From contig NZ_CP033107.1 in assembly GCF_003856975.1 (NCBI RefSeq), positions 2,170,001 to 2,234,000 on the forward strand: a stretch of DNA of 64,000 nt, read 5' to 3'. This document shows positions 1-64,000 of this stretch, piece after piece. Position numbers and translations under genes: made by a program. The notes beneath the pieces were generated by a model that saw nothing but the letters and a program-made list of their open reading frames with translations, was not told where the DNA came from and did not search any database. The DNA is from Plantibacter sp. PA-3-X8. GTDB lineage: Bacteria > Actinomycetota > Actinomycetes > Actinomycetales > Microbacteriaceae. Each line of letters starts with the position of its first letter. The stretch's first letter is position 1.

Positions 1-121
1 AGGCGTTCTCACGGTCCGCCACGGCGGCACGTTCGCGGATGCGCTCGACGAGCCCGTCACTGAGGATCGAGGCAGGGTCGAACGATCGGTCGGACGGGTG
101 GTGCTGCGCTTGAGCGGTCAC
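1..121 (-). CDS. Probable acyl-CoA dehydrogenase, N-terminal fragment
   Basis: Forty codons starting at a GTG and running off the left edge. The GTG overlaps the TGA of the upstream DUF4349 gene by four bases (GTGA), so the two are probably translated from one mRNA. The visible part has a hydrophilic start and then an Ile-Leu-Ser-Asp-Gly-Leu-Val-Glu-Arg-Ile-Arg-Glu-Arg-Ala stretch followed by Asp-Arg-Glu-Asn, which resembles the first helix of actinobacterial acyl-CoA dehydrogenases. No catalytic residue lies inside the window, so the family call rests on this short stretch only. Confidence 0.42.
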   Translation of the reverse strand, partial: MTAQAQHHPSDRSFDPASILSDGLVERIRERAAVADRENA

Positions 122-1032
122 CGGTCCATTGTCGCATCGGGCCCGGCCGAGGTGGCAGGTGTCTGCGAGCGGCGAGCAGCGCGCCGACGGCCCGACCTGA
201 CGAGGAGCACCACGACCGCGGCGACGACTGCGAGGGGGAGCAGCCACGGCACCAGGACGCCGACCACGACGACCAGTCCCGAGGCGGCGGCGACGAGCGC
301 GTTCCACCCGGCGACCACGCCGCCCCAGAAGTCGGTGGGCACACCCGGCGCGACCACGCCTGGGGCCACGAAGCTCACGAACACGGAGGAGAAGTCGACC
401 TGATCGGCGAGCGCGTCGCGCTGGGCGACCAGCCCGTCCAGTTCCGCCTGCCGCTGGGACAGGCTGGTCTCGGCGGCGAGGAGGTCGGCCGTCGTGGTCG
501 AAGCCGCCATGAGTCCGAGCAGTCGGTCGACCGAGGCCTGGAGGGCGGTGACCCGCGCGTCGAGGTCGGCGGCCTGTGCCGTGACGTCCACCGCGGACAC
601 GGAGAGGTTGTTCACCGTGCCGAGCGCCTGCAGCTGCGCGAGCACGTCGTCGAAGTCGTCGGCAGGGATGCGGACCATCAGGGTCGCCTGCGCGGCCTGG
701 TCGGAGGTGCCCGGAGTCTCGTCGCGGCTGTCGACGCGCCCGCCCGCGTCGGTGACGATCCGGGTGGCGTCCGTCGCGGTGCTGATCGGGTCGTCAGCGG
801 TGACGGTGAGTGAACCGGTCGTGACCACCTGCTGTTGCGTGAGGTCGGGGGAGGCGGCGCCGTCGACGCCGACCTGCGCGTCGCCGGCGACCTGGCCGGG
901 CGCGGGCATCGCAGCTCGCGAGTCGCTGCCGGCCTCGGTGCTCGACCCGGCCGAGCAGCCCGAGAGGACGAGCCCGACGAGGACGGCGGAGACGAACACG
1001 GTGGTGGTGCGGGTCACTGCGGAGCGCTTCAT
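118..1032 (-). CDS. DUF4349 domain lipoprotein
   Basis: 304 residues. The N-terminus is a lipoprotein signal: Lys-Arg, a hydrophobic core and the lipobox Leu-Ser-Gly-Cys near residue 26. A Ser/Gly/Ala-rich linker leads into a DUF4349 domain (about residues 65-230) with predicted helical coiled-coil character around residues 150-205, then a strongly hydrophobic membrane segment (about 245-280) and a basic tail. It is probably an envelope protein anchored by lipid and by one C-terminal helix; no enzymatic function is known for the family. A TAGGGT hexamer (1039..1044) sits six bases before the ATG with no ribosome binding site, which fits a leaderless mRNA. The stop overlaps the next gene's GTG. 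Confidence 0.85.
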   Translation of the reverse strand: MKRSAVTRTTTVFVSAVLVGLVLSGCSAGSSTEAGSDSRAAMPAPGQVAGDAQVGVDGAASPDLTQQQVVTTGSLTVTADDPISTATDATRIVTDAGGRVDSRDETPGTSDQAAQATLMVRIPADDFDDVLAQLQALGTVNNLSVSAVDVTAQAADLDARVTALQASVDRLLGLMAASTTTADLLAAETSLSQRQAELDGLVAQRDALADQVDFSSVFVSFVAPGVVAPGVPTDFWGGVVAGWNALVAAASGLVVVVGVLVPWLLPLAVVAAVVVLLVRSGRRRAARRSQTPATSAGPDATMDR

Positions 1033-1033
1033 G

Positions 1034-1187
1034 GCATCACCCTAGGGAGCCGCCGCACCGCGGAGGTGCAGGGACCCTGGGAAGCGGGTCACGATCAGGT
1101 CTCGCGACGCGCATCACCCGAGGGAGCCGCTGCACCGCGGAGGTGCAGGGACCGTGGGAAGCGGGTCGTGATCAGGTCTCGCGACGC
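1034..1187. repeat. 77-bp tandem duplication
   Basis: Two adjacent 77-base copies (1034..1110 and 1111..1187) differ at five positions. Copy 2 carries the last codons and stop of the downstream hydrolase gene on the minus strand. Copy 1 carries the same coding tail as a dead duplicate, followed by the bases just in front of the DUF4349 start. Each copy includes a small hairpin GCACC-GCGGA-GGTGC. The unit therefore spans the gene junction and has been duplicated in place. Confidence 0.85.
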
Positions 1188-2020
1188 GACCGCTGTTCGA
1201 GTTGCAGCTCGGCCCAATCGCCGATGGCCTTCGTGGTCTCCGCCGGGCGGTCCCGGTGCACGTTGTGACCGGCGCCCTGGACGATCGTCAGGCTGACCTG
1301 GCGGTTGGCGAGGACCTCGGCGGCGAGCGCGCCGCGGAAGAGGCTGTATACCTCAGGGTCGGAGGCGATCACGAAGGTCGGGTTGCGCAGAGCGGCCGCC
1401 GCGGGGCGGACGTCCCACGGATGGTTCTGTTCGCTCGTCTGCTCGATCGCCCACCGGCTCGCCTCGGACACCGCCTGGACCTTGATCTCCACGTCGAGTG
1501 GGTGCCACTCGGGGTTCTTCGCGCGGACGGATGCGATCGTGTGGTCGGCGAAGGCGGCCTCCTGGCTGGCCCGGATGATCTCGGCGTCGTGGTCGTCGAG
1601 CGCGATGGCGGGGTCGAGCAGCACGACTGCCGCCGCCCATCGGGGATCGGCTGCGGCGGCGACCGCCGTGGCGGCGCCTCCGAGCGAGTGTCCGACGACG
1701 AGGTCCCACGCGGCGTGCCCGACGCCGGGCACGGGGGTCGGCCTGGTGGCCAGCAGATCGGCGGCGTAGGCCTCGACCCGGTAGTCCAACGCACGAGGGG
1801 CGACGCCGTGGCCGCGGAGGTCGACCGCCTCCACGAGCCAACCGCGATCGGCCAGGGCTGCGCAGATGCGCCAGGTGCTCGGACCGTTGCTGCCGAGTCC
1901 GTGGACCACGAGCGCCCGAGCCGGCGCGTCGTGGCGACCCCAGCGGTGACGTGGGAGCTCCACGGGCGTGATCGTGCGGGCGGCGAGGCTGGAAGCGGTG
2001 TCGACGACGGGCTCGGTCAT
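1172..2020 (-). CDS. Alpha/beta hydrolase
   Basis: 282 residues with the alpha/beta hydrolase plan: an oxyanion-hole HGLGS near residue 40, an acidic DLRGHG turn, the nucleophile elbow GHSLGG near residue 110 (Ser), an Asp in a DPEV turn near 222 and the catalytic His in GAGHN near 253. No signal peptide is visible, so a cytoplasmic esterase or C-C hydrolase is likely; the substrate cannot be told. A TAGGCT hexamer (2027..2032) precedes the ATG by six bases, again a leaderless arrangement. The 3' end lies inside the second copy of a 77-bp duplication. Confidence 0.85.
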   Translation of the reverse strand: MTEPVVDTASSLAARTITPVELPRHRWGRHDAPARALVVHGLGSNGPSTWRICAALADRGWLVEAVDLRGHGVAPRALDYRVEAYAADLLATRPTPVPGVGHAAWDLVVGHSLGGAATAVAAAADPRWAAAVVLLDPAIALDDHDAEIIRASQEAAFADHTIASVRAKNPEWHPLDVEIKVQAVSEASRWAIEQTSEQNHPWDVRPAAAALRNPTFVIASDPEVYSLFRGALAAEVLANRQVSLTIVQGAGHNVHRDRPAETTKAIGDWAELQLEQRSRRET

Positions 2021-2042
2021 GCGTTCAGCCTACGGTCTCGCG

Positions 2043-2894
2043 TCAGTCGAGCCGGTCCGGGTCGGTGCCGATGCGCTCGCCGTTCTCGAGCGCCGAGATG
2101 GCGGCCAGGTCGTCGGCGTCGAGGGTGAAGTCGAACACGGCGAAGTTCTCCGAGATCCGCGCCGGTGTGGCCGACTTGGGGATGACGATGTTGCCGAGCT
2201 GCAGGTGCCAGCGCAGCACGACCTGCGCGACCGTGCGCCCGTGCTTCTGTGCGATGGCCCCGAGGTCGGAGGTGGCGTCGGATCCGTCCGCGGCGGGCGT
2301 GAAGAAGCGGCCGCGGGCGAGTGGTGACCAGGCCTCGGTCGCGATGCCGTGTGCCGCGTTGACGGCGCGCAACTCCCGCTGGGGGAGGAACGGGTGGAGT
2401 TCGATCTGGTTGACGGCCGGGGTGACCTCCGCCGACTCCAGGAGCCGTTCGAGATGGCTGCGGTGGAAGTTCGAGACGCCGATGGAGCGGGTTCGTCCCT
2501 CGGCCCGCAACCGCTCGAGCGCGCGCCAGGTCTCGCGGTACCGGTCCTGGCGCGGGGCCGGCCAGTGGATGAGGTACAGGTCGACGTGGTCGAGGCCGAG
2601 GAGGTCGAGGCTCGTGTCGAACGCGCGCAGCGTCTCCTCGTACCCCTGATCGGTGTTCCAGACCTTCGTCGTGACGAAGAGCTCGTCGCGGGGGATGCCC
2701 GACTCGCGGATCGCGACGCCGGTGCCGCGCTCGTTGCCGTACAGCGAGGCGGTGTCGATGTGGCGGTACCCGACCTCCAGCGCCGTCTGCACGATCTCGG
2801 TGCTGGCCAGGTCCGGGACCTTGTAGACGCCGAAGCCGAGCTGGGGGATCGTGTGCCCGTCGTTGAGGGGGACGGTCGGGGTGCTGTCTGCCAT
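2043..2894 (-). CDS. Aldo/keto reductase
   Basis: 283 residues, the usual length for the family. The catalytic tetrad is visible: Asp and Tyr in IDTASLYGNE, Lys in TTKVWN and His in LIHWP. The C-terminal IPKSATPARISEN is the NADPH-binding signature. The enzyme should reduce small aldehydes or ketones (or 2,5-diketogluconate-type substrates) with NADPH in the cytoplasm. A longer reading frame continues upstream, but the ATG at 2894 was chosen because homologues begin here and because GATACT (2901..2906) lies six bases in front. It is divergent from the FMN reductase gene, with only 48 bases between them. Confidence 0.88.
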   Translation of the reverse strand: MADSTPTVPLNDGHTIPQLGFGVYKVPDLASTEIVQTALEVGYRHIDTASLYGNERGTGVAIRESGIPRDELFVTTKVWNTDQGYEETLRAFDTSLDLLGLDHVDLYLIHWPAPRQDRYRETWRALERLRAEGRTRSIGVSNFHRSHLERLLESAEVTPAVNQIELHPFLPQRELRAVNAAHGIATEAWSPLARGRFFTPAADGSDATSDLGAIAQKHGRTVAQVVLRWHLQLGNIVIPKSATPARISENFAVFDFTLDADDLAAISALENGERIGTDPDRLD

Positions 2895-2942
2895 GGCACC
2901 AGTATCCTCGACAGGGCCACCGTCACCGTCGAAAGGGAGCCC

Positions 2943-3509
2943 ATGCCGCAACTCATGATCGTCACTGGGAGCGTCCGTCCCGAGCGGGTGGGCGGTGCCG
3001 TCGCCGACTGGGTCGCGGGTGTGGCCGAGGCGGACGAGCGGTTCACCGTCGATGCGGTCGATCTCCGGGAGCTGGCGTTGCCGTTCATGGACGAGCCCGC
3101 GCACCCGCGGAAGCGCGCCTACGTCCACCCGCACACGATCGCCTGGAGCGAGCGGGTCGATCGGACGGACGCCTTCGTGTTCGTGACGCCCGAGTACAAC
3201 TACAGCTACGCGCCCGCCCTCAAGAACGCGCTCGACTACCTCATGCACGAGTGGGCGCGGAAGCCGGTCGGGATCGTCAGCTACGGCGGGCTGTCGGGCG
3301 GAACCCGCGGTGTCGTCGCGCTTCGACCTGTCCTGCAGGCACTCGGCCTCGTCAGTACCGGTGCGAACGTGGAGATCCCGTACGTCTCACGGCAGATCGC
3401 CGACGGGGTGTTGACGCCCAACGACCGCCAGACGACGATGCTCCCGATGCTGCTGGGCGAACTGGCCGCACTCGACGGGGCCCTCGCGCCGCTGCGCGCC
3501 GCCGACTGA
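2943..3509 (+). CDS. NADPH-dependent FMN reductase
   Basis: 188 residues of the flavodoxin-like NADPH:FMN reductase family. The phosphate-binding loop GSVRPERVGG is at residues 9-18, the flavin contact TPEYNYSYAPALKNALDY in the middle and a SYGGLSGG turn near 120. It probably reduces flavin, quinone or azo compounds with NAD(P)H in the cytoplasm. A purine-rich GAAAGGGAG ends a few bases before the ATG and gives a normal ribosome binding site. The short divergent region shared with the aldo/keto reductase suggests joint expression as a redox-stress pair; that is inference. Confidence 0.87.
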   Translation: MPQLMIVTGSVRPERVGGAVADWVAGVAEADERFTVDAVDLRELALPFMDEPAHPRKRAYVHPHTIAWSERVDRTDAFVFVTPEYNYSYAPALKNALDYLMHEWARKPVGIVSYGGLSGGTRGVVALRPVLQALGLVSTGANVEIPYVSRQIADGVLTPNDRQTTMLPMLLGELAALDGALAPLRAAD

Positions 3510-3520
3510 AGCAGGGCGGC

Positions 3521-4729
3521 TCAGGACGGGTGGGTGTTGATCGGCTCGGTATCGGGGATGGGGCTCGCATCGCGGCCGCGGAGGTCGGGGTGCCACCGGT
3601 GACCGATCCACGGGATGACGAAGCCGAACAGCGCGAACACGCCGGCGACCCAGAACGCGCCGACCGCTCCGGAGCCGTCGATGAGGAAGCCGGCCGCCGC
3701 CGACCCCATCGCGGCACCGATGAGCTGGCCGGTGCCGACCCAGCCGTAGGCCTCGGCGGTGTCGCTGAACTTCACGCTCGCCGAGACGATGGCGAACAGC
3801 ACGGCGAGGGCCGGAGCGATGCCGATGCCGGCGATGAAGAGGGTGACCGACAGCCACCAGGCGTTGAGGAAGAGGCTCGCGACGGCGAGTCCGGCGAAGA
3901 CGATGAAGATGCGCCGCGCCAGCGCGTAGGGACCGATCGGGGTGTGTCCGAGGGCGAGGCCGCCGGCCAGCGAGCCGACCGAGAAGATCGCAAGGACGAT
4001 ACCGGCCTCGAGGCCGTCGTGCCCGAAGGTCGCGACGACGCCCGCCTCGACGGCCGAACAGGCGCCGATGAGGAGGAAGCCGACGACGGTGGCGAGGAGG
4101 ACCGGTGGGCGCTTGAGCACCTGTCCGAGTTTGCGACGGCTCCTCGGGATGCGGACGCGCCCGACCTCCGGTGAGGAGATGAACCACAGGCAGCCGACGA
4201 CCATGATCACCGCCGCCAGGGCGATGCCCCAGACCGTGCCGACCTGGGTGGACACGAAGGTGGTCACGACGGGCCCGAGCACCCAGATGATCTCTTGGGC
4301 CGAGGCGTCGAGGGAGAACAGCGGGGTGAGCTGCTGGGAGGTGACGAGCTTCGGGTAGATGGTGCGGACCGCGGGCTGGACGGGCGGCGTGCTCAGCCCG
4401 GCGACGAATCCGACCGCCATGTAGGCGGGGACGGTCATGGTGACGAGGGCGATGGTCGTGACGGAGACGGCACAGACCGCGAGGGTGAGGAGGAGCACCT
4501 TGCGGATGCCCCAGACGCCCATCCACCGACTCGTGAGAGGCCCGGCGATCGCCTGCCCGATGCTCGTCGCGGCCAGGACGAGCCCGGCGGCCCCGTAGGA
4601 CCCGGTGACCTGCTCGATGTGGAGCAGGAAGGCCAGCGAGAGCATCCCGAACGGGAAGCGTGCAGTGAGCTGCGCCGCGATGATCCGGGCGACGCCGGGG
4701 GTACGAAGAAGGTCACGGTAGCTGCTCAC
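3521..4729 (-). CDS. MFS transporter
   Basis: 402 residues with about twelve hydrophobic segments and the typical MFS size. The loop after the second segment reads GPLTSRWMGVWGIRK, a form of the family's GxLxDRxGRRK motif, and the C-terminal half repeats the six-helix plan. It belongs with the drug-efflux-like actinobacterial MFS proteins; no substrate can be assigned. It begins with a GTG at the right edge of a long intergenic region and converges on the FMN reductase gene with only 11 bases between stops. Confidence 0.85.
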   Translation of the reverse strand: MSSYRDLLRTPGVARIIAAQLTARFPFGMLSLAFLLHIEQVTGSYGAAGLVLAATSIGQAIAGPLTSRWMGVWGIRKVLLLTLAVCAVSVTTIALVTMTVPAYMAVGFVAGLSTPPVQPAVRTIYPKLVTSQQLTPLFSLDASAQEIIWVLGPVVTTFVSTQVGTVWGIALAAVIMVVGCLWFISSPEVGRVRIPRSRRKLGQVLKRPPVLLATVVGFLLIGACSAVEAGVVATFGHDGLEAGIVLAIFSVGSLAGGLALGHTPIGPYALARRIFIVFAGLAVASLFLNAWWLSVTLFIAGIGIAPALAVLFAIVSASVKFSDTAEAYGWVGTGQLIGAAMGSAAAGFLIDGSGAVGAFWVAGVFALFGFVIPWIGHRWHPDLRGRDASPIPDTEPINTHPS

Positions 4730-4827
4730 AAGGACACCAGTCTAGGGACCGGTTCCGACACGCGCGACACGCCCGCGACACGCCCAAACCGACAACGGAT
4801 GTCGGAGGTGCGGCGGAGAATCTCGCC

Positions 4828-4959
4828 TGTGGATAGATATCCCTCAGACGGGGGAGAAAAGGCCGTCAATCCGGGATTTTCGCGTCGCCCACGAGCGTTG
4901 TACCCAGTGGAGAACCGGTGGATAACTCGCCCGAAACGGTGGAGAACCCGGTGGAAAAC
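4828..4959. promoter_or_regulatory. Cluster of DnaA-box-like repeats upstream of nrdH
   Basis: Within the 350-base gap between the MFS gene and nrdH, an 11-mer CGGTGGANAAC occurs at 4916, 4937 and 4949, with a fourth relative AGTGGAGAAC at 4906 and TGTGGATAG at 4828..4836. Two are one mismatch from TGTGGATAA, the reverse of the DnaA box TTATCCACA. The region is also less GC-rich than its surroundings. DnaA binding is an inference from these matches; some other factor that reads direct repeats is possible. Confidence 0.4.
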
Positions 4960-4972
4960 TACAGGGCTGTAA

Positions 4973-5020
4973 CTACTAGCCCTTGTGGTCGACCTGAAGA
5001 CCGCCATCTATATGTAGTAT
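4973..5020 (+). promoter_or_regulatory. nrdHIEF promoter with two NrdR-like boxes
   Basis: Two imperfect palindromes are centred near 4980.5 (CTACTAGCCCTTGTGG) and 5012.5 (core CTATATGTAG). The 32-base centre-to-centre distance is what paired NrdR boxes show. TTGTGG at 4983..4988 and TCTATA at 5007..5012 form a candidate -35/-10 pair with an 18-base spacer, so both boxes would cover the promoter. NrdR is a Zn/ATP-cone repressor of ribonucleotide reductase genes; its gene is not in the window. The left box is weak. Confidence 0.5.
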
Positions 5021-5082
5021 TGGAACCCCGGCGCAGGACGCCGTGGGAATCACCAGATTTTGAGGGGAAGGCACGAAGAGCT

Positions 5083-5316
5083 ATGGCAATCACGGTCTAC
5101 ACGAAGCCCAGTTGCGTGCAGTGCACCGCGACGTACCGCGCACTCGACAACAAGGGCATCGAGTACAACATCCTCGACCTCTCGGTCGACGAGAACGCGC
5201 TCGAGCAGGTCAAGGCCCTCGGCTACCTGCAGGCACCGGTCGTCATCACCGAGGAAGACCACTGGTCGGGCTTCCGTCCCGACAAGATCGAAGAGCTCGC
5301 CGCACGTCTGGCTTGA
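5083..5316 (+). CDS. nrdH: Glutaredoxin-like protein NrdH
   Basis: 77 residues, the standard NrdH length. The redox motif CVQC (residues 11-14) follows the short strand ITVYTKPS, and the C-terminal half has the WSGFRPDKI segment typical of NrdH. It reduces the disulfide formed in NrdE during deoxyribonucleotide synthesis and takes electrons from thioredoxin reductase. A GAGGGGAAGG tract lies upstream of the ATG. It is the first gene of nrdHIEF, 84 bases before nrdI. Confidence 0.95.
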   Translation: MAITVYTKPSCVQCTATYRALDNKGIEYNILDLSVDENALEQVKALGYLQAPVVITEEDHWSGFRPDKIEELAARLA

Positions 5317-5400
5317 GCCCACGGTCGCAGGCGTCATCATGAGCCGGCTCCAGCAGCACCGCACCATCCGACCGTCCGGACGTCGACGAGGAGGCCACCC

Positions 5401-5814
5401 GTGCAACCACGGCTGATCTACTTCTCCAGCATTTCCGGCAACACGCATCGCTTCATGCAGAAGCTCGACCTGCCCTCGTTGCAGATCCCGCTGTATGCGA
5501 AAGACGAAGCCGTGCACGCCACGGCACCCTACGTCCTCGTGACCCCCACCTACGGCGGGGGCAACGGCGACGGAGCGGTGCCCAAACAGGTGATCCGGTT
5601 CCTCAACGTGGAGGCCAACCGTTCCCTGATCCGCGGGGTCATCGCCGCCGGCAACACGAACTTCGGCGAGGCCTATGGCCTTGCCGGCGACGTGATCGCC
5701 AGCAAATGCAAGGTCCCGCACCTGTACCGCTTCGAACTCTTCGGAACCCAGGACGATGTCACCACCGTCCACAATGGATTGGAATCATTTTGGCAGCAGC
5801 GCCAGTTTCAGTGA
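5401..5814 (+). CDS. nrdI: Flavodoxin-like NrdI
   Basis: 137 residues starting at GTG behind [18 protein letters not shown] (residues 8-18) is the FMN phosphate loop, TPTYGGG and [13 protein letters not shown] are the other flavin contacts of NrdI. The protein delivers the oxidant that assembles the dimanganese-tyrosyl cofactor of NrdF. The last four bases (GTGA) overlap the start of nrdE, so the two are translationally coupled. Confidence 0.95.
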
Positions 5815-7943
5815 TCGACGCACCGTCGACGAGCCAGATGGACTACCACTCGCTCAACGCGATGCTCAACCTCTACGGCCCGAACGGCGAGATCCAGTTC
5901 GACAAGGACCGTGAGGCCGCGCGGGAGTACTTCCTCCAGCACGTCAACCAGAACACCGTCTTCTTCCACTCGCTGAAGGAACGGCTCGACTACCTCGTCG
6001 AGAAGGAGTACTACGAGCAGGCGGTGCTCGACAAGTACTCGTTCGACTTCATCCAGGAGCTCAACGACCTGGCCTACTCGAAGAAGTTCCGCTTCCAGAC
6101 CTTCCTCGGCGCGTTCAAGTACTACACCTCGTACACGCTGAAGACCTTCGACGGCAAGCGCTACCTCGAGCGGTTCGAGGACCGCGTCGTCATGACCGCC
6201 CTCGGTCTCGCCGACGGCGACCAGCAGCTCGCGGTCGCGCTCGTCGAGGAGATCATCGCGGGTCGGTTCCAGCCGGCGACGCCCACCTTCCTCAACTCGG
6301 GCAAGGCCCAGCGCGGCGAGCTCGTCTCCTGCTTCCTCCTCCGCATCGAGGACAACATGGAGTCGATCGCCCGTGGCATCAACTCCGCGCTCCAGCTCTC
6401 GAAGCGTGGCGGCGGCGTGGCGCTCTCGCTGTCGAACATCCGTGAGTCCGGTGCACCGATCAAGCAGATCGAGAACCAGTCGAGCGGCATCATCCCCGTG
6501 ATGAAGCTCCTCGAGGACTCCTTCAGCTACGCGAACCAGCTCGGCGCGCGTCAGGGCGCCGGCGCGGTATACCTCAACGCACACCACCCCGACATCCTGC
6601 GCTTCCTCGACACCAAGCGTGAGAACGCCGACGAGAAGATCCGGATCAAGACGCTGTCCCTCGGCGTCGTCGTCCCCGACATCACCTTCGACCTCGCGAA
6701 GAAGGGCGAGGACATGTACCTGTTCTCCCCGTACGACGTCGAGCGCGTCTACGGTGTACCGTTCGGCGACATCTCGGTGAGCGAGAAGTACCACGAGATG
6801 GTCGACGACTCCCGCATCAAGAAGACGAAGATCAACGCCCGCGAGTTCTTCCAGACCATCGCGGAGATCCAGTTCGAGTCCGGCTACCCGTACATCGTGT
6901 TCGAAGACACGGTGAACAAGGCGAACCCCATCAAGGGCCGCATCAACATGTCGAACCTCTGCTCGGAGATCCTCCAGGTCAACACGCCGACCACCTACAA
7001 CGAGGACCTCTCGTACAAGGAGATCGGCAAGGACATCTCCTGCAACCTCGGCTCGCTGAACATCGCGCTCACGATGGACTCGCCCGACTTCGGTCGCACG
7101 GTCGAGACCGCCATCCGCGGCCTCACCTCCGTGTCCGACCAGAGCCACATCTCCTCGGTGCGTTCGATCGAGGATGGCAACGACAAGTCGCACGCCATCG
7201 GCCTCGGCCAGATGAACCTCCACGGCTACCTCGCCCGCGAGCGCGTGCACTACGGCAGCCCCGAGGGCATCGACTTCACGAACATCTACTTCTACACGGT
7301 GGTGTTCCACGCGCTGCGTGCCTCGAACCTCATCGCCAAGGAGCGCGGGGAGACCTTCGACGGTTTCGCCGACTCGCAGTACGCGTCGGGTGAGTTCTTC
7401 GACAAGTACATCGACCAGGTCTGGGAGCCCGAGACGGCTCGTGGCCGCGAGCTCTTCGAGCAGGCCGGCGTGCAGATCCCGACGCAGGCGGACTGGACGG
7501 CCCTCAAGGCGTCCATCCAGGAGTACGGCATCTACAACCAGAACCTCCAGGCCGTCCCGCCGACCGGTTCGATCTCCTACATCAACAACTCCACGTCGTC
7601 GATCCACCCGATCGCGTCGAAGATCGAGATCCGCAAGGAAGGCAAGCTCGGTCGCGTGTACTACCCGGCTCCGTTCATGACGAACGACAACCTGGAGTAC
7701 TACGAGGACGCCTACGAGATCGGTGCCGAGAAGATCATCGACACGTACGCCGCGGCGACGCAGCACGTCGACCAGGGTCTGTCGCTGACGCTGTTCTTCA
7801 AGGACACCGCCACCACGCGCGACATCAACAAGGCGCAGATCTACGCGTGGAAGAAGGGCATCAAGACCATCTACTACATCCGTCTCCGCCAGCTCGCGCT
7901 CGAGGGCACGGAAGTCGACGGCTGCGTCAGCTGCATGCTCTAA
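5811..7943 (+). CDS. nrdE: Class Ib ribonucleotide reductase alpha subunit
   Basis: 710 residues, normal for NrdE. The start was placed at the GTG that overlaps the nrdI stop, since the family begins shortly before the [12 protein letters not shown] segment; an in-frame ATG at 5838 is possible. Active-site landmarks are the Cys in GELVSCFLL (disulfide partner), the NLCSEI segment holding the thiyl-radical Cys and Glu, the Cys in ISCNLGSLN, paired Tyr near [12 protein letters not shown] and the C-terminal CVSC tail that passes electrons from NrdH. The ATP-cone regulatory domain is absent, as expected in class Ib. It converts NDPs to dNDPs with NrdF. Confidence 0.96.
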
Positions 7944-7968
7944 GGAGCTTCGCGCTTCGTCATCCGCA

Positions 7969-8022
7969 CTTCGACAGGCTCAGTGACCGGGATTCCGGTC
8001 CCGGTCACTGAGCCTGTCGAAG
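7969..8022. repeat. Palindromic copy of the dispersed repeat
   Basis: A perfect 24-base inverted repeat (7969..7992 and 7999..8022) with a six-base loop, built from two facing copies of the dispersed element CTTCGACAGGCTCAGTGACC. It begins 26 bases after the nrdE stop and could fold in the mRNA as a strong hairpin, so it may stop transcription or protect the nrdE 3' end. Confidence 0.85.
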
Positions 8023-9264
<1,242 letters not shown>

Positions 9265-9293
9265 TCACCGCGCAAGCACTGCGCTGAACACAC

Positions 9294-9330
9294 GAGGGCC
9301 GGATGGAATCCACGATTCCATCCGGCCCTC
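9294..9330. terminator. Strong hairpin after nrdF
   Basis: A perfect 17-base-pair stem (9294..9310 with 9314..9330) and a three-base loop lie between convergent genes. There is no T tract, which is usual for high-GC actinobacteria. It probably terminates transcription from both sides. Confidence 0.85.
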
Positions 9331-9352
9331 AGGCGTTCAGCGTGTAGCGGCG

Positions 9353-9568
9353 TCAGCCGCCGAGGCCACCGAAGCCGGCCAGGAAGAAGTAGAAGAACGC
9401 CGTCGCGCCCTGGACGACCGGGAGGAACAGCGCCGCGATCGCAGTGACCACGATCGTGAGGATGGCGACGAGTGAGACGAGACTCACGACACCGTTGCGT
9501 CCGGCGCTCGGCGTCTCGACGGATTCGGCGACGAGCAGCTCGTCCATGGTCGCTTCGGTCGTCAGCAT
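9353..9568 (-). CDS. Small membrane protein, unknown
   Basis: 71 residues. A polar N-terminal third is followed by two hydrophobic stretches (about residues 27-48 and 52-66) and a glycine-rich end, GFGGLGG. An AGGGAGAA sequence stands a few bases before the ATG, supporting translation. I do not recognise a family. It is convergent with nrdF, and the strong hairpin lies between them. Small proteins of this kind are often left out of annotations, so reality is probable but not certain. Confidence 0.55.
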   Translation of the reverse strand: MLTTEATMDELLVAESVETPSAGRNGVVSLVSLVAILTIVVTAIAALFLPVVQGATAFFYFFLAGFGGLGG

Positions 9569-9696
9569 CGTTCTCCCTGTGGCTCTGGTGTCCTCGACAC
9601 TACCTGGCGATCCGCCGTGCGCCGCTGACTCGCCCGAGGATGTTCGAATCCGACGCGGAAACGCGCAGATTCGGGCGACTCAGCGACGGCTGGTGG

Positions 9697-10077
9697 TCAG
9701 CGGCGGGTGGACCAGAGGGCCCAGGCGATGAGCACGGGCTGGAAGAAGAGCCGGGTGAACCGGCGGCTGTCGGTGTCGAGACCGAAGGCGTCGCGGCGGT
9801 TGAGCCACTGGGAGAGGTTGCCCGGGAAGATCGCGGTGAAGAACGCCGCAGCGAGGTTGCCGACGGCCGTCCGCTTGACGCCTGAGGCGAGTGCCGCACC
9901 CAGCGCGATCTCGACGACGCCCGAGGCGAGCACGGTGGTGTCCTCGTCGATCGGCACCCATTCCGGCACCTGCGCCTGGAAGTCCTTCCGAGCGAAGGTC
10001 AGGTGGCTGATGCCGGCGAACACGAGTGCGCCTCCGAGCAGCAGACGTGCGGCGGTGCGGGCTTTCGATCCAGCCAT
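9697..10077 (-). CDS. DoxX-like membrane protein
   Basis: 126 residues with about four hydrophobic segments and the DoxX-like features: an early GGALVFAGISHLTFAR helix, a GVVEIALGAAL segment, an AAAFFTAIFPGNLSQW stretch and a last helix close to the basic end. Such proteins sit in the inner membrane, and some take part in redox or thiol stress, but the role here is unknown. It stands alone between the small membrane protein and the flavin reductase. Confidence 0.8.
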   Translation of the reverse strand: MAGSKARTAARLLLGGALVFAGISHLTFARKDFQAQVPEWVPIDEDTTVLASGVVEIALGAALASGVKRTAVGNLAAAFFTAIFPGNLSQWLNRRDAFGLDTDSRRFTRLFFQPVLIAWALWSTRR

Positions 10078-10173
10078 GAGGGTCCTCTCGACGATGGTGA
10101 TGTCACCACGCTATCCGGAGATCGGTGGACCGACGGCGGGTTGCGAGTGCACAGATGTCCAGCAGCAGGCCGC

Positions 10174-10836
10174 TCAGCCGTCGATCTGCGAGTTCGCGTC
10201 GAGACGGTGCCAGGTGCGGTTGTGGTAGACGAGCGGCGCGCCGTCGAAGCTGGGGCTGAACGTCGGGGCGGCGGGAGCGGGCGCCTCGGCGGCAGGCTCG
10301 GCCCGGACCGGCTCCTCGGCCGCTTGTGGCTGCGAGACGCTCGACTCCAGTGCGTGCACCGCGATGACCGTCGAGGTGCCCGCCTCCATGCGGTTGACGA
10401 TGCGTCCGCGGATCCAGACGCCGTTGCCCGTGAAGTACGGCTCGCCCGTCGGCAGGCGGTCCCAGATGGAGGTGTCGGCGAAACGGTCGATCCCACTCGT
10501 CGCGCAGAGCTTCGCGATGTGCAGCTGCTCGGAACCCAGGAGGTGGACGACGACGGTGTCGGACGCGGTGATGGTCGGCGCGCTCGAGGACAGCGACGAC
10601 ACGGAGAAGACGAGGAGCGGCGGTTCCGCACTGACGGAGAAGACCGAGGTGGCGGTGAGTCCCACCGGCCCGCTGCCGTCGTCCGCGGTGATGACCGAGA
10701 CGCCGGCCGGGTGCTGACGGAACGCCGCTTTGAAGTCGTCGGGGGACAGGGAGGCGAAACCGGGGGCGACCTCGCCACCGTCGACGGGAGACGGCAAGGT
10801 GGTCACGGAGGCGGCTGCCGGGTGGACTGAGCTCAC
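10174..10836 (-). CDS. Flavin reductase family protein
   Basis: About 220 residues. The central FxxAFRQHPAGVSVIT, GLTATSVFSVSAEPPLLVFSV and LLGSEQLHIAKLC segments match the FMN-binding split barrel of flavin reductases that feed two-component monooxygenases. After the barrel comes an Ala/Pro-rich linker and a short C-terminal segment (LVYHNRTWHRL) that related proteins use as a small extra motif. A GTG at 10836 preceded by AAGGAT was chosen; an ATG 60 bases further upstream is possible. It likely reduces FMN with NADH in the cytoplasm; no partner monooxygenase is adjacent. Confidence 0.8.
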   Translation of the reverse strand: MSSVHPAAASVTTLPSPVDGGEVAPGFASLSPDDFKAAFRQHPAGVSVITADDGSGPVGLTATSVFSVSAEPPLLVFSVSSLSSSAPTITASDTVVVHLLGSEQLHIAKLCATSGIDRFADTSIWDRLPTGEPYFTGNGVWIRGRIVNRMEAGTSTVIAVHALESSVSQPQAAEEPVRAEPAAEAPAPAAPTFSPSFDGAPLVYHNRTWHRLDANSQIDG

Positions 10837-11005
10837 GGGGGATCCTTCGAACGACTGTGGACGACTGCTGCAACGCCGATTCGGTGGACGCTGCACAGGC
10901 TACGTTTCGCTCATCCAGCCGGAGCTGCAACTCTGTTACCCGGTGTGACGGTGACCGAGCGGTCGGGCGTGGGTCGCGTCGACCTCGCGTGCGTACGCTG
11001 GACGC

Positions 11006-11857
11006 ATGCCCATCCTCATCGCCCCGGACGACCTCGCAGCCCTGATCGCCTCCGAGACGCCGGTGCGCGTCCTCGACGTGCGGTGGCGACTCGACGCGCC
11101 GGACGGCCGGCCCGCCTACCTCGAGGGGCACCTGCCCGGCGCCGTGTATGTGGACCTCGACCACGAGCTGGCCGACCACGTGCCGACCGGAGAACCGTCC
11201 GTCCGAGGCCGCCACCCCCTGCCCGACCGTGAGGCGCTTCAGTCGTCCGCGCGATCGTGGGGCATCGACGACGGCGACGTCGTCGTGGTCTACGACGATC
11301 TCAGGAGCCTGTCGGCGGCACGGGCCTGGTGGGTGCTGCGGAACGCCGGCATCGCGGACGTCCGCATCCTCGACGGCGCGTTCCGGGCGTGGACGGACGC
11401 CGGACTGCCCGTGGAGCGCGGCCAGGTCGTCCCGGAACCCGGGACGGTCACGTTGACGACGGGTGTCCTGCCGACCATCGACATCGACACCGCCGCGACG
11501 TGGGCGGGCGAGGGACGGGTGCTGCTCGACGCGCGCGCCGGCGAACGGTACCGGGGCGAGGTCGAACCGATCGACCCTCGGGCCGGTCACATCCCCGGAG
11601 CGCTCAGCACGCCGACGACCGCCAACGTCGGCGCCGACGGCCGATTCCTGTCGCCCGAGGCCCTCCACGAGCAGTTCCTCGCCGCGGGCGTGCCTGCGGA
11701 CGCGACGGTCGCGACCTACTGCGGCAGTGGGGTGACCGCGGCGCACAACGCGGTCGCACTCACCCTGGCCGGCTTCGAACCGGTGCTGTACCCGGGGTCG
11801 TGGAGCGAGTGGGCGAACCACCCGGAGCGTCCGGTGGCGACGGGACCGGACGCCTGA
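11006..11857 (+). CDS. sseA: Two-domain sulfurtransferase (rhodanese / 3-mercaptopyruvate type)
   Basis: 283 residues forming two rhodanese domains. The N-terminal domain (about 1-130) is non-catalytic, with YDDLRSLSA where the active loop would be. The C-terminal domain carries the catalytic Cys in YCGSGVTA near residue 238. It moves sulfane sulfur from thiosulfate or mercaptopyruvate to cyanide or thiols. TACGCT at 10994..10999 lies six bases before the ATG and there is no ribosome binding site, so the mRNA is probably leaderless. The loop sequence does not settle which donor is used. Confidence 0.88.
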   Translation: MPILIAPDDLAALIASETPVRVLDVRWRLDAPDGRPAYLEGHLPGAVYVDLDHELADHVPTGEPSVRGRHPLPDREALQSSARSWGIDDGDVVVVYDDLRSLSAARAWWVLRNAGIADVRILDGAFRAWTDAGLPVERGQVVPEPGTVTLTTGVLPTIDIDTAATWAGEGRVLLDARAGERYRGEVEPIDPRAGHIPGALSTPTTANVGADGRFLSPEALHEQFLAAGVPADATVATYCGSGVTAAHNAVALTLAGFEPVLYPGSWSEWANHPERPVATGPDA

Positions 11858-11893
11858 ATCGCCGACTCCGGACAACGAGCTCGTCGAGATGCG

Positions 11894-11995
11894 CCCTTCG
11901 ACAGGGTCAGGGACTAGGGTCCGCGAGCGGAGCCCTTCGACAGGCTCAGGGACGGGGTCCGCGAGCGGAGCCCTTCGTTCGCCAGGCTCAGGGAC
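11894..11995. repeat. Three dispersed-repeat copies between convergent genes
   Basis: Copies at 11894..11914, 11933..11953 and 11971..11995 of the reverse form CCCTTCGACAGGCTCAGGGA, separated by a repeated GGGTCCGCGAGCGGAG spacer. The last copy has a small insertion. The block fills the gap between sseA and the 3' end of hrpA. Confidence 0.8.
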
Positions 11996-12004
11996 CGGGG
12001 AGCG

Positions 12005-15000
12005 CTAGCTCGCGAGGACCTTCTGCAGGCGCTGCAACGAGACCGATTCGGCCGTGCCCAGCTGCTGGGCGAACAGGCTGATCCGGAGCTCCTCGAGCAT
12101 CCACCGGGCCTTCACGAGGTGCTCCGGAGCCTCGGCGGGCAGTGGGATCGTGCCGCCGGCGGCCTCGAACCGCGCCGACGCCGTCTGCGCCTCCGTCATC
12201 CACACCCGGTCGCGGTTCGGGTTGTCCGTCAGTCGCTCGGCGCGGTAACGGATGCCGGCGAGGTAGCGGGGCAGATGTTCGAGTCGTGCTGAGCCCGTCC
12301 GGGAGACGAAGCCCGGGAAGACCAGTCCGTCGAGCTGGCCTCGCATGTCGGTGAGGGCCGCGAGCAGCGTCATGCTCGTCGCCGCCTTCATGGCCTTCTC
12401 CGTGTCGCGCGCGGCCTGCAGGATGCGGGCGACGATGGCGACCGTCTGGAACATGCGGTCCATGACCGAGGCGGACACGCGGTCGCGAAGCGTCTCGTAC
12501 TGCAGCCGGGAGAACACCTGTCCGTCGGGCACCACACGGAACAGGACGTCGTCGATGCAGGCGGCGAGGCAGTCCTCGAACAACGCCGGCGTCGACCGGT
12601 AGGGGCTCGTCGCGAGCGCGAGCTTCTCGTTGGCTTTGAGGTGCTGCTGCACATAGGCCGTCGGGGACGGGATCGCGAGCAGGAGGAGGCGGCGCACCCC
12701 CGCGGGCATGGCGCGGGCCTGGTCGGCCTCCGTGCTCATGATCCGGATCGACACGCTCGTACCGTCGTCGACGATCGCGGGGTAGCCGCGGATCACGCCG
12801 TCCTCCTGGCGAATGTCGATGAAACGGGGGAGGTCGTCGAAGTCCCACCTGGTGAACCCGGAGCGCTCGATGGCGTTGGGCACTCTGGCGGCCGCGACCT
12901 TGGCGACGCTCGCCCGGGTGCGCTGCTTGAGGCGCTGCTGCAGCTCGACGAGGTCCTTGCCGCTGGCGAGCGTCCGGCCGCGCTCATCGATGACCCGGAA
13001 GGTCACGAGCAGGTGCTCGGGGACGCGTTCCATCTCGAAGTCCGAGGCTGAGATGTCCATGTAGGAGAGCCGCTTGATCGCGTTCGCGAGACGGGTGGCG
13101 AAGGAGTCCTCGGCGGCGGGACTGCCGGGGGCGACCGCCGGGACGTCGGCGGGGAGCTCGGCGAGCAGCTTCGCCGCCCAGTCGGCCGCAGGCACGATGT
13201 TCCGACGCAGGGCTTTCGGGAGCGCTTTGATCATCGCCGTGATGAGGTCCCGACGGAGACCGGGGACCTGCCAGTCGAAACCCGCGGGCGAGAGTCGGTC
13301 GAGCAGGGCGAGCGGGACGATGACCGTCACGCCGTCGTCGTCGCTTCCGGGCTCGAAACGGTAGCTGAGCTTCAACCGCTGGTCGGCCTGCACCCACTCG
13401 GCGGGGAAGCGGTCCTCGTCCACCGCCGGAGCGTCCTCGGGGAGGAGGTCCTCCTGGCGCATCGTGAGCAGCTCGGGCTGGTCGACGCGCGTCTTGCGCC
13501 ACCAGGACTCGAAGCCCCGCGTCGTCGAGACCTCGGAAGGGACGCGGGCGTCGTAGAAGTCGAAGACGGCTTCGTCGTCGAAGAGGATGTCGCGGCGTCG
13601 CGTCCGCTCCTCGAGCTCACTCAGCTCCTTGCGCAGCCGTCGGTTCGCGCGGTGGAAGTCGAACAGTTTGTCGCGACCGATGTCGTGGGTCCACTCGCCG
13701 TCGACGAGCGCGTGCCGCAGGAACAGTTCGCGGGCCTGCTCCTGGTCGATGCGACCGAACTGCACCCGGCGGCGCGGCACGATCGGCACGCCGAAGAGGG
13801 TCACCTTCTCGAAGGCGACGGCGGAGCCCTGGTTCTTCTCCCAGTGCGGCTCGCTGTACGAGCGCTTGCAGAGGTCGCCGGCGATCTGTTCCGCCCACGC
13901 CGGGTCGATCGAGGCGTTGGTGCGGGCGAACAGCCGGCTCGTCTCCACGAGTTCCGCGCTCATGACGGCGTTCGGCTGCTTCTTCGCGAGCGCGGACCCG
14001 GGGAAGAGGACGAAGCGCGTCTGGCGGGCGCCGATGTAGTCGCCCTTCTTCGCGGTCTTCGTCGCCGGTGGAGCGTTCCGGCCCTTCACGACCGGAGCGA
14101 CGGTCTGGTCCTTCAGCCCGATGTGCGAGAGGAGCCCCGCGAGGAGCGACTTGTGGATGCCGTCGGGGTTCACCGCCGGCTCGTTGATCGTCAGGCCGAG
14201 AGGCTTCGCGAGTTGACGCAGCTGGCGGTAGACGTCGTGCCACTCGCGGACGCGGAGGTAGTTGAGGAACTCGTTCTTGCAGAGCCGACGGAACGCGCTC
14301 GACGACAGCTCGTCCTGTTTCTCCTCGAGGTAGTTCCAGAGGTTCAGGAGGGCGAGGAAGTCGCTCGTGGGGTCGACGAACCGGCGGTGCAGTTCGTCGG
14401 CCTTCTGTCGGTGCTCGAGCGGTCGTTCGCGTGGGTCCTGGATGGTGAGCGCCGCGACGATCGCGAGCACCTCCCGCGACACCCCGTGCTGCTTCGACTC
14501 CACGACCATGCGCGCGAACCGCGGATCGATCGGCAGGCGGCTGAGGTCGCGCCCCACCCGCGTGAGGCGTGGACCGCCGCCGCGAGGTGAGCCGTCGGCG
14601 AAGGTGCGCGTCTCGATCGCGCCGAGTTCGGACAGCAGATCGACGCCGTCCTTGATGCCCCGGGCGTCCGGTGGCTGGAGGAAGGGGAAGGCGGCGATGT
14701 CGCCGAGGCCGAGGGAGATCATCTGGAGGATCACCGCGGCGAGGTTCGTGCGGAGGATCTCCGGTTCGGTGAACTCCGGGCGCTTCGCGAAGTCGTCCTC
14801 CGAGTAGAGGCGGATGGCGATACCGTCGCTCGTACGGCCGGACCGACCCGAACGCTGGTTCGCCGAAGCCTGCGAGATCGCCTCGATGGGGAGCCGCTGC
14901 ACCTTGGAGCGCACGCTGTAGCGCGAGATGCGGGCGGTTCCGGCGTCGATGACGTACTTGATGCCGGGCACCGTGAGGCTCGTCTCGGCCACGTTCGTCG

Positions 15001-15880
15001 CGAGGATGATGCGCCGTCGGAGACCTGCCACGGTCGATGGCTGGAACACGCGGTGCTGGTCGGCGGAGGAGAGCCGGCCGTAGAGTGGCAGCACCTCGGT
15101 GCCGGGCAGGTTGCGCCCGCGGATGGCGTCGGCGGCGTCGCGGATCTCCGTCTCGCCGGACAGGAAGACGAGGACGTCGCCCATCGACTCGCGCGCCAGC
15201 TCGTCGAGGGCGGCGTTGATGCCTTCGAGGTAGTCGCGGTCGGCGGCTTCGGACTCCGGGGCGTCCTCGTCGTCGTCGGTGGGCTCGTCGGCCACGAGCG
15301 GCCGGTAGCGGATCTCGACCGGGTACGTGCGGCCGGAGACCTCGACGATGGGTGCTCCGTCGAAGTGCTTCGAGAAGCTCTCCGGGTCGATCGTCGCGGA
15401 CGTGATGATGACCTTGAGGTCGGGGCGCTGGGGGAGGAGCTGCTTGAGGTAGCCGAGCAGGAAGTCGATGTTGAGGCTGCGCTCGTGTGCCTCGTCGATG
15501 ATGATCGTGTCGTACTTGCGCAGCATCCGGTCGCGGTGGATCTCGTTCAGCAGGATGCCGTCGGTCATCAGTTTGATCTTCGTCGCCTTCGACGCCTGAT
15601 CGGTGAAGCGGACCTGGTAGCCGACGATGCCACCGAGCTCCTGGCCGAGCTCCTCCGAAATGCGTTCGGCGATCGTGCGCGCGGCCAGTCGTCGGGGCTG
15701 CGTGTGCCCGATGGACTCGCGACCGAGCTCGAGGCAGATCTTCGGCAGCTGCGTGGTCTTGCCGGAACCCGTCGCCCCGGCGACGATGACGACCTGGTTC
15801 TCGCTGATGGCACGCGCGATGTCCGCGCGGGCGGCACTGACCGGCAGCTCGGGCGGGTAGGAGATTCGGAGGTCGGACAT
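12005..15880 (-). CDS. hrpA: ATP-dependent RNA helicase HrpA
   Basis: 1291 residues, full length for HrpA. The N-terminal DEAH helicase core has Walker A GATGSGKTTQ (residues 35-44), the DEAH box in IIDEAHERSLN, the SAT motif in TSATID and the motif VI QRSGRSGR. Helicase-associated and OB domains and the large DUF3418 region follow. The protein unwinds RNA and, in E. coli, rescues stalled ribosomes. An ATG at 15880 with GGAGGG just upstream was chosen; the open frame extends further but runs into dispersed-repeat DNA. Confidence 0.95.
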   Translation of the reverse strand: MSDLRISYPPELPVSAARADIARAISENQVVIVAGATGSGKTTQLPKICLELGRESIGHTQPRRLAARTIAERISEELGQELGGIVGYQVRFTDQASKATKIKLMTDGILLNEIHRDRMLRKYDTIIIDEAHERSLNIDFLLGYLKQLLPQRPDLKVIITSATIDPESFSKHFDGAPIVEVSGRTYPVEIRYRPLVADEPTDDDEDAPESEAADRDYLEGINAALDELARESMGDVLVFLSGETEIRDAADAIRGRNLPGTEVLPLYGRLSSADQHRVFQPSTVAGLRRRIILATNVAETSLTVPGIKYVIDAGTARISRYSVRSKVQRLPIEAISQASANQRSGRSGRTSDGIAIRLYSEDDFAKRPEFTEPEILRTNLAAVILQMISLGLGDIAAFPFLQPPDARGIKDGVDLLSELGAIETRTFADGSPRGGGPRLTRVGRDLSRLPIDPRFARMVVESKQHGVSREVLAIVAALTIQDPRERPLEHRQKADELHRRFVDPTSDFLALLNLWNYLEEKQDELSSSAFRRLCKNEFLNYLRVREWHDVYRQLRQLAKPLGLTINEPAVNPDGIHKSLLAGLLSHIGLKDQTVAPVVKGRNAPPATKTAKKGDYIGARQTRFVLFPGSALAKKQPNAVMSAELVETSRLFARTNASIDPAWAEQIAGDLCKRSYSEPHWEKNQGSAVAFEKVTLFGVPIVPRRRVQFGRIDQEQARELFLRHALVDGEWTHDIGRDKLFDFHRANRRLRKELSELEERTRRRDILFDDEAVFDFYDARVPSEVSTTRGFESWWRKTRVDQPELLTMRQEDLLPEDAPAVDEDRFPAEWVQADQRLKLSYRFEPGSDDDGVTVIVPLALLDRLSPAGFDWQVPGLRRDLITAMIKALPKALRRNIVPAADWAAKLLAELPADVPAVAPGSPAAEDSFATRLANAIKRLSYMDISASDFEMERVPEHLLVTFRVIDERGRTLASGKDLVELQQRLKQRTRASVAKVAAARVPNAIERSGFTRWDFDDLPRFIDIRQEDGVIRGYPAIVDDGTSVSIRIMSTEADQARAMPAGVRRLLLLAIPSPTAYVQQHLKANEKLALATSPYRSTPALFEDCLAACIDDVLFRVVPDGQVFSRLQYETLRDRVSASVMDRMFQTVAIVARILQAARDTEKAMKAATSMTLLAALTDMRGQLDGLVFPGFVSRTGSARLEHLPRYLAGIRYRAERLTDNPNRDRVWMTEAQTASARFEAAGGTIPLPAEAPEHLVKARWMLEELRISLFAQQLGTAESVSLQRLQKVLAS

Positions 15881-15975
15881 CAGCCCTCCATCGTATCGGG
15901 CTGGACGCGGTGTGCTGCCGCTCCGGGCCTCCTGATGCGGCGAACCCTTCCTCCGGTCCCTGAGTAACCTCCTTC

Positions 15976-15997
15976 GGTCCCTGAGCTTGTCGAAGGG
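15976..15997 (+). repeat. Dispersed repeat copy
   Basis: A single copy of the element (GGTCCCTGAGCTTGTCGAAG) between the divergent hrpA and HNH genes. It has the same orientation as the first copy downstream of the HNH gene. A truncated relative (GGTCCCTGAG) precedes it by about 25 bases. Confidence 0.75.
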
Positions 15998-16068
15998 CGC
16001 ACGAGGAACTTCCACAGTCGCTTCGACTCGGCATCTGGAATGTCAGTGGTCCATGATGAACTTGTTCC

Positions 16069-17340
16069 ATGACCGAGACCACGCCAGCCGCGATCCGCGT
16101 CGGCGACGAATACGCCGCGCAGCTGGCGGAGTTCTCGGACGAGTGGACTGAGATCCACCGGCAGCAGGCCGTCTTGGACGCACGGAAGGCGCGTCTGCTG
16201 GCCCGCTCCGCCGCCTATGCCGATGCCTTCGCGGACGTCACGGTCCCGGCGACCTTTCCGCCAGCTGAGCGTCGGGCGCTGTCCCGTCGGTCGACGTGTG
16301 CGGCTCTCGCGATGGCGACCCGGATGCCGGAGCGGACGGTCCAGCTTGCAACGAACGACGCCGAACGTCTCGTCAATGACGCACCGGCCGTGCTGGCGTC
16401 GCTGGAGGCCGGCCACATCTCGGCGCGGCATGCGCAGGTGATCACCGATCAGCTCTGCGACGTCCCTGCTGCTGGACGGGCGGTGTTCCTCGACCGCGTC
16501 CTCGTCGTCGCCGAGCGCACCACGGCCGCTGGCCTCCGCACGAGCGCCCGCGTGCTGCGCGAGCGACTCCACCCCGAGTCGATCACCGCACGTGCAACCC
16601 GCTCCGAAGCCGACCGCCGGGTCGCGTTCGAACCCGAAGCCGACGGCATGGCATGGGTGCACCTCTTCACCACCGCACCCATCGCCCAGGGCATCATCGA
16701 GCGCGTCGAAGCAGCGGCCTCGGAATCTCGCGCAGCTGGCTACACCCGCACCTGCGCCCAGCTGCAGGCCGACGCCCTCGCAGCACTCGCGCTCACCGGC
16801 GTCACGCCCGAGGACGTGATGTCGAGCCCGGTGCTTCCGCATCCGATCGAGGTGCAGGAGCACATCAAGCCGACGGTGCAGATCACGGTGCCGGCGCTCA
16901 GCATGGCGGGCGTGAGCGATGCCCCGGCGATGCTCGACGGGTACGGCCCGATCGACCCCGAGACCGCGGCTCGCATCGCGGTGAACGCACCAAGCTTCAC
17001 CAGGATCCTCGTCCAGCCGGAAACCGGCGCCGTCCTCTCCGTCGGGCGGAATCAATACCGGGTCCCGGCCGACCTGCAACGCGCGGTCCGCCTGCGGGAC
17101 GGCACCTGTCGCGCACCAGGCTGCGGCAGGCGAGCCCGGGCCTGCGACCTCGACCACTCGGTCGCATGGGAAGACGGCGGGACGACGGATGTCGGTAACC
17201 TCGCCTGTCTCTGCCGACATCATCACCGGATGAAGCATCTCCCCGGGTGGAACCTCGATCATGGACCCGGCGGGGTCCTCGAGTGGACAACACCCGACGG
17301 CAAACGCCATCGAACGGAACCGGACCCCGCACCGTTCTGA
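16069..17340 (+). CDS. DUF222 / HNH endonuclease (13E12 repeat family)
   Basis: 423 residues. The N-terminal two thirds is a helical DUF222 domain. The C-terminal part is an HNH nuclease: CRAPGCGRR supplies the zinc-binding Cys pair, followed by CDLDHSVAWEDGG with the catalytic His and NLACLCRHHHRMKH with the Asn and second metal site. Such proteins occur in many near-identical copies in actinobacterial genomes and are often treated as repeat elements; their role is not established. No ribosome binding site precedes the ATG. Dispersed-repeat copies lie on both sides. Confidence 0.87.
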   Translation: MTETTPAAIRVGDEYAAQLAEFSDEWTEIHRQQAVLDARKARLLARSAAYADAFADVTVPATFPPAERRALSRRSTCAALAMATRMPERTVQLATNDAERLVNDAPAVLASLEAGHISARHAQVITDQLCDVPAAGRAVFLDRVLVVAERTTAAGLRTSARVLRERLHPESITARATRSEADRRVAFEPEADGMAWVHLFTTAPIAQGIIERVEAAASESRAAGYTRTCAQLQADALAALALTGVTPEDVMSSPVLPHPIEVQEHIKPTVQITVPALSMAGVSDAPAMLDGYGPIDPETAARIAVNAPSFTRILVQPETGAVLSVGRNQYRVPADLQRAVRLRDGTCRAPGCGRRARACDLDHSVAWEDGGTTDVGNLACLCRHHHRMKHLPGWNLDHGPGGVLEWTTPDGKRHRTEPDPAPF

Positions 17341-17346
17341 CCAGTT

Positions 17347-17572
17347 CCGGTCCCTGAGCCTGTCGAAGGGGGGTGGGTCCTCGTGGGCACTTCGACAAGC
17401 TCAGTGAGCGGGAGAAGTCTGTCGTACCGCTTCGGTCCCCGAGCTGTGCCGCACTTCGACAGGCTCAGTGACCGGGAGAGGTTCACTGAAGGTGATTCGG
17501 TCCCTGAGTTTGTCGAAGGGTGAGCGGGAGAGGGGCGGCCGGATGAACCCGGTCCCTGAGCCTGTCGAAGGG
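17347..17572. repeat. Cluster of five dispersed-repeat copies
   Basis: Forward copies at 17349..17370, 17499..17520 and 17551..17572, reverse copies at 17390..17413 and 17454..17477. Neighbouring copies in opposite orientation can pair into hairpins and may end transcription of the HNH gene. No gene is supported in this stretch of about 330 bases. Confidence 0.82.
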
Positions 17573-17622
17573 CAGTTGGGCTGTGGCACCTCGGTGTGAA
17601 GCGGGCACGTCTAGCGCTGTGT

Positions 17623-17662
17623 CGCAAATAGGGTTGCTTCGCAGAGTGGTTTGCGTTACAAA
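17623..17662 (+). promoter_or_regulatory. Promoter with operator-like inverted repeat
   Basis: TTGCTT (17634..17639) and TACAAA (17657..17662) form a -35/-10 pair with an ideal 17-base spacer. The -10 ends six bases before the ATG of the next gene, so the mRNA should be leaderless. CGCAAA (17623..17628) and TTTGCG (17650..17655) are inverted repeats that bracket the -35 and touch the -10, a good place for repressor binding. The winged-helix regulator in the same operon is the obvious candidate. Confidence 0.6.
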
Positions 17663-17668
17663 GTAGAT

Positions 17669-18331
17669 ATGACTTCACCGATGGAACCCACCGACGGCTC
17701 GGATGCGCTCGACCCGGCCGCCATGCTCGCTCTGCAGGAGCGACAGGCGAGCCGTGTCGACGACATCTTCACGAGGCCCACCATCGCGATCGTGTACATC
17801 TGGGGTGTCGCGTGGACCGTCGGGTTCCTCGCGCTCTGGTCCGCGAGCGACGAGAACCCCTGGTTCACCACCCCGCCGGCGGTCGCCGGGTGGCTCTTCG
17901 GGATCCTGATGGTTGGCGGCATCGTCTCGTCGTCGATCATCGGCTCCCGCGTGTCTCGCGGGATCCAGGGAGCACAGCAGGTGCAGGGGACCATGTACGG
18001 CATCGCCTGGGCGATCGGGTGCACGGCAGCGGCGGTGTTCGGCGGCGCTCTGTTCGCTGCCGGGATGGCACCCGCACTCGCCGCCATCTTCTACCCGGCC
18101 ATCTACAGCCTCGTGGTCGGTCTGCTGTACCTCGCAGGTGGAGCAGTCTGGCGCGACCGCCTCATGTACGGCATGGGCATCTGGATCATCGTGGTCGGCA
18201 TGGCCGCGCCGTTCTTCGGCTCGCCTGGCAACGCGCTCATCATGGCCATCGCCGGCGGAGGTGGGTTCCTCGTGTACGCGACCTTCCTCGAGGCGACCCG
18301 CCGTCGGCGTGCCCACCGATCGGCGGCGTGA
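17669..18331 (+). CDS. Multi-pass membrane protein of a regulator/ABC operon
   Basis: 220 residues. A polar N-terminus of about 35 residues is followed by six hydrophobic segments and an Arg-rich end. I do not recognise a named family. It leads an operon with a winged-helix regulator four bases downstream and an ABC exporter after that, and similar quartets are familiar in actinobacteria, so it may be a sensor or accessory membrane component. ATG at 17669 was chosen because the -10 hexamer ends six bases before it; a second ATG follows four codons later. Confidence 0.75.
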   Translation: MTSPMEPTDGSDALDPAAMLALQERQASRVDDIFTRPTIAIVYIWGVAWTVGFLALWSASDENPWFTTPPAVAGWLFGILMVGGIVSSSIIGSRVSRGIQGAQQVQGTMYGIAWAIGCTAAAVFGGALFAAGMAPALAAIFYPAIYSLVVGLLYLAGGAVWRDRLMYGMGIWIIVVGMAAPFFGSPGNALIMAIAGGGGFLVYATFLEATRRRRAHRSAA

Positions 18332-18334
18332 CCG

Positions 18335-18646
18335 ATGGAGGAACTCGACCCCCTCATCCATGCCCAGGCCCGCCTGCGCATCATGTCGACGCTCGCGGCG
18401 ATCGATGCGGACAGCAGCATGTCGTTCCCCCGCCTGCAGGAGATGCTCGACATGACCGCCGGGAACCTGTCCACACACCTGCGGAAACTCGAGGACGGCG
18501 CCTACGTCCTCGTCACGAAGACCCACCGGGGACGCACCCCGGTCACCTACCTGGAACTCACCACGCTCGGGCGCCGCGCGTTCGAGGACTACATGACCGG
18601 CCTCCGAGCGATGCTCGGCGGCGCGTCGGGAACGGGGACATCATGA
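18335..18646 (+). CDS. Winged-helix transcriptional regulator
   Basis: 103 residues matching small winged-helix regulators of the HTH_34/MarR-like type: an ARLRIMSTLAA helix, the recognition region MTAGNLSTHLRKLEDGAYV and a wing built on THRGRTPVTYLELT. It probably binds as a dimer to the inverted repeat in the promoter ahead of the operon and controls the linked ABC transporter. The stop overlaps the ATPase start by four bases (ATGA). Confidence 0.85.
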   Translation: MEELDPLIHAQARLRIMSTLAAIDADSSMSFPRLQEMLDMTAGNLSTHLRKLEDGAYVLVTKTHRGRTPVTYLELTTLGRRAFEDYMTGLRAMLGGASGTGTS

Positions 18647-19554
18647 CGATCACATCACTGGCCACCCTCGAGGGCGTGACACGACGCTACGGCGACGTGA
18701 CCGCGCTGCACGACGTCGACCTCAGTATCGAGCCGGGCTCGCTCGTCGGGCTCCTCGGGCCCAACGGCGCCGGCAAGTCCACCGTGCTGTCCCTGCTGCA
18801 GGGCACCCGACGTCCGACGACCGGCACGGTGACGCTCTTCGGCGGCGATCCCGCCCAAGCGGTCAACCGCACCAGGCTCGGATCGACACCGCAGGAGACG
18901 GCACTGCCGCCCACGCTCCGGGTGGGAGAGGTCGTCGACTTCGTCGGACGGCACTTCGCAGACCGCGTGCCGACGGCCGCCCTGGCGGAGCAGTTCGGTT
19001 TCGGCGACCTCCTCCGACGCCAGACGGGCTCGCTCTCGGGCGGCCAGCAGCGCCGCCTCGCGGTCGCACTCGCGTTCGTCGGCAGACCGCGTCTCGTGCT
19101 CCTCGACGAGCCGACGACGGGCCTCGACGTCGACGCCCGCCGGACCCTCTGGGACGCGATCCGCCGGCAACACGAGCTCGGGGCGACGATCGTCCTCACC
19201 AGTCACTACCTCGAGGAGATCGAAGCGCTCGCCGAGCGCGTCGTGGTGCTGGGGGATGGACGGGTCATCACCGATGCCCCACTGCGCGACGTGCTCGGGC
19301 TCGTCGGCATCCACCGGGTGCGGCTCCGGACCACCGACCCCGGAGCGGTGGAGCGGCTCGCCGGAGTCGTCCAGGCGAGTCGTGACGGTGACGTCGTCGA
19401 ACTGGACGTCCGCGACGCCGATGCATTCGTGCGCGATCTCGTCCGGTCCGAGGTCCCGTTCACCGATCTCGCCGTGCGCGGCGCGACCCTCGAGGAAGCG
19501 TTCCTGACCCTCACCGCGGATGCCCGGGCGGACGTCGAACGGAGCGCCGCCTGA
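18643..19554 (+). CDS. ABC transporter ATP-binding protein
   Basis: 303 residues. Walker A is GPNGAGKST (about residues 40-48), the signature is LSGGQQRR and Walker B is LVLLDEPTTG, with the switch His in TSHYLEE. The C-terminal third is the DUF4162-like extension common in exporter ATPases. It should power the permease that begins at its stop codon. The pair resembles drug or lipid exporters (CcmA/DrrA group). The start overlaps the regulator stop. Confidence 0.9.
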   Translation: MTITSLATLEGVTRRYGDVTALHDVDLSIEPGSLVGLLGPNGAGKSTVLSLLQGTRRPTTGTVTLFGGDPAQAVNRTRLGSTPQETALPPTLRVGEVVDFVGRHFADRVPTAALAEQFGFGDLLRRQTGSLSGGQQRRLAVALAFVGRPRLVLLDEPTTGLDVDARRTLWDAIRRQHELGATIVLTSHYLEEIEALAERVVVLGDGRVITDAPLRDVLGLVGIHRVRLRTTDPGAVERLAGVVQASRDGDVVELDVRDADAFVRDLVRSEVPFTDLAVRGATLEEAFLTLTADARADVERSAA

Positions 19555-20309
19555 TGGCCACCACACTCCAGCTCACCGCCCTGCACGCGCGGTACTCCCT
19601 GCTCGAGACCGTGCGCGTCCCGATCGCGCTGATCGGCTCGCTCGTCTTCCCCGCGCTCTCGCTGCTGTTCTTCGTCGTCCCGCAGGCGCAGGTCGCCGGC
19701 GATCCCGTCATCGCGACCCAGGCCGTCATCTCCCTCATCGTCTTCGCGGTGCTCGCCAACTCCCTGTTCGGCTTCGGCCTGACCATCGCCCAGGCGAGGG
19801 AGCAGGCGTGGGATCCGTACCTCCGCACCCTTCCGGTGACGGGTGTCGCCCGTGTCCTCTCGCACCTGTGCTCGGTCGGTCTCCTCGGGTTCGCGGCCGT
19901 CATACCGGTCGTCGTGCTCGGTGCGCTCGTGACCGCCGCCACCACGACTCCGACAGGACTGCTCGGTGGCATCGTGGCGCTCCTGGTGGGTGCCCTGCCG
20001 TTCATGCTCCTGGGCACCGCGATCGGGTACGCCCTCCCCAGCAAGGCCGCGATCGCGGTGGTGCAGGTGGTCATGTTCTCGCTGGCCTTCGCCGGCGGAC
20101 TGTTCATCCCACCGTTCCTCTTCGCCCCGTGGCTCGACCGGCTGTCGATGTTCCTCCCGAGCCGCCAGACCCGGGAGCTCGTCGTCTGGGCGGTCCAGGG
20201 TGGCGAGTTGCCGTGGTGGTCGTGGGTCGGCGTCCTGGCCTGGACCCTCGTCCTGACCGTCGTGGTCCTCGCTCTCTACCGTCGCGACGAGGGCCGCCGC
20301 TACCGCTGA
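19554..20309 (+). CDS. ABC transporter permease
   Basis: 251 residues with six hydrophobic segments and the ABC-2 exporter layout, including a conserved short FxxPxxFxxPxLDRL stretch (FIPPFLFAPWLDRLS) before the last membrane segments. TGATG links its start to the stop of the ATPase gene. It forms the membrane channel of the exporter; the substrate is unknown. Confidence 0.87.
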   Translation: MATTLQLTALHARYSLLETVRVPIALIGSLVFPALSLLFFVVPQAQVAGDPVIATQAVISLIVFAVLANSLFGFGLTIAQAREQAWDPYLRTLPVTGVARVLSHLCSVGLLGFAAVIPVVVLGALVTAATTTPTGLLGGIVALLVGALPFMLLGTAIGYALPSKAAIAVVQVVMFSLAFAGGLFIPPFLFAPWLDRLSMFLPSRQTRELVVWAVQGGELPWWSWVGVLAWTLVLTVVVLALYRRDEGRRYR

Positions 20310-20440
20310 GGTCGACGGACACCTCGCCGAGCACCGACCGTCCCCGTGTGCTGTCACACGTCGACACACACCGTGCACCGGCCGCCAGGCGCTCGTACGC
20401 TGACGTCCATCCCGGCCGGACCACGGCCCATGACGAGCGG

Positions 20441-20509
20441 ATGGAGCGACCCGTGTCCAACAGCGCAGACCAGACGAACGCCGCCGACCGATCGACGGGC
20501 GCGCACTGA
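20441..20509 (+). CDS. Possible 22-residue leader peptide
   Basis: A short frame begins at ATG 20441 (or GTG 20453 with GGAG upstream) and its TGA overlaps the ATG of the lyase gene (TGATG). The lyase start has no ribosome binding site of its own, so translation coupling through this short frame is reasonable. The peptide is polar with no run of one amino acid that would suggest classic attenuation. The remaining ~130 bases upstream contain no clear gene. Confidence 0.3.
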   Translation: MERPVSNSADQTNAADRSTGAH

Positions 20510-22008
20510 TGGGAGCCCCGGTCGTGTTCGGCATCGGCCCGATCTCGGTCGACGACCTCGTGGCCGTGTCCCGCGACGACGCCATCGTCGTCCTCGACAC
20601 CCCGGCGCTCGACCGCATCGGCGCCGGCCGGGCCGTCGTCGACCGGCAGACGACGCCGATCGGCGTCGGTGCTCCGGGCCCTCGGTCCCAGGGTCCACGG
20701 ATCCCTGGTCCCGCCGGGGGACGAGCGGCTCCGCGCACCGCGACGCTCGATGCCTCGGCCGTGGAGGAGCGTGTCGTCCATGACCGCCGTGGCGGCATCG
20801 GACTGCCGCTCTCGGTGGACCGTGCTCGGGCGGTGGTCGCCGCCCGGCTCGCCGGATGGACCCGTGGCGCATCCGGGATCCGCCTCGAGACGGCCGTGTT
20901 CGTCGCGGAGCTCCTCAACCGTGGGGTGACCCCGGTGATCCCGTCCGTCGGCTCCCTCGGCGACGGCGACGAGACCCACCTGGCGTCCGTCGCGACGCTC
21001 GTGATCGGGCAGGGGGAAGCGGTCCTCGCGGGTGAGCGGCTCTCCGCCCAGGTCGCCCTGTCGCGGGTCGGGCTCGCACCGCTCGACCTCGCTGTGCACG
21101 AGGGGTTGGCGTTCGTCCACCACAACGCCTACTCGCTCGGCGTCGGTGCGCTCGCACTCCACCGGCTCGGCGCGCTCAGCCGACTGGCGGACACCACGAG
21201 CGCGCTCTCGTCGCGGGCCGCTGCGCGGTCCGGGCTCGGCGGGCGAGGACCGGCGTTCGACGCGAGGGTCCTCGCCGGCAGCCCGTCGGCGGGTATCCGG
21301 GCCAGCGGCGAGCGGATCTCCGAGTTGTTGGCGACGCCGGTCGGCCCGGAGGGTGCGCGCGGCGGACGGGACCGGGACGGACTGCGGCTCCGGGCGACCC
21401 CGCAGATCAACGGTGCGCTCGCCGACGAGGTCACGGCGGCCGTCCAGCTCGTGGAAGCGACGCTCGGAACGGCCTCGGAGGACCCACTCGTCGATCAGGC
21501 GTCGGGCGTCCTGCGGACGGGCGGGCTGCTGCATGGCGCGCGGCTCGCCCGCGCCTTCGACGGGCTCCGCGCGGCCATCGCGCACACCGCTGCTGCCGCC
21601 GAGCGACGGCTCGGACGCATCACCGGAGGCGGGGTCGACCCGCGGGGGACCGGGCACGGGCTCGTACCGGGTCGGCTCGGTCAGTCGGCGGCGGACCTCG
21701 TCGCTGAACTGCGCGTGCTCGCGACCCCGGTCGTCACCGCCGGCGTGCCGGACGAGGACTCGGACGACCCGGCCTCCTTCGCCGGGACCTCGCTGCGACT
21801 GCTGGAACGCTCGACCGCCCTCCTCGCGGACGTGCTGGCGGTCGAGGCGGTCGTCGCGGCGGACGCGCTCGGCCCGGCGGAGCACGACGGATGGTCGGTC
21901 GGGTTCTCCGTCGCCCACGCCGGCCTCCGGTCGGCGATCGAGCAGGAGCTGCACGGTCAGCAGCTCGTCACGGCGGCGCTCGCCGCGTTGGGCGTCGACC
22001 GATCCTGA
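20509..22008 (+). CDS. Ammonia-lyase-fold protein without the MIO triad
   Basis: 499 residues related to histidine/aromatic amino acid ammonia-lyases: an IPSVGSLG turn, a RATPQINGAL segment like the family's QPQVxGA, SEDPLVD like TDNPLV, and a GVLRTGGLLHG stretch like GEVLSGGNFHG. Where active lyases have Ala-Ser-Gly, which cyclises to the MIO electrophile, this protein reads Gly-Asp-Gly-Asp (residues 151-154). It therefore cannot use ordinary MIO chemistry. Ergothionase, which releases trimethylamine, is as I recall a MIO-less relative of this fold. The betaine-type importer 217 bases downstream makes a trimethylammonium substrate an attractive guess. The exact reaction is unknown. Confidence 0.72.
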   Translation: MGAPVVFGIGPISVDDLVAVSRDDAIVVLDTPALDRIGAGRAVVDRQTTPIGVGAPGPRSQGPRIPGPAGGRAAPRTATLDASAVEERVVHDRRGGIGLPLSVDRARAVVAARLAGWTRGASGIRLETAVFVAELLNRGVTPVIPSVGSLGDGDETHLASVATLVIGQGEAVLAGERLSAQVALSRVGLAPLDLAVHEGLAFVHHNAYSLGVGALALHRLGALSRLADTTSALSSRAAARSGLGGRGPAFDARVLAGSPSAGIRASGERISELLATPVGPEGARGGRDRDGLRLRATPQINGALADEVTAAVQLVEATLGTASEDPLVDQASGVLRTGGLLHGARLARAFDGLRAAIAHTAAAAERRLGRITGGGVDPRGTGHGLVPGRLGQSAADLVAELRVLATPVVTAGVPDEDSDDPASFAGTSLRLLERSTALLADVLAVEAVVAADALGPAEHDGWSVGFSVAHAGLRSAIEQELHGQQLVTAALAALGVDRS

Positions 22009-22070
22009 GCGACGGCGGCCGGCCGGCGAACGTGCGAGGGCGCACCCACGTCGTCGCATGCCATGTATTT

Positions 22071-22082
22071 CGACACGTGTCG
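22071..22082. promoter_or_regulatory. Perfect 12-base palindrome upstream of the importer
   Basis: CGACACGTGTCG is a perfect palindrome in the 217-base gap between the lyase and the importer ATPase. It may be an operator for an unlinked regulator. No regulator gene lies in this region, and no clear promoter hexamers were identified beside it. Confidence 0.35.
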
Positions 22083-22225
22083 AGGGGGTGGGCGATGTCA
22101 GTGCCCTCCGGTAGGTTCGGACCACCGACCGAGAGACGTTCAGCGAGCCACCGACCGCGGCGGCGACGACCCTTGGAAGACGACCTGTCACGAACAGCCG
22201 TGCAGAGAAGAGGCATCGGTCCAGC

Positions 22226-23095
22226 ATGATCTCCTTCGAACACGTCTCCAAGCGCTTCGACGACGGCACCCTCGCGGTCGACGACTTCTCCCTCACGATC
22301 CCGTCGCGGTCCACCACGGTCTTCGTCGGGTCCTCAGGCTGCGGCAAGACCACGCTCCTGCGGATGATCAACCGCATGGTCGACCCGAGCGAGGGACGCA
22401 TCGTCATCGACGACGAGGTCGTCTCCGCCGTCGACCCGGTTCGTCTCCGTCGCCGCATCGGCTACGTCATGCAGAACTCCGGTCTCCTCCCGCACCGCAC
22501 CGTGATCGACAACGTGGCCACGGTGCCCATGCTCACCGGCGTCAACAAGAAGCAGGCCCGGGCGGACGCCCTCACCCTCCTCGACACCGTCGGACTCGAC
22601 CGCGCGCTCGCCGACCGGTACCCGAGTCAGTTGTCCGGCGGCCAGCAGCAGCGCGTCGGCGTGGCACGAGGCCTCGCGATCGACCCGAACATCCTGCTCA
22701 TGGACGAGCCGTTCGGCGCCGTCGACCCGCTCGTGCGTGCCGAGCTCCAGCGGGAGCTGCTCCGACTGCAGCGCGACATCGCGAAGACGATCGTGTTCGT
22801 CACCCACGACATCGACGAGGCCTTCCTCCTCGGCGACCAGGTCGTCATCCTGCAGAAGGGTGGCCAGATCGCCCAAGTCGGCACGCCGGCCGAGATCGTC
22901 GCCAACCCTGCCGACGACTTCGTCGCCCAGTTCATCGGCGCCGATCGTGGCCAGCGGACGCTCCACGTCGAGCGCGTCGACGGACGCGACGTGGTCGTCG
23001 ACGAGTCGGGCCGCCCCGCCGGCGTCCTCGGAGCCGGGCCCGGCGCAGGCGACCGCCCTGGCCTGGACGTCCGGAAGGACGGCGCATCCACATGA
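22226..23095 (+). CDS. Betaine/osmoprotectant ABC importer ATPase (OpuCA-like)
   Basis: 289 residues. Walker A GSSGCGKTT (about residues 36-44), signature LSGGQQQR, Walker B ILLMDEPFGAVD and switch His in VTHDIDEA all fit the ProV/OpuCA group. The C-terminal 60 residues are short for the usual CBS pair, so osmotic sensing by CBS domains seems absent. It powers uptake through the two downstream permeases. ATGA overlap joins it to the next gene. Confidence 0.9.
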   Translation: MISFEHVSKRFDDGTLAVDDFSLTIPSRSTTVFVGSSGCGKTTLLRMINRMVDPSEGRIVIDDEVVSAVDPVRLRRRIGYVMQNSGLLPHRTVIDNVATVPMLTGVNKKQARADALTLLDTVGLDRALADRYPSQLSGGQQQRVGVARGLAIDPNILLMDEPFGAVDPLVRAELQRELLRLQRDIAKTIVFVTHDIDEAFLLGDQVVILQKGGQIAQVGTPAEIVANPADDFVAQFIGADRGQRTLHVERVDGRDVVVDESGRPAGVLGAGPGAGDRPGLDVRKDGAST

Positions 23096-23802
23096 GCTGG
23101 GTCATCGCGAACTGGGACATGATCTGGGACCTCACCCTCACCCATGTCCAGCTGAGCCTGCCCCCGATCATCCTGGGGTTCCTCATCTCCCTCCCCCTCG
23201 GCTGGCTCGCACACCGGTACCGGTGGTCGCGTGGCGTGCTGCTCACACTGAGCGGCATCCTCTACGCGATCCCGTCCTTGCCGCTGTTCGTCCTCATGCC
23301 GTCCCTCATCGGCACGAAGATCCTCGATCCGGCGAACGTCGTGATCGCGCTCACCATCTACGCCGTGGCCCTGCTCGTCCGCACGGTCGCCGACGCGCTC
23401 GACGCCGTCGACGCCGGGGTGCGGCAGTCGGCACAGGCCGTGGGGTTCTCCACCGGCCAGCGGTTCTGGCGGGTCGAGTTCCCGCTTGCGGGTCCGCTCA
23501 TGCTCGCCGGCATCCGGGTGGTCTCCGCGAGCACGATCAGCCTGCTGAGCGTCGGCGCCCTCATCGGCGTCACGAACCTCGGCTACCTCTTCACCGACGG
23601 CTACAACCGGCAGTTCCCGATCGAGATCCTGACCGGCATCGTCGGGACGGTCGTGATCGCGATCGTGTTCGACGTCCTGCTGGTGCTCCTCGGCCGACTC
23701 CTCATGCCGTGGACGCGGATCAGCTCGAAAGGCGCGATCCGTCGTCGTCGCGCGGCCACCGAAGCCCGTGAGCTGGCGACCGCCGGGGGAGGAGCAGCAT
23801 GA
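23092..23802 (+). CDS. Betaine-type ABC importer permease 1
   Basis: 236 residues with five or six membrane segments. The ATPase-contact loop is visible in the middle: AVDAGVRQSAQAVGFSTGQRFWRVEFPLAGPLMLAGIR carries the conserved EAA-type Ala/Gly pattern. It belongs to the OpuCB/OpuCD group. Its start overlaps the ATPase stop and its stop overlaps the second permease start, both by ATGA, so stoichiometric translation is likely. Confidence 0.9.
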   Translation: MSWVIANWDMIWDLTLTHVQLSLPPIILGFLISLPLGWLAHRYRWSRGVLLTLSGILYAIPSLPLFVLMPSLIGTKILDPANVVIALTIYAVALLVRTVADALDAVDAGVRQSAQAVGFSTGQRFWRVEFPLAGPLMLAGIRVVSASTISLLSVGALIGVTNLGYLFTDGYNRQFPIEILTGIVGTVVIAIVFDVLLVLLGRLLMPWTRISSKGAIRRRRAATEARELATAGGGAA

Positions 23803-24605
23803 TCAACTTCCTCGCCGCCTTCGCCTGGATCTTCGACCCCGCGCACTGGGAGGGCCCAGGCGGCATCCCCGTGCGGGTGCTCCAGCACCTGGCCGTGACC
23901 GGCCTGACCGTCCTCATCGCCTGCGTCATCGCGATCCCGCTCGGGCTCCTCATCGGGCACACCGGGAAGGGACGGGAGATCGCGGTCGCGATCACCGGCG
24001 CGCTCCGGGCGCTGCCGACCCTCGGTCTGCTCTCACTCCTCGCGCTCATCACGCTCGGGTGGGGCTTCTCCAGCACGAGTCTCGTCCCCGCGATCACCGC
24101 ACTCGTCGTGCTCGCCGTCCCGCCCGTCCTGGCCGGTGCGTACGGCGGGGTCGAGTCGATCGACCGCCAGACCATCGACGCCGCGCGTGCCGTCGGGATG
24201 AACGAGTGGCAGATCCTCGGCAAGGTGGAGATCCCGCTCGCCCTCCCGCTCATGATCGGTGGCGTCCGCTCGGCGGTCCTGCAGACGATCGCGACCGCCA
24301 CCGTCGTCGCGTTCCTCACCAACGGCCCCGGTCTCGGTCGCTACATCCTCGACGGCCTCCCGGTACGCGACTACGCGCAGATGCTCGCCGGCTCGATCAT
24401 CATCATCGTGCTCGCCCTCATCCTCGAGGGCGTCTTCTCGCTGCTGCAGCGCGCGGTCGTGCCGCGCGGTGTCCAGGCGACCCACACGCGGGTCGACGAG
24501 ACCCGGGGTCACGCCACCACCGGCGACGACCGGTCCACCGCACCAGACCCCGTCGTCGCAGAAGCGGAGGCGAACATGCAGACCGCGGCATACCGCAACA
24601 ACTGA
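23799..24605 (+). CDS. Betaine-type ABC importer permease 2
   Basis: 268 residues, similar in plan to the preceding permease. The loop IDAARAVGMNEWQILGKVEIPLALPLMIGG is the ATPase contact. A hydrophilic tail of about 40 residues follows the last membrane segment. Two separate permeases plus a separate binding protein is the OpuC arrangement (betaine, carnitine, choline, or ergothioneine-like ligands). The downstream binding-protein gene begins 89 bases later with its own ribosome binding site. Confidence 0.9.
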   Translation: MINFLAAFAWIFDPAHWEGPGGIPVRVLQHLAVTGLTVLIACVIAIPLGLLIGHTGKGREIAVAITGALRALPTLGLLSLLALITLGWGFSSTSLVPAITALVVLAVPPVLAGAYGGVESIDRQTIDAARAVGMNEWQILGKVEIPLALPLMIGGVRSAVLQTIATATVVAFLTNGPGLGRYILDGLPVRDYAQMLAGSIIIIVLALILEGVFSLLQRAVVPRGVQATHTRVDETRGHATTGDDRSTAPDPVVAEAEANMQTAAYRNN

Positions 24606-24694
24606 CGCGTCCCATCATCCCGGGTGACAGCACCGCCCGGCTCCCAGACCCACAACGGCACCACCGTTCTCGCCCATCACAGATAGGAAACACC

Positions 24695-25630
24695 ATGTTC
24701 ACAGTTCGACAGGGTCGACGCCTCGCCGTCGGCATCGCCGCGACCGCCGTCGCGGCCCTCGCGCTCAGCGCCTGCTCCGCAGGCGACCCGACCGCCGGGG
24801 AGACCGCGGCATCCGACACGATCACGGTCGGCTCCGCCGGATTCCCCGAGTCGGAGATCATCGCCCAGATCTACATCCAGGCGCTCGAGGCCAACGACAT
24901 CAAGACGGCCGAGTCCCTCAACATCGGCGCGCGCGACGTCTACATCGCAGCGCTCGAAGACGGCTCGATCGACCTCGTCCCCGACTACAGCGGCAACCTG
25001 CTGCAGTTCTTCGACGACTCCGCCACGGCCACGTCGAGCGACGAGGTCTACTCCGCCCTCCAGGAGGCCACGCCGAAGGGCTACGAGGTCCTCGACCAGT
25101 CCAAGGCGGAGGACAAGGACTCCTACAACGTCACGAAGGAGTTCAGCGAGGCGAACAACGTCACGAGCCTCGCCGACCTCGCGGCCCTAACCATCCCGCT
25201 GGCCATCGGCGGCGCACCCGAGTTGGCTGAGCGCCCGTACGGCCCGAAGGGCCTGACCGAGGTGTACGGCGTCCCCGCCGACAAGCTCACCTTCGTCCCG
25301 ATCAGCGACGGCGGCGGCGCACAGACCACCGCGGCCCTGCTCGACGGCACGGTCCAGCTCGCCGACATCTACACCACGACCCCGTCGATCACCGAGAACG
25401 ACTTCGTCACGCTCGAGGACCCGGAGAACCTGATCCTCCCGCAGAACGTCCTGCCGCTGATCAACTCGGCCAAGGCCAGCGACAAGGTCAAGGAGGTCTT
25501 GAACGCCGTGTCCGCGGAGCTGACCACCGAGGACCTCATCGAGCTCAACGCCCGCAACCAGGGCGACGAGAAGGCCGCTCCGAAGACCCTCGCGGCCGAC
25601 TGGCTGAAGGACAAGAAGCTCTTCAGCTGA
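24695..25630 (+). CDS. Betaine-type ABC importer binding lipoprotein
   Basis: 311 residues. The signal ends in the lipobox Leu-Ser-Ala-Cys near residue 27. The mature part begins TITVGSAGFPESEIIAQIY, the hallmark start of OpuCC/OsmX quaternary-amine binding domains, and contains DLVPDYSGNLLQFF and GAQTTAALLDGTVQLADIYTT. It holds the substrate outside the membrane for the two permeases. AGGAAA lies a few bases before the ATG. Aromatic cage residues that would tell betaine from ergothioneine need a structural comparison. Confidence 0.9.
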   Translation: MFTVRQGRRLAVGIAATAVAALALSACSAGDPTAGETAASDTITVGSAGFPESEIIAQIYIQALEANDIKTAESLNIGARDVYIAALEDGSIDLVPDYSGNLLQFFDDSATATSSDEVYSALQEATPKGYEVLDQSKAEDKDSYNVTKEFSEANNVTSLADLAALTIPLAIGGAPELAERPYGPKGLTEVYGVPADKLTFVPISDGGGAQTTAALLDGTVQLADIYTTTPSITENDFVTLEDPENLILPQNVLPLINSAKASDKVKEVLNAVSAELTTEDLIELNARNQGDEKAAPKTLAADWLKDKKLFS

Positions 25631-25646
25631 GCAGCAGCCACACGTC

Positions 25647-25680
25647 GATGGCGTCGTCCGGTTCTCCGGGCGGCGCCATC
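25647..25680 (+). terminator. Hairpin after the importer operon
   Basis: Stem 25647..25661 pairs with 25666..25680 (15 pairs, two of them G-U on the plus-strand RNA) around a TTCT loop, starting 17 bases after the binding-protein stop. This is a good transcription terminator for the lyase/importer region. Confidence 0.75.
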
Positions 25681-25762
25681 GCGCTGTTCGCGGGGAGCGC
25701 ATCCGGCTGCAGCCGGATGTCCAGGGGGTCTCCGACACCTGAGGAGTTGATAGCGTCAGGGT

Positions 25763-26542
25763 ATGAGTTCCGAGACCCCCGCAGAGTTCATCGCGTCCTG
25801 GACCGCCTGGCACACCGCTCGCGAGCGTTCCGTCCGAGCACCCCACGGTATCGCCGCCCTCCGGTTCACCCACTGGCTGACCGAGGAGGCGACCGCTCTC
25901 GAGGGCGCGCCAGGCACCTGGCGTGCGGACGCGACCGGCATCGTCGGTGAGCGGCTCACGGGCACCGGACTGACCACGCCGAGTGGCGCGCAGATCATGA
26001 CCGACCGCGTCGAGCTGGTCCACGGTGACGAACTGCACTTCGGCGACGCGCTCCTCCGAGGTATGGAGCGAGACGGCGTCTACGCCCTCCGCGTGCTCGA
26101 CCCGGAGGCGCCGACGCGGACCTCGCTCGCGGGCATCAGCGCGTTCGCCCCCGACGTCGCCTGGATCCGGCCGGCGCGGTTCGTGCCGTCCCCGGACGTC
26201 ACGGTCGAGACCGAGTCGATCGACGGCCACGTCACGACCGAGACCCCCGTCGGCCGGGTCGAGTTCGAGCTCGGTGATGAAGCGGTCTCGCTGACGGTCA
26301 CGGGCGGACCGAACGGACTCTGGGCGGTCTTCTCCGACGGCACGAGTGGCGACGAGAGCTACCGGTTCCGGTTCATCAGCATGCCGGCCCCGACCGCGGA
26401 CGGCCACGTCCTCGTCGACTTCAACCGCGCGTACCTGCCGCCGTGCGCGTTCAGCGACCACTACGTGTGCCCGCTGCCTGCGCCGAACAACCGGCTCCGC
26501 ACGCGGATCACGGCGGGCGAGCGACTGCCGCTCGGCCAGTAG
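25763..26542 (+). CDS. DUF1684 domain protein
   Basis: 259 residues. The family's signature is clear: RxxxVRAPHGIAALRFTHW near residue 25 and the C-terminal YRFRFISMPAP ... VDFNRAYLPPCAFSDHYVCPLPAPNNRL block with its conserved Asn, Tyr, Pro-Pro-Cys and Asp-His-Tyr. The function of DUF1684 is not known; the invariant residues suggest an enzyme. TAGCGT at 25751..25756 is six bases before the ATG, so a leaderless mRNA is likely. It is followed 21 bases later by the DUF255 gene. Confidence 0.88.
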   Translation: MSSETPAEFIASWTAWHTARERSVRAPHGIAALRFTHWLTEEATALEGAPGTWRADATGIVGERLTGTGLTTPSGAQIMTDRVELVHGDELHFGDALLRGMERDGVYALRVLDPEAPTRTSLAGISAFAPDVAWIRPARFVPSPDVTVETESIDGHVTTETPVGRVEFELGDEAVSLTVTGGPNGLWAVFSDGTSGDESYRFRFISMPAPTADGHVLVDFNRAYLPPCAFSDHYVCPLPAPNNRLRTRITAGERLPLGQ

Positions 26543-26563
26543 GTCCCGGGCCACGGATCCCGC

Positions 26564-28495
26564 ATGACGAACCGGCTCGCCGAGGCGATGAGCCCGTACC
26601 TCCGTTCGCACGCCGAGCAGCCGGTCGACTGGTACCCCTGGGGGCCGGAGGCCTTCGCCGAAGCGGCCCGTCGTGACGTCCCCCTGCTCGTCTCGATCGG
26701 CTACTCGACGTGTCACTGGTGTCACGTCATGGCACGCGAGTCGTTCTCGGACGAGCACATCGCCGAGCTCCTCCGCCGCGATTTCGTGGCGGTGAAGGTG
26801 GACCGCGAGGAGCATCCCGACGTCGACGCCAGTTACCTCGCCGCCGCCGGCGCGTTCACCCGTGACCTGGGCTGGCCGCTGAACGTGTTCGTGACGCCGC
26901 GCGGACACGTCTTCCACGCGGGGACCTACTCGCCTCCCGTCCCGCTCCGCGGGCATCCCTCGTTCCCGCAGGTGCTCGAGGCCGTCCGCGTCGCGTGGAC
27001 CGAGCGACGGGAGCAGGTCGTCGCGAGCGCCGACGGACTCGCGCTGGCGATCGCCGAGACGATGTCGTCCACGGATGACGCCCTACTGCCGGAACCCGGA
27101 GACCTCGACGCGTCGATCGTGGCGGTCGAGGCGCTGGAGGACCAGGAGCTCGGCGGCTTCGGCACGGCTCCGAAGTTCCCGATGGCCCCGCTGTTCGACT
27201 TCCTGCTGACGCCGCGCGAGGGGGAGGTCGCCCGCCGCGGTGTCGACCTCGCGCAACGCACCCTCAGGACGATGGGGGCATCGGCGCTCCGGGATCCGGT
27301 CGAAGGCGGGTTCTTCCGGTACGCGGTCAACCGGGACTGGACCGAGCCGCACTACGAACGCATGCTGACGGACAACGCGCTCCTCCTCACCGCGTACACG
27401 CGGGCCTGGGCCGAGCGCCCGAGCTCGTGGGCGGCCAGTGTCGCCGCCGGGATCGCCGAGTTCCTCATCGGCACGCTGCAGCAGCCGAGCGGCGGCTTCG
27501 GGTCGGCGCAGGACTCCGAGAGCGTCGTCGACGGCATCGGATCGGAGGGTGGCTACTACCGACGCGATGCCGACGGCCGGGCGACGCTGACCCCGCCGGC
27601 CGTTGACCGCAAGGTGCTCACCGGTTGGAACGGGCTCGCGATCGGCGCGCTGGCGGAGGCCTCGACGGTCTTCGACCGCCCCGAATGGATCGAATCAGCG
27701 AGGTGGGCGGCGGACGCGGTGGTCGAGAACCACCTCGCCTCGGACGGCACGCTCGCCCGGGCCTCGCTCGACGAACGGCGGTCGGGTGCGGCTGCGGCCC
27801 TCGAGGACTACGGGATGCTCGCGGAGGGACTCCTGCGTCTCGGCCTCGCGACGGGCGAGGTCCGCTACGCGGAAGTCGCCCGCGACCTCGTCGACCGGTG
27901 CTTGCCGGACGAGACCGTGACGGACGAGACCGTGACTGACACCTCCTCCGCCACGGTGGCCGGCTTCATCCTGCCGGGCGGCGGCGACCCGGTGCTGTCG
28001 GCCCAGGGCATGCGGATCGACGGCGACCCGTCGGAGGGCGCGTATCCCTCGGGGATCTCCTCGCTCGGACGCGCGTCGCTGCTGCTGTTCCAGCTGACAG
28101 CAGACGGCCGGTTCCGGGACGCCGCCGAGAGCGCGGTCCGGTTCGCCGCGTCGGCTGCGCTGTCGGCACCGACCGCGTTCGGCGCGAGTCTGGCCCTCGC
28201 GGCATCGCTCACCGGGCCGGCGTCGCAACTGATCGTCGTCGGGCCGGATCGGGCGGATCCGGATGAGGACGAGGCTCGCGCGACGGCGAACCGGGCGATG
28301 CGCGACGCGGTCAGGACGCGCCGGGACGACGTCGTGGCGGTGGTCTCCGAGCGGCAGGCGGTGGCCTGGACGACGAGCGGGTTCGACGTCTTCGCCGAAC
28401 GGACGAGTCGCGACGGCCGGTTGACCGCCTACCACTGCCGGGACTTCGTCTGCCGCCTCCCCGTGACGGATGTGGCGCAGCTCGACGCCCGCTGA
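26564..28495 (+). CDS. DUF255 thioredoxin-domain protein (YyaL type)
   Basis: 643 residues. The N-terminal DUF255 domain has a thioredoxin-like fold with the motif [14 protein letters not shown] (Cys-x-x-Cys near residue 50) and [19 protein letters not shown]. The remaining 450 residues look like an alpha/alpha barrel related to glycosidases and mannose-epimerase-like proteins. Homologues include YyaL and the mammalian SPATA20; a redox role is suggested by the CxxC but not proven. It probably shares an mRNA with the DUF1684 gene. Confidence 0.88.
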
Positions 28496-28529
28496 ACCAG
28501 CGCGCCCGTCGCCCCGACACCTGGGTGGG

Positions 28530-28991
28530 TCAGGCCCCGAAGGTGCCGTCCGGTCGGCCGAAGCGCAGCTCGCGGGCTTCGGAGCGCCAGCGCCCGAGGC
28601 CGCCGTCGAGGAGCGCGACGCGCTTGTATCCAGCTCCGGTCAGCGCCGCACGAAGGCGCTCGGCGGAGCGCCCGTCCAACTGGTCGTACAGGACGACCGT
28701 GTGCTGCTCCGTGACGCCGATGGCCGCCGCGCCGCGTCGGACCTCGTCCGGGGAGGATGCTCCGAGCCCCTGACGCGCGTCCAACAGCTCGACGAACACG
28801 GCACCGGGCACATGGCCGTCGAAGAGGTACAGGTCGTAGCCGCTCACCAGTCGCACCGGGCCGCCGTCCAGCGCAGGCAGCTCGACGACGCTCGCGTCGA
28901 GGACGATGAGGCTCTCGCTGCCGAGATGGTCCGCGAGCCACTGGGTGGAGACGAGCGGGTCCACCAGGAACGGCGCGTGCGTGGAGGTCAT
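28530..28991 (-). CDS. Single rhodanese-like domain lacking the catalytic Cys
   Basis: 153 residues matching only the N-terminal half of two-domain sulfurtransferases: LIVLDASVVE, DGHVPGAVFVEL and GYKRVALLDGGLGRW. The loop that would hold the catalytic Cys reads YDQLDGRSAERL, so sulfur transfer is not expected. It resembles the inactive first domain of the sseA product encoded at 11 kb, on its own. TACGGT (28998..29003 on this strand) lies six bases before the ATG, supporting the start and expression. It may be a relic or a binding domain. Confidence 0.75.
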   Translation of the reverse strand: MTSTHAPFLVDPLVSTQWLADHLGSESLIVLDASVVELPALDGGPVRLVSGYDLYLFDGHVPGAVFVELLDARQGLGASSPDEVRRGAAAIGVTEQHTVVLYDQLDGRSAERLRAALTGAGYKRVALLDGGLGRWRSEARELRFGRPDGTFGA

Positions 28992-29063
28992 GCGCCCACC
29001 GTAGGAGGCCGCGGCCCGGATGACCACGGTGGTCGGCAACACGCGGTCACACGACGCCGCGGT

Positions 29064-30437
29064 TCAGCACTCGATGACGTTGACCGCGAGACCGCCCTCG
29101 CTCGTCTCCTTGTACTTCGTCGACATGTCGACGCCGGTCTGGCGCATGGTCTCGATCACGGTGTCGAGCGACACCAGGTGCGTCCCGTCGCCGTGCAGGG
29201 ACAGGCGTGCGGCGCTGACGGCCGTCGAGGAGGCGATCGCGTTGCGTTCGATGCACGGGACCTGGACGAGCCCGCCCACCGGGTCGCACGTGAGGCCGAG
29301 GTGGTGCTCCATCGCGATCTCCGCGGCGTTCTCGACCTGACGCGGTGTGCCGCCGAGGACGGCGCACAGGGCACCGGCGGCCATGGCGCAGGCCGAGCCA
29401 ACCTCGGCCTGGCAGCCGCCCTCGGCCCCGGAGATGGACGCGTTCGCCTTGAAGAGCGAGCCGATGGCGGTCGCCGTGAGCAGGTACCGACGGATCCCGT
29501 CGAGCGAGGCGCCCGGCACGAACCGCAGGTAGTAGCTCCCGACGGCCGGGATGATCCCCGCGGCCCCGTTCGTGGGTGCGGTCACGACCCGCCCGCCGGA
29601 GGCGTTCTGCTCGTTGACCGCCAGGGCGAACGCGTGCAGCCACTCCGTGGGGAGCTCACGCCCGCTCTCGGCCTCGGCCACGTCGAGGCGCTCACGGACG
29701 GCACGCGCCCGGCGCTTGACGCCGAGACCGCCCGGGAGTGTGCCGGTGTCGGCGAGCCCGGCGGTCACGCACTCGTGCATGGCCGTCCAGATGGCGTCGA
29801 GGCCGGCGTCGACCTCGACCGCGGACCGCAGGGCCTCCTCGTTGCGTCTCGCGATCGCGTCGATCGGGAGCCCTGTCTCGTCGCAGAGGCCGATGAGCGT
29901 CTCAGCGGTCCGGAACGGCATCGGCACGGGTGTCGACGGCAGCACCGTGCTCGGGTCGTCGCCGTCACGACGGATGAAGCCGCCGCCGACCGAGTAGTAC
30001 GTCTCGGAGCGCACCGGGAGGTCGCTCCGCTGATCCCAGGCGTGCAGCGTCATGGCGTTCGGGTGGCCCGGCAGCCTCGTCCTGGGCACGAACGAGACGT
30101 CGTCCTTCGAGAACGCGATGGCCCGCGTCCCGGCGAGCGCGAGGGGAGCGCCGTCGGGGTGGTCGCTCCAGGCCCGGCGGACCTCGGCGGGATCGCACCC
30201 TTCGGGAGTGAGCCCCTGGAGTCCCGCGACGACAGCGTCGGGGGTGCCGTGGCCGATGCCGGTCGCGCCGAGCGATCCGTACAACGAGCACGTGACGCGG
30301 TCGACCCGGTCGAGCAGGCCGTCGTCCGCGAGCCCGGTGGCGAAGGCCAGGGCCGCCCGCATCGGTCCGACCGTGTGCGAGCTGGACGGCCCGATCCCGA
30401 TGGAGAAGAGGTCGAACGCGGACACGTATGCGGTCAC
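29064..30437 (-). CDS. sdaA: L-serine ammonia-lyase, iron-sulfur type
   Basis: 457 residues, the single-chain form with a beta domain (SxxDLFSIGIGPSSSHTVGPMRAA) followed by the alpha domain. Cys residues in GAEGGCQAEVGSACAMAAGAL, GLTCDPVGG and the C-terminal Cys itself should ligate the 4Fe-4S cluster; the last residue being Cys is typical. The enzyme deaminates serine to pyruvate. A GTG start with GGGGG upstream was chosen since the SAFDLFS segment follows it directly; the open frame extends twelve codons further. Confidence 0.95.
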   Translation of the reverse strand: MTAYVSAFDLFSIGIGPSSSHTVGPMRAALAFATGLADDGLLDRVDRVTCSLYGSLGATGIGHGTPDAVVAGLQGLTPEGCDPAEVRRAWSDHPDGAPLALAGTRAIAFSKDDVSFVPRTRLPGHPNAMTLHAWDQRSDLPVRSETYYSVGGGFIRRDGDDPSTVLPSTPVPMPFRTAETLIGLCDETGLPIDAIARRNEEALRSAVEVDAGLDAIWTAMHECVTAGLADTGTLPGGLGVKRRARAVRERLDVAEAESGRELPTEWLHAFALAVNEQNASGGRVVTAPTNGAAGIIPAVGSYYLRFVPGASLDGIRRYLLTATAIGSLFKANASISGAEGGCQAEVGSACAMAAGALCAVLGGTPRQVENAAEIAMEHHLGLTCDPVGGLVQVPCIERNAIASSTAVSAARLSLHGDGTHLVSLDTVIETMRQTGVDMSTKYKETSEGGLAVNVIEC

Positions 30438-30501
30438 TGGACGACCCCCTTCGGTGCGACTGGCTCCTCTCACTCTAAGCGTCTTCGGCGCCGGGTGCGG
30501 T

Positions 30502-30564
30502 GTCAGCGGCCGTCAGCGGGTGTCAGCGGCAGGTGAGCGATCCGTGAGTGCCCCCGCCCACACT
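30502..30564 (+). promoter_or_regulatory. Direct repeats at 10-11 base spacing, BTAD-type operator
   Basis: GTCAGCGG occurs at 30502, 30512 and 30522, then relatives GTGAGCGA at 30533 and GTGAGTGC at 30544, so each lies one helical turn from the next. About eight bases after the last one comes CACACT (30559..30564), a possible -10. Heptamer direct repeats one turn apart and just upstream of a -10 are how SARP/BTAD activators bind. A BTAD regulator gene lies just after the exporter genes. The binding itself is inferred. Confidence 0.5.
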
Positions 30565-30616
30565 GTTGTCCGGGTCGCCCACCGGCGGACCACACCTGAT
30601 TTCGAAAGGCATCCGC

Positions 30617-31630
30617 ATGAGCATCAGCTCCGACTGGGCGATCGAAGCCCACGGCCTCGTGAAGACCTTCGGCGACAACCGGGCGGTCGACGGCGTCGAC
30701 CTCTCGGTCCGCACCGGCACCGTCTACGGCGTCCTCGGCCCGAACGGCGCCGGCAAGACCACCACCATCAGCATGCTGGCGACGCTCCTGCGTCCTGACG
30801 CCGGCACCGCCACCGTCTTCGGACACGACATCCAGCGGGAGTCGCAAGTCGTGCGCCAGCTCATCGGCGTGACGGCGCAGTTCGCGTCCGTCGACGAGAA
30901 CCTCTCGGCCACCGAGAACCTCGTCATCTTCTCGCGACTGCTCGGGCTCGGCCGCGCGGAGGCGAAGCGCAAGAGCGCGGAACTCCTCGAGGAGTTCGGC
31001 CTGAGCGACGCGGCGTCGCGACCCCTGAAGAAGTTCTCCGGCGGCATGCGTCGTCGTCTCGACCTTGCGGCGAGCCTCATCGCCCAGCCGCCCCTCATCT
31101 TCCTCGACGAGCCGACCACGGGCCTCGACCCGCGGACCCGCGCGCAGATGTGGGACACGATCCGCCGCCTGGTCGCGACGGGCTCGACCGTCCTCCTGAC
31201 CACCCAGTACCTCGACGAGGCGGACCAGCTCGCCGACCGGATCGCCGTCATCGACCGCGGTCTCGTGGTCGCCGAGGGCACCTCCGACGAGCTGAAGGCC
31301 TCCGTCGGCGAGTCGTCGCTGCAGCTGCGGCTCGCGGACCCCGCCGACCTGGAGGATGCGCGACGGGTCATCTCGAGCGTCCTCGGCGTCGACACCGTCG
31401 TCTCACCGGAGGCCACCCGCATCACGGCCCCGATGCGCGACCCCGACGCCGTGACCGACCTGTTCATCACGCTCCGGGAAGCCGGGATCCGGCTCGCGGA
31501 GATGAGCGTCCAGAAGCCGACGCTCGACGAGGTCTTCCTCACCCTCACCGGGCACGGCGTCGAGGCGGACGACGCCGACGCCACGTCCGACACCGATTCC
31601 CTCGACACCGCAGAGCAGGTCCACGCATGA
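30617..31630 (+). CDS. DrrA-type ABC exporter ATPase
   Basis: 337 residues. GPNGAGKTTT is Walker A, FSGGMRRRLD the signature, LIFLDEPTTGLD Walker B and TTQYLDEADQLADR the H-loop region with Gln in place of His, all typical of the daunorubicin resistance ATPase group. The C-terminal third contains the CREEM-like LDEVFLTLTGHG. It exports a hydrophobic or drug-like compound with the permease that overlaps its stop by ATGA. GAAAGG stands before the ATG. Confidence 0.9.
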   Translation: MSISSDWAIEAHGLVKTFGDNRAVDGVDLSVRTGTVYGVLGPNGAGKTTTISMLATLLRPDAGTATVFGHDIQRESQVVRQLIGVTAQFASVDENLSATENLVIFSRLLGLGRAEAKRKSAELLEEFGLSDAASRPLKKFSGGMRRRLDLAASLIAQPPLIFLDEPTTGLDPRTRAQMWDTIRRLVATGSTVLLTTQYLDEADQLADRIAVIDRGLVVAEGTSDELKASVGESSLQLRLADPADLEDARRVISSVLGVDTVVSPEATRITAPMRDPDAVTDLFITLREAGIRLAEMSVQKPTLDEVFLTLTGHGVEADDADATSDTDSLDTAEQVHA

Positions 31631-32442
31631 GCACGATCACCATCACCCCGGCCGCAGACCGGTCCCTCCGGAACCATGTCAGCCTCTCGCAGACGGTCCG
31701 CAACTCCTTCACCATGGCGTACCGCGGACTGCTCAAGATCAAGCGCACGCCCGAGCAGCTGATCGACGTGACGGTCCAGCCGATCATCTTCACGCTGATG
31801 TTCACATACATCTTCGGCGGCGCGATCGCCGGCGACGTCGCGAGCTATCTGCCGATCATCATCCCGGGCATCCTGGTCCAGACCGTCATCACGACCTCGG
31901 TCGTGACCGGCATCCAGCTCCGCGAGGACATGGACAAGGGCGTGTTCGACCGCTTCAAGTCGATGCCCATCGCCCGCATCGCACCGTTGGCCGGTGCCCT
32001 CCTCGCCGACACGGTGCGCTACACGATCGCCACGACGCTCACCTTCGCGATGGGCTTCGTCATGGGGTACCGGCCGGAGGGCGGCATCGGCTTCGTGGCC
32101 CTCGCCGGCCTCCTCGTGATCGTCTGCGCCTGGGCCATCAGCTGGATCTTCGCGTTCTTCGGGGTCATCGCCCGGAGCGCGAGCAGCGTGCAGGGCATCT
32201 CGTTCCTCGTCCTGTTCCCGCTGACGTTCCTGTCGAACGCCTTCGTGAACCCGGAGACGATGCCGAGCTTCCTCCAGGGCTTCGTGGACGTGAACCCGGT
32301 CTCGCACCTCGTGACCGCGGTCCGCGACCTCGCGAACACGGGTGTCTTCGGCGGCGACGCCTGGCTGGCGCTCCTCGGTGCCGCCGTCATCGTCGCGGTC
32401 TTCGCACCGCTCACCGTGCGGGCGTACATGCGCCGCGCCTGA
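31627..32442 (+). CDS. DrrB-type ABC exporter permease
   Basis: 271 residues with six membrane segments, the ABC-2 permease layout of DrrB, and the typical GFDRFKSMPIAR-like loop (VFDRFKSMPIARIAPL) after the second segment, plus NPVSHLVTAVRDL near the end. It partners with the ATPase. Its stop faces the large BTAD regulator gene from 24 bases away, with no strong hairpin between. Confidence 0.9.
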   Translation: MSTITITPAADRSLRNHVSLSQTVRNSFTMAYRGLLKIKRTPEQLIDVTVQPIIFTLMFTYIFGGAIAGDVASYLPIIIPGILVQTVITTSVVTGIQLREDMDKGVFDRFKSMPIARIAPLAGALLADTVRYTIATTLTFAMGFVMGYRPEGGIGFVALAGLLVIVCAWAISWIFAFFGVIARSASSVQGISFLVLFPLTFLSNAFVNPETMPSFLQGFVDVNPVSHLVTAVRDLANTGVFGGDAWLALLGAAVIVAVFAPLTVRAYMRRA

Positions 32443-32466
32443 CGACGAGACGATCGCAGCGACCGA

Positions 32467-35400
32467 TCAGTGCGCCGCCAGGGCAGGACTGCCGAGCAGT
32501 TCGAACGCCCTGGCGGCGCTCTCGTGCGCCTGCAGGGAGAGGGACCGCTCGGCGAGGCGTTCGCGCTCGGTCGCCGTGAGTCGCGCCGCCGCTGCTGCCT
32601 CGTGTGGTGTGCGGACGAGCGAGGGGATGTCCTGACGTGAGGCGAGCGCACTGGCGAGCGCGACGAGCTCGGCGCCGATCAACCGCACCTCGTCGTCCTC
32701 CGAGCGGACGTACCAGGCGCCGAGCGCGATGACGGTGGAACCCAGCACCGGTCGGTCGAACCGGTTCGGGAGGAGGCGTCCCAGCGCGATGGTGCGGGTG
32801 CGGACCCGCCGCGCGAGACGCTGGACCTCGGTGGCGTCCGGGACACCGTCCAGCACGGCGGCGGCGATCGCGGCGGAGCCGACGAGGGTGAACCACGGCG
32901 ATCGGCGCGACTCACCCGGAGCGAACGCCACGAGCGCCTTCCCGTAGAGCTCGGCTCCCCGTGCGGCGTCGCCCTGTGCCCGCGCGATCTCGGCGAGACC
33001 GGCCCAGCCGATCGACCGCCGTTCGGGGAGCGGGGCGAACGCGGAGAACGAGACGTCGTCCGAGAGGAACCGGTCGAGCACGGTGGTGGCGGCGGCGTGG
33101 TCACCGCGGGCGATGTCGCCGATCGCGATCAGCCACTCGAGTTGACGGAGGTCCGCCTCGGCACCGATCGCGGTCAGCCCCTCGGCAGCGCGGGCCGCCC
33201 AGACGAGCGCCTCCTCCGGCTCGTCGTTCTGGCTGTGCAGCTGGGCGAGCATGTGCGCACTCATGGCGGCGCCCCAGACGTCGCCGAGCGTGAGCGAGAG
33301 GTCGTTCGCGCGCAGGGCGGCCGCTTCGGCGGCGCGGGGGTCGCCGTCGTTCTCCGCCGCCTGGGCCGACATGAGGTTCCCGAGGTTCGCGACGTGCGGG
33401 TCGGCCGACCGGGAGTACTCGCGGAGGAGGGCCTCCGCGTGTTCGGGGCGACCCGCGACCAGCAACAGGCTGACCATCGCGCGCATCCGTGGATCCTGTG
33501 TCGTCCGCGCCCGTTCGAGTCGGCGGAGGACGCCGATCGCCCGCGCGGACGTGCGGGGATCGGTGGCGAGGAAGGTCACGGTGATGATGGCGACGGCGAT
33601 GGCCGGGGTGTCGGTCGACACCGACTCCGGGTCCTGATGGCGGAGCACGTCGAGGACGGCCGTTCCGAAGACCAGGACCTCCTGATGCGCGCTGCGGATC
33701 GTCCAGAAGAGGGCGAGTCCTGCGAAGACCGGGGCGACGACGTCGGCGCGATCGTCGGCGACGGCCCCGCGGAGCACGTCCACCAGGGTGTCCTGTTCGA
33801 GGGCGAGGCGCGCGAACGCCGCCACCTGTCGCGGTCCCTGCATGGCGGGGAGGAGCGTCTCCGCGAGTGCGACCGCCCACGTCCGAGTGCGGTCGAGTAC
33901 GAGGTCGTCCTCGTGCGCCTCGGCGGACTTGATCGCGCCGAACTCGCGGACCGTCTCGAGCATCCGGAATCGGACGGTCCCGGTGGCCGGGTCGTCCTGC
34001 ACGGTGAGCAACGACTGGCCGACGAGCGCGTCGAGCGCCTCCACGACCTCGACCTCGGGGGCGAGCACTGCTGCCGCCTCCAGATCGAAGCCGTCGGGGA
34101 ACCTGGACATGCGACGGAGGACGACACGTTCGTGCTCGCCCAGGAGGTTCCAACTCCAGTCGATGACGGCGAGCAGGGTGCGGTGGCGCTCAGGAGCACT
34201 GCGATCACCGGCGGTCAGCAGGGTGAAGCGGTTCCCGAGTCGTCGCTCCACCTCCTCGACCGACATGGATCTGGTGCGCGCCGCCGCGAGTTCGATCGCC
34301 AGCGGGAGGCCGTCGAGTCTCGCGCAGAGACGTGCCGCGACGTCGAGTGGCACATGGAGACCCGGACGGGCGGCGCGGGCACGCTCGACGAACAGCCGCA
34401 CCGCCGGGCCCGCGTGTTCGAGGTCGGTGCCGTCCACGGCAGCGTCCAGCGGATCGAGTTGGTAGACGTGCTCGGCGGCGATCGACAACGGGCTCCGACT
34501 CGTCGCGAGGACGCGGAGGTCGCCGGCCCAGGCCAGCGCATCGGCGATCCAGCGCGCCGCCGCATCCACGAGGTGCTCGCAGTTGTCCATCACGAGCAGC
34601 GTCGGCCGCTCCAAGAGTCGGTCGATGATGCGCTCGTGCAGCTCGACCGGTTGCACCATGATCGCTTCGCTCAGCCGACGCGGGGTCGGGGCCTCGCGGA
34701 TGCCGAGTGCGGTCGCGACCGCGAGTGGCAGATCCTCCGGGTCCCGTACGCTCGCCAGTTCCACCACGACGACGCCGGGCGTGGTCGTGGTGGCACGCCG
34801 GGCGACCTCCTGGGCGAGTCGGGTCTTCCCGAGGCCACCGGGGCCGAGGATCGTGGTCAGGCGGACCTCGGACACCAGCGTGCCGATCGCATCGAGGTCG
34901 GTGTCGCGACCGAGGAGCTCGTTCGGCGCCGTCCGGAGTCCGAGCACCATGCTGGAGACCCGGGCGGCCAGGGGAGTGGCCGCCGGCGGAGACGGCTCGA
35001 CGGCGTCCTGCAGGAGCGCCGCGTGTGCCGCGACCAGCGCCGACGTCGGGTCGGCACCGAGTTCGTCCCGGAGCCGGTGACGGTGGTCCGTGAAGAGCTG
35101 CATCGCGTCGGAGCGACGTCCGCTCTGCGCGTAGGCGTTGAAGAGCATCAGCTGGGTGGCGTCGTCGAGTGGATCGGCGGCGACGAGCGCCTCGAGATCG
35201 GTGATGACGGCCGCGCCGTCGCCGAGCTCGAGGCGGCTCTGAGCACGCACCCGGCGCAGGTCGTCGCGGAGCCGCGCCGCGCGGTGCGCCAGCTCGTCGC
35301 CGAGCGGGCCGTCCAGTTCAGCGCCTGGATCACCGGTCCAGAGGAGGAGTGCGTCCCGGGCGAGCGTGCCCGCGGTGTGCGGGTCGGCGGCGCGGATGGC

Positions 35401-35742
35401 CGTCGACGCCGCATCGGCCGCCTGCGCGGCGACGTGGAGGTCGACCAGGGACTGGTCGATCGACAGTCGATAGCCGGCGGCCGAGGAGTCGATGAGGTCG
35501 GGCGCCGACACGGCGCGCACCCGTGAGACCAGGGTCTGCAGCGCGGCTTTGGCACCCGCGGGCGGTGCGTCGTCCCACAGCTCGTCGATGAGGGCGGCCG
35601 TCGACACGGCGCGCCGGTCCGCGAGCACCAGGATCGTCACCAGCGCTTTGGCGAGCCGGCCGCCGGGTTCGACGAGCCGACCGGTGCGTCCCTCGACGAG
35701 CACCGGCCCCAGGACGGTCACTCGGAGGTTCGACGCAGGCAC
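32467..35742 (-). CDS. BTAD-family transcriptional regulator with ATPase domain
   Basis: 1091 residues: an OmpR-type winged helix (about 5-95, ending QTLVSRVRA), the bacterial transcriptional activation domain (about 100-250), an NB-ARC/AAA ATPase with Walker A GPGGLGKT (about 300-308) and LLVMDNCEH as Walker B, a winged-helix LuxR-like follow-on and a long TPR-like helical C-terminus. This is the AfsR/large SARP architecture. GTG at 35742 was chosen: TACACT lies six bases before it, so leaderless. It probably activates the convergent exporter operon through its direct repeats. Confidence 0.9.
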   Translation of the reverse strand: MPASNLRVTVLGPVLVEGRTGRLVEPGGRLAKALVTILVLADRRAVSTAALIDELWDDAPPAGAKAALQTLVSRVRAVSAPDLIDSSAAGYRLSIDQSLVDLHVAAQAADAASTAIRAADPHTAGTLARDALLLWTGDPGAELDGPLGDELAHRAARLRDDLRRVRAQSRLELGDGAAVITDLEALVAADPLDDATQLMLFNAYAQSGRRSDAMQLFTDHRHRLRDELGADPTSALVAAHAALLQDAVEPSPPAATPLAARVSSMVLGLRTAPNELLGRDTDLDAIGTLVSEVRLTTILGPGGLGKTRLAQEVARRATTTTPGVVVVELASVRDPEDLPLAVATALGIREAPTPRRLSEAIMVQPVELHERIIDRLLERPTLLVMDNCEHLVDAAARWIADALAWAGDLRVLATSRSPLSIAAEHVYQLDPLDAAVDGTDLEHAGPAVRLFVERARAARPGLHVPLDVAARLCARLDGLPLAIELAAARTRSMSVEEVERRLGNRFTLLTAGDRSAPERHRTLLAVIDWSWNLLGEHERVVLRRMSRFPDGFDLEAAAVLAPEVEVVEALDALVGQSLLTVQDDPATGTVRFRMLETVREFGAIKSAEAHEDDLVLDRTRTWAVALAETLLPAMQGPRQVAAFARLALEQDTLVDVLRGAVADDRADVVAPVFAGLALFWTIRSAHQEVLVFGTAVLDVLRHQDPESVSTDTPAIAVAIITVTFLATDPRTSARAIGVLRRLERARTTQDPRMRAMVSLLLVAGRPEHAEALLREYSRSADPHVANLGNLMSAQAAENDGDPRAAEAAALRANDLSLTLGDVWGAAMSAHMLAQLHSQNDEPEEALVWAARAAEGLTAIGAEADLRQLEWLIAIGDIARGDHAAATTVLDRFLSDDVSFSAFAPLPERRSIGWAGLAEIARAQGDAARGAELYGKALVAFAPGESRRSPWFTLVGSAAIAAAVLDGVPDATEVQRLARRVRTRTIALGRLLPNRFDRPVLGSTVIALGAWYVRSEDDEVRLIGAELVALASALASRQDIPSLVRTPHEAAAAARLTATERERLAERSLSLQAHESAARAFELLGSPALAAH

Positions 35743-35778
35743 GTCACGAGTGTATCCAGGGCTCGTTACTTGGACCGG

Positions 35779-35831
35779 CCCGGTCACTGAGCCTGTCGAA
35801 GTGCGGTCCGTCGACACGCTCAGGGAACGGG
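35779..35831. repeat. Dispersed-repeat hairpin
   Basis: A forward copy (35779..35802) and a degenerate reverse copy (35806..35831) face each other and can pair. The block sits between the start of the BTAD regulator gene and the 3' end of the CoA-binding protein gene. Confidence 0.7.
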
Positions 35832-35842
35832 TGTGGGAGCCC

Positions 35843-36529
35843 TCAGCGCAGGGTCTTGCGGGCGGTGATCTGGCCGGTGTCGAAGCCGAGCAGATGGAGG
35901 CCACCGTGGAACCGGGCGTGCTCCACCTTGATGCAGCGGTCCATCACGACGTTCAGACCCTTCGACTCGCCGTACTCGGCCGCCTCCTGGTTCCAGATGC
36001 CGAGCTGCACCCACACCGTCGGTGCTCCGATGGCGACGACCTCGTCGATGACCTGGGGGATGTCGCTCGCCTTGCGGAAGACGTCGACGATGTCGGGTAC
36101 CTCCGGCAGGGAGGCGAGGTCGGGGTAGGCGGGCTGACCGAGGATCTCCGTGGCGTTCGGGTTCACGAAGTAGATCGTGAAGTCGCTCGACTGCTGCAGG
36201 TAGGTGCCCACGAAGTACGAGGAACGCGCCGGGTTCGGGGAGGCGCCGACGATCGCGACGGACTTCGCCTCGCGGAGGAGCTTCAGGCGGGCCTTCGCGT
36301 CGGGGCCCACCCACGTGCGCTGCGAACGCAGCAGCTTCGCGAGCGGCGAGTCGGCGGGCAGCGAGCAGGTGAGGCCGTTGGTGAGCCGGACCGTCTCGGT
36401 CGCGTCCTGGTCGGTCTCGGTCACTGCCGCGTCCGCACCGGTCAAGGTCGCGTCCTCACCGGTCACTGCCGCGTCCACACCGGTCACTGTCGCGTCCACA
36501 CCGGTCACTGAGCTTGTCGAAGTGCTCAT
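35843..36529 (-). CDS. CoA-binding domain protein with repeat-derived N-terminus
   Basis: 228 residues. From about residue 48 onward it is a CoA_binding_2 Rossmann protein: VAIVGASPNPARSSYFVGTYL, VYFVNPNxTEILGQPAYP and VWVQLGIWNQEAAEYGESKGLNVVMDRCIKVEHAR. The first 45 residues are unusual: STSTSSVTG is encoded by a dispersed-repeat copy, followed by seven-residue repeats VTGVDAT/A. AAGGAG lies seven bases before the ATG, overlapping the end of the upstream gene, so the repeat really is translated. It follows the sulfhydrylase gene by four bases, suggesting a shared role in sulfur metabolism. Confidence 0.88.
   Translation of the reverse strand: MSTSTSSVTGVDATVTGVDAAVTGEDATLTGADAAVTETDQDATETVRLTNGLTCSLPADSPLAKLLRSQRTWVGPDAKARLKLLREAKSVAIVGASPNPARSSYFVGTYLQQSSDFTIYFVNPNATEILGQPAYPDLASLPEVPDIVDVFRKASDIPQVIDEVVAIGAPTVWVQLGIWNQEAAEYGESKGLNVVMDRCIKVEHARFHGGLHLLGFDTGQITARKTLR
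36419..36525. repeat. 21-base tandem repeat ending in a dispersed-repeat copy
   Basis: Four units of 21 bases (GGTCACTGCCGCGTCCACAC type) run into a dispersed-repeat copy, CACTGAGCTTGTCGAAG. All of it lies inside the 5' end of the CoA-binding protein gene and keeps its frame, giving a heptapeptide repeat. Confidence 0.85.
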
Positions 36530-36533
36530 GCCA

Positions 36534-37823
36534 CTACTCCTTCACCGCTGCGGCGAGCGCCTGGTCGAGGTCGTAGATGATGTCGTCAGGGTCCTCGATA
36601 CCGACGCTCAGCCGGACGATGCCCGGCAGCACACCGGCGTCGACGAGTTGCTGGTCGGACAGCTGTGCGTGCGTCGTCGATGCGGGGTGGATGATGAGCG
36701 TCTTCGCGTCGCCGATGTTCGCCAGGTGGCTCGCGAGGTCGACGGACTCGATGAGCTTCTGGCCGACCTGACGGCCACCCTTCACCTCGAAGCTGAAGAC
36801 CGAGCCCGGGCCCTTCGGCAGGTACTTGTTCGCGCGCTCGTGGTGCGGGTGGGCCGGGAGCCCGGCCCAGTTGACGGCGGCGATGCGCGGGTCGGCGTCG
36901 AGCCACTCGGCGACGATCCGCGCGTTGTCGACGTGGGCCTGGATCCGGAACGGCAGCGTCTCGACGCCCTGGGCGAGGAGGAAGGCCGAGTGCGGTGCGA
37001 GCGCCGGACCGATGTCGCGGAGCTGCTCGGCGCGCAGCCGGGTGAGGAAGGCGTACTCGCCGAAGTTGCCCGACCACTGCAGGCCGCCGTAGCTCGGGAC
37101 GGGCTGGCCGAACAGGGGGAACTTGTCGGTGTTCCAGTCGAAGCGCCCGCTCTCGACGACGACACCGCCGAGGGTCGTTCCGTGGCCGCCGAGGAACTTG
37201 GTGGCCGAGTGCGTGACGATGTCGGCACCCCACTCGATCGGGCGGTTGAGGTAGGGCGTCGCGATGGTCGAGTCGATGATGAGCGGAATGCCGTGCGCGT
37301 GCGCGACGTCGGCGAGGCCCTCGATGTCGGCGATCTCGCCCGAGGGGTTCGCGACCGTCTCGGCGAAGACGAGCTTCGTGTTCTCCTGGATGGCGGCGGC
37401 GTAGTCGGCGGCGTCGGAGGACTGCACGAAGGTGGTCTCGATGCCGAACCGGCGGAGGGTGACGTCGAGCTGCGTGATCGAGCCGCCGTAGAGGTTGGCC
37501 GAGGCGACGATGTGGTCGCCCTGTCCGGCCAGCGAGGCGAAGGTGATGTACTGCGCGGCGAGGCCGGAAGCGGTCGCGACGGCACCGAGGCCGCCCTCGA
37601 GGCTGGCGATGCGCTCCTCGAAGCTCGCGACCGTCGGGTTGGCGAGGCGGGAGTAGATGTTCCCGTACTTCTGCAGGGCGAAGCGCGCGGCGGCGTCGGC
37701 GGTGTCGTCGAAGACGAAGGCGCTCGACTGGTAGATGGGCAGCGCCCGTGCGCCGGTCACCTGGTCGGGGATGTTGCCCGCGTGGATCGCACGCGTGCGG
37801 AAGCCATACTCACGATCTGCCAT
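36534..37823 (-). CDS. metY: O-acetylhomoserine sulfhydrylase family PLP enzyme
   Basis: 429 residues, the length of O-acetylhomoserine aminocarboxypropyltransferases rather than the shorter gamma-synthases. [10 protein letters not shown] holds the PLP Lys, [12 protein letters not shown] the PLP Asp, and YSRLANPT the phosphate contacts. It makes homocysteine from O-acetylhomoserine and sulfide in the cytoplasm. TAGCGT (37830..37835 on this strand) is six bases before the ATG. The CoA-binding gene is cotranscribed downstream. Confidence 0.92.
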
Positions 37824-37951
37824 GCGTTCACGCTACCGGAGCACCGTCGAGCGCTTCACCGTGCTGCAACATTGCGTCGCATTCGACCGCACTGCACAGG
37901 GCCTGCCCAGGGCGTCGGCGTATCGTGTGGGACACAGCCCTCATCGGGCTG

Positions 37952-37990
37952 CCGGACGAGGGCGCAGTACCCGGAACGCGACAAGACTGA
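37952..37990 (+). ncRNA. Guanidine-III riboswitch (mini-ykkC type III)
   Basis: CCGGACGAGGGCGCAGTACC followed by CGGAACGCGACAAGACTGA matches the class III guanidine riboswitch: CCGG (37952..37955) pairs with CCGG (37971..37974), and loop CAGT (37965..37968) pairs with ACTG (37986..37989) as the pseudoknot; ACGAGG and GACAAGAC are the conserved single-stranded parts. The ribosome binding site GAGGAG follows within a few bases. Guanidine binding should expose it and turn on the SMR exporter. The unusual four-pair pseudoknot differs from the longer GCGCCG version. Confidence 0.9.
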
Positions 37991-38009
37991 CCACTGAGGA
38001 GTGATCGTC

Positions 38010-38333
38010 ATGTCTTGGATCGTACTCATCGCGTCCGGTGTCCTGGAAGCCGTCTGGGCCACCGCGCTCGGCAAGTCCGAGGGCTTCACGAAGCTCTGGC
38101 CGACCGTGACGTTCGCGGGGGCGCTCGTGCTCAGCATGGCCGGCCTCGCCTGGGCCATGCGCGACATCCCGGTGGGCACCGCCTACGCGGTCTGGGTCGG
38201 GATCGGCGCAGCGCTCACCGTCGGATACGCCATGACCTTCGGCGGCGAGCAGCTGTCGGTCGTCAAGGTGCTGCTCATCCTCGGGCTCATCGGCTGCGTC
38301 ATCGGCCTGAAGATCGTGGGCGGCGAGCACTAG
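38010..38333 (+). CDS. sugE: SMR guanidinium exporter (Gdx/SugE type)
   Basis: 107 residues with four membrane helices. MSWIVLIASGVLEAVWATALGK carries the conserved Glu of the SMR family, and the GTAYAVWVGIGA segment is the signature of the guanidinium (Gdx) rather than the multidrug branch. It exports guanidinium in exchange for protons. ATG at 38010 was chosen; a GTG at 38001 would overlap the ribosome binding site. The riboswitch immediately upstream supports the guanidinium call. Confidence 0.93.
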   Translation: MSWIVLIASGVLEAVWATALGKSEGFTKLWPTVTFAGALVLSMAGLAWAMRDIPVGTAYAVWVGIGAALTVGYAMTFGGEQLSVVKVLLILGLIGCVIGLKIVGGEH

Positions 38334-38361
38334 CCGCGCTGGTCGGGCACGCACGCCTTCC

Positions 38362-39381
38362 TCAGGCCAGGTGCACCGCTCCGAGCGCGAGCACCGCGAT
38401 GAGGAGCCAGGAGACGAGCCCGACGACGAGCGCGCGCCACCCGGTGGTGACGAGCGTGCGGACGCGGATCGCGGCGCCGAGTGCGAAGAGCGCCATCGCC
38501 AGCAGTGCGGTCTGCACGCCGTCGGCGACGTCGAGGACGAGCTCGGGCACCGGGAGCACGGTGCGGACGAGGACCGCGGCGATGAAGCCCGCGACGAACA
38601 GCGGGACGATCGGCGGTCGGGCTGCGGTCGCGGTCCCGTCGGCATCGACCTGAGCACCGGCGCCGGCCGACACCGCCAGGAGTCGGCGGCGCTCGATCAT
38701 CGCGGCGGCGGCGACCATGGGGGCGAGGAGCACGACGCGGGTCAGCTTGACGACGACGGCGATCGCGAGTGCGCTCGTGCCGGCGATCTGGGCGGTCGCG
38801 ACGACCTGACCCACGTCGTGCACGCTCGCCCCCACCCAGTGGCCGAACTGCTCGTCACTGAGCCCGAGTGGGCCGCGGAGTGCCGGGAGGACGAAGATCG
38901 CGAGGGTCCCGCAGAGGGTGACGAGCGCGACGGGCGTCGCCTGCTCCTCGTCCTTCGCCTTCACGACGCCGCTCATCGCGCCGATGGCGGAGGCGCCGCA
39001 GATGGAGAAGCCCGTGGCGATGAGGAGCGGTTCGGGGCCCGCGAGCCCGAGTCTCCGGCCGAGCCAGAGGGTGACGAAGAAGGTGACGACGACGATCGCG
39101 ACCGTGGTGGCGAGCGTGACCCACCCCAGGCCGGCGATGTCGACGAGGCTCAGCTTCAGCCCCAGCAGGACGACACCGATCCGCATGAACCGTTTCGCGC
39201 TCATGCCGAGTCCCGGCTTCAGGACGCCCGCCGCGAGCCGCTGGAACGCGGGGAGCTGGCCCACCACCATGCCGAGCAGGACGCTCGCGGTCAGCAGCGG
39301 GACGACCGGCAGGAGGGTGTGGAGGCCCAGGGCGGCGAGCGCCGCTGCACCGGCGACGAGCACCCCTGGGAGCGCCTTCAT
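38362..39381 (-). CDS. YeiH/UPF0324 family membrane protein
   Basis: 339 residues with about ten hydrophobic segments. The family markers are PGLGMSAKRFMRIGVVLLGLKLSL, TGFSICGASAIGAMSGVVKAKDEE and VGASVHDVGQVVATAQI. Members have been proposed as sulfate exporters or related anion carriers; none of that can be seen directly here. It begins 13 bases after the mannosyltransferase gene on the same strand, so it is probably cotranscribed. Confidence 0.85.
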   Translation of the reverse strand: MKALPGVLVAGAAALAALGLHTLLPVVPLLTASVLLGMVVGQLPAFQRLAAGVLKPGLGMSAKRFMRIGVVLLGLKLSLVDIAGLGWVTLATTVAIVVVTFFVTLWLGRRLGLAGPEPLLIATGFSICGASAIGAMSGVVKAKDEEQATPVALVTLCGTLAIFVLPALRGPLGLSDEQFGHWVGASVHDVGQVVATAQIAGTSALAIAVVVKLTRVVLLAPMVAAAAMIERRRLLAVSAGAGAQVDADGTATAARPPIVPLFVAGFIAAVLVRTVLPVPELVLDVADGVQTALLAMALFALGAAIRVRTLVTTGWRALVVGLVSWLLIAVLALGAVHLA

Positions 39382-39394
39382 CGTCGGCCTCCCG

Positions 39395-40984
39395 TCACAC
39401 CCATGACGGCAACCAGGCGTGCAGGTGCCAGAACCAGTAGGGCACGGTGATGGCGGTCCAGAGCGGATACCAGAAGATGCTCAACAGCGTCGTGATGGTC
39501 ACGAACACCCCGATGACGCCGACGCCGGCGAACCGTCGTTCCTCCGGGTCGTCGCGGGACCCGAGGATCTTCCCGATCGCGAAGACGAGCGCCAGGATGA
39601 GGTACGGCTCGAAGACGATCGTGTAGAACTGGAACACCGTCCGGTTCAGGTAGAGCAGCCAGGGCAGGTACCCCGCTGCGACCCCGAGGACGATGAGCCC
39701 GACCTGCCACTCGCGGTACCGGACGAGCCGGTAGACGCAGTACCCGAGCGCGACGGCGGCGCCCCACCAGATGAGCGGGTTGCCGATCGAGGTGATCGCG
39801 GAGGAGCAGGCGTCCCACGCGCAGTCGTCGGTCCCGGTGGCGGGGGACTGGTAGTACATGCTCGTCGGCCGGATCATGAGCAGCCAGCCGAGCGGGTTCG
39901 CGGCGTAGGGGTGCGGGGTGCTGAGGCCGACGTGGAAGCTGTAGGCGCTCTGGTGGTAGTGCAGGAGGCTCTGGAACCAGTGGGGGACCCACGCGAAGGT
40001 CCCGGTCCAGGCGTTCCCCACCGCGTCCGCCCACTGGCGGTCGTACCCGCCGGACGTCCTGATCCACCCGGTCCAGCTGGCGAGGTACACGACGGCGGCC
40101 ACGGGGACGAGGGTCACGAAGGACACGGGGCCCTGCTTGAGGACCGCCGCGCTCGCCCACAGGGTGAGGCCCAGTCGGCGTCGGAGCAGGAGATCCGTGA
40201 CGATCACGTACACGCCGAACGCGGCGAGGAAGTACAGTCCGTTCCACTTGACCGCGGTGGCCGCGCCGAACGCGACCCCTGCGGCGAGCAGCCATGGCCG
40301 CCACCAGAGGACGGGACCCCAGGCCGGATCGGCGCCCCTCGCCCGGGCGGACGCGACCTTCGCCGCCAGGCGTGACGCGTGCCACGACCGGTCCAACAGG
40401 ATCGCGCCGAATCCCGCGAGCACGAAGAACATCACGAAGTTGTCGAGCAGCGAGACCCGGGCCATGACGATCGCGTGCCCGTCGATCGCGAACAGGAACC
40501 CGGCCAGGACGGCGAGGATCGACGAGGTGAACAACCGCTTGGCGATGAGCGTGACGAGCAGGACCGCGAGCGTTCCGGCGATCACGGTGGAGATGCGCCA
40601 CCCGGTGCTGTCGTCGATGCCGAACACGGCGATGCCGAGCGCGATCAGCCACTTGCCGAGTGGTGGGTGCACGACGTAGGAGGGATTCGTGCTCGGGCTG
40701 CCCGCGTCGCCGTTCGCGAAGCCCTCGTCGGCCCCGTCCGGCCAGGTGCTCTCGTAGCCGTTCAGCCACAGCGACCACGAGTCCTTCACGTAGAAGGTCT
40801 CGTCGAAGACGAGCGAGTGCGGGTGACCGAGGTTCCAGAACCGCAGCACGAACGCGAGGAGCGTCACGGCGGCTGGGCCGCCCCAGATCCAGAGCTTCCG
40901 GCGGCGCTCGGTGCGGAGCATCCGCTCCCACCAGCGGTCGAGGCGGGATCCCGTCACAGGGGCTTCCAGAAGATCGACCGACAC
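39395..40984 (-). CDS. Protein O-mannosyltransferase
   Basis: 529 residues with about ten membrane segments. The first extracellular loop holds the paired acidic motif in HSLVFDETFYVKD, and PPLGKWLI follows, as in dolichyl (polyprenyl)-phosphate-mannose:protein mannosyltransferases of actinobacteria. It transfers mannose from polyprenyl phosphate-mannose onto exported proteins at the outer face of the membrane. It is divergent from rsmI, a neighbourhood that is conserved in actinobacteria. Confidence 0.92.
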   Translation of the reverse strand: MSVDLLEAPVTGSRLDRWWERMLRTERRRKLWIWGGPAAVTLLAFVLRFWNLGHPHSLVFDETFYVKDSWSLWLNGYESTWPDGADEGFANGDAGSPSTNPSYVVHPPLGKWLIALGIAVFGIDDSTGWRISTVIAGTLAVLLVTLIAKRLFTSSILAVLAGFLFAIDGHAIVMARVSLLDNFVMFFVLAGFGAILLDRSWHASRLAAKVASARARGADPAWGPVLWWRPWLLAAGVAFGAATAVKWNGLYFLAAFGVYVIVTDLLLRRRLGLTLWASAAVLKQGPVSFVTLVPVAAVVYLASWTGWIRTSGGYDRQWADAVGNAWTGTFAWVPHWFQSLLHYHQSAYSFHVGLSTPHPYAANPLGWLLMIRPTSMYYQSPATGTDDCAWDACSSAITSIGNPLIWWGAAVALGYCVYRLVRYREWQVGLIVLGVAAGYLPWLLYLNRTVFQFYTIVFEPYLILALVFAIGKILGSRDDPEERRFAGVGVIGVFVTITTLLSIFWYPLWTAITVPYWFWHLHAWLPSWV

Positions 40985-41025
40985 CGTCTCATCTAACCAC
41001 CCCGACCGGATGGGAGACTGGTCCG

Positions 41026-41883
41026 GTGATCATCCTCGGAGCGACCCCCATCGGCAACCTCGGCGATGCGTCGCCACGACTCCGGGAGGCGCTGGCCGCG
41101 GCGGAGGTCATCGTCGCCGAGGACACCCGGACGGCCATCCACCTGCTGCGCGCCCTCGGTGTGGAATCGCGGCCGCGGCTCATCGCCATGCACGACCACA
41201 ACGAGCGCGAACGCGCGGCCGAGATCGTCGAACTGGCCCGCGAGACCGACGTCCTCGTGCTCAGCGACGCCGGCATGCCGACCGTGTCCGACCCCGGCTT
41301 CCACCTCGTCGACGCGGCGGCGGCCGCAGACGTCCAGGTCACCGCGATCCCCGGGCCGTCGGCGGTCGTGACGGCGCTCGCCGTGTCCGGCCTCGCGACC
41401 GACCGCTTCACCTTCGAGGGGTTCCTCCCGCGGAAGCCGGGCGACCGACGCAGCAGCCTCCGAGCCCTCGCGACCGAGCCGCGCACGATGGTGTTCTTCG
41501 AATCGCCCAACCGACTCGCCTCCTCCCTCGAGGACATCGCCTCCGTGCTCGGAGCCGATCGTCGCGTGGCGGTGTGCCGGGAGCTCACCAAGCTGTTCGA
41601 GGAGGTCAAGCGGGGGACGGCCGCTGAACTGGCCGAATGGGCGTCCGGGGGTGTGAAGGGCGAGATCTGCATCGTCATCGCCGGTGCTGAGGCCGTCGAG
41701 GCCGATCCGGCCACCGCGCTCGAGCAGGTACTCGCGCTCGTGGCCTCGGGCACACGCCTGAAGGACGCCTCCAACGAGGTCGCCGAGGCCACCGGCCTCT
41801 CGAAGCGCGACCTGTACCAGGCGGCCCTCGCAGCCCGGCCTCCGAAAGCGTCGCCGGACGCGCAGGTGCGTCCCGCGCCGTAA
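41026..41883 (+). CDS. rsmI: 16S rRNA 2'-O-ribose C1402 methyltransferase
   Basis: 285 residues. ILGATPIGNLGDASPR at the very N-terminus is the invariant RsmI start; AEDTRTAIHLL, SDAGMPTVSDPG and IPGPSAVVTALAVSGL are the SAM-binding tetrapyrrole-methylase-like motifs. The enzyme methylates C1402 of 16S rRNA with SAM. GTG at 41026 was chosen because it begins exactly at the conserved start, with GGGAG about ten bases upstream. Confidence 0.95.
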   Translation: MIILGATPIGNLGDASPRLREALAAAEVIVAEDTRTAIHLLRALGVESRPRLIAMHDHNERERAAEIVELARETDVLVLSDAGMPTVSDPGFHLVDAAAAADVQVTAIPGPSAVVTALAVSGLATDRFTFEGFLPRKPGDRRSSLRALATEPRTMVFFESPNRLASSLEDIASVLGADRRVAVCRELTKLFEEVKRGTAAELAEWASGGVKGEICIVIAGAEAVEADPATALEQVLALVASGTRLKDASNEVAEATGLSKRDLYQAALAARPPKASPDAQVRPAP

Positions 41884-41924
41884 CAGGCACGGTGGCCACG
41901 CCCGCTCGTCCTAGGATTGACCCC

Positions 41925-43505
41925 ATGGCCGACGGCACCTCGTTCTACATCACCACGCCCATCTTCTACGTCAACGATGCCCCGCACATCGGGCACGCCT
42001 ACACGGAGGTGGCCGCGGACGTCCTCGCGCGCTGGCACCGTCAGGCCGGCGACCGCACCTGGTTCCTGACCGGGACCGACGAGCACGGCCAGAAGATCCT
42101 GCGCACGGCGACCGCGAACGGCGTGACGCCGAAGGAGTGGGCCGACAAGCTCGTGAGCGAGTCCTGGTACCCGCTGCTCGACACGATCGACATCTCGAAC
42201 GACGACTTCATCCGCACGACGGACGTGCGGCACGAACAGAACGTCCAGCTCTTCCTCCAGCGCCTGTACGACGCCGGCTTCATCTACACCGGTGAGTTCG
42301 AGGGGTACTACTGCGTCGGCTGTGAGGAGTACAAGCAGGAGAGCGACCTCGTGCAGGGCACCGGTGAGTACGTCGGGCAGCTGGTGTGCGCGATCCATTC
42401 GAAGCCGGTCGAACTGCTCCAGGAGAGCAACTACTTCTTCCGCATGAGCGACTTCGCCGAGCGCCTGCTGGCCCTCTACGAGGAGCGACCGGAGTTCGTG
42501 CAGCCGGAGTCGGCGCGCAACGAGGTCATCCAGTTCGTGCGCCAGGGGCTCAAAGACCTGTCCATCTCCCGCTCGACCTTCGACTGGGGCATCAAGGTCC
42601 CGTGGGACGAGAGCCACGTCGTCTACGTGTGGTTCGACGCCCTGCTCAACTACATCACCGCCGCCGGGTACGGCTCCGACGAGGAGGCGTTCGCCGAGCG
42701 CTGGCCCGCCACGCAGATCGTCGGCAAGGACATCCTGCGGTTCCACGCGGTCATCTGGCCGGCCATGCTCATGGCCGCCGGGCTCGAGGTCCCGAAGCGG
42801 GTCTTCGGTCACGGCTGGCTGCTCGTCGGCGGCGAGAAGATGTCGAAGTCGAAGCTCACCGGTATCGCACCGAGTGAGATCACCGACACCTTCGGCTCCG
42901 ACGCGTTCCGCTACTACTTCATGCGCGCCATCGCCTTCGGGCAGGACGGTTCGTTCAGCTGGGAGGACCTCTCCGCGCGGTACCAGGCGGAGCTCGCGAA
43001 CGGCTTCGGCAACCTCGCGTCGCGCGTGCTCGCCATGGTGACGCGGTACTTCGACGGCGTCGTGCCGGCAAGCGGCCCTGCCGAACCGGCCGACGTGGCC
43101 ATCCAGGAGACGGTCGCCCGGGCGGCTGCGGACGCCGACGCCGCGATCGAGCGCCTAGCCATCCAGGACGCGCTCGCGGCCATCTGGCGGATCGTCGACG
43201 AGCTGAACGGCTACATCACCGAGCAGGAGCCGTGGGCACTCGCGAAGGACGAGGCCAAGCGGGAGCGGCTCGGCACCGTGCTCGCCACGGCGGTCGAGGG
43301 CCTGCGCGCCCTGTCGGTCCTGCTCCACCCCTTCGTCCCGAAGGCGACCACCAAGCTGTGGTCCGCCCTCGGCGCTGAAGCCGCCCTCGGCGAGCTCGGC
43401 GCACAGCGCATCGGCGATGTCGGCACCTGGGGGCAGCTGCCCGCCGGCACCTCGGTGGCAGGGCTCGAGCCCCTGTTCCCGCGGATCGAGGCCGTCGCCG
43501 AATGA
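41925..43505 (+). CDS. metG: Methionyl-tRNA synthetase
   Basis: 526 residues. HIGH (residues 21-24) and KMSKS (in GEKMSKSKLTG) are the class I synthetase signatures. The CP insertion has only one CxxC pair (CVGCEEYKQESD) and a lone later Cys, so it is the short, knuckle-poor MetRS form. The enzyme charges tRNA-Met. TAGGAT (41912..41917) is seven bases before the ATG and no ribosome binding site is seen. ATGA overlap couples it to tatD. Confidence 0.96.
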   Translation: MADGTSFYITTPIFYVNDAPHIGHAYTEVAADVLARWHRQAGDRTWFLTGTDEHGQKILRTATANGVTPKEWADKLVSESWYPLLDTIDISNDDFIRTTDVRHEQNVQLFLQRLYDAGFIYTGEFEGYYCVGCEEYKQESDLVQGTGEYVGQLVCAIHSKPVELLQESNYFFRMSDFAERLLALYEERPEFVQPESARNEVIQFVRQGLKDLSISRSTFDWGIKVPWDESHVVYVWFDALLNYITAAGYGSDEEAFAERWPATQIVGKDILRFHAVIWPAMLMAAGLEVPKRVFGHGWLLVGGEKMSKSKLTGIAPSEITDTFGSDAFRYYFMRAIAFGQDGSFSWEDLSARYQAELANGFGNLASRVLAMVTRYFDGVVPASGPAEPADVAIQETVARAAADADAAIERLAIQDALAAIWRIVDELNGYITEQEPWALAKDEAKRERLGTVLATAVEGLRALSVLLHPFVPKATTKLWSALGAEAALGELGAQRIGDVGTWGQLPAGTSVAGLEPLFPRIEAVAE

Positions 43506-44407
43506 GCGGGGGCGTCGCGCCGGATCCGGCCGCCACACCGCACCTGCGGCAGCGCGAAGCGGGGGAGCGGAAGCAGCTGAGCTACCCCGAGGTTCCTGAG
43601 GCGCTGCCGGTCGCGGTCTACGACAACCACACGCACCTCGAGCATGCCGACGGCGACGCCCCGCTGACCCCGTCGGAGCACTTGGACCGCGCGGCCTCCG
43701 TCGGGGTCCGCGGCATCGTGCAGGTCGGCACCGACGTCGAGACCTCCCGTTGGTCGGCGGCGATCGCCGCTCGTGACCCCCGCGTGCTCGCGGCGGTCGC
43801 GATCCACCCCAACGACGCACCGGACCTCGACCGCGCGGGCACCCTGGACGAGGCGCTGGCCGAGATCGACCGTCTGGCGGCGGAGCCTCGCGTCCGCGCC
43901 GTCGGCGAGACCGGCCTCGACTTCTTCCGCACCGAGGAGGACGGCCGCGCGGCGCAGTTCGCATCGTTCGAAGCGCACATCGCCATCGCGAAGCGCCACG
44001 GTGTCGCACTGCAGATCCACGATCGCGACGCCCACGACGAGGTCGTCGAGACGCTCCTCCGAGTGGGCGCTCCGGAACGCACCGTCTTCCACTGTTTCTC
44101 GGGCGGCCCGGAGCTCGCCGAGCTGTGCGCCGAGCACGGCTGGTACGCCTCCTTCGCCGGGACGGTCACGTTCAAGAACGCCGCACCGCTGCGTGAGGCG
44201 CTCGCGATCATGCCCCGCGAGCTGATCATGGTCGAGACCGACGCGCCCTACCTCACGCCCGCCCCGTTCCGCGGTCGGCCGAACGCGCCGTACCTCCTCC
44301 CGTACACGGTGCGCGGCATGGCCGAGCACCTGGGTGAGGACGTCGCCGCGTTCGCGACGCAGCTCGCGACGAACACCGAGCGCGTCTACGGCTCCTGGGC
44401 CGGCTGA
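43502..44407 (+). CDS. tatD: TatD family metal-dependent DNase
   Basis: 301 residues. YDNHTHLEHAD provides the first metal-binding His pair, GETGLDFF the Glu, QIHDRDAHDE the central His, HCFSGG the next His and ETDAPYLTP the Asp. TatD proteins are 3'-5' exonucleases that act on damaged DNA or RNA ends. An N-terminal extension of about 40 residues precedes the usual start; ATGA overlap with metG makes this start credible. Confidence 0.93.
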   Translation: MSGGVAPDPAATPHLRQREAGERKQLSYPEVPEALPVAVYDNHTHLEHADGDAPLTPSEHLDRAASVGVRGIVQVGTDVETSRWSAAIAARDPRVLAAVAIHPNDAPDLDRAGTLDEALAEIDRLAAEPRVRAVGETGLDFFRTEEDGRAAQFASFEAHIAIAKRHGVALQIHDRDAHDEVVETLLRVGAPERTVFHCFSGGPELAELCAEHGWYASFAGTVTFKNAAPLREALAIMPRELIMVETDAPYLTPAPFRGRPNAPYLLPYTVRGMAEHLGEDVAAFATQLATNTERVYGSWAG

Positions 44408-44482
44408 GACACTGAGCCCGTCACAGAGCCTCGCGCCTGTCGCCCGACGAGGACCGGCTCCCCGATCAGGGATACTGGAGGG

Positions 44483-45334
44483 ATGACCGCCTCCGTCGCC
44501 CTGCTCGGCCCCGCCGAGATCCGAGATCTCGCCACCCTGCTGGACGTGACGCCGACGAAGAAGCTCGGTCAGAACTTCGTCATCGACGCGAACACCGTCC
44601 GCAAGATCGTGTCGGTCGCGCACGTCGCTCCGGGCGACGTCGTGGTCGAGATCGGCCCCGGCCTCGGCTCGTTGACGCTCGGACTGCTCGAGGCCGACGC
44701 GAGCGTCGTCGCCGTCGAGATCGACGGCCGGCTCGCCAAGCAGCTGCCGCTCACCGTGGGGGAGATGGCACCGGGCATGATCGACCGGTTGTCGGTCGTC
44801 CACGAGGACGCGATGCGCATCGAGGAACTCCCGGCGCAGCCCAACCGACTCGTCGCCAACCTGCCGTACAACATCTCCGTGCCCGTCCTCCTGCACTTCC
44901 TGGAGCACTTCACCTCGCTGACGGCCGGTGTCGTCATGGTGCAGGCCGAGGTCGGCTACCGACTCGCCGCCGGCCCGGGGAGCAAGGTCTACGGCGCACC
45001 GAGCGCGAAGGCCGCCTGGTACGGCGCGTGGCGCATCGCCGGCCAGGTGAGCCGCCAGGTGTTCTGGCCCATTCCGAACGTCGACTCCGTGCTCGTCGGA
45101 TTCGAGCGACGCGCCGACGTCATCGGCACCGAGGAGGAGCGCATCAAAACCTTCGCGCTCATCGACGCGGCGTTCCAGCAGCGTCGCAAGATGCTCCGGC
45201 AGGCTCTCGGGAGCGTCCTCGGCAGCTCCCAGGCCGCGACGGAGCAGATGGAGGCCGCCGGAGTGAAACCGACGGCGCGCGGCGAGGAGCTCACGGTCCA
45301 CGACTTCCTGTCGATCGTGCGTGCGGGACGATAA
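44483..45334 (+). CDS. rsmA: 16S rRNA dimethyladenosine transferase
   Basis: 283 residues. LGQNFVIDANTVRKIV, EIGPGLGSLTLGLLE, NLPYNISVPVL and the C-terminal RRKMLRQALGS are all KsgA/RsmA hallmarks. It dimethylates A1518 and A1519 of 16S rRNA. Both GGAGGG and a GATACT hexamer (44471..44476) stand right before the ATG, so the mRNA may be leaderless or normally led. Confidence 0.95.
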   Translation: MTASVALLGPAEIRDLATLLDVTPTKKLGQNFVIDANTVRKIVSVAHVAPGDVVVEIGPGLGSLTLGLLEADASVVAVEIDGRLAKQLPLTVGEMAPGMIDRLSVVHEDAMRIEELPAQPNRLVANLPYNISVPVLLHFLEHFTSLTAGVVMVQAEVGYRLAAGPGSKVYGAPSAKAAWYGAWRIAGQVSRQVFWPIPNVDSVLVGFERRADVIGTEEERIKTFALIDAAFQQRRKMLRQALGSVLGSSQAATEQMEAAGVKPTARGEELTVHDFLSIVRAGR

Positions 45335-45343
45335 CGTTGGCGC

Positions 45344-46411
45344 ATGACCGCTGATGCTCGATTCCCGCTGAACGTCCCCGACATCCACCGCCCGTACGCT
45401 GCGGCAGACGACCGCTACGCGCGGAACGACTACCGCCAGGTCGGCACCTCGGGGCTCTTCCTCCCGCCGATCTCGCTCGGCCTCTGGTACAACTTCGGCG
45501 ACAACCGGCCGTTCGACGGGCAGCGCGCGCTCCTGCGCCACGCGTTCGACCACGGCATCACCCACTTCGACCTCGCGAACAACTACGGCCCGCCCTACGG
45601 TTCCGCCGAGACGAACTTCGGTCGGATGATGCGCGAGGACTTCGGTCCGTACCGCAACGAGCTCATCATCTCCTCGAAGGCCGGCTACGACTTCTGGCCA
45701 GGCCCGTACGGCAACTTCGGTTCGAAGAAGTACCTGACCGCGAGCCTCGACGAGTCGCTCGAGCGAATGGGTCTCGACTACGTCGACGTCTTCTACTCGC
45801 ACCGGGTCGACGAGGTCACGCCCATCGAGGAGACCGTGGGCGCGCTCGACGCGATCGTGCGCTCCGGCAAGGCCCTGTACGTCGGCATCTCGTCGTACTC
45901 GGCCGAGCGGACCGCCGCCGCACACGCCGTCGCTCGCGAGCTCGGCACGCCGCTCGTGATCCACCAGCCGTCGTACTCGATCCTCAACCGCTGGGTCGAG
46001 GACGGCCTCACCGAGGTGCTGACCGAGACCGGCCTCGGCGCGATCGCCTTCGTGCCGCTCGCGCAGGGCCTGCTCACCGACAAGTACCTCGGCGACGGCC
46101 CGGCCGAGCGTGCGACGAACCGTCCGTCCCTGCCCGACCGGCAGGTGAGCGAGGAGATGGCGACCCGCCTCCGGTCCCTCAACGACATCGCCGTGGAGCG
46201 CGGGCAGACCCTCGCGCAGATGTCGCTCGCCTGGGTCCTGAACAACCCCGCGATCACCTCCGCCCTCATCGGCGCCTCCCGCCCCGAGCAACTGGACGAG
46301 AACCTGGCGGCGCTCGACGGCCCCGCGTTCACGACCGAGGAGCTCGAGGAGATCGACCGACTCGCGGAGGGCGCCGACGTCAACATCTGGGCGGACTCCT
46401 CCGACAAGTGA
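45344..46411 (+). CDS. mgrA: Aldo/keto reductase, YghZ type
   Basis: 355 residues. ANNYGPPYGSAETNFGRMM, SSKAGYDFWPGPYG and YSHRVDEVTPIEETVGAL match the L-glyceraldehyde-3-phosphate/methylglyoxal reductase group, with Asp, Tyr, Lys and His of the tetrad present. It reduces toxic aldehydes with NADPH. TAACGT (45332..45337) overlaps the rsmA stop and lies six bases before the ATG. It separates rsmA from ispE. Confidence 0.88.
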   Translation: MTADARFPLNVPDIHRPYAAADDRYARNDYRQVGTSGLFLPPISLGLWYNFGDNRPFDGQRALLRHAFDHGITHFDLANNYGPPYGSAETNFGRMMREDFGPYRNELIISSKAGYDFWPGPYGNFGSKKYLTASLDESLERMGLDYVDVFYSHRVDEVTPIEETVGALDAIVRSGKALYVGISSYSAERTAAAHAVARELGTPLVIHQPSYSILNRWVEDGLTEVLTETGLGAIAFVPLAQGLLTDKYLGDGPAERATNRPSLPDRQVSEEMATRLRSLNDIAVERGQTLAQMSLAWVLNNPAITSALIGASRPEQLDENLAALDGPAFTTEELEEIDRLAEGADVNIWADSSDK

Positions 46412-46451
46412 CGCGGTCTGAGGCGCCTGCTCGATCGACTAACTTGGAACA

Positions 46452-47390
46452 ATGACCACCGAGGCCATCCTCAAGCACGTCCACGTGCGAGCACCTGGGA
46501 AGATCAACGTCTTCCTCAAAGTCGGCGAAGTGATGGACGACGGCTACCACGACGTCGCGACCGCGTACCAGGCGATCTCGCTGTACGAGGACGTGCACGC
46601 GTACCCGGCCGACGACTTCAGTGTGTCGTTCTCCGGCTCGGTGGACGTGTCGGGTGTGCCGACCGACACGAGCAACCTCGCCATCCGCGCCGCGAAGGCC
46701 CTCGCGAGGCGGACCGGGTACCGCGGCGGTGTCCGGCTCGAGATCGAGAAGCACGTCCCGGTCGCCGGCGGGATGGGCGGCGGCTCAGCCGACGCCGCGG
46801 CCACGCTGCTCGCCTGTGACGCCCTGTGGGGGACCGAACGCAGCCGCGACGACCTCCTGGCGCTGGCGGCACGCCTCGGCGCCGACGTGCCCTTCGCCCT
46901 GCTCGGCGGCACCGCTGTCGGCACCGGCCGCGGCGACCAACTGAGCAGTGCGTTGGCCAAGGGGCAGTTCGAGTGGGTGCTCGCCCTCGCCGACTTCGGC
47001 ATGTCGACCCCGCAGGTCTACCAGGAGCTCGACGCCCACCGGGCGCGGCACATCCTCGACATCTCTCCGTCCGGTCGCCAGCCGACGGTCGACGCCGCGG
47101 TGCTCCAGGCGTTGCGGGCGGGCGACGCCCACCTCCTCGGCGAGGTCCTCTACAACGACCTGCAGGCCGCTGCGCTGCAGCTGCGCCCGGTGCTGGGCGA
47201 GGTGCTCGAGTTCGGCGACTCCCAGGGCGCCCTCGGCAGCCTCGTCTCCGGCTCCGGGCCGACGATCGCCTTCCTGGCTGCCGACACCGACGACGCCGTC
47301 GAACTGCAGGTGACGCTCGCCTCGTCCGGGCTGAAGGTCATCCGTGCCCACGGACCGGTCCACGGCGCCCGTATCGTCTCGCAGAGCTGA
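46452..47390 (+). CDS. ispE: 4-diphosphocytidyl-2-C-methyl-D-erythritol kinase
   Basis: 312 residues of the GHMP kinase superfamily. [23 protein letters not shown] at the N-terminus, [17 protein letters not shown] (ATP loop) and [11 protein letters not shown] near the end are the family's three motifs. It phosphorylates CDP-methylerythritol in the non-mevalonate isoprenoid pathway. TAACTT (46440..46445) sits six bases before the ATG. A terminator hairpin follows. Confidence 0.95.
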
Positions 47391-47411
47391 GACGCGGCCC
47401 GCACGACACGA

Positions 47412-47445
47412 AGCAGCCCCGGTCGGAGATCCGACCGGGGCTGCT
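47412..47445. terminator. Hairpin between ispE and the diiron protein gene
   Basis: A perfect 15-pair stem (47412..47426 with 47431..47445) and an AGAT loop lie between convergent genes and should stop transcription in both directions. Confidence 0.85.
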
Positions 47446-47462
47446 GTGCGAGGTGGCGCGGT

Positions 47463-48257
47463 TCAGGCCGCGACGCCGCGCACGCGGAGCGAGTTCTCGA
47501 TGATCGTGAGCCCCTCCATGCCGGGGAGCTTGGCGATGTGCCCGTCGATGCGGCGCACCTCGGCCAGGCCGTCCTCGTCGCCGAAGAGGTGGCCCATCAC
47601 GTGCGTGACCTCGGAGTCGGGCATGACGCCCGAGCCGACGGGGCCCCACACCTTACGGAGCAGGAAGCGGGTGAGTCGACGTGCACTCTTCGACGACTCC
47701 AGGCGTGCCTTGGCCTGGCTCGCGTAGAACGCCACGTGACGCGTCTCCTGCTTCGCGATCCGCTTGAGGAGCACCGAGAGCACCGGGTGCCGCTCCAACT
47801 GCGCGAGGCGGGTGTACGCGGCGGTCGCGGACCACTCGTTCGCCGCGCCCCAGCTCATGTGCACCGCGATGAAGTCGGTGCCCACGAGGTTGCCGAGGAT
47901 CGACTGCTTGATGGGGTCGAGGCGGTCCTTCCAGCCGAGCTTCAGGCGCGTCGCCTTGAGCTCGTCGAAGTCGACCGTGATGTCGTGGGCGGCGAGGACG
48001 GCGGCGAGCGCCTCCCCGTGCCAGAACTCTTCACGGTTCCACATCGTCATGAACGCGCCGACGTCGTCGTCCTCGTGGGACGGCGTCATGAGCATGTCGC
48101 GCAGATAGCAGACCGTGTGGTACTCGATGTCGCACATGTAGCGCAGGCTGCGCAGGGTGGAAGCGGGGAGCGGGTTCGTCTTGAATTCGTCGAAGTCGAG
48201 GTCACTCCAGTTCACCGAGACACTCGTCTCGGTGAACTTGTCGATGTCAAACGCCAT
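47463..48257 (-). CDS. Ferritin-like diiron protein of the lipid locus
   Basis: 264 residues, all-helical. It has a full carboxylate diiron site: Glu45, Glu77-x-x-His80, Glu141 and Glu171-x-x-His174, with the spacing of soluble acyl-ACP desaturases and aldehyde-deformylating oxygenases. No signal or membrane segment. It is the last gene of an operon with a fatty-acyl reductase and a degenerate paralogue, overlapping the reductase gene by 11 bases. A role in oxidising the alkyl chain or the fatty alcohol/aldehyde made by the reductase is inferred; the family name is not known to me. Confidence 0.8.
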   Translation of the reverse strand: MAFDIDKFTETSVSVNWSDLDFDEFKTNPLPASTLRSLRYMCDIEYHTVCYLRDMLMTPSHEDDDVGAFMTMWNREEFWHGEALAAVLAAHDITVDFDELKATRLKLGWKDRLDPIKQSILGNLVGTDFIAVHMSWGAANEWSATAAYTRLAQLERHPVLSVLLKRIAKQETRHVAFYASQAKARLESSKSARRLTRFLLRKVWGPVGSGVMPDSEVTHVMGHLFGDEDGLAEVRRIDGHIAKLPGMEGLTIIENSLRVRGVAA

Positions 48258-50643
48258 GTGCGGTGGGGCGGTCGGGGATCGTGTCCTCGGCCGTCCGCTC
48301 TCCTCTCGGCTGTGCGGGGCGCGGTGCGCGGGTCAGTTCGTCTTCGGAGCGGATGCCTCCGGTGGTTCGTGCCCATTCTCGCACCGTCCACCGGCCGGCC
48401 TGCGCCAGCTTGTACAGGGTGTGGTCGGGGTTGACAGCGACCGGGTTCCCGACCAGCTGCAGCCAGGCGGCGTCCGCATGGGAGTCGCCGTAGCCGTAGG
48501 AGTGCGCGAGGTCCATGCCGTGCTGCTCGGCGTACTGCGTGAGCCAGGCGCCGCGCGCTTCGTCGACGAGCGGCGGGCTGTCGAGGTAACCCGTGAGGCG
48601 TCCGTTCTCGGCGTGCATCGCCCCGGCCACGACCTCGTCGAAGAACGGCTCGAGCGGAGCCGTCATGAGGTCGATGGTGCCGGTGACGAGGATCGTCCGG
48701 TGACCGGCTGCCCGGTGCGCGGCGATCTGCTCGAGCGCCTGGGGGAGGAGGCGGGACCGGACGGCCTTGCCGAAGCCGCCCCGGACGATCTTCTCGAGCT
48801 GCGCCACGTCGACGCCCTCGTAGCGACGCATGAACGTGCGGATGAACTCACCGCGGTCGCGGAGTTCAGCACCGATGTACCCCGGCATGGACGCGCCGAG
48901 CGCGGCGATTTCGATGGGCCAGCGCGACCGCGAGGTCGCGGCGAGCCGCAGCCAGAGGTACTGCTCGATGAGGTTCCAGGCGAGCACCGTGCCCTCGAGG
49001 TCGAACACCGCGAGGACGTCGTCGCGCACGGGCAGGATCTTCTGCTGCTTCGCGGCGCCCGCCTTGCGGTTGGCGAAGGCGCGGGTCAGGGTCGTGACGG
49101 CGGGGAAGTGGATGCGCTGGAAGTAGTCGTCCCAGTCGATCGTGGTGACGTCGAACCCGCGGTCCGCCTGCTGCTCGGGCGTCAGCGAGGCGTGCAGGGC
49201 ACGGGTGCGCTGGTCGTCGAAGACGATCTCGCTCTGCACGTAGGAGCGGTAGAGCCCGGTGAAGTCGCGGAGCGAGCCGAGGTCGCTCGACGCCTTGCGG
49301 ATCCGGTCCTGCCACCCGCGGGTGGTCGCGTTCGCCGGCAGGTGGGAGACGACCCGGCCGGCAGCCGTCGTCGCCTTCTGCCGCCGGTCGATGGAGCGCT
49401 CGATGGCACGCCCGCCGGGGAAGTTCCAGGTCGGCACGCTGATGTCGCCGGCGTCCGCCGGGATCGGGTGCTCCGTGAAGTAGCTGTGCACGTTCGCGTA
49501 CATCTTGTGGAACGGCAGCGGGTTGCTGGCTCCGGAGCTCACGTGGAAGTAGCGCGCCGCAGCCGGCTCCGGCGGGGTCTGGGCCGCTGCGAGGATCGCG
49601 TTGACGACGAAGTCGACGGGGATGATGTCGAGCACGCTGTCGGGGAGGCCCGGGAAGTCGGGCAGCTGTCCGCGCCCGTAGGCGATGATCAGCGGGTCGG
49701 CGACCTTGTAGCCGTCGATCCAGCCGGGGAACGGGTGCGCGAGTGCACTCTCGATGATCGACGGGCGCACGACGGAGAGTCGGTTTCCCTCGCCGGCCCA
49801 GCGCTGTTCGGCGACCCGCTCGGCCATCGCCTTCGTGAAGGTGTAGACGTCGGTCCAGCCGAGGCTCTCGGCGCGTGCACGGCCGTGGGCGACGAGTCGG
49901 GCGTCGACCCAGGCGATGCGTGCGGCCTCGGCGGCGTTCGAGACGGCCTGGGGGCCGGCCTTGCCGTGCTCGCGACGGGCGGTCTGCATGAGCTTGCGCA
50001 GGACCTCCGGACGACGGGACGACTCCTCGGTGCGGACGCGTGCCGAGCGGGCGGCCTCGGCCTCGACGCGCCAGTCGACGTCGTGCGCGAGGCTGCGTTC
50101 CGGCTGGATGCCCTTCCGCGTGCCGCCGACGTAGGCGGTTGAGACGTGGACGACGTGCGGGGTCGCGCCGCTCTTCGCGAGCGCCGCGTACAGGGTGGTC
50201 GCGCCGCCGACGTTCGTGGCGAAGGCCTCGTCGATCGGCGGGTCGAAGGAGACGGTCGACGCGCTGTGGATGACGACGTCGAGGTCGGCCGGCAGCGCCA
50301 TCTCGTCGAGGCCACCCTCGATCACACTGACGCGCTCGGCCACGATCGCCGCAGCGGCTTCGGCGCCGACGCGTTCGCGCCAGGCCTTGAACACCGGCTT
50401 GCGGAGCAGGGTCTGGAGACGGTCGCTCCCGCGGACCGACCCCTTCTTCCGGATGAGCAGGCTGACGCGGGTGGTCGGGTGATCGGCGAGCAGGCGCTCG
50501 AGCACCGCCTGCCCGAGGAAGCCGGTGCCGCCGGTGACGAGCACGTGCGCGCCGTCGAGGGCATCCGGGGCGGTGGTGGGCTGCTGAGCCTCCGGCTCCT
50601 GAGCGTCGGGCTGTTCGGCGTCTGGGGTGGGGTTGTCGGTCAT
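48247..50643 (-). CDS. Fatty-acyl reductase fused to a HAD phosphatase
   Basis: 798 residues. Residues 30-420 form an extended SDR: GGTGFLG (38-44) binds NADPH and Tyr267-x-x-x-Lys271 is catalytic, as in fatty acyl-CoA reductases (male-sterility domain). Residues about 540-745 form a HAD-IB phosphatase: FDLEGT (nucleophile Asp548; the usual second Asp is Glu550), VTGT motif II and GYGDSHAD motif IV. The first half should make fatty alcohol from acyl-CoA; the second should remove a phosphate. The start overlaps the stop of the upstream gene (ATGA) and the stop overlaps the diiron gene, so all three are one translational unit. Confidence 0.85.
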   Translation of the reverse strand: MTDNPTPDAEQPDAQEPEAQQPTTAPDALDGAHVLVTGGTGFLGQAVLERLLADHPTTRVSLLIRKKGSVRGSDRLQTLLRKPVFKAWRERVGAEAAAAIVAERVSVIEGGLDEMALPADLDVVIHSASTVSFDPPIDEAFATNVGGATTLYAALAKSGATPHVVHVSTAYVGGTRKGIQPERSLAHDVDWRVEAEAARSARVRTEESSRRPEVLRKLMQTARREHGKAGPQAVSNAAEAARIAWVDARLVAHGRARAESLGWTDVYTFTKAMAERVAEQRWAGEGNRLSVVRPSIIESALAHPFPGWIDGYKVADPLIIAYGRGQLPDFPGLPDSVLDIIPVDFVVNAILAAAQTPPEPAAARYFHVSSGASNPLPFHKMYANVHSYFTEHPIPADAGDISVPTWNFPGGRAIERSIDRRQKATTAAGRVVSHLPANATTRGWQDRIRKASSDLGSLRDFTGLYRSYVQSEIVFDDQRTRALHASLTPEQQADRGFDVTTIDWDDYFQRIHFPAVTTLTRAFANRKAGAAKQQKILPVRDDVLAVFDLEGTVLAWNLIEQYLWLRLAATSRSRWPIEIAALGASMPGYIGAELRDRGEFIRTFMRRYEGVDVAQLEKIVRGGFGKAVRSRLLPQALEQIAAHRAAGHRTILVTGTIDLMTAPLEPFFDEVVAGAMHAENGRLTGYLDSPPLVDEARGAWLTQYAEQHGMDLAHSYGYGDSHADAAWLQLVGNPVAVNPDHTLYKLAQAGRWTVREWARTTGGIRSEDELTRAPRPAQPRGERTAEDTIPDRPTAHGV

Positions 50644-51542
50644 CGGTTCTCCTCGAGGCTGCCGCGGCGTCCGCGGCGGGCAAGTCTGGCGGCGAGATGG
50701 AGGCCCGACTGACCGGGCAGCGCGTCGATCGACGCGTCGATGCCGAGGACGGCGGGGTCGCTCCAGGTGGCGGTGCTGCGGAACACGAGCGCGGCGAACC
50801 GCGCCGTCTGTCGGGGGCCGTTCGCATCGGAGCCTGTGGGCCACACGGCGTTCCGGATGCGGCGACGGGTGATTCCCTGCGCACGGGGCGATGTGGCGAG
50901 GCGGTCACTCGCCTGAGCGGTGAAGAACTCGAGGTGCCTGGCCTTCGTCTCGAGGATCTCGTCGACGAGGCGGTCGAGCACGGGGTGCGGCTCGCGCTCG
51001 CGCACCGCACGGTAGGCCGCGTGGGTGATGAGGTCGTCGATCGTCCCGATCGTCATGTGCCAGGCGATGATGTCCTCGCCGAGCACGTTCGCGATGAGGG
51101 CCTGGCCGATGGGCGCGAAGCGGTCGCGCACGCCGTGGACGGTGCGGCGGAGACCCGTCGAACGCGTCTTGTCGCGCGGGGTCCCGTTCGCCTTGAGCAC
51201 GGTGTCGAGGGTGTCGGTGATCCAGTACTTCTCGTACGCCCAGGTGATCAGGAACGCGGTGACTCTGGCGTCCTTATGGGTGGGGGTGACGAGCACCCCG
51301 CGGAGGTACTGCATGGTCGCGCGCTCGATGTCCGACAGGGCGCGGAGCAGTGCGACCGTCTCAGCACTCAGCGGCGTCTCGGCGAAGGCCGCGGCGTCGA
51401 TCTCCTTGCGACGACTGCCGACGGCGGACTTCGCGTAGTCGCGGACGCTGAACCCGTGGGCAGGCCGCAGCATGGCGCTCTCCTGCTCCGCGTGCTCGAG
51501 GGCCGCGGGTGCTGTTCCGCGCGGCGAATCCCGGTTCACCAT
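50640..51542 (-). CDS. Degenerate paralogue of the diiron protein
   Basis: 300 residues. It aligns along most of its length with the ferritin-like protein two genes downstream (DIExxxxxYLRxxLxTPxH, HMxxG, REPHPVL, RHxxFxxxQAxxRL) but four of six metal ligands are changed: Glu77 to Lys105, His80 to Ile108, Glu141 to Asp170 and Glu171 to Lys200. Only Glu73 and His203 are kept. It should not hold a diiron centre and may be a structural or regulatory partner of the intact paralogue. ATG at 51542 has GGAG upstream; longer frames extend into the divergent promoter. TACAGT (51576..51581, minus) is a possible -10. Confidence 0.72.
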   Translation of the reverse strand: MVNRDSPRGTAPAALEHAEQESAMLRPAHGFSVRDYAKSAVGSRRKEIDAAAFAETPLSAETVALLRALSDIERATMQYLRGVLVTPTHKDARVTAFLITWAYEKYWITDTLDTVLKANGTPRDKTRSTGLRRTVHGVRDRFAPIGQALIANVLGEDIIAWHMTIGTIDDLITHAAYRAVREREPHPVLDRLVDEILETKARHLEFFTAQASDRLATSPRAQGITRRRIRNAVWPTGSDANGPRQTARFAALVFRSTATWSDPAVLGIDASIDALPGQSGLHLAARLARRGRRGSLEENR

Positions 51543-51591
51543 GGCGTCTCCGTTCCGTGACGATCCGACCTCATCACTGTAGCTTGCAACG

Positions 51592-51611
51592 ATACGCAAC
51601 GCGTAGCGTAT
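51592..51611. promoter_or_regulatory. Operator-like palindrome in the divergent lipid promoter
   Basis: ATACGCAACGCGTAGCGTAT is an 18-of-20 palindrome. It overlaps TATTCT (51609..51614), the likely -10 for the rightward operon, which lies seven bases before the ATG, and it also covers the upstream part of the leftward promoter. Its half-site CGTAGCGTA is nearly the same as the half-site in front of the tetR gene at 56.5 kb. Confidence 0.6.
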
Positions 51612-51621
51612 TCTGATCCCC

Positions 51622-52419
51622 ATGGCTACAGCTCTCGTCACCGGTGGGACGTCCGGCATCGGTGCCGCGTTCGCCACGGCGCTCGCCGGACGGGGCTTCG
51701 ACCTGGTGCTCGTCGCCCGTGACGTCGGGCGGCTCGAGCGATCGGCCGAGCGGCTGCGCGCGACCGGTCGCACCGTCGAGGTGATCAGTGCCGACCTCTC
51801 GGACCGCGCCGACGTCGCGAGACTCGCCGCACGGATCGAGGATCAGGCGTCGCCGATCGAGGTCGTCGTGAACAACGCCGGTTTCGGGGTGCACGCCCGC
51901 CTCACCGATTCCGACACGAGCGAGCTCGACACCGCGATCGAGGTCATGTGCCGGAGCGTCGCCACGCTTTCGGGCGCCGCGGCCCGCGCCATGCGGGAAC
52001 GCGGACGCGGCACCATCATCAACGTCTCGAGCACGGCGGGGTACATCACCACCGGCGGTTACTCGGCGGTGAAGGCGTTCGTCACCACCTACACCGAGGC
52101 GCTCGCGGTCGAGCTCGCCGGCTCGGGTGTCCGCGTCACGGCCCTGTGCCCCGGGTGGGTCCGCACCGAGTTCCACGATCGCGCCGGCATCAGCACCCGA
52201 TCGATCCCGTCAGGTCTGTGGATCGATGTGGACCGGCTCGTCGCCGACGCCCTCCGCGACGCCGGGAGAGGGGTCGTCGTCTCCATCCCGAGCTTCCGCT
52301 TCAAGGCCCTCATGGCCCTCGTCAAGTTCGCGCCCCGTGCGTCCATCCGGTGGATCTCCGGTCGGATGTCCTCGAGCCGTCGAGCCGCCAACGCCGCCCA
52401 GTCAGGAGCCCACCGATGA
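51622..52419 (+). CDS. Short-chain dehydrogenase/reductase
   Basis: 265 residues. TGGTSGIG (residues 7-14) binds the cofactor, NNAGFGVHA and the catalytic Ser, Tyr and Lys in NVSSTAGYITTGGYSAVKAF are intact. The C-terminal 40 residues include a hydrophobic/basic stretch that may touch the membrane. In this locus it may reduce the ketone of acyl- or alkyl-dihydroxyacetone phosphate, as the yeast Ayr1-type SDRs do; that assignment is inference. It is the first gene of a three-gene operon joined by ATGA overlaps. Confidence 0.88.
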   Translation: MATALVTGGTSGIGAAFATALAGRGFDLVLVARDVGRLERSAERLRATGRTVEVISADLSDRADVARLAARIEDQASPIEVVVNNAGFGVHARLTDSDTSELDTAIEVMCRSVATLSGAAARAMRERGRGTIINVSSTAGYITTGGYSAVKAFVTTYTEALAVELAGSGVRVTALCPGWVRTEFHDRAGISTRSIPSGLWIDVDRLVADALRDAGRGVVVSIPSFRFKALMALVKFAPRASIRWISGRMSSSRRAANAAQSGAHR

Positions 52420-53120
52420 CCGCAGAGCCGCGGTTCACCTCCTCCCTCCACGCCAACGCGCGGTTCGTCGCCCAGCGTCTGCTGTTGAAGCCGCTCGTCT
52501 GGTCGCTGACCCGCGTGACGGTGACGGGTCGCGAGCGCCTGTCGGGCGTGAGCGGTCCGTACATCGTCGTCGCCAACCACCAGTCGCACCTCGATGCACC
52601 GCTCGTCGTCGGGGCGATGCCGCGTCGGCTCTCGCGCTACCTCGCCGCCGGTGTCGCCGCCGACTACTTCTTCGACGTCCCCGCCCGCCGCATCTTCGCC
52701 GCCCTCTTCTTCAACGCGTTCCCGGTCGACCGCTCGGGTGACCGCAAGCGTGCAGGCGTGTCACGGGAGCTGCTCGAGGCCGGCGTCCCGATCCTCATCT
52801 TCCCCGAGGGCGGCCGATCGCGGACGGGTGAGCTCGGCCGGTTCAAGCCCGGTGCCGCGGCACTCGCCACGCGCCAGGGCATCCCCTGCCTCCCGGTGGC
52901 CGTCCTCGGCACCCACTCCGCCATGCCGAAGGGTCGCAACTGGCCCGTCCCCGGACGACCGCCGGTGCGCGTCGTCTTCGGGCAACCGATCCACCCGCAG
53001 CCGAACGAGACGCCCGTCCAGCTCATGGACCGCGTCGTCGCCGAGATCGTCGCGCTGCGCGCTTCGGTCGAGCCGGGAGCACACGTTTCGATCGACACAC
53101 CACGAAAGGAAGCCGGATGA
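52416..53120 (+). CDS. PlsC-type acyltransferase
   Basis: 234 residues. NHQSHLD (NHx4D motif) and FPEGGRSRTGELGRFKPG are the glycerolipid acyltransferase motifs, and PCLPVAVLG the later one. It transfers an acyl chain from acyl-CoA or acyl-ACP to a glycerol- or dihydroxyacetone-phosphate backbone at the membrane. In this context it could act before the alkyl-DHAP synthase (on DHAP) or after it (on alkyl-glycerol-phosphate). Both ends overlap neighbours by ATGA. Confidence 0.9.
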   Translation: MTAEPRFTSSLHANARFVAQRLLLKPLVWSLTRVTVTGRERLSGVSGPYIVVANHQSHLDAPLVVGAMPRRLSRYLAAGVAADYFFDVPARRIFAALFFNAFPVDRSGDRKRAGVSRELLEAGVPILIFPEGGRSRTGELGRFKPGAAALATRQGIPCLPVAVLGTHSAMPKGRNWPVPGRPPVRVVFGQPIHPQPNETPVQLMDRVVAEIVALRASVEPGAHVSIDTPRKEAG

Positions 53121-54781
53121 CGTCTGTGGAGCACATGAAGTGGTGGGGCTGGGGAGTCGAAGGGGTCGCTTTCGAGCACAGCAACAAGCCAGACTTCGCG
53201 CCGTTCGTGAAGCAGGCCGTCGGTCTCGACCTCCGGAAGCCGGCGCAGGCACACCTCAGCTTCGACGAGCTCACCGTCCCAGCATCGCGCGCGTCCGACG
53301 AGTTCATCGCCGAGCTCTCGACGCTCGTCGGTCAGGGGCACGTGACCACGGACGACCAGGAACGCGTCGTCCACACCTACGGCAAGAGCATCCGCGACCT
53401 GCTCCGGATCCGCGCGAACGACCTGCCCCGCACGCCCGACCTCGTCGTCTACCCGGCTGATGAGGCCGAAGTCGCGTCGGTCGTCGCTGCAGCCGTCGCC
53501 ACAGACGCCGTGATCATCCCGTTCGGCGGTGGCACCAACATCGCCGGCTCGCTCGACCCGCAGCCGACGGAGGAGCGGGTCATCATCTCGCTCGACCTCG
53601 GCCGGCTCGACCGCGTCCTGTCGATCGACGAGGGCTCCGGTCTCGCCACCATCCAGGCCGGCGCGCAGGGCCCCTCGATCGAGGAGCAGCTGGGCGCCAA
53701 GGGGTGGACGATGGGCCACTTCCCCGACAGCTTCACGCACTCCACGCTCGGCGGATGGGTCGCGACCCGCTCCTCGGGCATGCAGTCCGACAAGTACGGC
53801 GACATCGCCGACATCACCAAGGGCCTGCGGATGGTGCGCCCGAACGGCATCGTGGCGATCCGCCCCGTCCCGAGTGCGTCGACCGGCCCGAGCGTCCGCG
53901 AGATGATCATCGGCAGCGAGGGTCGACTCGGCATCATCACCGAGGTCACCGTGCAGGTCCACCGGACGCCCGCCGTCCGCGAGGTCCTCGGCTACTTCTT
54001 CCCCACCTGGGAGGCCGGGCTCGCGGCGATGCACGAGATCGCGGAGAGCGACGCCAGCCCCTCGGTCACCCGGGTGTCGAACGCCCGGGAGAGCGGCTTC
54101 TCGCTCGCGACCCGCAAGGCCAGCACCGGCGTCTCGGCGCAGGTCACCAAGGGCCTCATGAAGGTGCTCACAGCCAGAGGCTGGGATCTCGAGCAGCTGT
54201 GCCTCTCCTTCATCGGCTACGAGGGCAGCGCGTCCCATGTGCGATACGAGAAGGGCCTCGTCGGCTCGATCGTCCGGAAGCACGGCGGCATCGGCGTCGG
54301 CAAGGGCCCCGGTGCCCTCTACGACCAGAAGAAGTTCGACACCCCGTACCTGCGCGACTTCCTCCTCGACCGCGGAGCCGCGGCCGACGTCTCGGAGACC
54401 GCAGCGCCCTGGTCTCGGCTGCAGGAGGTCTACGACGCCGCGAACGACGCCGCCAACGCCGCGTACGACAAGCTCGGGGTGCACGGGTGGATCATGTGCC
54501 ACCTCTCGCACTCGTACCACTCCGGCGCGTGCCTGTACTTCACCTTCGCGTTCATCACCGGCGACGACCCGATCGGCGAGTACGAGCAGGTCAAGTCGGC
54601 GATCCAGCAGGCGTTCGTCGACCACGGTGGCACCCTCTCGCACCACCACGCGGTCGGTGTCGAGCACTCGCCGTGGATGGAACAGGACATCTCGACCGAG
54701 GGCGTCGCGATCATGCGCGGCCTCTTCGACAGTGCTGACCCCGGCTCGAACTTCAACCCCGGCAAGATCCTCGCGGACTGA
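53117..54781 (+). CDS. Alkyl-dihydroxyacetonephosphate synthase homologue
   Basis: 554 residues, FAD-binding oxidase family. The N-terminal MKWWGWG matches the MKWNGWG of animal alkyl-DHAP synthase; FGGGTNIAGSL and PDSFTHSTLGGWVATRSSGMQSDKYGD form the FAD site; GSEGRLGIITEVTV closes it; SHSYHSGACLYF and the HHH motif (residues 509-511) match active-site residues required in the animal enzyme. The reaction would exchange the acyl group of acyl-DHAP for a fatty alcohol, making an ether bond. The nearby fatty-acyl reductase would supply the alcohol. Annotation pipelines usually call it only an FAD-binding oxidase. Confidence 0.85.
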   Translation: MTSVEHMKWWGWGVEGVAFEHSNKPDFAPFVKQAVGLDLRKPAQAHLSFDELTVPASRASDEFIAELSTLVGQGHVTTDDQERVVHTYGKSIRDLLRIRANDLPRTPDLVVYPADEAEVASVVAAAVATDAVIIPFGGGTNIAGSLDPQPTEERVIISLDLGRLDRVLSIDEGSGLATIQAGAQGPSIEEQLGAKGWTMGHFPDSFTHSTLGGWVATRSSGMQSDKYGDIADITKGLRMVRPNGIVAIRPVPSASTGPSVREMIIGSEGRLGIITEVTVQVHRTPAVREVLGYFFPTWEAGLAAMHEIAESDASPSVTRVSNARESGFSLATRKASTGVSAQVTKGLMKVLTARGWDLEQLCLSFIGYEGSASHVRYEKGLVGSIVRKHGGIGVGKGPGALYDQKKFDTPYLRDFLLDRGAAADVSETAAPWSRLQEVYDAANDAANAAYDKLGVHGWIMCHLSHSYHSGACLYFTFAFITGDDPIGEYEQVKSAIQQAFVDHGGTLSHHHAVGVEHSPWMEQDISTEGVAIMRGLFDSADPGSNFNPGKILAD

Positions 54782-54783
54782 GT

Positions 54784-54872
54784 CGTTCCTCCGGTCCATG
54801 CGCGGTCTCCGGTCCCTGAGCCGTTCCTCCGGTCCCTGAGCCGTTCCTCCGGTCCCTGAGCCTGTCGAAGGG
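54784..54872. repeat. 20-base tandem repeat ending in a dispersed-repeat copy
   Basis: Units of the type CCGGTCCCTGAGCCGTTCCT repeat about three times (with a degenerate first unit) and end in a full CCCTGAGCCTGTCGAAGGG. The block fills the gap between the convergent alkyl-DHAP synthase and diacylglycerol-kinase-like genes. Confidence 0.82.
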
Positions 54873-54877
54873 CGGGC

Positions 54878-55909
54878 TCAGGGCCGGAGCCGACCCGAGC
54901 GCGCCGCCGTCGCGGGTAGTCGGACGATGAGTGCACCGGGGTCGACGGTCAGCCTGGCCGCCGAGACCAGGCCGATGCCGTCGCCGTCTGCCTGGAACTC
55001 GGCGGGCGGTGAGACCGTCACGTCGATCCGTCGCACGCGCAGGTAGCGGAGCGCACCTCCGGCGGAGCCGGCCGTCTCGACGGCACTCGGCTGCACGCGG
55101 CTGCCCCGTGTCCGTCTGCCCTTGGAGAACCGGGCGACGGGATTGTTCGCGCGGTGCAGCCAGCGCGTGACCCGGACCCCGTCCCACCCCTCGAGGGACC
55201 GCACCATCAGGACGTCGAGTACACCGTCGTCGAGGAGTGCGTCGGGGAGGACGTCGAGGCCCGCCGAGACCGTGCCGCAGTTCCCGACGAACATCGTGTG
55301 CGTCCGTCCGCTCCGGATCGGTCCGCCGTCCTCCTTCCAGGAGACGCGAGGGCGGTCGCGGCGGAAGAGCCCGCGGATGATCGGCACGACGTAGGCGATC
55401 CAGCCGAAGCGGCGCTTCAGGACGGGGTCGGCGTAGGCCACCATGTCCGCGTCGACGCCGAAGCCCGACATGACGAGGAACGGGGTGCTGCGCCGGACGC
55501 CGTCGGGGTTCCGATATTCGATGACCCCGACGTCGACGCTCCGGTCCTCCCCGGCGAACGCGGCCCGCACCGCGGTGGCCGTGTCGATCGGGATCCCGGC
55601 GTTCCGGGCGAAGAGGTTCGCGGTGCCGACGGGGACGACGGCGAACGGCGTCCGCGTGTGACGCATCGCCCCTGCCACCTCGCGGACCGTCCCGTCGCCG
55701 CCGGCGGCGATCACGAGCGACGCGCCGTCTCCGAGCGCCTCCGCGACCTGGTCGACCGCGGTCGACCGCTCACGGGTCGGGATCCAGCTCGTCGGGCCCC
55801 AGCCGGCCTCGGCGGCGGCGGCGTCGACGAGCCTCGTCACGCGCTCGAGCTGGATGCGCGTCGGGTTGTAGATCACCGCAGCGTGCGGCGGGGTGCTGCC
55901 TCGCGTCAT
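54878..55909 (-). CDS. Diacylglycerol/lipid kinase family protein
   Basis: 343 residues with the DAGK catalytic fold: NPTR near the start, AAGGDGTVREVAGAM (nucleotide loop, about residues 68-82), PVGTANLFARNAGIP and a C-terminal FQADGDGIG. It phosphorylates a lipid alcohol such as diacylglycerol (or an alkyl-acylglycerol) with ATP. It begins inside the tetR stop (ATGA overlap), so regulator and kinase are one unit. Its link to the ether-lipid genes is by position. Confidence 0.88.
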   Translation of the reverse strand: MTRGSTPPHAAVIYNPTRIQLERVTRLVDAAAAEAGWGPTSWIPTRERSTAVDQVAEALGDGASLVIAAGGDGTVREVAGAMRHTRTPFAVVPVGTANLFARNAGIPIDTATAVRAAFAGEDRSVDVGVIEYRNPDGVRRSTPFLVMSGFGVDADMVAYADPVLKRRFGWIAYVVPIIRGLFRRDRPRVSWKEDGGPIRSGRTHTMFVGNCGTVSAGLDVLPDALLDDGVLDVLMVRSLEGWDGVRVTRWLHRANNPVARFSKGRRTRGSRVQPSAVETAGSAGGALRYLRVRRIDVTVSPPAEFQADGDGIGLVSAARLTVDPGALIVRLPATAARSGRLRP

Positions 55910-56472
55910 GCGGCCAGTGCCGGCCAGAGGACGGACAGGACCTGGTCCGCCCAGTCGTCGTCCATGTCGGCGCCGCGGACGAGCTGTCCGAGGACCGCGC
56001 CGAGGAGGAGGGTCGCGACGAGGCGGCCATCGAGTCCGGGCTTCAGATCGCCGGTGGCGATGCGTTCGTCGACGAGGTTGGACAATGCGCGCGCCCGGTT
56101 CCTCGTGAGGTCGCGGAGCAGGGTCGAGAACTCCGGATCGTCCTGGAGCAGGATCGACGCGATCGTTCCGCGCCCTACCACATCCTCGATCATCGTCCGG
56201 GCCTCGTGGAGCAGCCAGGTGAAGGTCTCGTAGGTCGGGAGGTCCTCCGGGATCTGGACCGGCGTCTCCATGGCACGAGCCACCGCGGCGGTCAGCAGCT
56301 CGGAGCGGTTGCGGTAGCGCCGGTAGATCGTCGTCTTCGCGACACCGGTGGTCTCGGCGACCGCCTCGATGTTGACGGCGACGGAGCCGCGAGATCGCAT
56401 CAGGTCGAGCGCGGCGTCGAGGATGCGGTCACTCATCTGTTGAGCGCGGGACACACGTCGGGAGACGGGCAC
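55906..56472 (-). CDS. TetR family regulator
   Basis: 188 residues. The N-terminal helix-turn-helix is clear: ILDAALDLMRSRGSVAVNIEAVAETTGVAKTTIYRRYRNRSELL. The C-terminal part is a TetR ligand-binding helical domain (TetR_C_11-like). AGGAGG stands before the ATG. A 25-base inverted repeat lies 47 bases upstream and a related half-site occurs in the divergent lipid promoter, so it probably represses itself and that locus, with a lipid or acyl-CoA as ligand. Confidence 0.88.
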   Translation of the reverse strand: MPVSRRVSRAQQMSDRILDAALDLMRSRGSVAVNIEAVAETTGVAKTTIYRRYRNRSELLTAAVARAMETPVQIPEDLPTYETFTWLLHEARTMIEDVVGRGTIASILLQDDPEFSTLLRDLTRNRARALSNLVDERIATGDLKPGLDGRLVATLLLGAVLGQLVRGADMDDDWADQVLSVLWPALAA

Positions 56473-56518
56473 CGACCAACCTCCTCCGTGCGCGGCAGGA
56501 TCCGGTCGGGTCGGTCCG

Positions 56519-56543
56519 TTGCGCTACGCCCACCGTAGCGCAA
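56519..56543. promoter_or_regulatory. Inverted repeat upstream of tetR
   Basis: TTGCGCTACG (56519..56528) and CGTAGCGCAA (56534..56543) are perfect ten-base arms around CCCAC. The site lies in the tetR promoter region, between tetR and the 3' end of the spermidine-synthase-like gene. The arm CGTAGCGCAA shares CGTAGCGYA with the palindrome at 51.6 kb. Confidence 0.65.
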
Positions 56544-56570
56544 TCGTGGGGGCGCGCAAAGGGAGGACGC

Positions 56571-57446
56571 TCAGTCCCAGCGGGGGTCGTCCGGGTCGGG
56601 GGAGTCCTCGCCGTCGGCGTCGGTCATGATCGTCGCCCCGTCGATCCAGTGCGTGAGTGCGTCGCCGTGCAGCTGCACGGGCGCGGGTGCGCCGAAGAGC
56701 TGCGGGTGCGTCACGGCCGCGAGCGGTGCGTCGCTCGCGAAGACGACGACGTTGCCGAGCGGCCCCTCGTCGTCGACCGGATCGAAGTCGAGGACGACGG
56801 CGACATGCGCGAACACGGTTCGCAGGGTCGCGGCCTGGCGTCGCGAGTAGTCGAAGGGGCTGCCGTCGAGGAGGTTCACCGCGATCACGCCGTCGGCCGC
56901 GGACCGCGCCGCCACCCGGCGGTAGAACTCGAGGCTCGCGACCCGACGATGGATCACCGCGGCGTCCCAGAGGTCGACGACGGTCACCTTCGCGTCCCGC
57001 CACGCCGTGACGTGCGCTTCGGTGGTGGTGGCTTCGTCGATCGGCTCGTCCGCGACGGCCCTGGCATCACCGAAGCGGACCTCGACCCGGTGGCCGTCCG
57101 GGAGCGGCAGCGCGTCCAGCATCCCGGCGTACAGCTCCGGCTCGAACTCGACGACGAGCTGCGGCGACCCTGGGCGCGTCGCCTGGACATAGCGGGGGAG
57201 CGTCAACGCTCCGGCACCGAGGTGGACGACGAAGAGCGCCTCGCCCGCCGGCGCCTCGGCGTCGATCACGCGCGCGATGTGCCGGATGTACGGGTACTCG
57301 AGCAAGCGGGGATCCGCGAGGGAGACCACCGACTGCGGGATGTCGTCGACGCTGAGCTCGTAGCGCAGCGTCCGCTTGTCGAGGAGGGTGATCCGGGCGT
57401 CGCGACGGCCGAACGGGAGCCGGCGGGAACGGGAGAACAGAGGCAC
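56571..57446 (-). CDS. Spermidine-synthase-like methyltransferase-fold protein
   Basis: 291 residues. HLGAGALTLPRYV is the nucleotide-binding glycine turn of the spermidine synthase fold, VVEFEPELYAGML the acidic ribose contact, and RVEVRFGDARAV and VTVVDLWDAAV later strands. The aminopropyl-acceptor signature of true spermidine synthases is not obvious, so the substrate is uncertain. TAGGCT (57453..57458 on this strand) lies six bases before the GTG start. It is divergent from the ABC-F gene. Confidence 0.82.
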   Translation of the reverse strand: MPLFSRSRRLPFGRRDARITLLDKRTLRYELSVDDIPQSVVSLADPRLLEYPYIRHIARVIDAEAPAGEALFVVHLGAGALTLPRYVQATRPGSPQLVVEFEPELYAGMLDALPLPDGHRVEVRFGDARAVADEPIDEATTTEAHVTAWRDAKVTVVDLWDAAVIHRRVASLEFYRRVAARSAADGVIAVNLLDGSPFDYSRRQAATLRTVFAHVAVVLDFDPVDDEGPLGNVVVFASDAPLAAVTHPQLFGAPAPVQLHGDALTHWIDGATIMTDADGEDSPDPDDPRWD

Positions 57447-57507
57447 CCGTGCAGCCTACGGTGCACGGGCGGTGGTCGACGCCCGGGCCCGGTATCGTTG
57501 ACCGGAT

Positions 57508-59307
57508 ATGGCACACCTTCTCGGCGCTGAAGCGCTCCACCTCGAGTACCCGACCAAGGTCGTCTTCGACGGCATCACGATCGGGGTGAACGAGGGCGAC
57601 CGCATCGGCATCGTCGGCCGCAACGGCGACGGCAAGTCCACGCTCCTCGGCCTCCTCGCCGGCCGCAAGGAGCCCGACTCCGGACGCGTGACGGTGCGCA
57701 ACGGCGTCACGGTCGGCGTGCTCGACCAGTCCGACACCCTCGACCACGACAAGACCGTCGGACAGACCATCGTCGGCGGCTTCGACGAGCACGAGTGGGC
57801 GGGCGACCCGAAGGTCCGCGACGTCATCTCCGGCCTCGCCTCCGACATCGCCTGGGACGCCCTCGTCGCCGACCTCAGCGGTGGTCAGCGCCGCCGGGTC
57901 GCGCTCGCGGCCCTGCTCGTGGGCGACCACGACATCCTCTTCCTCGACGAGCCGACGAACCACCTCGACGTCGAAGGCATCACCTGGCTCGCGCAGCACC
58001 TCAACCGCCGCTGGTCGAAGAACTCCGGCGGCCTGCTCGTCGTGACCCACGACCGGTGGTTCCTCGACGCCATCTGCACGGCCACGTGGGAGGTGCACGA
58101 CCGCATCGTCGAGCCCTTCGAGGGTGGGTACGCGGCGTACGTCCTGCAGCGCGTCGAGCGCGACCGCTCCGCCGCGGTGTCCGAGGCCAAGCGCCAGAAC
58201 CTCATGAAGAAAGAGCTCGCCTGGCTGCGCCGTGGCGCTCCCGCCCGCACGGCCAAGCCGAAGTTCCGCATCGAGGCCGCCAACGCGCTCATCGCCGACG
58301 AGCCGCCCGTGCGCAACACGGTCGAGCTGGCCGGCATGGCGACCGCCCGCCTGGGCAAGGACGTCGTCGACATCCTCGACGTCACCGTGTCCTACGGGGA
58401 CCGGACGGTCATCAAAGACGTCGAGTGGCGCATCGCCCCGGGCGAGCGCACCGGCATCCTCGGCGTGAACGGCGCCGGCAAGTCCACCCTCCTCGGGCTG
58501 GTCACGGGCGAGGTCGAAGCGACCGAGGGTCGCGTCAAGCGCGGCAAGACCGTGCAGGTCGCGACGCTCACGCAGCAGCTCGACGAGCTCGCCGAGTACG
58601 AGCAGGACCGCGTGAGCGACGTCATCGGGCGCAAGCGCACGAGCTACGTGGCCGGCGGCAAGGAGATGACCCCGGGGCAGCTGCTCGAACGCCTCGGCTT
58701 CACGAGTGCGCAGCTGTCGACGCCGGTGAAGGACCTCTCGGGTGGCCAGCGCCGCCGCCTGCAGCTTCTGCTCATCCTGCTCGACGAGCCGAACGTCCTC
58801 GTGCTCGACGAACCGACCAACGACCTCGACACCGACATGCTCGCCGCCATGGAGGACCTCCTCGACTCGTGGCCGGGCACCCTGCTTGTCGTCTCGCACG
58901 ACCGGTACTTCCTCGAGCGGGTGACCGACCAGCAGTACGCGATCATGGACGGCCACTTCCGGCACCTGCCCGGCGGCATCGACCAGTACCTGGAGCTCAA
59001 CGCCGGGACGGCCGGCAGCCGCTCCCAGGAGCACGACCGCCCGACGGCCTCCGGCGGTGGCCCGACCAAGAGGACGCCGAAGCTGAGCGGTGCGGAGCTC
59101 CGGAACGCGCAGCAGGAGATCAAGGCGATCGACCGCAAGCTCCACAAGCTCAACGGTCAGATCGAGCAGGCGCACGAGAAGGTCGCGGTCCACGACCAGA
59201 GCGACTTCGCCGGGATCACCGCGCTCGGCGCCAAGATCCAGGCCATGTACGGCGAGATCGCCGACCTCGAGGTCCGCTGGCTGGAGCTCTCCGAGCTCGT
59301 CGAGTAG
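57508..59307 (+). CDS. ABC-F family ATPase
   Basis: 599 residues with two ABC domains and no membrane segment. GRNGDGKST and GVNGAGKST are the Walker A motifs, LSGGQRRRVAL and LSGGQRRRLQL the signatures, and LFLDEPTNHLD and LVLDEPTNDLD Walker B. The linker between them has the arm/PtIM-like KKELAWLRRGAPARTAKPKFRIE segment, which resembles the Uup/EttA group, and the C-terminus is a coiled coil. Such proteins act on ribosomes. Confidence 0.92.
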   Translation: MAHLLGAEALHLEYPTKVVFDGITIGVNEGDRIGIVGRNGDGKSTLLGLLAGRKEPDSGRVTVRNGVTVGVLDQSDTLDHDKTVGQTIVGGFDEHEWAGDPKVRDVISGLASDIAWDALVADLSGGQRRRVALAALLVGDHDILFLDEPTNHLDVEGITWLAQHLNRRWSKNSGGLLVVTHDRWFLDAICTATWEVHDRIVEPFEGGYAAYVLQRVERDRSAAVSEAKRQNLMKKELAWLRRGAPARTAKPKFRIEAANALIADEPPVRNTVELAGMATARLGKDVVDILDVTVSYGDRTVIKDVEWRIAPGERTGILGVNGAGKSTLLGLVTGEVEATEGRVKRGKTVQVATLTQQLDELAEYEQDRVSDVIGRKRTSYVAGGKEMTPGQLLERLGFTSAQLSTPVKDLSGGQRRRLQLLLILLDEPNVLVLDEPTNDLDTDMLAAMEDLLDSWPGTLLVVSHDRYFLERVTDQQYAIMDGHFRHLPGGIDQYLELNAGTAGSRSQEHDRPTASGGGPTKRTPKLSGAELRNAQQEIKAIDRKLHKLNGQIEQAHEKVAVHDQSDFAGITALGAKIQAMYGEIADLEVRWLELSELVE

Positions 59308-59445
59308 TCCACTCGCGGCGGCCGGATCACCTCGATCGTCGCTCTGTTCCGAAGTGTTACGCACCGGTTCGTCATCCCTGCTAGGCCGACGTACCGTCGA
59401 ATCAGCGTCCACCGGCGCGCACCACCCGAAAGAGGAATCACAGCA

Positions 59446-60354
59446 ATGACCTTCTCGAAGAAGCTTCTGGCCGGACTGGCCATCATCCCCGCCATCGCGC
59501 TCCTCGCCGGATGCGCCGGCGGCTCAGGCGCAGGCGCCGCCGCTGAAGACAAGGGCACCGAGGCGAACCCCGTCAAGATCGGCGTCGTCGGCGCGAGCGA
59601 CCCCTACTGGGAGACGTACAAGGAGGCCGCCGAGAAGGAGGGCATCTTCGTCGACATCGTCGACTTCGGCGAGTACACGCAGCCGAACCCGGCGCTCACC
59701 GAGGGCGAGATCGACCTCAACCAGTTCCAGCACATCGTCTACCTCGCGCAGTACAACGAGGCCTCCGGTGAGGACCTCACGCCCATCGGCTCGACGGCGA
59801 TCTACCCCCTCGGCCTGTACTCGACCAAGGTCGACAGCGTCAAGGACATCAAGAAGGGCGACACGATCGCCATCCCGAACGACGAGAGCAACCAGGCTCG
59901 TGCGCTCCTCGTCCTGCAGTCCGCAGGCCTGCTGGAGCTGAAGGACGGCGGCAACATCTTCTCGACGCCGGACGACATCATCGCCGACAAGTCGAAGGTC
60001 ACCGTCACCTCGCTGGAGGCTTCGCTGACGCCGACCTCGCTGCCTGACGTCACCGGCGCGATCATCAACAACGACTTCATCAACGACTCCGGCCTGAAGG
60101 CGTCCGACGCGATCGCCGAGGACGACCCGTCCGACCCGAACGCGCTGCCGTACGTGAACATCTTCGCGGCGAAGGCCGCCGACGCCGACAACGAGACGTA
60201 CGCGAAGCTCGTGAAGATCTACCAGGACACGAAGTCCGTCGTCGACGGCGTCGTGGAGAACTCCGGTGGAACCGCGGTTCCGCTGAAGACCCCGGTCAAG
60301 GACCTCGTGAAGTCGCTCGAGACCGTCCAGAAGGACATCAAGGCCAAGGGCTGA
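59446..60354 (+). CDS. metQ: Methionine ABC importer binding lipoprotein
   Basis: 302 residues. Signal with lipobox Leu-Ala-Gly-Cys near residue 24. The mature protein is NlpA/MetQ-like: VKIGVVGASDPYWETYKEAAEKEGIFVDIVDFGEYTQPNPAL, LNQFQHIVYL and IAIPNDESNQARALLVLQSAGL. It binds methionine (or a dipeptide or related amino acid) outside the membrane. GAGGAA precedes the ATG. A hairpin between it and metN may lower expression of the downstream genes. Confidence 0.92.
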   Translation: MTFSKKLLAGLAIIPAIALLAGCAGGSGAGAAAEDKGTEANPVKIGVVGASDPYWETYKEAAEKEGIFVDIVDFGEYTQPNPALTEGEIDLNQFQHIVYLAQYNEASGEDLTPIGSTAIYPLGLYSTKVDSVKDIKKGDTIAIPNDESNQARALLVLQSAGLLELKDGGNIFSTPDDIIADKSKVTVTSLEASLTPTSLPDVTGAIINNDFINDSGLKASDAIAEDDPSDPNALPYVNIFAAKAADADNETYAKLVKIYQDTKSVVDGVVENSGGTAVPLKTPVKDLVKSLETVQKDIKAKG

Positions 60355-60366
60355 TCCGACGTTCAG

Positions 60367-60409
60367 AGCGTTCCTGTGGGAGGCTGTCATCCGCTTCCAC
60401 AGGAACGCT
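60367..60409 (+). terminator. Intra-operon hairpin between metQ and metN
   Basis: AGCGTTCCTGTGG (60367..60379) pairs perfectly with 60397..60409 around a 17-base loop, starting 12 bases after the metQ stop. It may partly stop transcription or protect the metQ end, giving more binding protein than ATPase. Confidence 0.6.
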
Positions 60410-60457
60410 TCGTCGTTTCACCGCCTCCTGATCACCCGACACACCGAGGACACCCCC

Positions 60458-61486
60458 ATGCCACTCGTCAGCCTCCGAGACGTCGCGAAGCGGTACCCGT
60501 CTCCGCAGAAGGGCGCGGCGCCGATCGCCGCGATCGACGGCGTCGACCTCGACATCGAGGCCGGTGACGTCTTCGGGATTATCGGCTACTCGGGAGCCGG
60601 CAAGTCGACGCTCGTCCGCCTCATCAACGCGCTCGAGCCCGCGACGTCGGGGAGCATCGTCGTCGACGGCACCGAGGTGACGACGCTCTCGGAGCGCGGT
60701 CTCCGCGACCTCCGCCTCGGCATCGGGATGATCTTCCAGCAGTTCAACCTCTTCAATTCCAAGTCGGTGCGGAAGAACATCGCCTACCCGCTCGAGGTGG
60801 CCGGACGTCCCCGCGCGGAGATCCGCACCCGGGTCGATGAGCTGCTGAAGTTCGTCGGGCTGTCCGACAAGGCCGACAACTACCCGGACCAGCTCTCCGG
60901 CGGCCAGAAGCAGCGCGTCGGCATCGCTCGCGCGCTCGCGACCTCGCCCCGGATCCTGCTCGCGGACGAGGCGACGAGCGCCCTCGACCCCGAGACCACG
61001 CAGGAGGTCCTCGCGCTGCTCAAGCAGGTGAACCGCGACCTCGGCGTGACCATCGTCGTGATCACCCACGAGATGGAGGTGATCCAGTCGCTCGCGACGA
61101 AGGTCGCCGTCATGGAGCGTGGCAAGGTCATCGAGCAGGGCGACGTCTTCGAGGTGTTCTCCGACCCGCAGCACGCCGCATCCAAGCGCTTCGTGTCGAC
61201 GGTCATCAAGGGCGTCCCGTCGCCGGCCGAGCTGGCGGTGCTCAAGGAACGACACGTCGGGCGCATCGTCACCCTGTTCTTCCGCGACGGCGACGCGTCG
61301 CAGGCGGGCGTCTTCCTCACGCTCGCGCAGGCGGGCGTCGACTTCGAGCTCGTCTACGGCGGGATCAACGACATCCAGGGTCGCGCGTTCGGCCACCTGA
61401 CCCTCGCCCTGCGCGGCGACGACCAGACGATCGACGGGGCGCTGACCGCCATCGGATCCCAGGCAACCGTGACGGAGGTGCGCTGA
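60458..61486 (+). CDS. metN: Methionine ABC importer ATPase
   Basis: 342 residues. GYSGAGKSTLVRLIN is Walker A, LSGGQKQRVGIARAL the signature and ILLADEATSALD Walker B; VITHEMEVIQSL has the switch His. The C-terminal 90 residues form the NIL/ACT-like domain that senses methionine and inhibits the transporter. It powers uptake through MetI, whose ATG follows two bases after this stop. Confidence 0.95.
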   Translation: MPLVSLRDVAKRYPSPQKGAAPIAAIDGVDLDIEAGDVFGIIGYSGAGKSTLVRLINALEPATSGSIVVDGTEVTTLSERGLRDLRLGIGMIFQQFNLFNSKSVRKNIAYPLEVAGRPRAEIRTRVDELLKFVGLSDKADNYPDQLSGGQKQRVGIARALATSPRILLADEATSALDPETTQEVLALLKQVNRDLGVTIVVITHEMEVIQSLATKVAVMERGKVIEQGDVFEVFSDPQHAASKRFVSTVIKGVPSPAELAVLKERHVGRIVTLFFRDGDASQAGVFLTLAQAGVDFELVYGGINDIQGRAFGHLTLALRGDDQTIDGALTAIGSQATVTEVR

Positions 61487-61487
61487 C

Positions 61488-62147
61488 ATGGATGCACTGA
61501 TCGATCTGCTCCCGAAGCTCGGCGACGCGACCGTCGAGACCCTCTACCTCGTCTCCTTCAGCCTGCTCTTCGGTGGGATCGCTGGACTCGTCGTCGGCAC
61601 CGGCCTCTACGTGACGCGGCCCGGCAACCTGTACTCGCACCCGGTGCTCTACGGTGTGCTCAACGTGATCGTGAACATCTTCCGGCCGATCCCGTTCATC
61701 ATCTTCCTGGCCGCCGCCCAGCCGCTCTCACGACTCGTGATCGGCACCGGCATCGGTGCGAACGCGTTCATCTTCATCATCTCCCTGGCGGCGACCTTCG
61801 GCATCAGCCGGATCGTCGAGCAGAACCTGCTGACGGTGTCGCCCGGCGTCATCGAGGCCTCGCGTGCCGCGGGTGCGAGCCGGCTCAGGACGTTGCTGAG
61901 CATCGTCCTCCCGGAGGCGCTCGGTCCGCTGATCCTCGGCTACACCTTCGTGTTCGTGGTCATCGTCGACATGTCGGCGGTCGCGGGCTTCATCGGCGGC
62001 GGTGGGCTCGGTGCCTTCGCGATCCAGTACGGCTTCCGGCAGTTCGAGCCGGTCGTCACGTGGGCCGCGGTGATCATCATCATCCTGCTCGTGCAGCTCA
62101 TCCAGTTCTTCGGCAACTGGCTGGCCCGGAAGATCCTCCGCCGGTAG
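61488..62147 (+). CDS. metI: Methionine ABC importer permease
   Basis: 219 residues with five membrane segments. VEASRAAGASRLRTLLSIVLPEALGPLILG-like sequence holds the MetN contact loop; FRPIPFIIFLAAAQPLSR is the typical MetI segment. It forms the channel of MetQNI. Its stop abuts the convergent marR stop with no gap for a terminator. Confidence 0.94.
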   Translation: MDALIDLLPKLGDATVETLYLVSFSLLFGGIAGLVVGTGLYVTRPGNLYSHPVLYGVLNVIVNIFRPIPFIIFLAAAQPLSRLVIGTGIGANAFIFIISLAATFGISRIVEQNLLTVSPGVIEASRAAGASRLRTLLSIVLPEALGPLILGYTFVFVVIVDMSAVAGFIGGGGLGAFAIQYGFRQFEPVVTWAAVIIIILLVQLIQFFGNWLARKILRR

Positions 62148-62642
62148 CTAGTCGAAGTCGAGGCTGAGCTTCCGCAGCAGGACGGTCAACCTGGCCTGTT
62201 CGGTCGAGCTCAGGCCGTCGAGCAGGTCCGCCTCGGCGTCGACGAGGCGCGTGATGGCCGCGTCGACCGTGTTGAGTCCCGCGTTCGTCATCTGCACGAG
62301 GATGCCGCGGCCGTCGTTGGGGTCGCCTTGGCGTTCGACGAGTCCGCGCTCGACGAGGCGGTCGATGCGGTTCGTCATCGTGCCGCTCGAGACGAGCGTC
62401 TGGAGCAGCAGAGCCTTCGGACTCAGCCGGAAGGGGGAGCCGGCGCGCCGGAGTGCGGCGAGGACGTCGAACTCCCACGGCTCGAGGTTCGACCGGGTGA
62501 AGGCCGCCCGACGCGCCCGGTCGAGGTGGCGTGACAGCCGGGCGACACGGGAGAGGATCTGGAGGGGCGAGAAGTCGAGGTCCGGGCGCTCGCGGTTCCA
62601 GGCGTCGACGATCCGGTCGACCTCATCGGTGCTAGCTGGCAT
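62148..62642 (-). CDS. MarR family regulator
   Basis: 164 residues. LEPWEFDVLAALRRAGSPFRLSPKALLLQTLVSSGTMTNRIDRLVERGLVERQGDPNDGRGILVQMT is a textbook MarR winged helix with the D-x-R wing motif. A regulator of an efflux or stress gene is likely; the target is not apparent. ATG at 62642 was chosen, since the preceding codons run into sequence outside the family. Confidence 0.92.
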   Translation of the reverse strand: MPASTDEVDRIVDAWNRERPDLDFSPLQILSRVARLSRHLDRARRAAFTRSNLEPWEFDVLAALRRAGSPFRLSPKALLLQTLVSSGTMTNRIDRLVERGLVERQGDPNDGRGILVQMTNAGLNTVDAAITRLVDAEADLLDGLSSTEQARLTVLLRKLSLDFD

Positions 62643-62754
62643 CCCACCATTATCGAGGCACGCGGGCGTCGGGGCTCGATCGGCCGCCGCGAGCTGATTC
62701 CGAGGCGGCACATCCATGGCAGAATTGACCACGCTCCGCCGTCAGGCTGAGTGG

Positions 62755-62826
62755 TCCGCCATAGTGTAACGGCAGCACGGCAGCCTTTGGAGCTGTTCGG
62801 TCCAGGTTCGAATCCTGGTGGCGGAG
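62755..62826 (+). tRNA. tRNA-Gln(TTG)
   Basis: 72 nt. Acceptor TCCGCCA (62755..62761) pairs with TGGCGGA (62819..62825), discriminator G. The anticodon stem GCAGC/GCTGT holds loop CTTTGGA with anticodon TTG, and the T arm CCAGG-TTCGAAT-CCTGG is intact. CCA is not encoded. It lies just before glmU, a common actinobacterial arrangement. A hairpin CCGGGC-GAGT-GCCCGG at 62841..62856 follows and may end its transcript. Confidence 0.95.
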
Positions 62827-62873
62827 CGACCGATCACCGACCGGGCGAGTGCCCGGACCGAGGGGGAGCACAC

Positions 62874-64000
62874 GTGACCGACGACCGTCTGGCCATCATC
62901 ATCCTGGCTGCTGGCCAGGGAACCCGCATGAAGTCGGCGCTGCCGAAACTCCTGCACCCGCTCGGCGGCGTGCCGATCGTCGGCCACGTGCTGGCGACCG
63001 CCCGGTCGCTCGACGCCGGGCACGTCATCGCCGTGGTCCGCCACGAGCGCGACCGCCTCGTCGAGGCCATCGAGTCGGAGCTCCCGGGCGCGACCATCGT
63101 CGACCAGGACGAGGTGCCCGGCACCGGTCGCGCGGTGGAGCAGGCGCTCCTGGCGCTGCCCGACGACTTCGACGGCGACGTCCTCGTGGTCAACGGCGAC
63201 GTCCCGTTGCTGAACGCCGCCACGCTCACCACGCTCATCGAACGCCACCGCAACCACGACGTCGCGGCGACGATCCTCTCGGCCATGCCCGACGACGCGA
63301 CCGGCTACGGACGCATCATCCGCACCGAGGCCGGGGCGCTCGACTACATCGTCGAGCAGAAGGACGCCACCGACGCCGAGCGGGCCGTCAACGAGATCAA
63401 CGCCGGGGTCTACCTCTTCGGCGTGAGCCAGCTCCGCGACGCGCTCGCCGAGGTCACCACCGACAACGCCCAGGGGGAGAAGTACCTCACGGACGTCATC
63501 GGCCTCCTGCGACGCGCGGGCTCCGAGGTCTCGGCGCTCCCCGTGAGTGACTCCTGGCTGGTCGAGGGCATCAACGACCGCGCCCAGCTGAGCGCCGCCG
63601 CTGCCAAGCTGAACGCCCTCCTCGTGCGCGCCTGGCAGCTCGCCGGCGTGACCGTCCAGGACCCGGCCACGACGTGGATCGACATCAAGGCGCGGCTGCA
63701 CGCCGACGTCACTCTGCTTCCCGGGACGCAGATCCTCGGCGCGACGGTCGTCGAGTCCGGTGCGACGATCGGTCCGGACACCACGCTCATCGACACCGAG
63801 GTCGGCGCTGGTGCGCGCGTCCGCCGCACGGACGCGACGCTGTCGGTCATCGGTGCCGGTGCCGAGGTCGGGCCGTTCGCCTACCTGCGACCCGGCACGG
63901 TGCTCGGCGAGCGCGGCAAGATCGGCACCTTCGTGGAGACGAAGAACGCGCAGATCGGTGAGGGGAGCAAGGTCCCGCACCTCAGCTACATCGGCGACAC
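62874..64000 (+). CDS. glmU: GlmU, bifunctional UDP-GlcNAc synthesis enzyme (3' end outside window)
   Basis: 375 codons are visible and the frame is open at the edge. LAAGQGTRMKSALPKLLHPL is the pyrophosphorylase loop (residues 11-30), NGDVPLL the metal Asp, TGYGRIIR and VNEINAGVYLF the UTP/GlcNAc-1-P contacts. The left-handed beta-helix of the acetyltransferase part begins near residue 265 with hexapeptide repeats, and RPGTVLGERGKIGTFVETKNA is a substrate loop. It makes UDP-GlcNAc for cell wall synthesis. GTG start with GGGGGAG five bases upstream. Confidence 0.96.
   Translation, partial: MTDDRLAIIILAAGQGTRMKSALPKLLHPLGGVPIVGHVLATARSLDAGHVIAVVRHERDRLVEAIESELPGATIVDQDEVPGTGRAVEQALLALPDDFDGDVLVVNGDVPLLNAATLTTLIERHRNHDVAATILSAMPDDATGYGRIIRTEAGALDYIVEQKDATDAERAVNEINAGVYLFGVSQLRDALAEVTTDNAQGEKYLTDVIGLLRRAGSEVSALPVSDSWLVEGINDRAQLSAAAAKLNALLVRAWQLAGVTVQDPATTWIDIKARLHADVTLLPGTQILGATVVESGATIGPDTTLIDTEVGAGARVRRTDATLSVIGAGAEVGPFAYLRPGTVLGERGKIGTFVETKNAQIGEGSKVPHLSYIGD

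Follow-up and report, generated by a model that had tools for sequence, protein, structure and literature searches.

The window, a stretch of 64,000 nucleotides of Plantibacter DNA analysed here, carries a conserved six-gene cluster whose products probably use the DHAP route to make ether phospholipids, which they would then oxidise to plasmalogens. We lean towards the view that this is a third, O2-dependent plasmalogen route of aerobic actinobacteria, built from an AGPS core and the soluble diiron pair FerA/FerC, and evolved independently of CarF/PEDS1 and of PlsA. Such a route would yield non-PE lipids where PE synthesis is missing and would be the source of dimethyl acetals and of some reports of "2-OH-C14:0". 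Conserved as it is in oxygen-breathing soil and plant actinobacteria, the cluster looks like an ether-lipid kit. The earlier note had read the region as an ether-lipid locus with a counterpart for each step of the animal pathway, a reading supported by sequence (the identity of AGPS, the co-occurrence of the genes) and by the literature (the dimethyl acetals of carriers). None of the three findings that it had named as refuting clearly emerged.

Three genes lie on the minus strand. ferA (47463..48257) codes for a soluble ferritin-like diiron protein of 264 aa, the putative catalytic subunit of an alkyl-ether delta1'-desaturase. FAR-HAD (48247..50643, 798 aa counted from the ATG) encodes a fusion of a fatty acyl-CoA reductase with a HAD-IB phosphatase and is a putative source of fatty alcohol. 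ferC (50640..51542, upper end approximate, the start being inferred from 300-aa Plantibacter homologues) is a ferA paralogue lacking three metal ligands, whose product is a putative structural or regulatory partner. The plus strand carries a short-chain reductase gene (SDR, 51622..52419; adh_short 1e-44), encoding a putative alkyl/acyl-DHAP reductase, a PlsC-type acyltransferase gene (52416..53120; PF01553 3.8e-23), whose product is a putative DHAP acyltransferase or sn-2 acyltransferase, and the AGPS/ADPS homologue (53117..54781; FAD_binding_4 and FAD-oxidase_C), an FAD enzyme and putative ether-bond former. Neighbouring genes on the same strand overlap by 4-11 bases, PlsC and AGPS by 4. Back on the minus strand follow a YegS/DAGK-type lipid kinase (54878..55909; DAGK_cat 1e-21), which could phosphorylate alkyl- or diacylglycerol, and a TetR regulator (55906..56472; TetR_N 2.7e-10). 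Open reading frames and Pfam domains confirm all the genes claimed by the earlier note at these positions. The kinase and TetR genes that it had listed next are indeed there but are optional neighbours, not core members: homologues occur in the fetched DNA of just 16/80 and 19/80 named loci, respectively. We take M. tuberculosis Rv2250c-Rv2252 (TetR, flavoprotein, lipid kinase) as a possible parallel to the locus; no ether-lipid role for these genes appeared among the article titles searched.

The AGPS homologue has the motifs MKWWGWG at residues 7-13 and HHH at residues 509-511. It matches the ADPS structures 2uuu (2.7e-116) and 4bby (5.5e-87) of the PDB with 392.8 and 296.1 bits, the alignments spanning residues 47-551 and 25-547, whereas D-LDH reaches 80.1 bits. 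A control paralogue from the same genome shows the reverse, scoring 338.8 bits with glycolate oxidase but 87.5 with ADPS. These bit scores and the paralogue control place the protein with ADPS and reject its assignment as a lactate or glycolate oxidase. Residues R319, R413, Y474 and H509-511 are kept in 10/10 sequences. The guinea-pig equivalents of the Arg/Arg/Tyr set are presumably R419, R515 and Y578. According to the available part of its source, this set was established in ADPS by mutagenesis; the Dictyostelium residues are R352, R447 and Y508, numbers that match the chain index only after a 3-residue offset (PMC3509576). From its sequence, we propose that the window protein is a putative alkyl-DHAP-forming enzyme.

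FAR-HAD combines two traits of fatty acyl-CoA reductases, an NAD_binding_4 domain (8.5e-49) and similarity to a known enzyme of this class (PDB 7eoz, 1.4e-47). A Sterile domain match lies under the Pfam cut-off (32.7 vs 35.4 bits; 8.7e-08). The fused HAD domain (1e-28) possibly acts as an alkyl-G3P phosphatase.

FerA has the fold of the soluble acyl-ACP desaturases (PF03405 family; FA_desaturase_2, DesA2) and shares with them a six-residue carboxylate-histidine diiron site. It differs from them in its 12-17% identity, its Pfam scores below cut-off (FA_desaturase_2 18.5 vs 22.7 bits; Rubrerythrin 20.1 vs 22.8), its ligand-poor partner and its linkage to AGPS. Lipid_desat (PF10520), the family of CarF/PEDS1, is absent from the Pfam matches of FerA. 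Each of the ligands in the pattern E, ExxH, E, ExxH is found in 45 or 46 of 46 FerA sequences, and three are lost in FerC. Thus both ferritin-like proteins reported earlier are present, but a full diiron ligand set exists in FerA only. The idea of a diiron desaturase gains strength from the fold comparison, which leaves the substrate of FerA unfixed; its vinyl-ether step is putative.

Enzyme classes, catalytic and ligand residues and co-inheritance of the genes are established by sequence; in the following scheme the substrate, the reaction order, the delta1' position and the roles of FerC and of the HAD domain are inferred. FAR would convert acyl-CoA to fatty alcohol, and PlsC or another acyltransferase would make acyl-DHAP. 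AGPS would exchange the acyl chain for the alcohol to give alkyl-DHAP, which the SDR would reduce to alkyl-G3P, the entry to normal phospholipid or glycolipid synthesis. FerA, assisted by FerC, would then consume O2 and two electrons at its diiron site as it desaturates C1'-C2' of the alkyl chain to the vinyl ether, a reaction like that of CarF/PEDS1 but on a soluble acyl-ACP-desaturase-like scaffold. PS decarboxylase, a usual source of PE, is found in 6/22 carriers and not found in the other 16, which include the window genome. The lipid is therefore probably not plasmenyl-PE in genomes without this enzyme, and PE as sole head group is rejected as a general rule.

All six genes stand together in 67 of the best 80 named AGPS loci, so their grouping is not due to chance. 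The SDR gene adjoins PlsC-AGPS in 78/80 named loci and in 5/5 further regions. Within the family, FerA (E<=1e-10) and AGPS (E<=1e-100) are strongly associated (2x2 counts 54/6/2/137; Fisher p 3e-39 without correction for phylogeny), and the AGPS orthologue is missing in 6/60 FerA-positive genomes. The loci and this association bear out the expectation that the six genes co-occur across relatives. FerA and FerC are both encoded in 16/16 Frigoribacterium and 12/12 Subtercola genomes. In genus g135, AGPS (62-65%) is present in 12/12 FerA-positive genomes although it is not next to ferA: in 7 of them the two genes are on different contigs, and in 5 more than 0.5 Mb separates them. In the 4 of the 12 for which the AGPS surroundings were retrieved, FAR-SDR-PlsC-AGPS are contiguous without fer genes. 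Of 12 genomes whose AGPS loci lack fer genes, 9 (3 isolates, 6 MAGs) give no FerA match, and FAR is present in 2 of these 9 loci. Microlunatus kandeliicorticis, Segeticoccus rhizosphaerae and Phytoactinopolyspora halophila are among the species that have the core without fer. The fer-less core loci and the split arrangement of g135 lead us to view the core as one module and fer as a separable one. Among the 34 of 41 FerA-positive genomes re-tested at class level, 9 lack AGPS at E<=1e-60 and 5 have only a 33-39% homologue, suggesting that FerA may have another or wider role. Where ferA stands alone or at a distance, its neighbours show no lipid context in common.

Methanolysis converts aldehydes to dimethyl acetals, for which free aldehydes are another possible origin. 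Dimethyl acetals with saturated branched chains make up 21-29% of peaks in Subtercola vilae, S. boreus and S. lobariae, and a small amount is known from the genus Agreia (PMC5945732); F. faeni is recorded as positive (PMC12823222). Assemblies for these four species and Agreia contain all six genes (L099, L100, L105, L110, L112, L128, L131). That of S. vilae comes from the measured strain DB165 and the S. boreus genomes from strains other than the measured one; overall the match of phenotype to genome is mostly by species or genus, and the compared species are all locus carriers. A dimethyl acetal was identified by GC-MS in Kineococcus rubinsiae (PMC7472656), a species different from K. xinjiangensis, which encodes a 55% FerA homologue. 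Dimethyl acetals in carriers are thus reported for four species and Agreia but not for some others. Reports of them are missing for F. endophyticum and F. salinisoli (PMC12823222), and Frondihabitans, which carries the locus (L141), is described as lacking them (PMC5945732). The 2-OH-C14:0 peak is absent in S. endophyticus. All four cases count against the plasmalogen reading of the locus, that of Frondihabitans only if its 14:0 2-OH has been called correctly. The branched dimethyl acetals of Subtercola have been on record since 2000, as cited in the available parts of PMC5945732 and PMC7472656. The part available of a genus overview paper does not mention dimethyl acetals for any of these genera, and we found no gene named for those of Subtercola in the literature searched.

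The cells could instead make only saturated alkyl ethers, FerA/FerC acting elsewhere (oxidation or desaturation of acyl or alcohol chains before ether formation, or fatty aldehyde detoxification) and the dimethyl acetals arising from another enzyme or from aldehydes. The FerA-positive genomes without AGPS orthologue (6/60 in the family, 9/34 re-tested in the class) and the carriers reported without dimethyl acetals speak for this reading. We hold it to be unlikely: the acetal chains are saturated and branched like the acyl chains, which fits delta1' but not in-chain desaturation, and 21-29% of peaks seems high for free aldehyde. The PlsA-type family (DUF2229, PF09989, which we take to be the marker of PlsA) has no member in 22 carrier genomes, with positive controls matched in 4/14, and PlsA is thus excluded as a hidden source for these genomes. 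The CarF/PEDS1 family (PF10520) is found in 0/22 and 0/394 genomes in a search where no control genome matched, so CarF is weakly rejected.

A diiron site that oxidises C1' would also give an aldehyde if FerA/FerC were an ether-cleaving, AGMO-like oxygenase hydroxylating this position, with the cluster serving ether turnover rather than accumulation. The grouping of FerA with biosynthetic genes in 67/80 loci and the plentiful dimethyl acetals, suggestive of a stable product, make this quite improbable. We give still less credence to an alkane/alkene pathway in which FAR supplies an aldehyde that an ADO-like ferritin protein deformylates, AGPS and PlsC being unrelated neighbours; the Pfam and fold results of FerA do not favour it. 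We privilege the hypothesis of plasmalogen synthesis. Titles and abstracts of the open-licence PMC literature searched tie no ferritin-like protein to plasmalogens in actinobacteria. If correct, the hypothesis would explain plasmalogen traces in some actinobacteria without a known enzyme, and evolution would have arrived at the vinyl-ether bond for a third time, here on a soluble desaturase-like scaffold. Compared with PEDS1, which is a membrane enzyme, this scaffold should lend itself more readily to purification and crystallisation. The chemotaxonomic marker 2-OH-C14:0 may then need re-reading. The locus is a direct, deletable candidate in strains that are culturable and non-pathogenic.

If the plasmalogen reading is right, the anaerobic PlsA/PlsR system, whose family is absent from 22/22 carriers, would share its type of end product with the cluster. 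The available text of its source describes a reductive reaction that starts from diacyl lipid and uses neither alcohol nor O2 (PMC9702350). The animal peroxisomal pathway (FAR1, GNPAT, AGPS, acyl/alkyl-DHAP reductase, PEDS1) shares with the cluster a FAR, an acyltransferase, an SDR-type reductase and the AGPS catalytic residues. It differs in its last enzyme: no PEDS1 homologue was found here, in a search without positive control, and we propose that a soluble diiron protein of ferritin fold takes its place. The MXAN_1676-1674 and elb operons of Myxococcus, also an aerobic bacterium, likewise combine AGPS, FAR and acyltransferase domains with an NAD-dependent reductase, as far as the available part of PMC9131029 describes them. 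The domains are split differently, FAR being fused to HAD and PlsC free in our locus. The desaturases differ too: CarF has histidine motifs and sits in the membrane, whereas FerA is a soluble-type helical bundle, encoded with its partner inside the cluster.

The two divergent runs of overlapping genes described in the earlier note are present, with ferA, the FAR-HAD fusion (fatty acyl-CoA reductase/HAD phosphatase) and ferC on the reverse strand and the genes of the short-chain reductase SDR, the acyltransferase PlsC and the alkyl-DHAP synthase AGPS on the forward strand; a lipid kinase and a TetR gene, both on the reverse strand, do sit after the latter run. The genome is a single contig of 4.08 Mb. 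Genes for a ksgA-like rRNA dimethylase and an aldo/keto reductase and ispE precede the cluster (window 44483-47390), ispE being detected near it in four Plantibacter loci only, among the best 80 of the 363 named loci.

Searched against all PDB chains, the window AGPS has alkyl-DHAP synthase (ADPS) of Dictyostelium as top match (2.7e-116, 393 bits), followed by guinea-pig ADPS (5.5e-87, 296 bits); the next protein, D-lactate dehydrogenase, reaches 80 bits. A paralogue in the same genome has the reversed pattern (glycolate oxidase 339 bits, ADPS 88 bits). By this comparison of bit scores the window protein is nearer ADPS than the lactate/glycolate oxidases, in line with the earlier assignment. 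Its R319, R413 and Y474 correspond, given a three-residue offset of the chain index, to R352, R447 and Y508 of the Dictyostelium enzyme, whose importance is reported from mutagenesis in an excerpt of PMC3509576. The Arg, Arg, Tyr and the HHH triplet are invariant in 10/10 aligned loci. Identity to the AGPS of four Plantibacter loci (L082-L085) is 98-99%, which places the genome as Plantibacter-like within the Microbacteriaceae.

Scanning named genomes with an AGPS alignment yielded 363 relatives. Only the best 80 are analysed here, so the counts describe the most similar part. Among these 80, SDR, PlsC and AGPS occur together in 78, FAR lies in the fetched DNA of 71, and all six genes do so in 67; in the two loci without detected SDR the match is close to a contig end. 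Among the carriers of the six genes are Plantibacter, Herbiconiux, Subtercola, Agreia, Frigoribacterium, Frondihabitans, Labedella, Salinibacterium, Phytoactinopolyspora, Ruania, Occultella, along with three Streptomyces records. Near ferA, the Subtercola loci (L099, L100, L104, L105, L106, L108, L110, L112) and the Labedella locus L097 have another PlsC-type gene in addition to a lipid kinase. In genome G135 (C1:2484542-2486193) the AGPS gene matched as two overlapping pieces, which suggests a frameshift or sequencing error.

Co-occurrence, a check proposed in the earlier note, was also counted for FerA and AGPS in an even draw of 199 family genomes (FerA E<=1e-10, AGPS E<=1e-100). FerA is found in 60 and AGPS in 56: 54 genomes have both, 6 have FerA but not AGPS, 2 have AGPS but not FerA, and 137 lack the two (Fisher p 3e-39, uncorrected for relatedness). 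Of the two AGPS-only genomes, one carries a 37% homologue and one is 85% complete. Counted by hand over 85 genera, each gene is present in 29 and both in 27. We consider the separability of fer and core more telling than these counts. All 12 FerA-positive genomes of genus g135 have AGPS (62-65%), located on another contig than ferA in 7 and more than 0.5 Mb off in 5. FAR, SDR, PlsC and AGPS are grouped without fer in four fetched g135 genomes and in G422 of another family. Twelve genomes have AGPS loci whose fetched DNA lacks fer, and 9 of them give no FerA match genome-wide (3 isolates and 6 MAGs, which may be incomplete); FAR is kept in 2 of these 9 loci. Since the core without fer and fer far from the core both occur, the cluster reads as an alkyl-ether core with a separable fer module. 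In g135 loci L075 and L076 a solo ferA, far from the AGPS core, adjoins genes for a fumarase/lyase and a spermidine-synthase-like protein.

At class level, 34 of 41 FerA-positive genomes were tested: 20 have an AGPS of at least 51% identity, 5 only a homologue of 33-39%, and 9 none at E<=1e-60. In all 11 tested genomes whose FerA is at most 55% identical to that of the window, AGPS is absent or just 33-39% identical. This distant FerA group (L074, P0234 and relatives, about 38-55% identity) comes from Kineococcus and other actinobacteria. ferC and ferA are adjacent without intervening FAR in L054, L056, L057, L069 and L073, and among genomes with such a pair the thresholds applied left G079, G142 and G558 without an AGPS orthologue. 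Together with the 6 of 60 family genomes in which FerA lacks an AGPS orthologue, the class genomes without a close AGPS count against the proposed ether-lipid role of FerA, and the pair may work in another context too.

Dimethyl acetals, read as a vinyl ether marker although free aldehydes can also yield them, are reported from three genera of the family. According to excerpts of PMC5945732, in four Subtercola species they add up to about 21-29% of peaks, mainly with i-16:0, a-15:0 and a-17:0 chains, and Agreia contains only iso-15:0 dimethyl acetal at <=4%. In an excerpt of PMC12823222, Frigoribacterium adelgis D8 and the type strain of F. faeni both have an entry for anteiso-15:0 aldehyde/dimethyl acetal. 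All six genes are present in S. vilae DB165 (L099), the very strain measured, in S. lobariae CGMCC 1.12976 (L112), F. faeni NBRC 103066 (L128), Agreia pratensis VKM Ac-2510 (L131) and three S. boreus strains (L100, L105, L110) that differ from the measured one. FerA and FerC occur in 12/12 Subtercola and 16/16 Frigoribacterium genomes. Three positive genera of three offer, by themselves, only modest statistics, because the family base rate of FerA is already 29/85 genera. In another family, anteiso-15:0 dimethyl acetal identified by GC-MS makes 2.9% in Kineococcus rubinsiae (excerpt of PMC7472656), and a different species, K. xinjiangensis, encodes a protein that shares 55% identity with FerA and keeps every ligand. 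Against the association, the genera being uniformly gene-positive, stand F. endophyticum and F. salinisoli, for which the same Frigoribacterium excerpt does not list dimethyl acetals, and S. endophyticus, whose 2-OH-C14:0 peak is absent in an excerpt of PMC9287328.

That peak may itself be a misread marker: the K. rubinsiae authors state that the MIDI system named anteiso-15:0 dimethyl acetal as C14:0 2-OH, and some MIDI reports of 2-OH-C14:0 in Microbacteriaceae may share this origin. Values in the excerpts, those by MIDI being for type strains, agree well for S. boreus (10.4% 2-OH-C14:0 by MIDI in PMC9287328, 11.0% a-15:0 dimethyl acetal in PMC5945732) and poorly for S. vilae (15.6% and 3.2%, same sources). 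A miscall would explain Frondihabitans, which has the full cluster (L141) and is described in the excerpt of PMC5945732 with major 14:0 2-OH and without dimethyl acetals. A simple miscall is disfavoured, because two tables show both peaks, for S. lobariae (14:0 2-OH 10.3, a-15:0 dimethyl acetal 9.7; PMC5945732) and for F. adelgis D8 (C14:0 2OH 17.0% with a dimethyl acetal item; PMC12823222).

The PlsA-type family (PF09989) has no match in 22 carriers, with 4/14 control genomes matched. PF10520 (CarF/PEDS1) has none in the 22 carriers or 394 class genomes, a weak negative as no control genome matched. PS decarboxylase gave no match in 16/22 carriers, the window genome, F. faeni and A. pratensis among them; the 6 carriers with a match include S. 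vilae and S. lobariae. Where the enzyme is missing, the vinyl ether, if made, would be on PG, cardiolipin or glycolipids.

We predict that the FAR-SDR-PlsC-AGPS core very probably makes alkyl ether lipids and that carriers of the whole cluster are likely to make vinyl ethers; FerA with FerC is a reasonable, somewhat favoured candidate for the delta1'-desaturase. The window core appears as a new member of the same kind as the Myxococcus AGPS pathway, as outlined in an excerpt of PMC9131029, and the FerA/FerC desaturase step, if true, would be a new variant.
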